38,107 nucleotides of DNA from Oscillospiraceae bacterium (GTDB taxonomy: Bacteria > Bacillota > Clostridia > Oscillospirales > Ruminococcaceae), in contig JAQXGE010000059.1 of NCBI GenBank assembly GCA_029006135.1, positions 1 to 38,107 of the forward strand. The letters run 5' to 3'. This document shows positions 1 through 38,107 of the stretch, in pieces (within the stretch, counting starts at the first letter, position 1; each line of letters opens with the position of its first letter). The notes below the pieces were generated by a model. It had not been told where the DNA came from. It searched no databases and was given only the letters and a program-made list of their open reading frames with translations. The translations under genes and the position numbers were made by a program.

Positions 1-777
1 GAGGAAGAAGCCCTTGTCGGGGTCAACATGGAAGGAACGGTAGCCGTAAGTTGCGGTGACGGTGTCCTGCTCCTCGCCGTCCTTCTCAATGACAGCCTCG
101 CAGGTGTAGCAGTAGGGGTCCTCCATGCTGTTCCACAGATGAGGCTCCTTGACCTTAATCTTGATGACGGTATGCTCGGCGGCATCGGCAGAGCCTTCGC
201 CGGCCACATTACCCTCGGCATCCTTCAGGGTGACCTTGACGGTGCAGCCCTCGGCGGCCACGGGGAACAGATCCACGCGGGTCATGCCGTTGGAGCGCGG
301 GGTGACGAACACGCCGGAGGTGCCGTCCTTGAGCAGGTCAAAGTGCGCGGGAGCAACCTCGATGAAGTTGACGGCGCGGTACAGTCCGCCGTAGAAGGTG
401 AAGTCGGCGTTCTGGGGGTAAATGTCAGAAACAGCGTTGGTGACCTCGACGGTCAGGATGTTGCCTTCGGGCTTCATGGCGGGGGTCAGGTCAAAGCGGA
501 AGGTGGAGAAACCGCCCTTGTGGCAGCCCAGCTCACGGCCGTTGCAGTAAACCGTGGCGACATGGTTGGCGCCCTGGAGCTCAATGTACTGCTTCTTGCC
601 GGCAGTGGGGTTGGGCAGCTCCATGTGGTAGCAGCCCAGGCCGCGCCAGTAAGGGCCATCGGCCATACCGTCCTGGCCGTCAATATTATTCCAGGTATGG
701 GGCAGAGCGACCTTGGTAAAAGCGTCGCCGTCTTTTGCGAACATAGCTTGTGTCAAACGAACAGAATTGCGCATCAT
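1..777 (-). CDS. GH2 family glycosidase (beta-galactosidase/glucuronidase type), N-terminal part
   Basis: This is the N-terminal 259 codons of a glycoside hydrolase family 2 enzyme, which removes a beta-linked galactose, glucuronate or mannose from glycans. The frame stays open to the window edge, so the catalytic TIM barrel and both catalytic glutamates lie outside. What is visible is the sugar-binding jelly roll (about residues 20-150: LPHTWNNIDGQDG, YWRGLGCY, ATVYCNGRELGCHKGGF, YGGLYR), then the immunoglobulin-like domain, ending in the family hallmark YGYRSFHVDPDKGFFL that leads into the barrel. No signal peptide is seen, so it is probably cytoplasmic. ATG at 777 is favoured over the adjacent ATG at 774 because AGGAG at 786-790 sits 8 nt upstream. 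A promoter lies at 850-877. Substrate cannot be told from this part. Confidence 0.88.
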   Translation of the reverse strand, partial: MMRNSVRLTQAMFAKDGDAFTKVALPHTWNNIDGQDGMADGPYWRGLGCYHMELPNPTAGKKQYIELQGANHVATVYCNGRELGCHKGGFSTFRFDLTPAMKPEGNILTVEVTNAVSDIYPQNADFTFYGGLYRAVNFIEVAPAHFDLLKDGTSGVFVTPRSNGMTRVDLFPVAAEGCTVKVTLKDAEGNVAGEGSADAAEHTVIKIKVKEPHLWNSMEDPYCYTCEAVIEKDGEEQDTVTATYGYRSFHVDPDKGFFL

Positions 778-849
778 ACAAAACTCTCCTTTTCAGTTAT
801 GTGGAATGAATTTTCCTGTGCCGAAACCGCGGCATTTTCTTATGTTTTC

Positions 850-877
850 AGTATATCGGATTTTGGTGCCAAGACAA
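850..877 (-). promoter_or_regulatory. Promoter of the GH2 gene
   Basis: Read on the minus strand, TTGTCT (877-872) and TATACT (855-850) are separated by 16 nt, a good sigma-A match. Transcription would start near 843, leaving a leader of about 65 nt before the start codon at 777. Confidence 0.5.
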
Positions 878-940
878 AAGAAAATATTTTTGCTAAAACC
901 GTACATTTTTATTGACTTACAAAGCAGAGCTGCGCAGAAA

Positions 941-989
941 AGTTTTCAACAGTTTTCCCCTGTTTTCCACAGTTAAAAAGTTGAAAACT
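941..989. repeat. 10-bp-phased TTTTC repeats within an inverted repeat
   Basis: Three direct repeats fall at exactly 10-bp spacing: AGTTTTCAAC (941), AGTTTTCCCC (951) and TGTTTTCCAC (961). The outer copy is matched by a perfect inverted copy GTTGAAAACT at 980-989. The third unit contains TTTTCCACA (963-971), one mismatch from the DnaA box TTATCCACA, and the first contains TTTTCAACA (943-951). The phasing suggests a cooperative protein-binding site, either for a regulator of the flanking genes or a DnaA-like cluster. Confidence 0.5.
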
Positions 990-1013
990 CCGTTTACATT
1001 TTTTTGCTTTTCC

Positions 1014-1031
1014 TGTAACAACTTCGTTACA
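1014..1031. promoter_or_regulatory. Inverted repeat, possible operator of the winged-helix gene
   Basis: TGTAAC and GTTACA form a perfect 6-bp inverted repeat around a 6-nt spacer (AACTTC). It lies 53 nt before the start codon at 1084 and overlaps weak promoter-like hexamers (TTGCTT at 1004 and an AT-rich -10 candidate near 1027 or 1039). A dimeric regulator, possibly the downstream winged-helix protein itself, could bind here. Confidence 0.35.
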
Positions 1032-1083
1032 TGATTCGTATTATATAGTGAGGAATCTTCAATGGACAAGGAGGCCGCTGACG

Positions 1084-1386
1084 ATGAATCAGACAATGGA
1101 AGCCGTAACGAAGTATAAGGATATCACGCTGGACCGCGGTGCACACTGTGTGACCCGAGCCGGCAGGGAGATTCCCATGACTCCGCGTGAGTTTGCACTG
1201 CTCGAAACGCTGCTTGACCACCGCGGTCTTGTGATGACCCGCAGCGACCTGCTCGCCGCCGCATGGGGCTATTCCTGCTCGGGCATGACCCGAACCGTGG
1301 ATGTACATATTCAGCGCCTTCGCCGAAAACTCGGCTTAGAGCAGGATATCAAGACCGTCTACCGTGTAGGGTATCTGCTGCACTGA
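1084..1386 (+). CDS. Stand-alone winged-helix DNA-binding protein (OmpR/PhoB C-terminal type)
   Basis: A 100-residue protein consisting almost entirely of the OmpR/PhoB-type winged-helix DNA-binding domain. Family features are the opening strands (ITLDRGAHCVTRAGREIPMT), the TPREFALLETLLDHRGLVMTR helices, the recognition-helix region RTVDVHIQRLRRKLG and the wing VYRVGYLLH. There is no receiver domain, so it cannot be controlled by phosphotransfer in the usual way and probably acts as a constitutive or ligand-free DNA binder. ATG at 1084 is chosen because AAGGAGG at 1068-1074 lies 9 nt upstream; the upstream in-frame GTG at 1048 has no such site. An inverted repeat at 1014-1031 precedes it. No sensor kinase is adjacent, and its target is unknown. 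Confidence 0.8.
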   Translation: MNQTMEAVTKYKDITLDRGAHCVTRAGREIPMTPREFALLETLLDHRGLVMTRSDLLAAAWGYSCSGMTRTVDVHIQRLRRKLGLEQDIKTVYRVGYLLH

Positions 1387-1471
1387 AAATAAAAGTTTTC
1401 TTGCGCAAACGGTTCGCAGTCCGGTTTATTGTCCCGGCGCCATGCTACAATAAAAGTGTAAGGCGGCGGGG

Positions 1472-1500
1472 TTGACACAGCCGCGCCGGCGGGGTATGCT
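1472..1500 (+). promoter_or_regulatory. Promoter of the XRE/ImmA pair
   Basis: A consensus TTGACA (1472-1477), a 17-nt spacer and TATGCT (1495-1500) lie 40 nt before the start codon at 1541. An imperfect dyad, GTTAC-N6-ATAAC, follows near the expected start of transcription and could be an operator for the XRE protein. Confidence 0.6.
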
Positions 1501-1540
1501 TGGTTACAGTAAGATAACTTCGGGAAACGGAGGCCCCGCC

Positions 1541-1885
1541 ATGAGCAAAATGTATGATGTCATCCAGGAGCTTTGCCGGCGAAACAAAACCGACGTGACC
1601 AAGATGTGCCGTGCGCTGGGCATCCCGCGCAGCACACTGTCCGAGCTGGCAACGGGGCGCACCAGGCAGCTGAGCCTCAAACACGCTCAGCCCATTGCGG
1701 ACTATTTCGGCGTGACGCTCGGTCAGCTTGCGGGTGCGGAGCCGCTGGATGAAGCAACCGATGCCATCCGGGATGAGCCAGTCGCCGCCTACGAAAATCT
1801 CACGCGCTACCTCACCGAGCAGGACAAGGAGGACATTGTCACCTTAATCCGGCTTCGGGCTGAACTGAACCGGGGCAGGCGCTGA
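1541..1885 (+). CDS. XRE-family HTH transcriptional regulator
   Basis: A 114-residue regulator with an N-terminal lambda-repressor-like helix-turn-helix (about residues 4-60: MYDVIQELCRRNKTDVTKMC, then the recognition segment IPRSTLSELATGRT). A polar linker and a short C-terminal helix (EDIVTLIRLRAELNRG), a plausible dimerisation element, follow. ATG at 1541 is chosen because GGAGG at 1529-1533 is 7 nt upstream and the promoter at 1472-1500 would overlap any longer N-terminus. The next gene, 19 nt downstream, encodes an ImmA/IrrE-like metalloprotease. In such pairs (ImmR/ImmA of ICEBs1, DdrO/IrrE of Deinococcus) the protease cuts or releases the XRE repressor, so this is probably a protease-controlled repressor. 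No phage or conjugation genes flank it. Confidence 0.85.
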   Translation: MSKMYDVIQELCRRNKTDVTKMCRALGIPRSTLSELATGRTRQLSLKHAQPIADYFGVTLGQLAGAEPLDEATDAIRDEPVAAYENLTRYLTEQDKEDIVTLIRLRAELNRGRR

Positions 1886-1904
1886 GCGGCGGGAGGGAGC
1901 GCGG

Positions 1905-2339
1905 TTGGCGCAGCACAGTCTGAAAGGGACGCTGAAAGAGATGACGCGGGAGGGCATCACCGTGGCGGAATGTCCTCTCAAGGGCAGCCGGTGTCTTGCG
2001 CTGCAGAACGGCCGGTTAGTCGGTGTCAACACTGCCCGATTTGACAGCACCGCCGAGCTGCACACTGCGCTCATCCATGAGGACGGCCACTTTGCGAGCG
2101 GTGCGTTTTACCTGCCCTACTCCCCCTACCAGCTCAAGGAGCAAGCCGAATACCGGGCAGACAAAGCCGCCATTTTGAAGCATATTCCCTACGCGGAACT
2201 TGCCGCGCGCCTGCGCGCCGGGGACAGTCCCTCCGAGGCCGCCGAGTATTTCTGCGTCACCGAGGATTATCTGCGCAAAGCCTACGCGCTCTACCGGGAG
2301 CTCGGCTATGATTTCGGCGAAAAAAACGCAGCAGAGTAA
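1905..2339 (+). CDS. ImmA/IrrE-family metallo-endopeptidase
   Basis: A 144-residue protein with the ImmA/IrrE zinc-protease signature: HEDGH at about residues 59-63 (an HExxH motif) and a downstream acidic segment EQAEYRADKAA that supplies the third zinc ligand. It probably cleaves the XRE regulator encoded 19 nt upstream and so relieves repression, as known for ImmA and IrrE. The start is a TTG at 1905; GGGAGG at 1891-1896 lies 8 nt upstream and no ATG is available nearby. The C-terminal helical stretch (SEAAEYFCVTEDYLRKAYALYRE cut into two helices) resembles the tail of other family members. The pair shares the promoter at 1472-1500 and ends at the terminator at 2354-2385. The inducing signal cannot be seen. 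Confidence 0.82.
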   Translation: MAQHSLKGTLKEMTREGITVAECPLKGSRCLALQNGRLVGVNTARFDSTAELHTALIHEDGHFASGAFYLPYSPYQLKEQAEYRADKAAILKHIPYAELAARLRAGDSPSEAAEYFCVTEDYLRKAYALYRELGYDFGEKNAAE

Positions 2340-2353
2340 GCAGCAGTATAAAA

Positions 2354-2385
2354 GGGCCCCCGCAGCCGTTTGGCTGCGGGGGTCC
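2354..2385. terminator. Terminator between convergent genes
   Basis: A GC-rich hairpin (CCCCCGCAGCC at 2357-2367 pairing with GGCTGCGGGGG at 2372-2382, extendable to 2354-2385) has a 4-nt loop. It lies between the protease gene ending at 2339 and the convergent gdhA ending at 2407. T-rich flanks are weak on the plus side; on the minus side the flank reads TTTTATACTG, so it may serve both genes. Confidence 0.65.
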
Positions 2386-2406
2386 TGCTTTATTCAGTCA
2401 GCAAAA

Positions 2407-3756
<1,350 letters not shown>

Positions 3757-3950
3757 TTATACACTCTCCTTCGCTTTCGGGCCCCTCTTTTTGCACAAAC
3801 CGGTCGCGTCCCGGCCCCGAGACCCTTTACATTTCTTACGCGTGTTTATCTTAGCACGCCGGAGAGGATTTTACAATATTTTTTTGAAACTTTTGTATGC
3901 AAATCTGCGCCATTTGTCCGCAGGATAGGGACAGACCTATCCGAGCGCCG

Positions 3951-4946
3951 TCATGCACGGACCTCGTTTTTCAGTTCCTCACCGCAGGCGAAGGCGCGGG
4001 CATTCTCCATCGTGGTCTGCGCAATGCTCCGCAGCGCCGTGCGGGTAAAGAACGCCTGGTGGCTGGTGATGACCACATTGGGGAAACTGAGCAGTACGGG
4101 AACAACCTCGTTGCGCAGGACATCATCCGAGAAATCCTCGAACACCTGTCCGTCCTCATCCTCATAGACATCGAGGCCCACGCCGGCAAATTTCCGGCGG
4201 CGCAGCGCTGTGATGAGGGCATCGGTGTCGATCAGGCCGCCGCGGCTGGTGTTGACGAGGGTAGCGGTGTCACGCATGAGGGGGATGGTATCGGCCCCGA
4301 TGAGGTGATGGGTGGCCGCGTTGAGCGGGCAGTGCAGGCTCACAAGGTCCGAAGCGCGCAGAAGTTCCTCTAAACTGACATAACGGGCCAATCCTTCCAG
4401 TTCGGGATTGGGATAGACATCATACGCCAGCACCGTCATGCCAAATCCTGCACAGATGCGTGCCATGGCGGCGCCGATGCGCCCGGTGCCGACAATCCCC
4501 GCTGTACCGCCGAAAAAGTTGTGTCCCAGCAGGCCATCCAGCGCAAAGTTGTTGTTGCGGACTTTGATATACCCCTTGCAGACCCGACGGTTGGCGGCCA
4601 GCGCGAGCGCCATTGCATGTTCGGCCACGGCCTCGGGACTGTAGCCGGGGACACGCAGCACCGTGATGCCGCAGCGCTCTGCAGCAGGCAGGTCCACATT
4701 GTTAAAGCCCGCGCACCGCATCAGCAGCAGACGGACACCGGCACCGGACAGCGTTTCGAGCACCGGGGCCGAGCAGTCGCTGTTGACAAAGGCGCAGACT
4801 GCCTCACTTCCGGCAGCCAGCGGGGCGGTGTCGGCATCCAGATTGGCTGAAAGGAAGCGGATGGTGCAGCCGTAGGCGGGATCAGCGGCCAGCGCGTCAA
4901 AATAGAGGTGGTCATACTCCCGTGCACCGTAAAAGACAATATTCAA
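3951..4946 (-). CDS. ldhA: D-lactate dehydrogenase (D-2-hydroxyacid dehydrogenase)
   Basis: A 331-residue NAD-dependent D-lactate dehydrogenase that reduces pyruvate to D-lactate and regenerates NAD+ in fermentation. All key residues fall at the numbering of the classic Lactobacillus enzymes: GTGRIG nucleotide loop at 153-158, R235 (NTSRGG), E264 (YEDE) and H296 (TSHQAFF). The start is a TTG at 4946, preceded by a GGGGGAG stretch (4952-4958) with a short 5-nt gap; the resulting MNIVFYGAREYD matches the usual N-terminus, while the longer in-frame extension does not. An AraC regulator ends 78 nt upstream on the same strand and may regulate it or be co-transcribed. Other 2-hydroxyacid substrates cannot be excluded, but the family match is close. 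Confidence 0.93.
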   Translation of the reverse strand: MNIVFYGAREYDHLYFDALAADPAYGCTIRFLSANLDADTAPLAAGSEAVCAFVNSDCSAPVLETLSGAGVRLLLMRCAGFNNVDLPAAERCGITVLRVPGYSPEAVAEHAMALALAANRRVCKGYIKVRNNNFALDGLLGHNFFGGTAGIVGTGRIGAAMARICAGFGMTVLAYDVYPNPELEGLARYVSLEELLRASDLVSLHCPLNAATHHLIGADTIPLMRDTATLVNTSRGGLIDTDALITALRRRKFAGVGLDVYEDEDGQVFEDFSDDVLRNEVVPVLLSFPNVVITSHQAFFTRTALRSIAQTTMENARAFACGEELKNEVRA

Positions 4947-5024
4947 AAAAACTCCCCCTTTTTTTGTTAGTATGCCCCGCCGCAGCGGACAGATTGACAA
5001 AAAGGAGGAGGAAAAAACTGGCGG

Positions 5025-5894
5025 TCAGGCCCCGCGCCAGGCATGGCGGTAGGCGGCGGGGGTTTGCCCCTCGGCATCCCGGAACCGGCGGGAAAAGTAG
5101 CTTTGCTCCTTAAACCCGCACTGGGAAGCAATCTCGGCGATTGTGAGGTCGGTGTAGCGCAGAAGGCGTTTGGCCGCATCCAGCCGCGCGGAGTTTACGC
5201 AGGCGATGATGGTCTCCCCATAGCGGCGCTTAAAGCTGCGGGCCAGATAATATTTGCTGATATAAAAGTGTGCCGCCACACTGTCCAGTGTCAGTTCCTC
5301 GGTGCAGTGCTCAATGAGATAATCCCGCACCGCATCGAGCCGGTCGGCCGTGAGGGCGCCGGGGTCAGCCGCGCGGGCGCGGTCGGTGACAATCTCGGCC
5401 AGCAGTGCGGCAATCTCGGCACTGGCGTTCAGCTCGGCAGGGGTATCCCACCGCTGTGCAGCGCGCAGCACGGCATCCAGATGACGGGCAACGCAGGCCC
5501 CGTCAGACGGCGTAAACACAGGGGAAGCGTCCCCAAACAGGCCGTAGAATCCCGGCGCACTGCGGCCGTTGAAGTGGACCCATCGCAGTTCCCACGGGTC
5601 ATGCGGGGCACTGCGGTAGCCGTGCGGGCGGCGGCAGTCCACCCAGAAGCACTGCCCGGCGCACAGAGGATAGTCCCGTCCGCCGTATCGCAGCGTACCG
5701 CTGCCCGATGCGATTTGAACAATGAGGTAGCTGTCCAGACTGCTGCGCTGAAGTCCTGTATGGCTGCGCAGCAGCCGGATGTGGCCGGCTTCCTGCACAT
5801 AGAACAGGTTCTGCCGCGCAAAGGCGCTCGGCGTCACAATGGCACGCAGGCTTGCGGGATCATAGGAATCGGGGAATTGGTTCTGTACCGGCAT
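5025..5894 (-). CDS. AraC-family transcriptional regulator
   Basis: A 289-residue AraC/XylS regulator. The N-terminal cupin-like sensing domain (about residues 30-120) contains GSGTLRYGGRDYPLCAGQCF and PHGYRS. The C-terminal pair of helix-turn-helix motifs (about 190-285) contains LTLDSVAAHFYISKYYLARSF and LTIAEIASQCGFKEQSYFSR, with the family ending FRDAEGQTPAAYR. This architecture normally binds a sugar and activates carbohydrate genes. ATG at 5894 has AGGAG 9 nt upstream. Its promoter (5968-5995) overlaps that of the divergent gmd-fcl-manC operon, so control of that operon is plausible; it also lies 78 nt upstream of ldhA on the same strand. The ligand is unknown. Confidence 0.88.
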   Translation of the reverse strand: MPVQNQFPDSYDPASLRAIVTPSAFARQNLFYVQEAGHIRLLRSHTGLQRSSLDSYLIVQIASGSGTLRYGGRDYPLCAGQCFWVDCRRPHGYRSAPHDPWELRWVHFNGRSAPGFYGLFGDASPVFTPSDGACVARHLDAVLRAAQRWDTPAELNASAEIAALLAEIVTDRARAADPGALTADRLDAVRDYLIEHCTEELTLDSVAAHFYISKYYLARSFKRRYGETIIACVNSARLDAAKRLLRYTDLTIAEIASQCGFKEQSYFSRRFRDAEGQTPAAYRHAWRGA

Positions 5895-5947
5895 GGGGCG
5901 AGTCTCCTCATAGCAAGATTGTGCAAAAATACAGGCAAGAAACTACC

Positions 5948-5975
5948 TTGTATTCCTTATAAAATCTATTATACT
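5948..5975 (+). promoter_or_regulatory. Promoter of the gmd-fcl-manC operon
   Basis: TTGTAT (5948-5953), 16 nt and TATACT (5970-5975) form a reasonable sigma-A promoter, giving a leader of about 95 nt before gmd. It physically overlaps the divergent araC-type gene's promoter, so the two transcripts should compete or be co-regulated. Confidence 0.5.
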
Positions 5976-5995
5976 ATATTGGAATGGTTTTGCAA
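5968..5995 (-). promoter_or_regulatory. Promoter of the AraC-family gene
   Basis: On the minus strand TTGCAA (5995-5990), a 16-nt spacer and a perfect TATAAT (5973-5968) precede the AraC-family gene. The -10 boxes of the two divergent promoters share bases 5970-5973. Confidence 0.55.
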
Positions 5996-6077
5996 AGTGA
6001 TTTTTGCCCCCTCACCCGCCGGGCGGAGCCGTGGCAAGAAAATCCTCATATTTTGACAAACGGGAAAGGAGCACCCC

Positions 6078-7166
6078 ATGAAAAAAGCACTCATCACCGG
6101 CGTCACCGGTCAGGACGGCAGCTTTCTGGCGGAATTTCTGCTGGAAAAAGGCTACGACGTCCACGGCATGATCCGCCGTTCGAGCGTAGACTACCGCGAA
6201 CGCATTGCCCACCTGGAGGGTCATCCACGGTTCCACCTGCATTACGGTGACCTCGGGGATTCGCTGAGCCTCGTCAAGATTGTGGCGGAGGTCCGCCCCG
6301 ATGAAATCTACAATCTGGCCGCGCAGAGCCATGTGCAGGTCAGCTTTGACGTGCCGGAATACACGGCGGACGTTGTGGCGACCGGCGTACTGCGTGTGCT
6401 GGAGGCCGTGCGTGTCTGCGGGCTGGAACACAGCTGCCGCATTTATCAGGCTTCCACATCCGAATTGTACGGCAAGGTAGAGGAAGTGCCGCAGAACGAG
6501 AACACGCCGTTCCACCCCTACAGTCCCTATGCGGTAGCCAAGCAGTACGGATTCTGGATTGTCAAGGAATACCGCGAGGCGTACGGGATGTACTGCTGCT
6601 CGGGAATTCTCTTCAACCATGAGTCGGAGCGCCGGGGCGAGACGTTTGTTACCCGCAAGATCACCCTTGCCGCCTCCCGCATTGCGCAGGGCAAGCAGGA
6701 CAAGCTGTACCTGGGCAACCTCTCGGCGCTGCGCGACTGGGGCTACGCCAGGGATTATGTGGAATGTATGTGGCTGATTCTGCAGCAGGACAAGCCGGAC
6801 GACTTTGTTATCGCCACCGGCGAGCAGCACAGCGTGCGGGAGTTCTGCACGCTGGCCTTCCGGGAAGTCGGCATTGAGCTGGAGTTTGTCGGCGAGGGCG
6901 TGGACGAAAAGGGCATCGACAAAGCCACCGGCCGGGTGCTGGTGGAAGTCAGCCCGGATTTCTATCGTCCCACCGATGTTGTCAACCTCTGGGGCGACCC
7001 GTCCAAGGCCCGCCGCGAACTGGGCTGGAACCCGACCAAGACGAGTTTTGAGCAGCTGGTTCACCTGATGGTGGCGAGCGATATGCGCAAAGTTGCCGCC
7101 GAGCGTGCCGAGGAGAACGTAGACCTTTACAAAATTGAAGCGCTGGAAAAGGGAGTGCGGAAATAA
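6078..7166 (+). CDS. gmd: GDP-mannose 4,6-dehydratase
   Basis: A 362-residue short-chain dehydrogenase/reductase of the extended type that converts GDP-D-mannose to GDP-4-keto-6-deoxy-D-mannose, the first committed step to GDP-L-fucose. The N-terminal NADP-binding motif is GVTGQDGSF (8-16), the catalytic residues are T127 and E129 (STSELYG) with Y151 and K155 ([11 protein letters not shown]), and the Gmd-specific substrate loop [16 protein letters not shown] is intact. Length is typical (about 345-375). ATG at 6078 has AAAGGAG 6 nt upstream. It is the first gene of an operon with fcl (2 nt downstream) and manC. The products are cytoplasmic and feed a fucosyltransferase that is not encoded in this window. 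Confidence 0.96.
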
Positions 7167-7168
7167 TC

Positions 7169-8113
7169 ATGATGGAGAAAAATGCAAAAATCTATGTGGC
7201 GGGGCACCGCGGCATGGTCGGTTCCGCCATTGTGCGGGAACTCGAACGTCAGGGCTACACCAACATCATCACGCGGACGCACAAGGAACTGGATTTGTGC
7301 CGTCAGCGGGATGTTGAGGACTTTTTTGCCGCCGAAAAGCCGGAGTATGTCTTTCTTGCCGCCGCCAAGGTGGGCGGCATCGTGGCAAACCAGGAGGCCC
7401 TGGCCGATTTCATGTGGTTCAATATGACCATTGAGATGAACGTCATCCACTCCGCATGGCAGAACGGATGCAAAAAGCTGGAATTTCTCGGTTCCTCCTG
7501 CATCTATCCGCGCATGGCGCCTCAGCCGATGAAGGAGAGCTGCCTGCTCACCTCCGAGCTGGAAAAGACCAACGAGGCCTACGCGCTGGCCAAAATCAGC
7601 GGCCTGAAATACTGCGAATTCTTAAACCGTCAGTACGGCACCGACTATATCAGTGTTATGCCGACGAACCTGTACGGCCCGAACGACAACTACCATCCCA
7701 CCCACAGCCATGTGGTGCCCGCGCTCATCCGCCGGTTCCATGAGGCCAAGGTGCAGAATCTGCCCAGTGTGACCTGCTGGGGTGACGGCAGCCCGCTGCG
7801 CGAGTTTTTGTATGTGGATGACCTGGCAAATCTCTGCGTTTTCCTGATGAACAACTATTCCGGCAATGAGACCGTCAATGCGGGCACCGGCAAGGAACTG
7901 ACCATCAAGGAACTGACCGAACTGGTTGCGAAGGTTGTAGGCTACACCGGCGAAATCAAGTGGGATCCTTCCAAGCCCAACGGAACGCCGCGCAAGCTGC
8001 TGGATGTTTCCAAGGCAACGGCGCTGGGCTGGACCTACAAGACCGAATTGGAGGACGGACTGCGGCTGTCCTACGAAGATTTTCTTCATAATCCCATGCG
8101 GGCCGAGCGGTAA
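7169..8113 (+). CDS. fcl: GDP-L-fucose synthase
   Basis: A 314-residue bifunctional epimerase/reductase that turns GDP-4-keto-6-deoxy-mannose into GDP-L-fucose with NADPH. It has the Rossmann motif GHRGMVGS (12-19), the serine pair GSSCIYPR (109-114) and the catalytic Y138 and K142 (EAYALAKISGLKYCE), all in the expected family order and at the expected length (about 310-320). The start codon is only 2 nt after the gmd stop, so translation is probably coupled; a second ATG directly follows at 7172 and could be used instead. The gene is followed 29 nt later by manC. Together the three genes make GDP-L-fucose from mannose-1-phosphate. Confidence 0.96.
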   Translation: MMEKNAKIYVAGHRGMVGSAIVRELERQGYTNIITRTHKELDLCRQRDVEDFFAAEKPEYVFLAAAKVGGIVANQEALADFMWFNMTIEMNVIHSAWQNGCKKLEFLGSSCIYPRMAPQPMKESCLLTSELEKTNEAYALAKISGLKYCEFLNRQYGTDYISVMPTNLYGPNDNYHPTHSHVVPALIRRFHEAKVQNLPSVTCWGDGSPLREFLYVDDLANLCVFLMNNYSGNETVNAGTGKELTIKELTELVAKVVGYTGEIKWDPSKPNGTPRKLLDVSKATALGWTYKTELEDGLRLSYEDFLHNPMRAER

Positions 8114-8142
8114 GCCGGAACGCGGGGGCGTGAGGTTTTTGT

Positions 8143-9462
8143 ATGAATCTGATTTTACTTTCGGGCGGGTCGGGACAGCGGCTGTGGCCGCTGTCCAACA
8201 ACATCCGCTCCAAACAGTTTGTGCCGCTTCTTCGCGGCGAGAACGGCGAATACGAGAGCATGGTCCAGCGCGTCTACCGCCAGATTACCCGCGAGGACCC
8301 CAATGCCCGCATTGTGGTGGCCACGGCCAAGCGGCAGGTCAGCACGATTTTGAACCAGCTTGGTGACAAAGTGGATGTCTGCGTGGAGCCCTGCCGGCGG
8401 GACACCTTCCCTGCCATTGCGCTGGCCTGCTCCTACCTGGCGGATGTTCGGGGCGTAGGGCCGGAGGAACCGGTGGTGGTCTGCCCGGTGGACCCCTATG
8501 TGGATGACAGTTATTTTGCCGCCGTTCACCGCCTTGCCGAGCTGGCCGGGGCGGATGACGCCGCCAACCTGACGCTGATGGGCGTTGAGCCGACCTATCC
8601 GAGCGCCAAATACGGCTACATCATCCCCGAAACGGCGGATGCCGTCAGCCGCGTCACGGCATTCAAGGAAAAGCCGGATGAGCAGACCGCCGCCGAATAC
8701 ATTGCCAAAGGTGCGCTGTGGAACTGCGGCGTGTTCGCCTTCAAGCTCAAATATCTTCTGCAGGCCGCCCATGCCCGGATGGATTTTAAGGGGTTTGCGG
8801 ACTTGCAGCAAAACTACGATAAGCAGAAAAAAATCAGCTTCGACTATGCCGTTGTGGAGCAGGAGCCGGACATTCGCGCGGCACGCTTTGCCGGCGAGTG
8901 GAAGGACGTGGGTTCCTGGAACACCTTTGCCGAGGTCATGGCCGACCCCGCCATCGGCAAAGTTCTGATGGATGATACCTGCCGGGACACCAACGTGGTC
9001 AACCAGCTGAACATTCCCATCATCTGCATGGGCTGTCAGAACATGGTCATTGCGGCTTCGAGTGACGGCATCCTTGTGAGCGACAAACAGCGTTCAAGCC
9101 ACATCAAGCCCTTTGTCGAACAGGTGGAGGGCGAAGCCCGCTTTGCCGAAAAGAGCTGGGGCAGCTTCACGGTGCTGGATGTCCAGCCCGAGGCGACCAC
9201 CATCCGCATTGTCCTCAACGAAGGGCACCGCCTGAGCTACCACAGCCATGAGCACCGGGACGAGGTCTGGACCATTGTGACGGGTACCGGCCGCACAGTC
9301 ATTGACGGCACAGTGCGCCGCGTTCATCCCGGCGATGTTGTGACGATGCCCGCCGGCGCCAAGCACACCCTGATTGCCGACACGGCACTTCAGGTTGTGG
9401 AGGTCCAGATTGGTGAGGAGATCAACGTAGCTGACAAGACAAAGTTTGAACTGAACCTGTAA
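8143..9462 (+). CDS. manC: Mannose-1-phosphate guanylyltransferase with C-terminal cupin domain
   Basis: A 439-residue ManC-type enzyme that makes GDP-D-mannose from mannose-1-phosphate and GTP, supplying Gmd. The N-terminal nucleotidyltransferase opens with LSGGSGQRLWPLSN and RSKQF (6-26), followed by the sugar-binding VTAFKEKPD and GVFAFK segments. The C-terminal cupin (about 340-435: HSHEHRDEVWTIVTGTG, VTMPAGAKHTLIA) resembles the mannose-6-phosphate isomerase half of bifunctional ManC/AlgA enzymes, so isomerase activity is possible but unproven. It is about 40 residues shorter than E. coli ManC. It ends the operon, before the terminator at 9510-9546. No separate phosphomannomutase is present in the window. 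Confidence 0.93.
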   Translation: MNLILLSGGSGQRLWPLSNNIRSKQFVPLLRGENGEYESMVQRVYRQITREDPNARIVVATAKRQVSTILNQLGDKVDVCVEPCRRDTFPAIALACSYLADVRGVGPEEPVVVCPVDPYVDDSYFAAVHRLAELAGADDAANLTLMGVEPTYPSAKYGYIIPETADAVSRVTAFKEKPDEQTAAEYIAKGALWNCGVFAFKLKYLLQAAHARMDFKGFADLQQNYDKQKKISFDYAVVEQEPDIRAARFAGEWKDVGSWNTFAEVMADPAIGKVLMDDTCRDTNVVNQLNIPIICMGCQNMVIAASSDGILVSDKQRSSHIKPFVEQVEGEARFAEKSWGSFTVLDVQPEATTIRIVLNEGHRLSYHSHEHRDEVWTIVTGTGRTVIDGTVRRVHPGDVVTMPAGAKHTLIADTALQVVEVQIGEEINVADKTKFELNL

Positions 9463-9509
9463 GGCTGTGCAAACTTTCCCTGCCAATTTCCCATCAAAAT
9501 ATACACAAA

Positions 9510-9546
9510 ACGGCCCGCCGTGTACAAAAAACACACGGCGGGCCGT
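9510..9546. terminator. Bidirectional terminator between manC and the ABC exporter
   Basis: A 13-bp perfect stem (9511-9523 with 9533-9545, extended by one A-T pair) carries a 9-nt A-rich loop. It is followed by a T-rich run on the plus strand (TGTTATTTTG) and preceded by AAAA, which gives a T run on the minus strand. It lies between convergent genes and should stop transcription from both sides. Confidence 0.85.
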
Positions 9547-9586
9547 GTTATTTTGTGCTGTTTTTCAAAGGATTGCGGCGGACAAA

Positions 9587-11395
9587 TCAGGCCGTCACAT
9601 CCTCGAACTGGCTGTTGTAGAGGTCCGCATAGAAACCGCCGGCGGCAAGAAGTTCCTCATGGGTGCCCTGCTCGACAATATCGCCGTCCCGCATGACCAG
9701 AATGAGGTCAGAGTCCTTGATGGTGGACAGGCGGTGGGCAATGACAAAGCTGGTGCGCCCGCGCATGAGGTTGTCCATAGCGGTCTGGATGCGCTGTTCG
9801 GTGCGGGTATCCACGCTGCTGGTCGCCTCATCCAGAATCAGGATGCGGTTATCCGCCAAAATGGCGCGCGCGATGGTGAGCAGCTGCTTCTGCCCCTGAG
9901 AGACATTGGAGGCATCCTCATTGAGTTCCATCTGGTAGCCGCCGGGCAGCGTACGGATGAAGTGGTCGGCGCAGGCCGCTTTGGCTGCCGCGATGACCTC
10001 CTCATCGGTCGCATCAAGACGGCCGTAGCGGATGTTCTCCATGATGGTGCCCTGGAAGAGCCATGTGTCCTGCAGAACCATGCCGAAGCCCTCGCGCAGG
10101 GCCGAGCGGTCAAAGTCCTTGACGTTGTGGCCGTTTAGGGTGATGGCACCGGAATTGACATCGTAGAACCTCATGAGCAGCTTGACCATCGTGGTCTTGC
10201 CCGCGCCGGTCGGTCCGACAATGGCAACCTTCTGACCGGGTTTGACATCACAGGTAAAGTCACGGATAACGGTCTTTTCAGGCGTATAGCCGAACCGGAC
10301 ATGGTCAAAGCTGACCTGACCGTCAATCTCGGCGGGGTCGGCACGGTGTTCAGGCAGAGCGGTCTGCTCCTCCTCCGGCTCGTTGAGGAACTCAAAGACA
10401 CGCTCGGCGGCCGCCGCCATGCTCTGCAGCATATTGCTGACCTGCGCAAGCTGCTGCACCGGCTGGGTGAAGTTCTTGACATACTGGATAAAGGCCTGAA
10501 TGTCACCGATGGTGATGGCGCCGCGGGCCGCAAAGATACTGCCCACAACGGCCACCGCCACATAGCCGAGATTGCCCACAAAGTTCATGATTGGCTGCAT
10601 CAGGCCGGAGAGGAACTGGCTTTTCCACGCCGACTCAAACAGGCGGTTGTTGGCCTCGTCAAAGTCCTTCTCAGCCGCCTGTTCGCGGTTGAATGCCTTG
10701 ATGACGTTGTGGCCGGAGTAGACTTCCTCGACCTGACCGTTGACAACGCCGAGTGTTGCCTGCTGCGCCTTGAAGTATTTCTGGCTCACCCGCACAACGA
10801 GCATGACAAGAATGAGCGACACCGGCAGGATGAGCAGCGCGATGAGGGTCATTTTGGGGCTGATGGAGAGCATCATAATCAGCACGCCAATCATGGTGGT
10901 GCAGCTTGTGATGAGCTGGGTGATGCTCTGGTTGAGGCTCTGGCCGAGGGTGTCCACATCGTTGGTGATGCGGGAGAGGACCTCGCCGACCGTGCGCTTT
11001 TCAAAATACGCGAGGGGCAGACGGTTGATCTTTTCGCTGATTTGGCGGCGGAAGTCATAGCAGACTTTCTGGGAAAGGCTGCTCATCATCCAGGACTGCC
11101 CGAAATGGAACAGGGCCGAGACAAGGTACAAGGCGAGCAGAATCAGCAGAATACGGCCGATATAGCCGAAATCAATGCTGCCGGTGCCCTGCATCTTGGC
11201 GAGCCAGCCGGTGGCCAGTGCCGTGGTGGCTTTGGCGAGAACTTTGGGGCCCACAATGCTGAAGGTCGTGGCAATGACGGCGAACACCAGCACCGTGAGG
11301 AGCCGGAACTTATAACGCGCCATGGCGCTGACAAGGCTGCGCATGGTGCCCTTGAAGTCTTTTGGTTTTTCTGTGGAACGGCGTCCGTGGGGCAT
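9587..11395 (-). CDS. ABC exporter half-transporter, subunit with the catalytic Walker B glutamate
   Basis: A 602-residue type IV ABC exporter half: six membrane helices (about 25-320) and a nucleotide-binding domain. Walker A is GPTGAGKTT (394-402), Walker B ILILDEATS (518-526) with the catalytic glutamate, and the switch histidine is present (VIAHRLSTI). The signature is VSQGQ (498-502) instead of the canonical LSGGQ. This odd signature pairs with the degenerate Walker B of the partner subunit, as in heterodimeric exporters such as TM287/288 and BmrCD. The start overlaps the partner's stop (TGATG), and a strong AGGAGGGG site lies within the partner's end. Substrate is likely a drug or lipid-like compound, inferred from family and MarR control. 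Confidence 0.93.
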   Translation of the reverse strand: MPHGRRSTEKPKDFKGTMRSLVSAMARYKFRLLTVLVFAVIATTFSIVGPKVLAKATTALATGWLAKMQGTGSIDFGYIGRILLILLALYLVSALFHFGQSWMMSSLSQKVCYDFRRQISEKINRLPLAYFEKRTVGEVLSRITNDVDTLGQSLNQSITQLITSCTTMIGVLIMMLSISPKMTLIALLILPVSLILVMLVVRVSQKYFKAQQATLGVVNGQVEEVYSGHNVIKAFNREQAAEKDFDEANNRLFESAWKSQFLSGLMQPIMNFVGNLGYVAVAVVGSIFAARGAITIGDIQAFIQYVKNFTQPVQQLAQVSNMLQSMAAAAERVFEFLNEPEEEQTALPEHRADPAEIDGQVSFDHVRFGYTPEKTVIRDFTCDVKPGQKVAIVGPTGAGKTTMVKLLMRFYDVNSGAITLNGHNVKDFDRSALREGFGMVLQDTWLFQGTIMENIRYGRLDATDEEVIAAAKAACADHFIRTLPGGYQMELNEDASNVSQGQKQLLTIARAILADNRILILDEATSSVDTRTEQRIQTAMDNLMRGRTSFVIAHRLSTIKDSDLILVMRDGDIVEQGTHEELLAAGGFYADLYNSQFEDVTA

Positions 11396-13638
11396 CAGTT
11401 CTCCCCTCCTTTCAGATTCAGCTCCTTGTTGCTGAGCTGACTGCGGGCAATCTCCTGGTATTCGGGGCAGCTTTCCATCAGCTGGGCATGGGTTCCCTTG
11501 CCCACGATGCGTCCCTCATCCAGGACAAGAATCTGGTTGGCGTGCAGAACCGTCGAGATACGCTGTGCCACGATAATGACGGTGGAATCGCCGGTCTCCT
11601 CCTTGAGGGCGCGGCGCAGTGCCACATCGGTCTTATAATCAAGAGCGGAAAAACTGTCGTCAAACAGATAAATTTTCGGCCGGCGGGCGATGGCGCGCGC
11701 GATGGAAAGGCGCTGTTTCTGACCGCCCGAGACATTGGAGCCGCCCTGTGCAATGGGGCTTTCGTACCCTTCGGGCTTTGCCTCGATAAATTCGGTGGCC
11801 TGTGCAATGCGCGCGGCGCTGCGGGCGTCCTCCTCACTGATGTCCTCGCCGCCGAAGCGCAGGTTGGAGTCAATGGTGCCGGAGAACAGCACGCCCTTCT
11901 GCGGCACATAGCCGAGCATACTGCGCAGTTCGCTCTGCGGCATATCCCGCACATCCACGCCGTCCACCGTCACGCTTCCCTCGCTCACATCGTAAAAACG
12001 TGTGATGAGGTTGAGCAGCGTGCTCTTGCCGCAGCCGGTCGAACCAATGATGGCGGTCGTCTGACCCGGATGGGCGACAAAGTCAATATCGCTCAGCGCA
12101 TTTTCGTCCGATCCGGGGTAGCGGAAGTTGACGTGATGGAACGCAACTTCGCCCTTATGATCGGCCGTATTGATTTTTTCAGTCAGCTTGGCCGGTTCGG
12201 GATCATGGATGGAGGGTTCGGTTTTAAGAACCTCGTCAATACGGTCCGCCGCCACACCGGCGCGGGGCAGCATAACGGCCACCATTGCCAGCATAAGGAA
12301 GGACATGACGATCTGCATCGTGTAGGTAATGAAGGCAATCAGTTCGCCGACCTGCATATTGCCCAGATCCATCTGCTTGCCGCCGAACCAGACGATGAGC
12401 AGCGAGACGCCGTTCATAATCATCGTCATGAACGGCGACATAGCCGCCATCACATGGTTGGTATAAAGCTGGGTGTTCATCAGATTGCGGTTGGCCTCGT
12501 CAAAGCGCTCTTCCTCGTGTTTTTCGCGGCTAAAGGCGCGGATCGGCATGATGCCGGTCAGAATCTCACGCGAGACAAGGTTGAGGCGGTCCACAAGGGT
12601 CTGCATGATTTTGAACTTGGGCATGGCAAGTGCCATCAGCACGGCGACAAGCAGCAGGAGCAGGATGACCGCCATCGCGATAATCCAGGTCAGGCTCGTG
12701 CCGGCCTCGGCAACATGGATAATACCGCCCACGCCGAGGATCGGCGCGTAGGCGACCATGCGCAGCAGAATGACGCAGACCATCTGCACTTGCTGGATAT
12801 CGTTGGTCGTGCGGGTGATGAGCGATGCAGTGGAGAACTTGTCGGTCTCGGCGTTTGAGAAGCTCAGCACGCGGCGGAACACCTGTCCGCGCAGATCGCG
12901 GGCAATCGTAGCGCCCACACGCGAGGCAATCAGGCCGATGAGAATGGCGGCGGCCGCCATCACAAGGGTCAGCAGCAGCATTTGGCCGCCCACCGTGAGA
13001 AGGTAGCGCATCTGTACCGTCTCGTTCACGCCGAGCGCAGTGTATTCAAGCTGAACAAAAAGCGGTGCCTGACCCGAGAGGGTTTCAAGAACCGCCTCAT
13101 CCATCCCGCTCACCTGCTGGCTGATCTGCTCAGCGATGACGGCACGGTCAAAGCCCGGCGCGGCGGTCATGGCGGCAAGCGTGCCGACAACTGCATCGAG
13201 TTCGGCGGCACCGGGGGCAGTGTCCTCCCCGGCCTGCGCGGATGCAGCCATATAGAGCGCCAGCTCGGGCAGTTCAAACGCTTCATTCAGTGCGTCACGG
13301 TCCGCCTCGGCGGAAAGAACGCGCACCTCGGCGTTTGCCTCCTGCCCGGCTTTGCGGCCAAGGGAGGTTGCCCCGTCTGCCTCAGCGGCAGGCAGGTAGG
13401 ACGCCTCCACGATGGCGGCGTCCTCCTCATCCATCAGCAGTTCGAGTGCCGCGAGGGTGGAATCCCGCACGGCATCCGGCACAGCATCCTCGACACCGCC
13501 CTGCTGGATGCCGACATCCACGATGCGGCTGGTATAATCCGGCAGCGACAAATCACCGTAGGCCTGAACAAGCAGCAGTGCAAAGACCGCGATACAGGCT
13601 TTCCAGTGGGAAGCAAGGTATTTGACGATTTTGGTCAT
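11395..13638 (-). CDS. ABC exporter half-transporter with degenerate ATP site and large extracellular insertion
   Basis: A 747-residue partner subunit. Between membrane helix 1 (about 13-32) and helix 2 (about 212-236) sits an unusual, mostly acidic and alanine-rich insertion of about 170 residues that should lie outside the cell; ordinary exporters have 20-40 residues there. The nucleotide-binding domain has Walker A GSTGCGKST and a normal NVSGGQ signature, but Walker B ends in FDDS (D661 replaces the catalytic glutamate) and the switch histidine is glutamine (Q692, VAQRIST). These changes mark the non-hydrolysing site of a heterodimeric exporter. ATG at 13638 is chosen because AAGGAG is 9 nt upstream; the ATG six codons earlier overlaps that site. 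It follows the MarR gene in the same operon. Confidence 0.92.
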   Translation of the reverse strand: MTKIVKYLASHWKACIAVFALLLVQAYGDLSLPDYTSRIVDVGIQQGGVEDAVPDAVRDSTLAALELLMDEEDAAIVEASYLPAAEADGATSLGRKAGQEANAEVRVLSAEADRDALNEAFELPELALYMAASAQAGEDTAPGAAELDAVVGTLAAMTAAPGFDRAVIAEQISQQVSGMDEAVLETLSGQAPLFVQLEYTALGVNETVQMRYLLTVGGQMLLLTLVMAAAAILIGLIASRVGATIARDLRGQVFRRVLSFSNAETDKFSTASLITRTTNDIQQVQMVCVILLRMVAYAPILGVGGIIHVAEAGTSLTWIIAMAVILLLLLVAVLMALAMPKFKIMQTLVDRLNLVSREILTGIMPIRAFSREKHEEERFDEANRNLMNTQLYTNHVMAAMSPFMTMIMNGVSLLIVWFGGKQMDLGNMQVGELIAFITYTMQIVMSFLMLAMVAVMLPRAGVAADRIDEVLKTEPSIHDPEPAKLTEKINTADHKGEVAFHHVNFRYPGSDENALSDIDFVAHPGQTTAIIGSTGCGKSTLLNLITRFYDVSEGSVTVDGVDVRDMPQSELRSMLGYVPQKGVLFSGTIDSNLRFGGEDISEEDARSAARIAQATEFIEAKPEGYESPIAQGGSNVSGGQKQRLSIARAIARRPKIYLFDDSFSALDYKTDVALRRALKEETGDSTVIIVAQRISTVLHANQILVLDEGRIVGKGTHAQLMESCPEYQEIARSQLSNKELNLKGGEN

Positions 13639-13711
13639 TGATTCACACTCCTTCATAACGGGCTTTCCCGTCCTGGGTCACTTTTTTGCGGCGAGAGATG
13701 GCGCGGCCGCG

Positions 13712-14188
13712 TCACCGCGTGCCGAGCTCCTTGTTCTGCCGTTCGAGCGCTTCACTCAGCCCGGCCATATCGCGGCAGAGCTGCTCACTGCGTTCGAGGC
13801 CGAGGTCATCGATCACGGCACAGAAATACGCGCGCAGTTCCTGTTCACAGGCAAGGCGGGCGGCCTCCCCTTCCGGCGTCAGGCCGACAAAGGTCTTGCG
13901 GCGGTCCTCAGGGTCGGTGGTGCGCCGTGCAAGGCCGTCCTGTTCGAGCGTGCGCAGTGCGCGGGAAATGGCGGGCGGTGTCTCATGCAGTACGGCCGTC
14001 AGGTCCGAAATCCGAACCCAGCCGTCCTTGCCGCAATGTTCCACGGCGCTGTGCAGGCGTTCAAGGAACAGATAATGGCAGCGCGGTGCCCCCCGCAAAG
14101 CGAGCGTTATCCCCCGCTGCCCGGCCCGGCTCACCCGTCCCATCTGCACGAGCAGTTCGCGGAACCGTTTTTCTTCTTCGCTTGTCAT
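13712..14188 (-). CDS. MarR-family transcriptional regulator
   Basis: A 158-residue winged-helix regulator of the MarR family. The core contains the DNA-binding helices (VRISDLTAVLHETPPAISRAL, split here as helix and recognition helix) and the wing with the family motif DPEDRRKTFVGLTPEG; the N- and C-terminal helices form the dimer interface. ATG at 14188 has AAGGAG 6 nt upstream. A 9-bp perfect inverted repeat (14209-14245) lies directly upstream and covers the likely promoter. As the first gene of a minus-strand operon with the two ABC exporter subunits (73-nt gap), it is most likely an autorepressor that is released by a substrate of the exporter. The inducer is not known. Confidence 0.88.
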   Translation of the reverse strand: MTSEEEKRFRELLVQMGRVSRAGQRGITLALRGAPRCHYLFLERLHSAVEHCGKDGWVRISDLTAVLHETPPAISRALRTLEQDGLARRTTDPEDRRKTFVGLTPEGEAARLACEQELRAYFCAVIDDLGLERSEQLCRDMAGLSEALERQNKELGTR

Positions 14189-14208
14189 GGCGGACTCCTT
14201 CCTCATTT

Positions 14209-14245
14209 TATTTAACACACCGCAATAGTTGGCATATGTTAAATA
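14209..14245. promoter_or_regulatory. MarR operator
   Basis: A perfect inverted repeat, TATTTAACA (14209-14217) and TGTTAAATA (14237-14245), with a 19-nt spacer lies 21 nt before the MarR start codon. A weak minus-strand promoter (TTGGTA - 16 nt - TATTGC) lies between and over the arms, so binding would block transcription. Confidence 0.6.
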
Positions 14246-14369
14246 CCAAAGTAACAGTATACCCCGCAGCGGGGAAAAAACAAGTGCTGCGGGGCAGGGT
14301 TTTCAAATTGTTTACATTTTGGGGGCGGGCAGCGCGATGAAATTTGAAGCCGTTCATGGGAGCAGAGAA

Positions 14370-14436
14370 AAGCCCTCCCTGTGCAAGGGCTGCCGCCGCA
14401 GCGGCGTGTGGCAGCCCTTGCTTCAAGGGGAGCCTT
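14370..14436. repeat. REP-like palindromic element
   Basis: The core is an 11-bp perfect hairpin (CAAGGGCTGCC at 14384-14394, GGCAGCCCTTG at 14410-14420) around a GC-rich inner dyad. Imperfect outer arms (AGCCCTCCCT and AGGGGAGCCTT) extend it to about 67 nt. The pattern of outer CTCCCC/GGGGAG arms with an inner CCGC-GCGG stem resembles multi-copy palindromes I associate with Faecalibacterium-type genomes. It lies 26 nt past the GH3 stop; the minus-strand flank GGCTTTTCTC could also let it act as that gene's terminator. Confidence 0.5.
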
Positions 14437-14461
14437 GTCTCTATCACCATTAACTTACACT

Positions 14462-16729
14462 TTATTCCACTGCTTTTTTCAGTGCGTCGAGCAGGGTTGG
14501 CAGAGCCTGGGCGGCGGCGAGGCCGCCAAAGTTGACGAGGCCGCGCAGCGGCATTCCCTCCATCATCTGCAGGCTGCCTTCCGCGCTGAGTACGCCCTCA
14601 CCGCCCGCGTTGCCGCCGTTCAGGGCCGTTCCGTAGCGCTGCATGATTTCCTTTATCACCGCCGCGGTGCGCGGGTCGGCAAGCAGTTCCCCAAGCGTGG
14701 TGTTCTCATCCACCGTCAGAGGCAGCAGCTTATCCGAGCGGTAGGTCAGTTCCAGCGTGGCGTGGATGTCCCGGCTGGAATGACCGAGCAGAATCTTATA
14801 TTTTCCCGGGGCGGCATACCAATCACCGATTTCCTCACAATACCAGCTCAAGTCGCGCGGCGTGAGGGTGAACTCCACCTGTTTTTCCTCGCCCGGTTCA
14901 AGGGAGATTTTGACGAAGCGGCGCAGTTCTTTCGGCGGGCGTCCCGCTGTTCCTGTGCAGTCCGACACATACAGCTGCACGACCTCACGCCCCGCGCGTG
15001 CTCCCACATTGCGGACCGAGACGCGCACCTTCACACTGCCGTCCTGTTCCATCTCGGGCGCAGAAAGCTGCGGTTCACGATAGACGTAGCCTGTATAGGA
15101 AAGGCCGTGGCCGAATGGCCAGCGCACCGGCATTTTGCGCGCGTCATACCAGCGATAACCGACAAAAACGCCCTCACGGTAAAGGGCTGTGCGCCCATCG
15201 CCGGGGTAGTCGAGATAGCACGGGGTATCTTCAAGGCGCAGCGGCCAGGTTTCGGGCAGGCGGCCGCAGGGGTTGGCATCGCCCCAGAGCAGTGCGTCCG
15301 CCGCTTCCCCCACGCCCTCGCCGTCAAGGTACATACACAGCACCGAGGCCACATCGTCCGCCCATGGGCATTCCACCGGCGCGCCGGTGTGAAGGACCAC
15401 AACGGTATTTTTCTGCACGGCGGCCACGCGGGCAATGAGATTATTCTGGCTCTCGGGCAGGCGCATATGGGCACGGTCGCAGCCCTCACTCTCAAAACTT
15501 TCAGGCAGGCCGGCAAAGATTACGGCAGTATCGGCATCGGATGCAGCTTCCACCGCGGCGAGGAATTCCTTCTCATCCCGCTGGTCGCGGTCCGCGGGGA
15601 AGCCCTCCACATAATGAATGTGGCGGCCGTGACGCTCGGCGGCGTCCAGCGCACTGTCCGCTTTGACGACATTGATATGGCTTGACCCGCCGCCCTGGAA
15701 GCGCGGTGCGGCGGCAAACCCGCCGATGTATACAACCTTGCTTCCCTTTTTGAGCGGCAGAGCGCCTTTATTTTGCAGAAGGACCGCACATTCCTTGGCC
15801 ATCTCGGCCGCAATCGTATGGTCCCCGGCAAGGTCGAGCGCGGCACACGGCGCGGCGGCCTCATCGGCGGCGCGGAACACAATGTTCAAAATGCGGGTCA
15901 CGGCGCGGTCCAGTGTTTCCTCTGCCAGCGTGCCATCCTGCACGGCGGCCACGATTTTGGCATCGTTGACGCCGCCTGAGCCGGGCATTTCAAGGTCAAG
16001 GCCGGCGGCCACACCTTTCACGCGGTCGGCCACGGCCCCCCAGTCCGACATCACAAAGCCGTCAAAGCCCCACTCATCCCGCAGAATCCCTGTGAGCAGG
16101 CGTTCGTTCTCACTCGCATAAACGCCGTTGATGCGGTTATAGCTGCACATGACGGTCCAGGGGCGGGACTTTTTGACAGCCTTCTCAAAGGCAGGCAGGT
16201 AGATTTCCCGCAGCGTTCTCTCACTCATATCGGAGGAGGCGGACATTCTGCGGTATTCCTGATTGTTGGCGGCAAAGTGTTTGATGGAAGTTCCCACGCC
16301 CTGACTCTGCACGCCGTCAATGAAGGCGGCAGCCATCTCGCCGGCCAGGCAGGGGTCCTCGGAATAATATTCAAAGTTGCGTCCGCACAGCGGGCTGCGC
16401 TTGATGTTCACCGCCGGGCCAAGCACCACGCCGACCCCCACGGCACGGGCCTCCCGTCCGATGGCCGTGCCCTCCCGCCGCAGCAGTGCGGGATCAAAGC
16501 TGGCCGCCGAAGCGCAGCCCGTGGGGAAACAGACTGCTTTAATGCTGGTATCCCGGTCCGTCTGGCTCATATCCTGGGTGCGCAGGCCGTGCGGCCCGTC
16601 AGAAACCATCATGGCAGGGATGCCGAGGCGCTCCACCGCCTTGGTGTGCCAAAAATCTGCGCCGGAACACAGCCCGGCCTTTTCCTCGAGCGTGAGCTGT
16701 TTGACCAGTTCGGGAATATTGCGTTCCAT
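14462..16729 (-). CDS. GH3 beta-glucosidase
   Basis: A 755-residue glycoside hydrolase family 3 enzyme, expected to release beta-linked glucose (or xylose) from oligosaccharides. The N-terminal barrel contains KHFAANNQE (150-158) and the nucleophile D229 in GFVMSDWGAV. The C-terminal alpha/beta domain (about 330-560) contains HTGAPVECPW. The fibronectin type III-like domain (about 580-665) has GREVVQLYVSD and GEEKQVEFTL, and a 70-residue helical tail of unknown role follows. No signal peptide is seen, so it probably acts in the cytoplasm on imported oligosaccharides. ATG at 16729 has AGGAGG 6 nt upstream. It is a single-gene unit; no transporter is next to it. The exact substrate is not determined by the sequence. 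Confidence 0.92.
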   Translation of the reverse strand: MERNIPELVKQLTLEEKAGLCSGADFWHTKAVERLGIPAMMVSDGPHGLRTQDMSQTDRDTSIKAVCFPTGCASAASFDPALLRREGTAIGREARAVGVGVVLGPAVNIKRSPLCGRNFEYYSEDPCLAGEMAAAFIDGVQSQGVGTSIKHFAANNQEYRRMSASSDMSERTLREIYLPAFEKAVKKSRPWTVMCSYNRINGVYASENERLLTGILRDEWGFDGFVMSDWGAVADRVKGVAAGLDLEMPGSGGVNDAKIVAAVQDGTLAEETLDRAVTRILNIVFRAADEAAAPCAALDLAGDHTIAAEMAKECAVLLQNKGALPLKKGSKVVYIGGFAAAPRFQGGGSSHINVVKADSALDAAERHGRHIHYVEGFPADRDQRDEKEFLAAVEAASDADTAVIFAGLPESFESEGCDRAHMRLPESQNNLIARVAAVQKNTVVVLHTGAPVECPWADDVASVLCMYLDGEGVGEAADALLWGDANPCGRLPETWPLRLEDTPCYLDYPGDGRTALYREGVFVGYRWYDARKMPVRWPFGHGLSYTGYVYREPQLSAPEMEQDGSVKVRVSVRNVGARAGREVVQLYVSDCTGTAGRPPKELRRFVKISLEPGEEKQVEFTLTPRDLSWYCEEIGDWYAAPGKYKILLGHSSRDIHATLELTYRSDKLLPLTVDENTTLGELLADPRTAAVIKEIMQRYGTALNGGNAGGEGVLSAEGSLQMMEGMPLRGLVNFGGLAAAQALPTLLDALKKAVE

Positions 16730-16846
16730 CGTTGTCCTCCTATACGCTGCGGTGCAGCTTTTTTCTCATTATACACTATTTTCTTTCCGCTTGCATCCGT
16801 TTCTTTTTCCCGAAGCCGAACTTTTGCGGAATTTTATCAAAAAGAA

Positions 16847-16884
16847 ACACTCCGGGGCCGGCATTTCTGCCGGCCCCGGAGTGT
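16847..16884 (-). terminator. Terminator of the pst-phoU operon
   Basis: A 17-bp perfect stem (16847-16863 with 16868-16884) with a 4-nt loop is followed on the minus strand by TTTCTTTTTGAT, a clear T-rich run. It lies 90 nt downstream of the phoU stop and ends the pstSCAB-phoU transcript. Confidence 0.9.
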
Positions 16885-16973
16885 GGTATAGGAAAACATA
16901 AAAGGGAATGGCGTGTTGATTCCCCGGCCGCAGCGGGGAAAGGCACCTTTGCCGCGCGGGGCAAAGCCGCGAA

Positions 16974-17645
16974 TCAGACGATGCGGCGGGATTTGTGGAC
17001 TCCGGTCTTTAGGAACCCGACCCATTCGGCCACGTTGACGGCGTGATCCGCAAGGCGTTCGAGGTATTTGGCGACCATAAAGAGGTCGAGGGAGTCGGCG
17101 GCGGTGTCGGGATGTGCGGCGATGAGGCGGGCAATCCCGTCCCGAATGGCCACAAAGCCGCGGTCGATCACATCATCATGGGCGATGACCTTGGCGGCGG
17201 CATCGAGGTCCACCTGCACATAGGCAGCGACTGAGGCCTTTACCATCGTGAGGACATCCCGCCCGAGGGCGAGAATATCCCGCATCAATTCCCCGGGATT
17301 TTCGGGGTCAGGGCCGCGGTGCAGGGCAATCTCGGCAATATCGCTGGCCTGATCGCCGATGCGCTCAATATCGGTCACCATCTTGAGGGCGGTGCTGACC
17401 TTGCGCAGATCGGAAGCCACAGGCTGCTGACGCAAAAGGAGCTGAAGGCAGCGGTGTTCGATCTCATGCTCACAGGCATCAATCTGGCTGTCCCGCGCCA
17501 CTACGCTGCGCGCAAGTTCGACATCGCCGGTCTCAAGGGCCTTGAGGGCGCTTTCAATGGCGCCGCCCACTTCGTGACCCATCCGGGCCAGCAGCGTGTC
17601 GAGCTGCAGCAGTTCCTCATCATAGGTTTTACGGCTGCTTGGCAT
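16974..17645 (-). CDS. phoU: Phosphate signalling protein PhoU
   Basis: A 223-residue cytoplasmic PhoU protein: two three-helix repeats (about residues 10-105 and 115-210), each with the family's acidic/metal-binding segment (DIERIGDQASDIAE near 93-106; YLERLADHAVNVAEW near 195-209). PhoU links phosphate flow through the PstSCAB transporter to the PhoR kinase and keeps the Pho regulon off when phosphate is plentiful. Length matches the family (215-240). ATG at 17645 has GGGGGAGG 6 nt upstream, 18 nt after pstB. It is the last gene of the pst operon, before the terminator at 16847-16884. A second PhoU-like domain is fused to the Na+/phosphate cotransporter across the divergent promoter. Confidence 0.95.
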   Translation of the reverse strand: MPSSRKTYDEELLQLDTLLARMGHEVGGAIESALKALETGDVELARSVVARDSQIDACEHEIEHRCLQLLLRQQPVASDLRKVSTALKMVTDIERIGDQASDIAEIALHRGPDPENPGELMRDILALGRDVLTMVKASVAAYVQVDLDAAAKVIAHDDVIDRGFVAIRDGIARLIAAHPDTAADSLDLFMVAKYLERLADHAVNVAEWVGFLKTGVHKSRRIV

Positions 17646-17663
17646 AAAGAACCTCCCCCTGTA

Positions 17664-18416
17664 TCAGCCGAAACGGCCGGAAATGTAATCTTCGGTGCGC
17701 TTGTCCACCGGGGTGGAAAAGACCCGCTCGGTGGGGCCCATCTCAACAAGTTCGCCCAGCAGGAAGAACGCAGTCTTGTCCGAGATACGCGCCGCCTGCT
17801 GCATATTATGGGTGACAATGACGATGGTGTAGCGGTCCTTGAGTTCCAGCGCAAGTTCCTCCACCTTGGAAGTGGAGATCGGGTCCAGTGCGCTGGTCGG
17901 CTCATCCATGAGCAGGACCTCGGGCTCAACGGCCAGTGCGCGCGCAATGCACAGGCGCTGCTGCTGACCGCCGGACATTCCGAGTGCGCTCTTGTTCAGG
18001 CGGTCCTTGACCTCGTCCCAGATGGCGGCATCGCGCAGGGATTTTTCCACAATCTCATCAAGCTGGGACTTCTTGCGCACGCCGTGGGTGCGCGGGCCGT
18101 AGGCGATGTTGTCATAGATGCTCATCGGGAAGGGATTGGGCTTCTGGAACACCATGCCCACGCGCTTGCGCAGAACATTGACATCCATCTTGCTCTTGTA
18201 GATATCCACGCCGTCAAGCAGGATATCGCCCGAGATGCGGCACCCTTCAACAAGGTCGTTCATCCGGTTCAGGCTCTTGAGAAAGGTGGATTTGCCGCAG
18301 CCCGAAGGGCCGATGAGCGCAGTAATTTCCCGCTCGGGGATGGAGAGGCTGATGTTTTTCAGCGCATGAAAATTGCTGTAATACAGGTCCATGTTGGACA
18401 CTTCAAATTTGTTCAT
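17664..18416 (-). CDS. pstB: Phosphate ABC transporter ATP-binding protein
   Basis: A 250-residue ATPase that powers PstCA-mediated phosphate import. It has Walker [10 protein letters not shown] (36-44) followed by the PstB-typical [10 protein letters not shown], the Q-loop [19 protein letters not shown], the signature SGGQQQRL (148-155), Walker [13 protein letters not shown] (168-179) and the switch histidine in IVTHNMQQA. Length is canonical. The start lies 10 nt after the pstA stop with a GGGGGA site close to the ATG. It is followed by phoU. All catalytic elements are intact, so the transporter should be functional. Confidence 0.97.
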
Positions 18417-18426
18417 AGTTCCCCCG

Positions 18427-19344
18427 TTACTTCTTCATCAGTTTTTTGGCGGCAAAGCTGCTCAGGGCATTGATGCCAAGCACCAGAACCAGCAGCACCA
18501 CAGCGGTGCCGTAGGCTTCGGGAACATGAAGTCCCTCGCTTGAGAGCAGGTACATATGCACGGCCAGTGTGCGGGTGGAATCAAACAGGAAATCCTTGCC
18601 CGCAGGCACCGCCGCCACAGAGCCGGCAGTGTAGAGCAGCGCGGCGGTCTCGCCCACAATGCGTCCCGTAGCCAGGATGACACCTGACAGGATGCCCGGC
18701 ATGGCGCTGGGCAGCACGATGGAGAACACCGTGCGCAGTTTGCCCGCGCCGAGGCCGAAACTGCCTTCGCGGTAGGAATCCGGCACGGCAAGCAGGGCTT
18801 CCTCGGTGGTGCGCATAATGAGGGGCAGCACCATGATGGCCAGCGTGAACGCGCCGGACAGCAGCGAAAGGCGCCAGCCGAGCTTGTTCACGAAGAACAG
18901 CATACCGAACAGGCCGTAGACGATGGAGGGGATGCCCTGCAAAGTTTCGGTCGTGAGGCGGACCAGCTTGACGAGCTTGGACCCGCGCGGCGCATATTCC
19001 ACCAGATAGATGGCGGCAAACACGCCGAGCGGTGTTGCGATGAGCAGCGAAAGGGCAGTCATCAGCACGGTGTTGATGAGGGCGGGGACGAGGGAAACAT
19101 TATCGGAAGTATATTCCCAGGCGAACAGACTGGGTTTGAGGTTGGGAATACCTTTGACAAGGATATACCCGATGAGCAGCACCAGAACGGCCGTGGTCGC
19201 AAAGGCCGCAAGGCGTACAAGCCAGCGCAGGATGGCGGCTTTGACGCGCGCGGCGGTGCGGTTGCGCCCGTTTTTGGGCAGCACCATGAGGGGTTTGGCG
19301 CGGGTCATGGCGGAAGAAGTTCCCGCAGCGGCATTTTCAGTCAT
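18427..19344 (-). CDS. pstA: Phosphate ABC transporter permease PstA
   Basis: A 305-residue inner-membrane permease with about six helices. The binding-protein-dependent transport signature (EA-loop that docks on PstB) is seen in [20 protein letters not shown], and the PstA-typical [29 protein letters not shown]-like segment and [12 protein letters not shown] are present. The N-terminal 40 residues are a polar, basic cytoplasmic tail. ATG at 19344 is chosen because AGGAAG lies 8 nt upstream; the in-frame GTG at 19353 is too close to that site. The gene overlaps the pstC stop by 8 nt, indicating translational coupling. It works with PstC, PstB and PstS. Confidence 0.95.
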
Positions 19345-20296
19345 TGCGGCCACTTCCTTTCACGGCGGAGAAGCAGAGGTTGATGAGCAGGATAAAGACG
19401 AACAGCACAACGCCGGTTGCAATGAGGGCTTCCCGGTGCAGGTCAGTCGCATAGCCCATCTCGATGACAATGTTGGCGGTCATCGTCCGCAGGCCCTTGA
19501 ACAGGCCCTGCGGTATGGCGGGCTGGTTGCCCGCGACCATCACGACAGCCATCGTCTCGCCCACCGCACGGCCCACGCCGAGGATGATGGCGGACAGCAC
19601 GCCGCTTTTGGCGGCGGGCAGAATCGTGGAGAAAACGCTGCGCTCATGGGTTGCGCCGAGCGCAAGACTGCCTTCATAGTAGCTGTCCGGCACGGCATCG
19701 AGGCTGCTCTTGCTCACCGTGATGATGGTGGGCAGAATCATAATGCCGAGCAGCAGCGAGGCGGTGAACATTGACAGGCCCTTGCCGCCGCGGATATGCA
19801 GGGTCTCGCGGGCAAAGTCCGATTTAAGAAAGTCCTGGATCCCCGGCGCAAGGAACATCATGCCGAAGAAGCCGTACACCACCGAGGGAATGCCCGCAAG
19901 CAGTTCCACCGCCGGCTGAAGAATCCGGTTGACGGCGGGCGAGGCAAAGCGGGACATATAGATGGCGGTCAGCACCCCGATGGGCACCCCCACCACCAGC
20001 GCGCCGGCGGTGACATAGATGGAGCCGAGAATCATCGGCAGAATGCCGTAGATGTCGTTTCCGGGTTTCCAGGTCGTACCAAGCAGGAAGCTGAGCGGTC
20101 CGATCTGCGCAATGGCAGGCAGACCGTTGGCGAACAGGAACGCGCAGATCAGCGCGACCGCAAGGATGGAGACGCAGGCGCAGGCCGTAAAGACGATGCG
20201 CATAGCCTTTTCTCTTACTCCGGCAGAGGTCAGGTTCCTCACCGCATTGACGGCGGGGCCGCCTGTTCCTTCCCGGCGCTTTGTGTTTTCATTCAT
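19337..20296 (-). CDS. pstC: Phosphate ABC transporter permease PstC
   Basis: A 319-residue inner-membrane permease with six helices after a 30-residue polar N-terminus. PstC features are LLGTTWKPGNDIYGILPMI, GVPIGVLTAIYMSRFA, the AGIPSVVYGFFGMMFL helix and the EA-loop DAVPDSYYEGSLALGAT that contacts PstB. The start at 20296 has GAGG 8 nt upstream and lies 41 nt after the pstS stop. Its end overlaps pstA by 8 nt. With PstA it forms the phosphate channel. Confidence 0.95.
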   Translation of the reverse strand: MNENTKRREGTGGPAVNAVRNLTSAGVREKAMRIVFTACACVSILAVALICAFLFANGLPAIAQIGPLSFLLGTTWKPGNDIYGILPMILGSIYVTAGALVVGVPIGVLTAIYMSRFASPAVNRILQPAVELLAGIPSVVYGFFGMMFLAPGIQDFLKSDFARETLHIRGGKGLSMFTASLLLGIMILPTIITVSKSSLDAVPDSYYEGSLALGATHERSVFSTILPAAKSGVLSAIILGVGRAVGETMAVVMVAGNQPAIPQGLFKGLRTMTANIVIEMGYATDLHREALIATGVVLFVFILLINLCFSAVKGSGRND

Positions 20297-20337
20297 TTCC
20301 TATACCTCAATGTTCAAGCGCGGGGACAGCGGGGATT

Positions 20338-21297
20338 TTACTCCACCTCGTTCCAGACGGTGGTCTCACCGACATAGATGCTCTTAATCTGATCCTTGGT
20401 GAGGTCCTCAATGGGGTTAGCGTTATTGACAACGACTGCGATGCCGTCCATGCAGATGGCGGTGGAAACAGCGCCGGCCTCGGTCTCGGAGTCCTTCAGG
20501 TCACGGGAAGCCATACCGATATCGCAGCTGCCTTCCACGGCGGAGTTGACGCCGGTGGTGGAGTCAGAAGTCTGGAGCTCAATCTCGGCGTTGGGGTTGA
20601 CGGCAGCGTAAGCCTCAATGAGTTTTTCCATCACAGGGCTGACGGAGGAGGAACCGGCCACGACCAGTTTGCCGGCAGGCTGAGCGCTGGTGAACGCTTC
20701 GGCGGCATCGTTGCCGATGTAGCCGTGGTCAGAGATGACGGCCTGGCCATCTGCGCCCATAATGTAGGAGATAAAGTCAACGGTCAGTTCATTGCTCGGC
20801 TCGCCCTTGGTGACGATGTTGAAGGGACGGGCCAGCGTGTAGCTGCCGTTCTTGACGTTGTCGGGAGTGGCTTCAACGCCCTCAACCTTGACAGCCTTGA
20901 CGGTCTCATTGAGGGAGCCCATCGAGATGTAGCCGATGGCAGTCTCGTCCGCCTGTACGGTCTGCATGACGTTGTTGGTGGAGTTTGCGATGGTGGCGGT
21001 GACGGTGGTGTTGTCCACCTTCTGGCCATCGGCGTTCTTCTCCTCAACGCCGGTCAGCTCAACAAAAGCACCGCGGGTGCCGGAACCATCCTCACGGGAG
21101 ACAACGGTGATTTCCTCATCGGTGTCAAAGCCGGTTTCGGCGGCGCTGGAAGCAGCCTCGCTGGAAACAGCTTCGGAGGAAACGGCCTCGGAGGAGGCAG
21201 CCTCGCTGGAAGCGGCATTGCTGGCGGAACCGCCGCAGGCGGCGAGGGACAGAGCCATGACGGCAGCCACGGCGACGGAAACGGTTTGCTTCTTCAT
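20338..21297 (-). CDS. pstS: Phosphate-binding lipoprotein PstS with circularly permuted domain order
   Basis: A 319-residue lipoprotein that captures phosphate outside the membrane for PstCAB. Residues 1-21 are a signal peptide with lipobox LAAC (C21), followed by a Ser/Ala/Glu-rich linker with SSEA repeats (29-54). The binding domain is in swapped order. Residues 61-195 (ITVVSREDGSGTR ... IGYISMGSL ... GQAVISDHGYI) match the half that is normally C-terminal; residues 208-319 (LVVAGSSSVSP ... CDIGMASRDL ... DGIAVVVNNANPI ... IYVGETTVWNEV) match the normal N-terminal half. Phosphate ligands known from E. coli PstS have counterparts: R68, S72, G73, T74, the S216-S218 loop and D259. The reading frame is continuous, so this is not a frameshift. 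ATG at 21297 follows a GGGAGAAG site. A Pho box and a -10 box lie upstream. Confidence 0.92.
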   Translation of the reverse strand: MKKQTVSVAVAAVMALSLAACGGSASNAASSEAASSEAVSSEAVSSEAASSAAETGFDTDEEITVVSREDGSGTRGAFVELTGVEEKNADGQKVDNTTVTATIANSTNNVMQTVQADETAIGYISMGSLNETVKAVKVEGVEATPDNVKNGSYTLARPFNIVTKGEPSNELTVDFISYIMGADGQAVISDHGYIGNDAAEAFTSAQPAGKLVVAGSSSVSPVMEKLIEAYAAVNPNAEIELQTSDSTTGVNSAVEGSCDIGMASRDLKDSETEAGAVSTAICMDGIAVVVNNANPIEDLTKDQIKSIYVGETTVWNEVE

Positions 21298-21355
21298 AAT
21301 ACTTCTTCTCCCTTAAACAAAAATCTATCGGTTCGTTGAACGCTCCAAAACGTAC

Positions 21356-21373
21356 CCCGGGGCATTTCCCGGG
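21356..21373 (-). other. Hairpin in the pstS leader
   Basis: CCCGGG (21356-21361) and CCCGGG (21368-21373) are self-complementary copies 6 nt apart that can pair as a compact hairpin in the pstS mRNA leader, near its 5' end. It might stabilise the transcript; no terminator-like T run follows. Confidence 0.4.
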
Positions 21374-21382
21374 AACAGTCCT

Positions 21383-21388
21383 ATTGTA
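21383..21388 (-). promoter_or_regulatory. -10 box of the pstS promoter
   Basis: TACAAT on the minus strand is a good -10. At the proper distance (16-18 nt) there is no recognisable -35 hexamer (CGAATC region), as expected for a promoter that needs an activator. The Pho box begins exactly 33 bp upstream. Confidence 0.6.
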
Positions 21389-21421
21389 GCGCACCCGTGC
21401 CGTCCGATTCGACCACAAAGC

Positions 21422-21449
21422 GGTACAATCGGGGTAAAGTTTCGGTAAT
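21422..21449 (-). promoter_or_regulatory. Pho box upstream of pstS
   Basis: On the minus strand three hexamers, ATTACC (21449-21444), TTTACC (21438-21433) and TGTACC (21427-21422), are spaced exactly 11 bp apart, the direct-repeat geometry of PhoB/PhoP binding sites. The block ends 33 bp from the -10 box of pstS. The mirror-image arrangement is found at the cotransporter promoter. Confidence 0.75.
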
Positions 21450-21553
21450 CTTCGCGGGTGAAATGAAAATTTCCCGTAAAATTTGCCCGTTCCGGGCCGC
21501 AAAATTTTTACACGCCGTTTGGTTTTGCCATTTTTTCATCGCTGTCTCGGCAT

Positions 21554-21581
21554 TTTACAGGGATTTTACAAATCCTTTACG
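21554..21581 (+). promoter_or_regulatory. Pho box upstream of the Na+/phosphate cotransporter
   Basis: Three near-identical hexamers, TTTACA (21554), TTTACA (21565) and TTTACG (21576), occur at exactly 11-bp intervals, matching the TTHACA direct repeats of Gram-positive PhoP sites. The block ends 33 bp before the TATAAT at 21615-21620. Confidence 0.8.
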
Positions 21582-21614
21582 CTTGCATGGTATCGCATTT
21601 TGTTCTTCTTTCGC

Positions 21615-21620
21615 TATAAT
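21615..21620 (+). promoter_or_regulatory. -10 box of the cotransporter promoter
   Basis: A perfect TATAAT with no -35 hexamer at the usual distance (the 16-18 nt region reads ATCGCA). Activation by a regulator bound to the Pho box at 21554-21581 is therefore expected. Transcription would begin near 21627. Confidence 0.65.
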
Positions 21621-21641
21621 AGGATATGGTATAGTGCCATA

Positions 21642-21707
21642 ATGTGGGCACAGAGTAAGGCCGCAGGCCTTTTTTTGGAAAACATAATCATGGAAATGGA
21701 AGTGTAA
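21642..21707 (+). CDS. Possible 21-residue leader peptide
   Basis: A short frame begins at ATG 21642, about 15 nt after the expected transcription start, and ends at TAA 21705-21707, six nt before the cotransporter ATG. It runs through the terminator-like hairpin at 21657-21676, so a translating ribosome would prevent that hairpin from forming. There is no convincing ribosome binding site, and the peptide (MWAQSKAAG...) shows no run of a regulatory amino acid. It could be an attenuation leader or chance. Confidence 0.22.
   Translation: MWAQSKAAGLFLENIIMEMEV
21657..21676 (+). terminator. Terminator-like hairpin in the cotransporter leader (possible attenuator)
   Basis: AAGGCC pairs with GGCCTT across a 3-nt GCA loop and is followed by six further T residues, the form of an intrinsic terminator. 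It lies between the promoter and the cotransporter start codon, so it would cut transcription short unless it is bypassed. It is small (6 bp), so efficiency may be partial. Confidence 0.45.
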
Positions 21708-21713
21708 CCCAGC

Positions 21714-23513
21714 ATGAGCATATTCAATGTGTTCACCCTGATGGGCGGTATCGCCATGTTCCTGTACGGTATGGATCTGATGGGCAAAGCCCTTGAACAG
21801 ACCGCAGGCAACAAATTGCAGGGCATTTTGTCCAAGATGACCTCCAGCCCCATCCGGGGGCTGCTCCTCGGCATGGCTGTCACGGCAGTCATCCAGTCCA
21901 GCGGCGCGACTACCGTCATGGCGGTCGGCTTTGTCAACTCGGGCCTGATGGAGCTGCATCAGGCCATCGGTGTGATTATGGGTGCCAACGTCGGCACCAC
22001 CGTCACCGGCTGGCTGATGTCGCTTTCCGGCCTTGAGGGTGACTCCCTGCTCGTGAAGATGCTCAACCCCAGTGCGTGGGCGCCGATCCTCGGCTTCCTC
22101 GGCATCTTCCTTTATATGCTCGGCAAGGACAAGGACCGCAAGCGCGGCGTCGGCAAAATCATGATCGGCTTCTGGCTGCTCATGGCCGGCATGAGCACGA
22201 TGTCCAGCTCAATGAGCCCGCTCGCCGATGAGCCGTGGTTCATGGAGATGTTCCTCAGCTTCTCCAACCCGCTGCTCGGCGTTCTGGTGGGCGCACTGCT
22301 GACGGCGGTGCTGCAGTCCTCCTCGGCTTCGGTGGGTATTCTGCAGGCGCTGACCTCAACGGGAGCGGTGACCTACTCGGCCGCCGTGCCCATCATCATG
22401 GGTCAGAACATCGGCACCACCGTCACGGCGCTCATCTCCTCGGCGGGCGCGAACAAGAACGCACGCCGCACGGCTGTCGTTCACCTGTACTTCAACGTCA
22501 TCGGCACCGTGGTGTTCCTGTGCCTGTTCTATGGGCTGAACGCCGTGATTGGTTTCTCCTTCTTCAATGAGACGGCCAACACTTTCGGCATTGCCATCGT
22601 CCACACGGTCTTTAATGTGGTGACCACCGCCATCCTGCTGCCGTTCAATCGGCTGCTGGAAAAGCTGGCCATCCTCACGGTGCCTGACGATCCCGCCGAG
22701 CACGAGGAGGAAATTTCCCTGCTCGACGAGCGTCTGCTCTCCACGCCTTCCGTGGCTGTGGGCCGTGCCATGCTGACCGGCGGCGATATGGCGGAAATCT
22801 GCCGCACCGCCCTGCTTCAGGCCATGTCCACCACCCGGCACTGGGATGATGCCATTGCGGACGAGGTGGACCGCAAGGAGGAGGCCGTGGACCATTACGA
22901 GGACGTTCTTGGCACCTATCTGGTCAAGCTGTCCGCAAAGAGCCTCTCGCGGGAGGATAACCGCACGGTCAACACGCTGCTCCACACCATCAACGATTTT
23001 GAGCGCATCTCGGACCACGCGGTGAACCTGCTCAAGACCGGGCGGGAAATCCGTGACAAGAATATCGCTTTCTCGAAGGAAGCCATGGATGACCTTTCGG
23101 TCCTCGAAGCCGCTTTGCAGGATATTCTCAACCGCACGGTGGACGCATTCCAGAAGAACGACTGCTACGCCGCAGGCAAAATTGAACCGCTCGAGCAGGT
23201 CGTGGACGGCCTTGTTCGGGAAGTCAAGACCCGCCACATCGCCCGCCTTCAGGCCGGCGCCTGCACGATCGAGTACGGCTTTGTGCTCGATGACCTGCTG
23301 ACCAACTACGAGCGCATTGCCGACCACTGCTCCAACATTGCCGTTGCGATGATTGAGGTTGCGGATGACCGGTTCGACACGCATGAATATCTCAATCACA
23401 TTAAAAACGGCGAAAGCCCCAGCTTTGAAAAGCGCTATGAGCGCTACCGCGGCCGCTATACCTTTGCCCCGGAACTTTACGGCGGGGAGAAGAATGACGC
23501 CGACAAACAGTAA
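21714..23513 (+). CDS. Na+/phosphate cotransporter with C-terminal PhoU-like domain
   Basis: A 599-residue NptA/YjbB-type sodium-phosphate symporter. The membrane part (about 1-320) shows the duplicated family motifs QSSGATTVMA (61-70) with GANVGTTVT (90-98), and QSSSASVGIL (201-210) with GQNIGTTVT near 230. The cytoplasmic C-terminal part (about 340-560) is a helical PhoU-like domain (DFERISDHAVNL, YERIADHCSNIAVAM). The ATG at 21714 has only a weak GGAAG 11 nt upstream and follows a possible leader frame. A Pho box and -10 box lie upstream, so it should be induced by phosphate starvation with pstS. The PhoB/PhoR-like pair follows 52 nt later. This gives the cell a sodium-driven route besides the ATP-driven Pst system. 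Confidence 0.94.
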   Translation: MSIFNVFTLMGGIAMFLYGMDLMGKALEQTAGNKLQGILSKMTSSPIRGLLLGMAVTAVIQSSGATTVMAVGFVNSGLMELHQAIGVIMGANVGTTVTGWLMSLSGLEGDSLLVKMLNPSAWAPILGFLGIFLYMLGKDKDRKRGVGKIMIGFWLLMAGMSTMSSSMSPLADEPWFMEMFLSFSNPLLGVLVGALLTAVLQSSSASVGILQALTSTGAVTYSAAVPIIMGQNIGTTVTALISSAGANKNARRTAVVHLYFNVIGTVVFLCLFYGLNAVIGFSFFNETANTFGIAIVHTVFNVVTTAILLPFNRLLEKLAILTVPDDPAEHEEEISLLDERLLSTPSVAVGRAMLTGGDMAEICRTALLQAMSTTRHWDDAIADEVDRKEEAVDHYEDVLGTYLVKLSAKSLSREDNRTVNTLLHTINDFERISDHAVNLLKTGREIRDKNIAFSKEAMDDLSVLEAALQDILNRTVDAFQKNDCYAAGKIEPLEQVVDGLVREVKTRHIARLQAGACTIEYGFVLDDLLTNYERIADHCSNIAVAMIEVADDRFDTHEYLNHIKNGESPSFEKRYERYRGRYTFAPELYGGEKNDADKQ

Positions 23514-23565
23514 AAACGCGGCCTGAAGTCCGGGCAAAGCCGGCCCGACCGCAAGGAGGAACGGT

Positions 23566-24267
23566 ATGATCTATATTGTGGAGGATGATGCCAGCATCCG
23601 GGAACTTGAACAGTACGCGCTGGAAACCAACGGGTTCCCGGCACAGGGCTTTGCGGACGGGGCCTCGTTCCGCAAGGCTCTGCGGGAGAAAGTGCCCGAA
23701 CTGGTGATTCTGGATGTCATGCTCCCCGATGAGGACGGCTACCAGATTCTCGGCCGTCTGCGGGAGAACGCCGCCACCCGCACGGTCCCCGTCATTATGG
23801 TGACGGCCAAAACCAGCGAAATTGATGTGGTCAAGGGCCTTGACCACGGCGCAGACGATTACCTCTGCAAGCCGTTCGGCATTATGGAATTCATCAGCCG
23901 GGTCAAAGCGGTGCTGCGGCGCAGTGCCGCCGCGGCGCCCGCCGGGACTGCCACGCTGCGGTTCGGGGCCATCGTGCTGGATGATATGTCCCGCACCGTG
24001 ACGGTGAACGATGAACCGGTCGAGCTGACCTTCAAGGAATACTCGCTGCTGCATTATTTTCTTGAGCATCCCGGCGAGGTGCTCTCCCGCGAGCGCATCA
24101 TGAAAGCCGTGTGGGACACCGATGACCTTCTGGAATCCCGCACGATTGATATGCACGTCCGCACGCTGCGGCAGAAGCTCGGCGAAGCGGGCGAGGTCAT
24201 CTGTACAGTGCGCAAAGTCGGCTACAAACTGTCCGCCCGCGGTGCAGAGGAGGGCGAAGATGTCTGA
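23566..24267 (+). CDS. phoB: PhoB/PhoP-type response regulator
   Basis: A 233-residue OmpR-family response regulator. The receiver domain (1-115) has the acidic pair E6/D7/D8, phospho-acceptor D50 (LVILDVMLPDEDG), T80 and K102 (YLCKPF). The winged-helix domain (about 130-228) contains VELTFKEYSLLHYFLEHPGEVLSRE and RTIDMHVRTLRQKLGE. It is placed between a Pho-box-controlled phosphate cotransporter and a PhoR-like kinase, so it is the likely activator of both phosphate promoters. ATG at 23566 is preceded by AAGGAGG. It overlaps the kinase gene by 8 nt. The assignment to the Pho system rests on position and Pho boxes, since the sequence family alone does not define the signal. Confidence 0.88.
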   Translation: MIYIVEDDASIRELEQYALETNGFPAQGFADGASFRKALREKVPELVILDVMLPDEDGYQILGRLRENAATRTVPVIMVTAKTSEIDVVKGLDHGADDYLCKPFGIMEFISRVKAVLRRSAAAAPAGTATLRFGAIVLDDMSRTVTVNDEPVELTFKEYSLLHYFLEHPGEVLSRERIMKAVWDTDDLLESRTIDMHVRTLRQKLGEAGEVICTVRKVGYKLSARGAEEGEDV

Positions 24268-25645
24268 CCAAAACGCTGCGCGCCGTCCTCGGAGCATGGC
24301 GCGGCTGCTGCGCAGTGCGCTGATTCTGGTGGGGATTTTGTCGGTGCTGCTCAGCGCATTCGGCGCCGCATTTCTCTTTCACCGCGCCTTTGCGGAGCAG
24401 GTGGACCGGGATCTTGCGCGCACGGCGGCGGCCGTTGCCGCCGGATATGAGGAGAGCGGGGACGCGCCGGAAGCGCTGACCCGCTATGACAGTTCCGACC
24501 TGCGCCTGACCCTCATTGCACCGGACGGCTCGGTGCTGTTTGATTCCCTTACCGCACAGCCGGATTCCCTGCCCAACCACGCAGACCGCCCCGAGGTCAT
24601 AGCGGCGCTGCAAAACGGTTCCGGTGCAAGCGTGCGCCGCAGCGCAACGCTCGGGATGGAAACCCACTATTACGCCCTGCGCTTATCAGACGGAACCGTT
24701 CTGCGTCTAGCGGACGAGACGAGTGATGTCTGGAGCAGCTACAACCGCGTCCTGCCCGTGCTGCTGGTGATCTGCCTGCTCATCATCGTGCTGGCGGCGG
24801 TTCTGGCAGCGGCCATTGCACGGTGGATGGTACAGCCCATTGACCGGATGGCGGAGCATCTTGACACGATTGAGGCCGACGTTCCCTATGAAGAACTCAT
24901 TCCCCTTGCGCATACCGTTCAGTCCGACCGCAAGCTGCGCGAGGACAACGAGACCATCCGCCGGGAGTTCACGGCCAATGTGAGCCACGAACTGAAAACG
25001 CCGCTCACAAGTATTTCGGGCTATGCGGAACTGATTGAAAACGGCATGGCGCGCCCCGAGGACATCCCCGCGTTCGGTCAGCGGATTCACAAGGAAGCCA
25101 AGCGAATGATTGCGCTTGTGTCGGATATTTTGCAGCTTTCCGAGCTGGACGGCATGAGCAAGCAGGCCGAAACCAGCGAAACCGTGGAGTTTGTGCCGGT
25201 GGATTTGGCGGCCCTCACAAAGGAAGTCGCGGGGAACATGACAATGAACGCCCGCCGTGCCTACATCACGCTGCAATACAGTGCCGCACCCGCCATGGTC
25301 CGCGGCAGCCGCGACCTTTTGAGCGAACTGCTGACCAATTTGTGCGACAACGCCATCCGCTACAACCGCCCCGGCGGTCATGTGGACCTGAGCTGCGGCG
25401 TTGGGCCGGATGGCTGTGCCTTCCTCTGTGTGGAGGATAACGGCATCGGCATCCCGCAGGACGCACAGGACCGCGTGTTTGAGCGGTTCTACCGCGTGGA
25501 CAAGTCCCGCTCCAAGGCGACCGGCGGAACGGGCCTGGGCCTTGCCATCGTCAAGCACATTGCGGTGCTTCACGGCGCAAAGATTGAACTGAAATCCACA
25601 GTCGGCACCGGCACCGCTGTGCGGGTAACTTTCCCGAAAGAGTGA
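24260..25645 (+). CDS. phoR: PhoR-type sensor histidine kinase
   Basis: A 461-residue membrane histidine kinase. Helix 1 (about 18-40) and helix 2 (about 164-188) bracket an extracellular segment of about 120 residues. A short HAMP-like linker (ARWMVQPIDRMAEHLD), the dimerisation/phospho-acceptor domain with H243 (ANVSHELKTPLTS) and the ATPase domain with the N box (LLTNLCDNAIRYN), G1 box (VEDNGIGIP) and G2 box (GTGLGLAIV) follow. No PAS domain is obvious, unlike many PhoR proteins. ATG at 24260 is chosen because GAGGAGGG lies 5 nt upstream and it overlaps the regulator gene by 8 nt. It should phosphorylate the response regulator, with PhoU proteins as likely modulators. Confidence 0.88.
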   Translation: MSDQNAARRPRSMARLLRSALILVGILSVLLSAFGAAFLFHRAFAEQVDRDLARTAAAVAAGYEESGDAPEALTRYDSSDLRLTLIAPDGSVLFDSLTAQPDSLPNHADRPEVIAALQNGSGASVRRSATLGMETHYYALRLSDGTVLRLADETSDVWSSYNRVLPVLLVICLLIIVLAAVLAAAIARWMVQPIDRMAEHLDTIEADVPYEELIPLAHTVQSDRKLREDNETIRREFTANVSHELKTPLTSISGYAELIENGMARPEDIPAFGQRIHKEAKRMIALVSDILQLSELDGMSKQAETSETVEFVPVDLAALTKEVAGNMTMNARRAYITLQYSAAPAMVRGSRDLLSELLTNLCDNAIRYNRPGGHVDLSCGVGPDGCAFLCVEDNGIGIPQDAQDRVFERFYRVDKSRSKATGGTGLGLAIVKHIAVLHGAKIELKSTVGTGTAVRVTFPKE

Positions 25646-25681
25646 GCCGTCTGCCGCACCTCTTGAAAATACTCATACAGC

Positions 25682-25720
25682 AAACAGCCCGCTGGGATTT
25701 TGTTTCCCAGCGGGCTGTTT
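25682..25720. terminator. Bidirectional terminator
   Basis: A 16-bp perfect stem (25682-25697 with 25705-25720) carries a 7-nt T-rich loop, and T-rich sequence follows on the plus strand. It ends the cotransporter-phoB-phoR transcript and faces the convergent metallophosphoesterase gene ending at 25746. Confidence 0.9.
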
Positions 25721-25745
25721 GTCGTTTTGTATTGAATTTTATAAA

Positions 25746-26891
25746 TTATACAGTTTGTTGAATTTCAATGACAACCAGTTCGGTGCGTCCCTCCGTGCGG
25801 ATTTTGTACCCCCAGGTGCCGGTGCCGCAGCTGACCACGGCGGTACAGCCGGGGGTGATGCGCTTTGCACCGCGGTTGACCTCATTATAGCGGAACAGCC
25901 GCGCTGCCACGCCGGTGGGCCAAATCTGCCCGCCATGCGTGTGGCCGCTCAAAATTAAATCCGCTCCGGCCTCGGCATCCGCCCGCAGTTCCCGCGGCTC
26001 ATGGTCCAGCATGATGGTGTAAATTTCATCCGGACCGCCGGGCAGCAGTTCCGCGGGCGCAAAGCGCAGGCGTTTTGTGAACAGCCAGTCCTTGCGTCCC
26101 ACGATGCGCAGCGGCACCCCATCCAGCCGGGTCAGAACAGCCACGTCCTCGAGCACCCGGATGCCCGCCGCGGCAAAGGCCGTCTCAAGGTCGGCGCGGG
26201 TGTAGCACGGTTCCTTCCAGTGGTGGAAAATATCATGGTTGCCAAAGACGAACCATTTGCCGCCGGGCGCTTCGAGCCGGGCAAAAAATGCGTTGAAGGA
26301 ATCAAAGTTTTCCCGGGACACATACTCGTCATAGATGTCCCCGGTCAGCACGATGAGGTCGGGGTGCAGGTCCCGGATGCGCTGTTCCAGTTCGGGGATG
26401 CGGCTGCGGTCCATTGCTCCGCCGCCGGGATGCAGGTCACTGATTTGGAGGATCCGCAGCTTTCCGCCGGGCAGTTTTTTCTTTGTTGTGAGGCGATAGG
26501 TGGTGGTATGCAGCCGCACCGCGCGGAAATATGCCCAAATCATGATGAGCGCGGTCAGCACCCACGCAAGCAGCCCGCCCATCCAGAGTGTTTTCCACCC
26601 CCGCAGCGCGGCACCGCCCGCCAGACAGGCAATCAGCCAGACGAGGTCCCCCACAAGGTAGATTCCCGTGAGGTAACATTCCGCAATCATGCCCGGGCCA
26701 AGCGGGTTGCGGCCCAGCCAGCCGGTCAGAATAAGCAGCAAAAGCGGAATTCCAAAATACGCAAGCGGCGCAGAGCCTGCAAAACAGGCCACAAAGGGCA
26801 GGCACAGAAAATTGAGGTACAGCACGGCCGCTGACAGGACCTGCCCAATACGCGGCAGCGCAAACTGAACAAACCGCCCGTACATGGGCAT
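25746..26891 (-). CDS. Membrane-bound metallophosphoesterase
   Basis: A 381-residue protein with about four N-terminal membrane helices (roughly 15-40, 44-60, 70-92 and 103-123) and a calcineurin-like metallophosphoesterase domain. The metal-binding motifs are complete: SDLHPGG with D152 and H154, LTGDIYDEY, FGNHD and LSGHTHGGQ. This is the YkuE/YaeI type, related to enzymes that split lipid pyrophosphates such as UDP-diacylglucosamine, but that activity is only an analogy. The start is ATG 26891 (GGAGG 9 nt upstream) or ATG 26885 (AAGGAG 8 nt upstream); a longer N-terminus has no binding site. It is transcribed alone, between two terminators. Confidence 0.87.
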   Translation of the reverse strand: MPMYGRFVQFALPRIGQVLSAAVLYLNFLCLPFVACFAGSAPLAYFGIPLLLLILTGWLGRNPLGPGMIAECYLTGIYLVGDLVWLIACLAGGAALRGWKTLWMGGLLAWVLTALIMIWAYFRAVRLHTTTYRLTTKKKLPGGKLRILQISDLHPGGGAMDRSRIPELEQRIRDLHPDLIVLTGDIYDEYVSRENFDSFNAFFARLEAPGGKWFVFGNHDIFHHWKEPCYTRADLETAFAAAGIRVLEDVAVLTRLDGVPLRIVGRKDWLFTKRLRFAPAELLPGGPDEIYTIMLDHEPRELRADAEAGADLILSGHTHGGQIWPTGVAARLFRYNEVNRGAKRITPGCTAVVSCGTGTWGYKIRTEGRTELVVIEIQQTV

Positions 26892-26955
26892 CGCTCCTTT
26901 CCTCCCCTGCGCGGGGCATTTATTTCCCGCACAAAAAGCGGGCGGGTGCAAAAAC

Positions 26956-27006
26956 AAAGAGTGAAGCCCCCGGCCGGGGATTCCGGCGTTTTGCGCTTCA
27001 CTCTTT
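26956..27006 (-). terminator. Terminator of nfnAB
   Basis: A 12-bp outer stem (AAAGAGTGAAGC at 26956-26967, GCTTCACTCTTT at 26995-27006) encloses a GC-rich inner region. On the minus strand TTTGTTTTTG follows. It lies 70 nt past the nfnB stop. Confidence 0.75.
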
Positions 27007-27077
27007 TGTATTCCCTGAAACCGGCGGAACTAAACCGAAGGATTCGGCAAATCCGGGGCACAGGAATTTTCAGTCAC

Positions 27078-28484
27078 TCAGGCGTTTTCGCCGTTCTTTT
27101 CGCGGATTGCCTGGTCGATGGCACGGGCAGCCTCCTTGCCGGCGCCCATGGCGAGGATGACGGTTGCCGCACCGGTGACGGCATCGCCGCCGGCGTAGAC
27201 GAAGGGACGGCTGGTCAGTCCGTCAGGACCGTTGGTGATAATGCAGCCGTGCTTGTCCGCATCGAGACCCGGGGTGGTGGAACGGATGAGGGGGTTCGGG
27301 GAGGTGCCGAGCGCCATAATCATGGTATCGACATCCAGCTCGAACTCACTGCCCTCCTTGACGATGGGACGGCGGCGGCCGGAAGCGTCCGGCTCACCCA
27401 GTTCCATCTCAACGCAGGTCATGCCGCGGACATAGCCGCGCTCATCGCCCAGAACTTCAACGGGGTTCGTGAGGGTCTTAAAGATGATGCCCTCCTCCTC
27501 GGCGTGCTCGACCTCCTCGCGGCGGGCGGGCAGTTCCGCCATACCGCGGCGGTAGACAATGTAGACGTTCTCGGCGCCCAGGCGCTTGGCGCAGCGGGCT
27601 GCGTCCATGGCCACGTTGCCGCCGCCCACAACGGCGACAGAGCGGCTCTTCATGATGGGCGTATGGCTGCCGGGCTGGTAAGCCTTCATCAGATTGACGC
27701 GGGTGAGGTACTCGTTGGCGGAGTAGACGCCGTTCAGGCTCTCGCCCGGGATGCCCATAAAGCGGGGCAGGCCGGCGCCGGAGGCAATATAGACCGCCTC
27801 AAAGCCGTAGTCATTCATCAGTTCATCGATGGTCAGGACCTTGCCGATGACCATATTGCACTCAATGTCCACGCCGAGTTCCTTCAAGCCCTCGACCTCG
27901 TGCTGAACGATGTCCTTGGGCAGACGGAATTCCGGAATGCCGTACATCAGCACGCCGCCCGCCACATGGAGGGCTTCATACACGGTGACTTTATAACCCA
28001 TCTTGGCAAGGTCGCCCGCCACAGTCAGACCGGAGGGGCCGGCGCCGATGACAGCGACCTTATGGCCGTTGGGTTCCGGTTTGACGGCGGGGGTATGAAC
28101 ATTCTCACGGTGCCAGTCAGCCACAAAGCGCTCCAGACGGCCGATGGCGACCGGCTCGCCTTTGATGCCGCGCACGCACTTGCCCTCGCACTGGTTTTCC
28201 TGCGGGCAGACTCGGCCGCAGACGGCGGGCAGAGCGCTGGACTTGGCGATGACCTGATAGGCGGCCTCAAAGTCACCCTCGGCTACCTTAGCGATAAAAC
28301 CGGGAATATCAATCTCAACCGGGCATCCGGAACGGCACAGCGGCTTCTTGCACTGAAGGCAGCGCTTTGCCTCGTTGACGGCCATCTCGGGGGTATAGCC
28401 CCGCGCCACTTCCTTGAAGTTCTTATTGCGGACATTGGGGTCCTGGCTGGGCATGGGGCACTTTTTCGGGTCCATGTTGGGCAT
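27078..28484 (-). CDS. nfnB: NfnB subunit of the electron-bifurcating transhydrogenase (GltD-like flavoprotein)
   Basis: A 468-residue iron-sulfur flavoprotein. The N-terminal domain carries cysteines for two [4Fe-4S] clusters (C42, C45, C50, C54 and C89, C93, C99, C103). FAD and NAD(P) Rossmann domains follow (GAGPSGLTVAGDLA near 145; GGGNVAMDAARCA). On its own it resembles the glutamate synthase small chain, but the adjacent NfnA-type gene and the absence of a large glutamate synthase subunit favour NADH-dependent reduced ferredoxin:NADP+ oxidoreductase. This complex couples NADH and reduced ferredoxin to make NADPH. ATG at 28484 has AAGGAGG 9 nt upstream and starts 1 nt after the nfnA stop. 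A longer N-terminal frame lacks a binding site. Confidence 0.9.
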   Translation of the reverse strand: MPNMDPKKCPMPSQDPNVRNKNFKEVARGYTPEMAVNEAKRCLQCKKPLCRSGCPVEIDIPGFIAKVAEGDFEAAYQVIAKSSALPAVCGRVCPQENQCEGKCVRGIKGEPVAIGRLERFVADWHRENVHTPAVKPEPNGHKVAVIGAGPSGLTVAGDLAKMGYKVTVYEALHVAGGVLMYGIPEFRLPKDIVQHEVEGLKELGVDIECNMVIGKVLTIDELMNDYGFEAVYIASGAGLPRFMGIPGESLNGVYSANEYLTRVNLMKAYQPGSHTPIMKSRSVAVVGGGNVAMDAARCAKRLGAENVYIVYRRGMAELPARREEVEHAEEEGIIFKTLTNPVEVLGDERGYVRGMTCVEMELGEPDASGRRRPIVKEGSEFELDVDTMIMALGTSPNPLIRSTTPGLDADKHGCIITNGPDGLTSRPFVYAGGDAVTGAATVILAMGAGKEAARAIDQAIREKNGENA

Positions 28485-28485
28485 A

Positions 28486-29328
28486 TTATTCAACCTCCTT
28501 CTTGAGCAGGTTGCATTCCGCCTCGCGGTCCGCAGCCTCGGCATCGCGGTACATCGCGCCGCGCTTCATGGCCTCGTCAAAATCGACCTCAAAGCCGTCA
28601 AAATCCGGGCCGTCCACACAGGCGAACTTGGTCTTGCCGCCCACCGTCAGGCGGCAGCCGCCGCACATACCGGTGCCGTCCACCATGATGGGGTTCATCG
28701 AGACGACCGTCTTGATGTTGTAGGGTTTGGTGGTCTTGACGACAAACTTCATCATGACCAGCGGTCCGATCGCGATAACCTCGTCAAAATCGGCACCCGC
28801 CTTGATTTTTTCCTCAAGCGGCACCGTCACAACGCCCTGACGGCCGTAGGAGCCGTCATCGGACATGATAATCAATTCATCACAGCAGGCGCGGAACTCA
28901 TCCTCAAGGATTACAAGGTCCTTATTGCGGAAGCCCACAATGCCGGTCACGCGGGTGCCCTGTTCTTTGAGTGCCTGCGCAACGGGCAGCGCGATGGCGC
29001 AGCCCACGCCGCCGCCGACAACACAGACGTTCTTCAGCCTCTCAATCTCGGTTGCCTTGCCCAGAGGGCCGACAAAGTCATGGACATAGTCGCCTTCCTT
29101 GAGCGCGTTGAGCTCCATGGTGCCGCCGCCGACAACCTGGAAAATAATCCCAACGGTGCCCGCCTCGCGGTCATAGTGTGCGATGGTCAGAGGGATACGC
29201 GCGGAGTCCTCTCCGGCCCGGACAATGATAAACTGCCCCGCCTTCGCCTTTTTGGCAATCAGCGGCGCCTCGATGACCATTTCGGTCACTGTGGGGTTCA
29301 GTTCCCGTTTTTTGACGATTTTGAACAC
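28486..29328 (-). CDS. nfnA: NfnA subunit (ferredoxin-NADP+ reductase-like)
   Basis: A 280-residue subunit with an FAD-binding domain (about 1-100: IPLTIAHYDREAGT, VGGGTMEL), an NAD-binding domain (VCVVGGGVGCAIALP near 101) and a C-terminal [2Fe-2S] region (MCGGC with C222 and C225, then C237; D217 is a candidate fourth ligand, as in Thermotoga NfnA). It also resembles sulfide dehydrogenase SudA and dihydroorotate dehydrogenase PyrK. The start is GTG at 29328, with AGAGG 7 nt upstream. It is the first gene of the nfnAB operon; the promoter is at 29400-29428. Confidence 0.9.
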   Translation of the reverse strand: MFKIVKKRELNPTVTEMVIEAPLIAKKAKAGQFIIVRAGEDSARIPLTIAHYDREAGTVGIIFQVVGGGTMELNALKEGDYVHDFVGPLGKATEIERLKNVCVVGGGVGCAIALPVAQALKEQGTRVTGIVGFRNKDLVILEDEFRACCDELIIMSDDGSYGRQGVVTVPLEEKIKAGADFDEVIAIGPLVMMKFVVKTTKPYNIKTVVSMNPIMVDGTGMCGGCRLTVGGKTKFACVDGPDFDGFEVDFDEAMKRGAMYRDAEAADREAECNLLKKEVE

Positions 29329-29399
29329 GGTGTAACCTCTTTTCTCCGTTTTGATATTCCGGCTCTCCCTTTAATGCCGGGCTGCTGACTAACAGTTTT

Positions 29400-29428
29400 A
29401 TTTTACAAGGTTTTCGGGGGCTTGTAAA
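29400..29428 (-). promoter_or_regulatory. Promoter of nfnAB
   Basis: On the minus strand TTTACA (29428-29423), 17 nt and TAAAAT (29405-29400) form a good sigma-A promoter, giving a leader of about 65 nt before the GTG at 29328. Confidence 0.55.
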
Positions 29429-29547
29429 GTGAAAAAACACTGTACGAAATGCCAAATACGCCTTTCCGGGGAAAGGTTTTTCCCGCAGGGTCCGGCGTTC
29501 AGGCAGGAAGGACCGCCTCACGGGAAAATTTACTCGTATGCAGACGC

Positions 29548-29576
29548 TGGCAATCGGCGTGATTTTGTGGTATAGT
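29548..29576 (+). promoter_or_regulatory. Possible upstream promoter of the transketolase genes
   Basis: TGGCAA (29548-29553), 17 nt and TATAGT (29571-29576) are a moderate match. It lies 65 nt upstream of the better promoter. Confidence 0.3.
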
Positions 29577-29618
29577 ATGGGAACTGTGCCATTTCCCTGC
29601 CTTTTTTGCAAAAAAATA

Positions 29619-29646
29619 TTGCGTCTTGGCGCAGAGCGTGTATAAT
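29619..29646 (+). promoter_or_regulatory. Promoter of the transketolase genes
   Basis: TTGCGT (29619-29624), 16 nt and a perfect TATAAT (29641-29646), giving a leader of about 60 nt before the ATG at 29716. Confidence 0.6.
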
Positions 29647-29715
29647 AGTAATGTGTAGAATTGACGAATGGTGCGGCTGTGCCGCTGCGCGGCGCACCGT
29701 CTGGAGGAGACCGAT

Positions 29716-30582
29716 ATGACAAAGCAAGATATGTTGCAGTTAAAAATGACTGCGACCCGTGTGCGGATGGGCATTATTGAAGCGACCCATGGTGCCAAGA
29801 GCGGACATCCGGGCGGAAGCCTTTCCGCGGCGGACGTGCTGACTTACCTGTACTTCAAAGAGATGCAGATTGACCCGCACAACCCTCAGGACCCCGAGCG
29901 TGACCGCTTTGTGCTGTCCAAGGGTCATGCGGCACCGGCTCTGTACTCCGTTTTGGCGGAGCGCGGCTTCCTTCCCGTGGAGGACCTGCCCACGCTGCGC
30001 CATCTTGGCAGCTACCTGCAGGGCCATCCCAACATGAACACGGTCCCCGGTGTGGACATGAGCACCGGCAGTCTGGGTCAGGGCGTTTCCGCCGCCGCCG
30101 GTATGGCGCTGGCCGCCCGCATGAAGAACCCCGACATCAACGTTTACACCCTGCTGGGTGACGGCGAGATTGAGGAGGGCGAGTGCTGGGAAGCCTTCAT
30201 GTTCGCCAACCACTATAAGCTCGACAATCTCTGCATCATGATTGATGTCAATGGCCTTCAGATTGATGGCCCCACCTCCAAGGTCATGAACGCCGAGCCG
30301 CTTGACCAGAAGATGGACGCCTTCGGCTTCAACACCATCATCTGCAACGGCAACAGCTTTGCTGATTTGGAGCAGGCCTTCATCCTGTTTGACCGTGCGC
30401 ACGGTTCCGGCAAGCCCACCTGCTTCTTGCTCCACACCACAAAGGGTCTGGGCGTAAGCTACATGGAGAACGCGGTGGACTGGCACGGCAAGGCCCCCAA
30501 CGATGCACAGTACCGCCAGGCAATGGAGGAGCTGCGCAGCAGCTACGAGATTCTGCAGAAGGAGGCCGAACGCAATGGCTGA
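29716..30582 (+). CDS. Transketolase, N-terminal (thiamine diphosphate-binding) subunit
   Basis: A 288-residue subunit equal to the N-terminal third of a full-length transketolase. It binds the pyrophosphate of thiamine diphosphate and Mg2+: GHPGGSLSAADVLTYLY, SKGHAAPALYSVLAERG, GSLGQGVSAAAGMALAAR and the metal motif LLGDGEIEEGE...NN-like HYKLDN. Two-subunit transketolases of this kind are common in Clostridia and some archaea; they move two-carbon units between pentose, triose, tetrose and hexose phosphates. ATG at 29716 has GGAGGAG upstream. Its stop overlaps the next gene by 8 nt, so the two halves are made together. Confidence 0.95.
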   Translation: MTKQDMLQLKMTATRVRMGIIEATHGAKSGHPGGSLSAADVLTYLYFKEMQIDPHNPQDPERDRFVLSKGHAAPALYSVLAERGFLPVEDLPTLRHLGSYLQGHPNMNTVPGVDMSTGSLGQGVSAAAGMALAARMKNPDINVYTLLGDGEIEEGECWEAFMFANHYKLDNLCIMIDVNGLQIDGPTSKVMNAEPLDQKMDAFGFNTIICNGNSFADLEQAFILFDRAHGSGKPTCFLLHTTKGLGVSYMENAVDWHGKAPNDAQYRQAMEELRSSYEILQKEAERNG

Positions 30583-31525
30583 GATGAAAAATGTGGCGAC
30601 CCGTGACAGCTACGGTGCCGCTTTGCTTGAACTGGCTGACGCCGGTCACGATGACATCATCGTTTTTGACGCCGACCTGTCCGCCTCCACCCGCACCGAA
30701 GTGTTTGCCAAAAAATACCCCGAGCGTTTCTTTGACTGCGGCATTGCCGAGGCCAACATGGTGAATGTCGCCGCCGGCGCTTCCACGTTCGGCTATGTGC
30801 CGTTTGTTTCCACCTTTGCGATGTTTGCGGCGGGCCGTGCTTACGAGCAGATCCGCAACACCATCGGTTATCCTGCGCTCAACGTCAAGATTGCTGCCAC
30901 CCACGGCGGACTGTCCGTCGGTGAGGACGGCGCTTCCCATCAGTGCTGCGAGGATTTTGCGCTCATGCGCACGATTCCCGGCATGGTTGTGATGTGCCCC
31001 GCCGATGACCTGGAAGCCCGCGCTGCCGTGCGCGCCGCCTACAATCACAAGGGTCCTGTCTATCTCCGGTTCAGCCGTCTGGCCACCCCCGTCATCCATG
31101 ACGAGAGCAATTTCCGTTTTGAGATTGGCAAGGGCGAGGTCCTGTGCGATGGTTTCGATGTTGCCGTTATCTCCACCGGTCTGATGACCAGCGAAGCCCT
31201 CAAGGCCGTCAAGGCCCTCAAGCAGCAGGGCATCAACGTGCGTCTGATCAATATGCCCACCATCAAGCCGCTCGATGAGGAGATCGTCCTGCGTGCCGCC
31301 CGCGAGTGCCACCGCATTGTCACGGTGGAGGAGCACAGTGTCATCGGCGGCCTGGGTGAAGCGGTGTGCAGCACGGTGAGCGAGAAGTGCCCCGTTCCTG
31401 TGCGCCGTCTGGGCGTTCAGGATTGCTACGGCACGTCCGGTCCCGCATGGGATGTGCTGCGCAAGTTCGGCCTGACGGCGGATGCCATCGCTGAGGAAAT
31501 CCGCGAGTTCGCCAAGGCGGACTGA
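30575..31525 (+). CDS. Transketolase, C-terminal subunit
   Basis: A 316-residue subunit equal to the central pyrimidine-binding and C-terminal domains of transketolase. It has the activating glutamate in FFDCGIAEANMVNVAAG, THGGLSVGEDGASHQ, and the C-terminal regulatory fold (GFDVAVISTGLMTSEALKA, VEEHSVIGGLGEAV). ATG at 30575 overlaps the end of the N-terminal subunit by 8 nt and has GGAGG 9 nt upstream inside that gene. DXP synthase has a similar domain order, but that enzyme is a single chain and carries different motifs. The operon ends at the terminator at 31582-31614. Confidence 0.95.
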   Translation: MAEMKNVATRDSYGAALLELADAGHDDIIVFDADLSASTRTEVFAKKYPERFFDCGIAEANMVNVAAGASTFGYVPFVSTFAMFAAGRAYEQIRNTIGYPALNVKIAATHGGLSVGEDGASHQCCEDFALMRTIPGMVVMCPADDLEARAAVRAAYNHKGPVYLRFSRLATPVIHDESNFRFEIGKGEVLCDGFDVAVISTGLMTSEALKAVKALKQQGINVRLINMPTIKPLDEEIVLRAARECHRIVTVEEHSVIGGLGEAVCSTVSEKCPVPVRRLGVQDCYGTSGPAWDVLRKFGLTADAIAEEIREFAKAD

Positions 31526-31581
31526 CATTTCCCTGGAGAACCTTCCTTGGCTTTTCTTTTGAACGGATAATTTGTAAAATG

Positions 31582-31614
31582 AAAACGCTCCCTGTCGCTG
31601 ACAGGGAGCGTTTT
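31582..31614 (+). terminator. Terminator of the transketolase operon
   Basis: A 15-bp perfect stem (31582-31596 with 31600-31614) with a 3-nt GCT loop runs directly into TTTTTTG on the plus strand. The AAAA on the other side also gives a T run on the minus strand, so it can serve the convergent HAD gene ending at 31635. Confidence 0.92.
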
Positions 31615-31634
31615 TTGCTCTGGCAAAATTGTGA

Positions 31635-32195
31635 TCAGAAAGCGGCGCAGGTAAACACGGCGGCACCGCTTGCCTTCGCCGCTGCCAAACCCGTAACACT
31701 GTCCTCAAAGATGATGGTATGGGCTGCGTCCACCCCAAAGTACGCCATTGCCCGCAGATATCCCTCCGGATCCGGCTTGCTGCGGGTCACATCCTCCTGG
31801 GTCAGAATCAATTCAAAAAGGCCGCGGCAGGCAAACCGCTCCAGAATTTCCTCGGCATTGCGGCGGCTTCCGGTGGTGACGAGTGCAAGATGGCAGGTCG
31901 GTGCCATCGCCTCAAGGATGGCAAAGAGTGCTTCATTCCTGCGCGCCGCGCCAAGGCATTCCGAATACAGTGCCTTTTTGCGCTCATGGACCCGCTCGAC
32001 CGCCTCGGCGGTGGGCGAACCGCCCATCACTTCGGGAAGGAAATCCTTATAATGCCGCCCGTTGCACTGTGCGGCGTAAGTCTCATCGGTGAGCGGGAAG
32101 CCCTCCTGTGCCAAAGCGCGGCGGTAACTCTCGGCGTTGACGGTTACCGTGTCAAACAGCGTGCCGTCAAGGTCCACGGCAATCAGGTTTTTCAT
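31635..32195 (-). CDS. HAD-superfamily hydrolase (beta-phosphoglucomutase/phosphatase type)
   Basis: A 186-residue HAD subfamily I hydrolase. Motif I is VDLDGTLFD (D8 nucleophile, D10 acid/base), a helical cap (about 15-80) follows, then motif II VTTGSRRN, motif III with the lysine RSKPDPEGYL and motif IV IIFEDSVTGL. It should remove phosphate from a small metabolite, plausibly a phosphosugar. ATG at 32195 is chosen because GGGAGGG lies 6 nt upstream and it overlaps the preceding gene by four bases (ATGA). It is the last gene of the six-gene minus-strand operon, which suggests a step in the same pathway, for example removing a phosphate before or after nucleotide activation. Confidence 0.87.
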   Translation of the reverse strand: MKNLIAVDLDGTLFDTVTVNAESYRRALAQEGFPLTDETYAAQCNGRHYKDFLPEVMGGSPTAEAVERVHERKKALYSECLGAARRNEALFAILEAMAPTCHLALVTTGSRRNAEEILERFACRGLFELILTQEDVTRSKPDPEGYLRAMAYFGVDAAHTIIFEDSVTGLAAAKASGAAVFTCAAF

Positions 32196-34186
32196 TTCCA
32201 TCCCTCCCGGTTCCATTCGTCCAGGTCGTTGGCCACCATCACCAGCCCGGCATAGAACATCGGCGCGCGTTTTTTGTCCCGGTTCAGCTTGTTGGGCATC
32301 AGACGCAGCCAGTGAATGAGTTCATGGGCAAAAATGCTGTGCAGTCCCTCCGGGCCGTACCGCTCCCGCAGGTCGGTGCGCACCGCGCTGAGCAGCCTGT
32401 CATAGGCAGCGGAGCGGGTGAACTGGAAGTCAATGTGATTTTCCTGCACCGTACAGTGCGGGGTCATCATCATAAACTCATAGCCGCCGTGCAGGCTCTG
32501 AAGAAGTTTGCCGTAGTCAAGGAAGGGGCTGTCATGAATGTTTCCGGTGTTGGGGTCAATGATGTACCAGCTTTTTTCGGGGTCCTGCTCATCGGTGCGG
32601 CAGATAATGTTCTCCACCGTCAAATCCCCGTGGATATCCGCCAGCGGGTCATTGGCAAAGAGCGCGCGCAGCCGCTCATGGTCGAACAGTTCCGGCATCT
32701 CACTGAGATTTTTGCACTTTCGCCCGTTGACCCAGATTATGTCATAGTTCCACAGCTCGCGCAGAATTCTTGAATCCCGTATCTTTTCAAGGTTTGCATC
32801 CACTTTGGCCGTGAGATAGGCCTCCACCCCGGCGGGGTCTGCCGGGCGGGCCGTGGGCGCATAGAGCTTTTCGTCCAGTGTGCGCAGCACACTGCGCAGG
32901 ATGGCCGTACTTTTTTCAGCAGGGTTGGAATGGATGTAGCGGAACAGCCCGACCGCGCTCCCGGAATAGGCCATATCGTACCAGCAGCATCCGTCTCCGC
33001 CGCCCTGACGCAATATCTCGCACAGGGGCAGGCGGTTCTCATTGCGGCGGAGCCACGCAAGCTGTTCCGCGAGCTTATCCCCGTCCGCGCCGAACGCATA
33101 TTTTCGGTAAAACGTCACATTTTGCGCCATGCACAGCATGGTGGTGGCATTGGAGCCGGCGGAATAGTCCTGAAGGATTGTGACATCACGGTTCATCTCG
33201 ATAAACCGGTCCGCGTAGTTTTTGCTTTGCAGGCTGAAATACTGGCTCAGGAAGGTTCCCCGGTCGCGCGGGTCCACCTGGGGCAGCAGGCTGAGATAGC
33301 TCGGTTCCCCCTCCCCCGCATTGACGGCAGGCGCCGTGCGGTTCAGCCAGGTGCGCAGACGCTCCGGCAGAAGCGGCGCGGCAAACATGGCCGCAATCGG
33401 CAGCAGAAACCATACCGCAACGAGGATTCGGGCGGCCGCGCTCAGATTCAGCCCGCCGGTCACACCAAGGCTCATGGCATCCACGCTGTTGAGGCCAAAC
33501 AGCATATCAAAGACCTGAATCACTCCAAAATTTCCCTGTGCCCCGCCCATGGCGGTGATGCTGCTCCCCAAAAGCGCGTAGGAGGCAAGGTAGGCAGCCC
33601 ACATCAGCACCGTATTGAGGGCAAGGCGCCCCATGCGGATGCGGCGCAGGTCCTTGAAGGTGTTAATCAGGCTCCAGCAGAACGCCAGCCCATCCAGCTT
33701 GATGGTATCATTGAAGATACTGCACACCGCCAGGCAGAGCCGCTTCAGGGCATCGCGCAGCAGCACGACCAGCACAAGCGCAGCCGCCAGAACAAGTGAG
33801 AACACAAGATAGTACCGCGCCGCGGCCGCCACGCCGGCACCGCCCTGTCCCGCAAGGGCAAACACGCCAAAGCCCAGCGCCACGAACCAGACATCCAGGA
33901 ACCGATCCATTATGACGGTAGCGAGCGCAAAGCCCGTTCCGTTCTGCATCCTGCGGCCGGCGTACACTGCGCGGAACAAGTCCCCGACATGGAAGGGCAG
34001 CAGGAAGTTGACCGCATAGCCGCCGGCCATTCCGCGAAGCAGGTCACGGCGGACGGGGCGTTCATGAATCTGGATGAACTGCTCCCAGCGGAGCAGACGG
34101 AACATATGCCCCAGCAGCACAAAAGCCGCCGAGGCCAGCAAAAGAATCAGCGATGTTCCGATATTCTGCAAGAAAATTCTCCTCAA
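32192..34186 (-). CDS. Fusion of a UPF0104/LPG-synthase-type membrane domain and an APH/choline-kinase-like domain
   Basis: A 664-residue two-part protein. Residues 1-280 form about eight membrane helices with the UPF0104 (lysylphosphatidylglycerol-synthase TM, flippase-like) pattern, including LPFHVGDLFRAVYAGRRM (63-80). Residues 310-664 are cytoplasmic and carry kinase-fold motifs of the aminoglycoside/choline phosphotransferase type: K362 with E374 as a candidate nucleotide-binding pair, DIHGDLTVEN (H519, D521 catalytic, N526) and YIIDPNTGN (D544, metal). The combination suggests a membrane enzyme that phosphorylates a small molecule or head group and handles a lipid-linked product. It starts at TTG 34186, which overlaps the upstream stop and lacks a clear ribosome site, so translation is probably coupled. 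The substrate is not known; assignments are by motif only. Confidence 0.78.
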   Translation of the reverse strand: MRRIFLQNIGTSLILLLASAAFVLLGHMFRLLRWEQFIQIHERPVRRDLLRGMAGGYAVNFLLPFHVGDLFRAVYAGRRMQNGTGFALATVIMDRFLDVWFVALGFGVFALAGQGGAGVAAAARYYLVFSLVLAAALVLVVLLRDALKRLCLAVCSIFNDTIKLDGLAFCWSLINTFKDLRRIRMGRLALNTVLMWAAYLASYALLGSSITAMGGAQGNFGVIQVFDMLFGLNSVDAMSLGVTGGLNLSAAARILVAVWFLLPIAAMFAAPLLPERLRTWLNRTAPAVNAGEGEPSYLSLLPQVDPRDRGTFLSQYFSLQSKNYADRFIEMNRDVTILQDYSAGSNATTMLCMAQNVTFYRKYAFGADGDKLAEQLAWLRRNENRLPLCEILRQGGGDGCCWYDMAYSGSAVGLFRYIHSNPAEKSTAILRSVLRTLDEKLYAPTARPADPAGVEAYLTAKVDANLEKIRDSRILRELWNYDIIWVNGRKCKNLSEMPELFDHERLRALFANDPLADIHGDLTVENIICRTDEQDPEKSWYIIDPNTGNIHDSPFLDYGKLLQSLHGGYEFMMMTPHCTVQENHIDFQFTRSAAYDRLLSAVRTDLRERYGPEGLHSIFAHELIHWLRLMPNKLNRDKKRAPMFYAGLVMVANDLDEWNREGWK

Positions 34187-34932
34187 TTCAGGCCGTCAAA
34201 GGCCATGTTGTTTTCACTTTTTTCGGCGTGCTCATACTCAGCCGGCGTGCCGAAAGGCAGATGGTAATCCGTCGGAAATCCGCGCAGATCTGCGCCCTGT
34301 GCGGCCAAAACGTTGTAGATGCCCGAGACAAAAAACTCCTTGTACTCGCAGTTTTTAAGGTATTTCGCACAGGCATCCGCATAGAGTTCCCGGTTTTTGA
34401 AGTAGTATGCCCCGCAGATTGCCTCGTGGCTGACGACCTGCTTTTCCACCGTGCGGCAGACCTTTCCATCCGGGCCGTATTGCAGGTAGCTGTATGCCGG
34501 GGAGTCGCTCGGGAAGGTCAGCAGTGCGCCGTCCGGGCCATCGGCAAAATTCCCCGCCGCGCAGAAATCATTGAAGGCCGAGCAGCGGAACAGATGATCG
34601 CAGTCATTGAAGATGAGAGGCTCGCCGGCAGGCAGGCCCTCGGCACCGCGCAGCGCCGTGATTGCCGCGCCTTCGGTAACAGCGGGCAGCGCCACAATGC
34701 GGGCATCCGGATAGTATTTTTTGATTTCCCGGTCAATGGCAAAGTCCCGGATATGCTCCTCAAGCACCACAAAGGTAATCGAGGCGCAGTCCACGAAATG
34801 GGCAATGCTCTGTGTCGCCCAGAAAAAGAACGGTTTTTCGTGAATTTCAATCAGTGGTTTGGGGCAGACGAAGCCATTTTCAAAAAAGCGGCTGCCGCGC
34901 CCTGCCATGGGCATGACAAGGTGAAGTTTCAT
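34183..34932 (-). CDS. Sugar/choline-type nucleotidyltransferase
   Basis: A 249-residue nucleotidyltransferase with the GT-A/NTP-transferase fold. The nucleotide-binding loop is MPMAGRGSRF (7-16) with CPKPLIEIHEKPF, and the metal motif is FNDCDHLF (about 129-136). Such enzymes join a phosphorylated sugar, alcohol or amine to CMP, UMP or GMP; HddC, RfbA and LicC are relatives. It lacks the C-terminal extensions of RmlA or GlmU. It starts 3 nt after the epimerase stop and overlaps the membrane-kinase fusion gene by four bases. Next to a kinase-like domain, this suggests a kinase then nucleotidyltransferase activation route. The base and substrate cannot be told from the sequence. Confidence 0.82.
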   Translation of the reverse strand: MKLHLVMPMAGRGSRFFENGFVCPKPLIEIHEKPFFFWATQSIAHFVDCASITFVVLEEHIRDFAIDREIKKYYPDARIVALPAVTEGAAITALRGAEGLPAGEPLIFNDCDHLFRCSAFNDFCAAGNFADGPDGALLTFPSDSPAYSYLQYGPDGKVCRTVEKQVVSHEAICGAYYFKNRELYADACAKYLKNCEYKEFFVSGIYNVLAAQGADLRGFPTDYHLPFGTPAEYEHAEKSENNMAFDGLN

Positions 34933-34935
34933 TCT

Positions 34936-35964
34936 TCATTCCCCTTTCGCATCACGGGCCGCGAGCATCGCGCACTCGGCTTCCACAACGCGGCGCAGAC
35001 CTTCCCGGATGTCCACCTGCGGGGTCCAGCCGTAGAGTTCTTTTGCGTGCGCGTTGTCGCACAGGGAATACTTGTTCACCTCATGGTCAAGAATCTCCGG
35101 CTTAATGCCGTAGGCACCGCCGTAGAGTTCGGGATATTTGGCCCAGTAGTGGCTGGTGGGGCAATATTTGGCTTCAATGTTTTTGCCCATCAATTCACAG
35201 GCGATGGCGTACAGTTCCCGCACCGAGTAGTTCTGGTTGCTCGAGACATTCACCGCGTCAAAGCCGGGGCGGTCCCAGACCCGCATGGCCAGGTCGATGA
35301 GGTCATCCACATAGATATAATCCCGGCGCTGGCTGCCGTCCGAATGAAATTCCGGCACGCGGTCATAGTAGAGTTCGCGGATCATGTATCCCACAAAAGG
35401 CGGCTGCTTGCGCAGGCAGTCAATGTGGGGGCCGTAGACGTTGGCAAACCGCAGGCAGGTCACATTCATGCCGTAGGTCTCGGCAAAGCTGCGGCAGAAC
35501 TGCTCGCCGCAGTATTTGGTGCTGGGATAGATGAGCGTAGGCGCATTGAAATTGTCCTCCACGGTGGGGAACTGCGTCTCATTTTCATACATTGCGTTGG
35601 TGGATGCCTGAATGACGTGCTTCACACCGGTGCGGCGGGAAAGTTCCAGTACATTGACCAGCCCGAGCGTATTGACCGAGACGGCCTCCACCGGATCGCT
35701 CTGGCAGTCCGGAAGCGGCGCAATGCCCGCAATGTTGTAGACAATATCAAAGTGTTCTTCCTCAAAGAGGGCACTCATTTCCTCCTTGTCCCGAATGTCC
35801 ATCCGGCGGACATGGGCAGAAAAATCATGGTCGGGAAAGTGCAGGTTGTCGGTATTTCCGTAACTGAAATTGTCCACGCCCACAACCTCGTGGCCGCGCT
35901 GCCAGAGCGCGTGCATAAGCTGACCGCCAATAAATCCGGCTGCGCCGGTGATGAGAATCTTCAT
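34936..35964 (-). CDS. NAD-dependent epimerase/dehydratase
   Basis: A 342-residue extended short-chain dehydrogenase acting on nucleotide sugars. It has GAAGFIGGQL (7-16), the acidic NAD-specific D31 at the end of the second strand (VGVDNFSYGN), the S121-T122 pair and catalytic Y146 and K150 (IYPSTKYCGE), and the substrate loop RFANVYGPHIDCLRKQPP. It is closest in pattern to UDP-glucose 4-epimerase and related epimerases or decarboxylases. ATG at 35964 lies 12 nt after the glycosyltransferase stop. It presumably acts on the nucleotide sugar made or used in this operon, but its product is not determined. Confidence 0.9.
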   Translation of the reverse strand: MKILITGAAGFIGGQLMHALWQRGHEVVGVDNFSYGNTDNLHFPDHDFSAHVRRMDIRDKEEMSALFEEEHFDIVYNIAGIAPLPDCQSDPVEAVSVNTLGLVNVLELSRRTGVKHVIQASTNAMYENETQFPTVEDNFNAPTLIYPSTKYCGEQFCRSFAETYGMNVTCLRFANVYGPHIDCLRKQPPFVGYMIRELYYDRVPEFHSDGSQRRDYIYVDDLIDLAMRVWDRPGFDAVNVSSNQNYSVRELYAIACELMGKNIEAKYCPTSHYWAKYPELYGGAYGIKPEILDHEVNKYSLCDNAHAKELYGWTPQVDIREGLRRVVEAECAMLAARDAKGE

Positions 35965-35976
35965 GAAGCTGCCTCC

Positions 35977-36774
35977 TTACAGGTTGGACGCCACAACGGT
36001 GCCGGTGTAGTCCTCGATGACATTTTCCCGCCATTCGCGGCGAACAAATTCATCCTTGTTTTTGAGATACCGCCCGCAGAGTTTGAGCAGGCTGATGCCA
36101 AAGCTGGTGAGTTTATTGTTGGAGACCTGGTCCTCCTCCCGCCAGGAAATCGGGAAAAAGTGGATTTTCTGATTAAGGCGGCAGAGCGCCAGAATCATAC
36201 AGTCATTAAAGTACAGCGTATCGGGGAATTTTTTGTAGTATTCGTTTTTGAGCGGTTCCACGGCATAGAGATTCAGCCCACTGCCGAGGTCGGTGATTTT
36301 CCGTCCCGCCACTGCGCTGAACAGCCAGTTGAAGCCATGGTTGCCCACGACCCGAAGGGTGCTGTATCCCTTGATGCGGCTGCCCTTCATAAAGCGGGAA
36401 CCAAGGCAGCAGTCGTATTTTTTATACGTTCCGCTCTCGATGAGGGGCAAAAGGTCCCGGATGTCGCCCTGGTCATCACCGTGAAGCACCACCACATAGT
36501 CAAAGCCGTGTGCCGCCGCATAGCCAAACGCCACCTTATGGCTGCCCCCAAGACCGTAGTTCCGGTCATTGCGGATCAGCCGGACCGGTGCTGCCGGGTG
36601 TGCCGCCATCCAGCCGCGCACCGCGTCCTCGGTGCCATCGGTGGAGCGGTTATTCACAACGATGCACTCCGCCGCAAACGCCGCCACTTTCGGGTCGAGC
36701 AGCTGTTCAAGCACCCGGGTGACCTGCTTTTCACAGTTGTAGGCCGGAATAAAAATCAAAAATCGGTCCGTCAT
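35977..36774 (-). CDS. GT2 family glycosyltransferase (DPM1-like)
   Basis: A 265-residue family 2 glycosyltransferase resembling dolichol/polyprenyl-phosphate sugar transferases. It opens with FLIFIPAYNCEKQV, has the nucleotide-binding NNRSTDGT and NYGLGGSHKVAFGYA, the metal motif HGDDQG in place of DGDGQ, and GSRFMKGS plus ITDLGSGLNLY near the acceptor site. It has no C-terminal membrane helices, so it is a peripheral enzyme. ATG at 36774 is chosen because AAGGA sits just upstream and the fold begins at once; the longer in-frame N-terminus is polar and unlikely. It is the second gene of the operon, 49 nt after the XRE gene, and probably loads a sugar onto a lipid carrier. Confidence 0.9.
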   Translation of the reverse strand: MTDRFLIFIPAYNCEKQVTRVLEQLLDPKVAAFAAECIVVNNRSTDGTEDAVRGWMAAHPAAPVRLIRNDRNYGLGGSHKVAFGYAAAHGFDYVVVLHGDDQGDIRDLLPLIESGTYKKYDCCLGSRFMKGSRIKGYSTLRVVGNHGFNWLFSAVAGRKITDLGSGLNLYAVEPLKNEYYKKFPDTLYFNDCMILALCRLNQKIHFFPISWREEDQVSNNKLTSFGISLLKLCGRYLKNKDEFVRREWRENVIEDYTGTVVASNL

Positions 36775-36823
36775 ATTTTCCTTTGCTCCTTCTTGAATGT
36801 GCGCGGTCTCTCGGCCCTGCCCA

Positions 36824-37129
36824 TCATTTGTTCTGTGCGGAATCGTCCGGTTCTTCCTGGCCAAGGCACTGAACCAGCCGGAGAATCAATTCCTGCTTTT
36901 GCGGGCTGAGATTTCCGATATGCAGGCAGTAATCGTCATTCAATCCCAAAAGGTAATCTGCCGAGACATGAAAGATTTCACAGAGTGCGAGAAGATTCGC
37001 CACCGAGGGCATCGAAACTCCCATCTCCCACGCATTGATCGCACTGCGGGACACCCCCACATCATGCGCCAGCGCCGCCTGTTTGATTCCGCTCTGCTCC
37101 CGCAGTTGTTTCAGGTTATCGCAAAACAC
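36824..37129 (-). CDS. XRE-family regulator at the head of the glycan operon
   Basis: A 101-residue regulator with an N-terminal helix-turn-helix (about residues 3-60: NLKQLREQSGIKQAALAHDV, recognition segment VSRSAINAWEMG, then MPSVANLLALCEIFHVSADYLLGL) and a short C-terminal helix ending in an acidic tail. The start is GTG at 37129, with AAAGGGGG 7 nt upstream; an in-frame ATG at 37175-37177 lies inside the palindrome and is not favoured. A perfect 18-bp palindrome (37171-37188) is centred about 50 nt upstream. It probably controls itself and the five genes that follow on the same strand. Confidence 0.86.
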   Translation of the reverse strand: MFCDNLKQLREQSGIKQAALAHDVGVSRSAINAWEMGVSMPSVANLLALCEIFHVSADYLLGLNDDYCLHIGNLSPQKQELILRLVQCLGQEEPDDSAQNK

Positions 37130-37170
37130 CGCAGTGCCCCCTTTCTGTAACAATAATACAATAATTTTGC

Positions 37171-37188
37171 ATGACATTATAATGTCAT
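37171..37188. promoter_or_regulatory. Perfect 18-bp palindrome, likely XRE operator
   Basis: ATGACATTATAATGTCAT is its own reverse complement and lies in a very AT-rich stretch. It contains TATAAT at its centre, which could be the -10 box of the minus-strand promoter (with TTAACT upstream at 15 nt spacing). A repressor bound there would block RNA polymerase directly. Confidence 0.65.
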
Positions 37189-37211
37189 AAATATATAGTT
37201 AAGTATCAAGA

Positions 37212-37254
37212 AAGACACCCTAACTGACCACTGTGCTGTCAGTTAGGGTGTCTT
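37212..37254 (-). terminator. Terminator of the membrane-protein gene
   Basis: A 17-bp perfect stem (37212-37228 with 37238-37254) and a 9-nt loop lie 31 nt past the stop at 37286. On the minus strand TTTCTTGAT follows, a weak T run. It separates this gene from the XRE-led operon. Confidence 0.75.
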
Positions 37255-37285
37255 GCTGGATTTTCTATTCCGTGAAAAAGTCGGG

Positions 37286-38107
37286 TCAGGGCAAAGAATT
37301 TGGTTCCGTGTCCACCACAAGGACCTCAAGGCGGGCCGTGCCGTGGGTGACGGGGTAGCGCTCCGCGATGGGAATATTTTCCTCAATCCAGGCGTGGAAC
37401 TGTGCCATATCGCGAACCTCGTCCTCATCATACAGGATAATGTCGGGCAGTTTTTCAGGCAGTTCCTCGTAGTATTGAATAAGTCGGGGATCGCTGTCAG
37501 TGCCCGAAATCACCGTGGCCTGCGCAACGGTGAGGGTTCCCTCGTCCATCATGAACCCGCTGCCGTGCATCAGGCCAATGGCCTGCAGGAGCGCGCTTCC
37601 CTCGTAGGGCTCGAGGGCTTCGGCGAGTGCTGCCTGGGTGTCGGCCATTTTTGCATCCGCCCAAATCCCGGCGCAGGGTCCGGTTTGAATCTGCTTGAGC
37701 TGTGTATCCCGCACATTGGCGGGTACCCAGCCGGTGACAAGGATGCACCAGAATCTTGCGGCGAGCAGAAAAGCAATCCATGCCGTCAGTGCCGCGCTGC
37801 CTTCCGGGAGCCCCCGCGTTTCATCGCGGCTGTCCCGCTCCGCAAGAGCCATCAGGCCGCAGAGGGCGGGCCAGGTCAGGTACATAAATGTCGGGGCAAG
37901 GCCCAGCAGCGTAGAGCGCAAAATGAAAAGGTAGGCCACAATCCCCGGCAGAAAGCCCAGCCAGAACAGCGGCTCCCGCGCCGTGCCCCGGCTGCCACGG
38001 AAGGCCCAGGCCCCCGCCAGCACCACAATGGGAAGGAACTGGCGGACATCCACGGAGGAATCCCGCAGCATACAAAAGATGCATTCCGCCATGGAACAGA
38101 CACACCA
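37286..38107 (-). CDS. Polytopic membrane protein, C-terminal part (possible GT-C type glycosyltransferase)
   Basis: The C-terminal 273 residues of a membrane protein whose frame stays open to the window edge; the ATG at 38092 has no convincing ribosome site, so the true start lies outside. About four hydrophobic helices are visible (around FLPIVVLAGAWAF, LFWLGFLPGIVAYLFIL, FMYLTWPALCGLMAL and AALTAWIAFLLAARFWCIL). They are followed by a polar domain of about 130 residues, presumably outside the membrane. This shape, many helices then a soluble C-terminal domain, is seen in GT-C glycosyltransferases and similar envelope proteins. I do not recognise a specific family, and the link to the neighbouring glycan operon is only positional. 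Confidence 0.6.
   Translation of the reverse strand, partial: WCVCSMAECIFCMLRDSSVDVRQFLPIVVLAGAWAFRGSRGTAREPLFWLGFLPGIVAYLFILRSTLLGLAPTFMYLTWPALCGLMALAERDSRDETRGLPEGSAALTAWIAFLLAARFWCILVTGWVPANVRDTQLKQIQTGPCAGIWADAKMADTQAALAEALEPYEGSALLQAIGLMHGSGFMMDEGTLTVAQATVISGTDSDPRLIQYYEELPEKLPDIILYDEDEVRDMAQFHAWIEENIPIAERYPVTHGTARLEVLVVDTEPNSLP

Follow-up and report, generated by a model that had tools for sequence, protein, structure and literature searches.

The window, i.e., the whole stretch of 38,107 nucleotides analyzed here, originates from an Oscillospiraceae bacterium and features an operon of the type pstS-C-A-B-phoU on the minus strand, in which the gene of the phosphate-binding protein PstS adjoins pstC, pstA, pstB, and phoU (Table 1). 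The pstS open reading frame, starting with ATG, was confirmed by translation at the coordinates given in an earlier note on this DNA, which had left out the strand. The encoded signal peptide ends in the motif LAAC, which we take to be a lipobox, and is followed by a Ser/Ala/Glu tether. This start region (window 21118-21297; L002-L010) resembles the starts of other frames of the same genome, where 13 further matches were found; in 12 of these the match does not extend past query residue 91. On the divergent side, genes are located for a Na/Pi symporter with a PhoU domain, for a regulator resembling PhoB and for a kinase resembling PhoR/PnpS. The candidate Pho box in between resembles the pneumococcal Pho box, and its TTTAC pattern gave two overlapping matches in the window and none in 100 shuffles; a PhoB-type control of both divergent directions is perhaps present. 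A sigma-70 scan yielded one site compared to 1.8 expected. Downstream of phoU, a strong terminator-like hairpin of 17 pairs occurs (window 16847-16884, minus strand).

Table 1. Features of the pst locus in the window, with residues numbered along the permuted PstS.
Feature	Position	Strand	Basis
Permuted pstS, 319 aa plus stop	20338..21297	-	ORF, translation, TIGR02136 matches
Signal peptide and presumed lipobox LAAC, residues 1-21 (Cys 21)	21235..21297	-	Sequence
Ser/Ala/Glu tether, residues 22-60	21118..21234	-	Sequence and model
C-type half, residues 61-195 (REDGSGTR, IGYISMGSL, ARPFNIVTK, GYI)	20713..21117	-	PDB and profile matches
Phosphate loop R68-T74 (E. coli R135, S139, G140, T141)	21076..21096	-	Alignment to E. 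coli PstS
New joint, old C terminus to old N terminus, residues 196-208 (about 13 residues)	20674..20712	-	
N-type half, residues 209-319 (AGSSSVSP, CDIGMASR, DGIAVVVN, IYVGE..W)	20341..20673	-	PDB and profile matches
S217, S218 (E. coli T10, F11)	20644..20649	-	Alignment to E. coli PstS
S264-R265 (corresponding to E. coli D56)	20503..20508	-	Alignment to E. coli PstS
Long strand, residues 276-290, taken as hinge	20428..20472	-	Model; compare PhoX hinge strand
pstC	19337..20296	-	TIGR02138, 302.9 bits
pstA	18427..19353	-	TIGR00974, 270.9 bits
pstB	17664..18416	-	TIGR00972, 427.8 bits
phoU	16974..17645	-	TIGR02135, 206.9 bits
Candidate Pho box, three TTTAC units, 11-base period	21554..21580	+	Intergenic, between divergent pstS and Na/Pi symporter genes

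Both halves of the protein are homologous to known PstS according to TIGR02136 and PDB matches, with their order being swapped. Each of the profiles PF12849 and TIGR02136 matches two separate stretches of it, and a genome profile scan located TIGR02136 positions 161-293 upstream of positions 35-157 within one open frame. The earlier note had read the gene as a PstS with swapped halves and had proposed separate alignment of the halves to canonical structures as well as structure prediction as checks; the matches of the halves to canonical structures confirmed this reading, and the predicted model agrees with it. In a phmmer search of the PDB, positions 31-146 of the canonical Clostridium PstS 4gd5 matched residues 203-318 (i-E 2.8e-24) and its positions 149-272 matched residues 59-190 (i-E 1.3e-25). 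The canonical 4q8r likewise showed two matching stretches in swapped order, a single canonical chain thereby being matched by both halves in either case. Such an order is far beyond chance. The top PDB match, 4h1x (S. pneumoniae pstS 2, released in 2012), aligned in a single stretch from residues 62-318 to its positions 10-264 (E 1.2e-61) and represents a solved structure with the same half order, in which one chain spans the entire body at 1.2 A. The predicted model of the window protein, which matches 4h1x end to end, is a single chain of high confidence, with pLDDT below 50 for residues 1-54. Sequence, fold model and solved relative thus agree on a circular permutation of PstS. The whole-protein TIGR02136 score of 180.9 bits (two stretches) is below the curated cut-off of 206.6 bits, so the protein is not assigned under the curated model and score-based annotation can miss it. 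Altogether, the gene very probably encodes a naturally circularly permuted PstS acting as the lipid-anchored phosphate receptor of the genome's PstSCAB importer.

The position of the cut relative to the lobes was derived from model secondary structure combined with domain limits published for further PstS proteins rather than from coordinates. The long strand of residues 276-290 is taken as the counterpart of the PstS hinge strand, which in PhoX comprises 16 residues (93-108), with domain II spanning 101-251 (PMC5439949). For the SAR11 protein CpPstS, the limits are 102-117 for the hinge and 112-278 for the CTD (PMC12421899). The new C terminus (319) would lie about 29 residues past this strand, inside domain II, which would also hold the helix 301-309 and the strand 64-68 at the new N terminus; the fused old ends would sit in domain I. 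Since the hinge strand is located well before the new C terminus, in agreement with the PhoX and SAR11 limits, the earlier note's siting of the new termini at the interlobe linker is not supported. The chain would rather begin in the middle of lobe II, run through the rest of this lobe to the C-terminal part of lobe I, cross the joint of the old ends, form lobe I's N-terminal portion and finally return to lobe II. Such a path would rebuild both lobes and hence a fold and a cleft no different from those of a regular type II binding protein, so that phosphate binding is to be expected, followed by the usual delivery to PstC/PstA. According to the model, the lipid anchor appears to have moved, with lobe II rather than lobe I now carrying the lipidated N terminus.

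The rarity implied for this arrangement is not supported, as the same order was found in more than 100 loci; the permuted PstS is widespread, and the structure of one member, 4h1x, has been solved. Half order was assigned per open reading frame with two profiles, derived from 10 canonical proteins and used as a classifier, in a genome sampling without Lactobacillales, Actinomycetota, and Spirochaetota. Within the genus, 25 of 35 genomes feature a full permuted pstS and three a canonical one (G011, G025, G028), five gave no match and two contain fragments truncated at contig ends that are compatible with the permuted form (G009, G012). Among 100 genomes of the family, 77 matched TIGR02136, with a permuted gene in 27, a canonical-order match in 50 (including partial matches and giant open reading frames, some of which may not be PstS), both in two and half matches only in another two. 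At phylum level, 186 of 398 genomes matched at 1e-12, and among the matches listed (to about 7e-22) at least 18 genomes, the window's own included, carry the permuted form and at least two a fused tandem. Named genomes provided at least 594 stretches, at least 497 of them encoding relatives, and the C-N protein occurred in all of the best 80, a count that is no frequency because the query itself was permuted. These best 80 carriers include Coprococcus comes, Ruminococcus bromii, Dorea sp. D27, Intestinimonas butyriciproducens, Thermoclostridium caenicola, and Adlercreutzia sp. ZJ176. The carriers labeled Treponema, Spirochaetaceae, Helicobacteraceae, Acidaminococcaceae, and Enterococcus stem from metagenome binning, and their assignment may be wrong. 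One genome (G088) was found to harbor two permuted and one canonical pstS (L054, L074, L075). In another one, a PstS-like domain occurs in five open frames that cluster on one contig (862-1627 aa; G545:C13:41125-57343) and in two further ones of 852 and 850 aa (contigs C24 and C34); these perhaps represent surface proteins reusing the domain.

Regarding its origin, a quick tree of 91 PstS rows with the halves reordered canonically requires one change for the 53 permuted rows including 4h1x. A core of 52 permuted rows reached an SH-aLRT of 91, but the long row L076 brought the support for the branch with all 53 down to 0. The 20 permuted rows of a smaller set grouped together with a support of 54, which rose to 87 without L076. 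The adjacent PstC show the single grouping of permuted loci more firmly, all 47 of them falling to the same side of a branch whose SH-aLRT is 98. This tree consisted of 76 chosen rows, omitting some canonical loci without a neighboring PstC match (e.g., L232, L236, L237), and its long branches include L097, L103, and L190, the first of which stems from the same genome as L076. Within the genus, comparison with the window's PstC gave 129, 130, and 241 bits for the PstC of canonical operons and 451-546 bits for those of permuted operons, with one exception of 269 bits in a gene at a contig end (L012). This combination of distant PstC with canonical and close PstC with permuted operons suggests that whole pst operons were replaced.

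A tandem duplication of pstS with subsequent loss of the outer halves, as put forward in the earlier note, is a plausible route, as a PstS of the order N-C-N-C exists elsewhere. This fused tandem (INTERMEDIATE) was detected in G342 and G361, two genomes of one genus, as lipoproteins of 527 residues encoded upstream of pstC. Fused PstS-PstS lipoproteins of N-C-N-C order adjoining pstC (L056, L057; ORF 1102-2685, minus strand) are an unusual one-chain, two-body form in themselves. The halves of the G342 and G361 proteins group among other canonical rows in the quick tree, although a joint clade with the permuted rows was not rejected (p-AU 0.266), and their PstC fall outside the branch holding the permuted and 11 canonical rows. 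The fused tandem is thus not supported as a proven ancestor of the permuted lineage, although it could be its sister; it shows that the first step of the duplication model does occur. Transitional C-N-C or N-C-N frames were absent from the open reading frames at the loci of the best 80 of at least 497 named relatives, and the single lone N half there (L181:3-356), at a locus start, probably represents the tail of a truncated copy. A different route, e.g., splitting of the gene followed by refusion, or several independent permutations would fit the weak support of the PstS clade and the fact that no ancestor of the permuted lineage with a doubled pstS was found; we consider this unlikely, albeit deserving some weight, in view of the common PstC grouping, the cut site being identical in 19 aligned proteins and the existence of a fused tandem. 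Most likely, the permuted PstS would have a single origin by in-frame tandem duplication and loss of the outer halves, and would afterwards have spread among many anaerobes as a lineage of pst operons.

The ligand site was compared by aligning E. coli K-12 PstS with 13 canonical and permuted relatives, halves in canonical order. At the positions which we take to be the E. coli phosphate ligands, with the letters being checked in the alignment, R135, S139, G140, T141, and S38 are kept as R68, S72, G73, T74, and S246, and T10 and F11 are replaced by S217 and S218. The counterparts R68, S72, G73, and T74 named in the earlier note thus stood, and D259, also listed there, was rejected as a ligand because it aligns with E. 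coli D51. D56 corresponds to S264, adjoining R265, and Ser occupies this column in 13 of 13 aligned sequences, canonical as well as permuted, which makes it a family trait. The kept residues, including S217/S218, support intact phosphate binding as judged from the alignment, and the window protein itself would accordingly qualify as phosphate-binding. The reading that the halves lack a shared cleft, forming a domain-swapped dimer or a non-binding remnant, could draw on the missing D56, though it is equally missing in the aligned canonical relatives; with the confident one-chain model, the single 4h1x chain spanning the whole body and the invariance of both the ligand loop and the lobe I residues across 52 aligned proteins, it appears very unlikely.

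The functionality of a relative argues likewise. SP_2084-8 constitutes the pneumococcal Pst1 operon (PMC6722419). SP_2084 is termed pstS 2 in the PDB listing and pstS of the Pst1 operon in that paper, and in another paper pstS2 refers to SP_1400. According to PMC4913102, the pst1 transcript increased more than 100-fold in low phosphate, and deletion of pst1-phoU1 lowered the initial uptake rate about twofold under this condition; the deletion alone affected neither growth in low phosphate nor uptake at 1 mM, pneumococcus possessing further importers. Based on the decreased uptake, there is a functional importer with a permuted PstS encoded in its operon. The possibility that segments of two pstS genes were merged during assembly or binning, conceivable in a draft genome, is practically negligible given the same order in one-contig genomes (G004, G026), named genome records, the solved structure and more than 100 loci.

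Beyond the permuted receptor itself, it is possible, although rather doubtful, that one permutation founded a separate Pst lineage, in which the anchor shift changed the seating of PstS and PstC/PstA adapted, leaving permuted and canonical PstS not interchangeable; if so, the whole operon instead of pstS alone would be swapped between genomes. In any case, a central nutrient receptor was rewired across a widespread bacterial lineage, and the solved structure can be used for testing whether the anchored lobe matters. The open-licence literature yielded no description of a permuted PstS, one of which may have been missed, and no mention of 4h1x. Among the matches listed there for SP_2084/PstS2 no title concerned permutation, "permut" had no occurrence in PMC4913102, and no listed title matched the study behind PDB 9l8j (Sll0540, "evolutionary hotspot"). 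Permuted binding proteins as such are already known, and a permuted PstS is apparently undescribed in the open-licence literature.

Compared to canonical TIGR02136 PstS (C. perfringens 4gd5/4q8r, V. cholerae 1twy), the window protein shares homology of both halves, the ligand loop and the operon type, but differs in half order and probably in the attachment of the N-terminal anchor. The pneumococcal phosphate-binding protein SP_2084 (4h1x) features the same permuted order; pneumococcus additionally possesses a canonical PstS (4exl, residues 6-115 matching the N-type half), whereas profile and sequence searches revealed no second pstS in the window's draft genome (87 contigs, 84% complete). Glycine betaine-binding proteins, molybdate-binding proteins and CysB are described as a circular-permutation family (PMC2395249); with 12% identity and a different ligand, at most a common arrangement may be claimed for OpuAC/betaine-binding proteins and the window PstS. 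TpMglB-2 (Tp0684) of Treponema pallidum is a circularly permuted glucose-binding lipoprotein with relatives in treponemes and Gram-positives, for which the authors also raise a link to anchoring (PMC4990184). Like the window protein, it is a naturally permuted, tethered binding protein, but it features a type I fold, a sugar ligand and a different permuted segment, and no homology is claimed at this level. The permuted PstS provides a natural experiment on why tethered binding proteins permute, a question equally raised by TpMglB-2.
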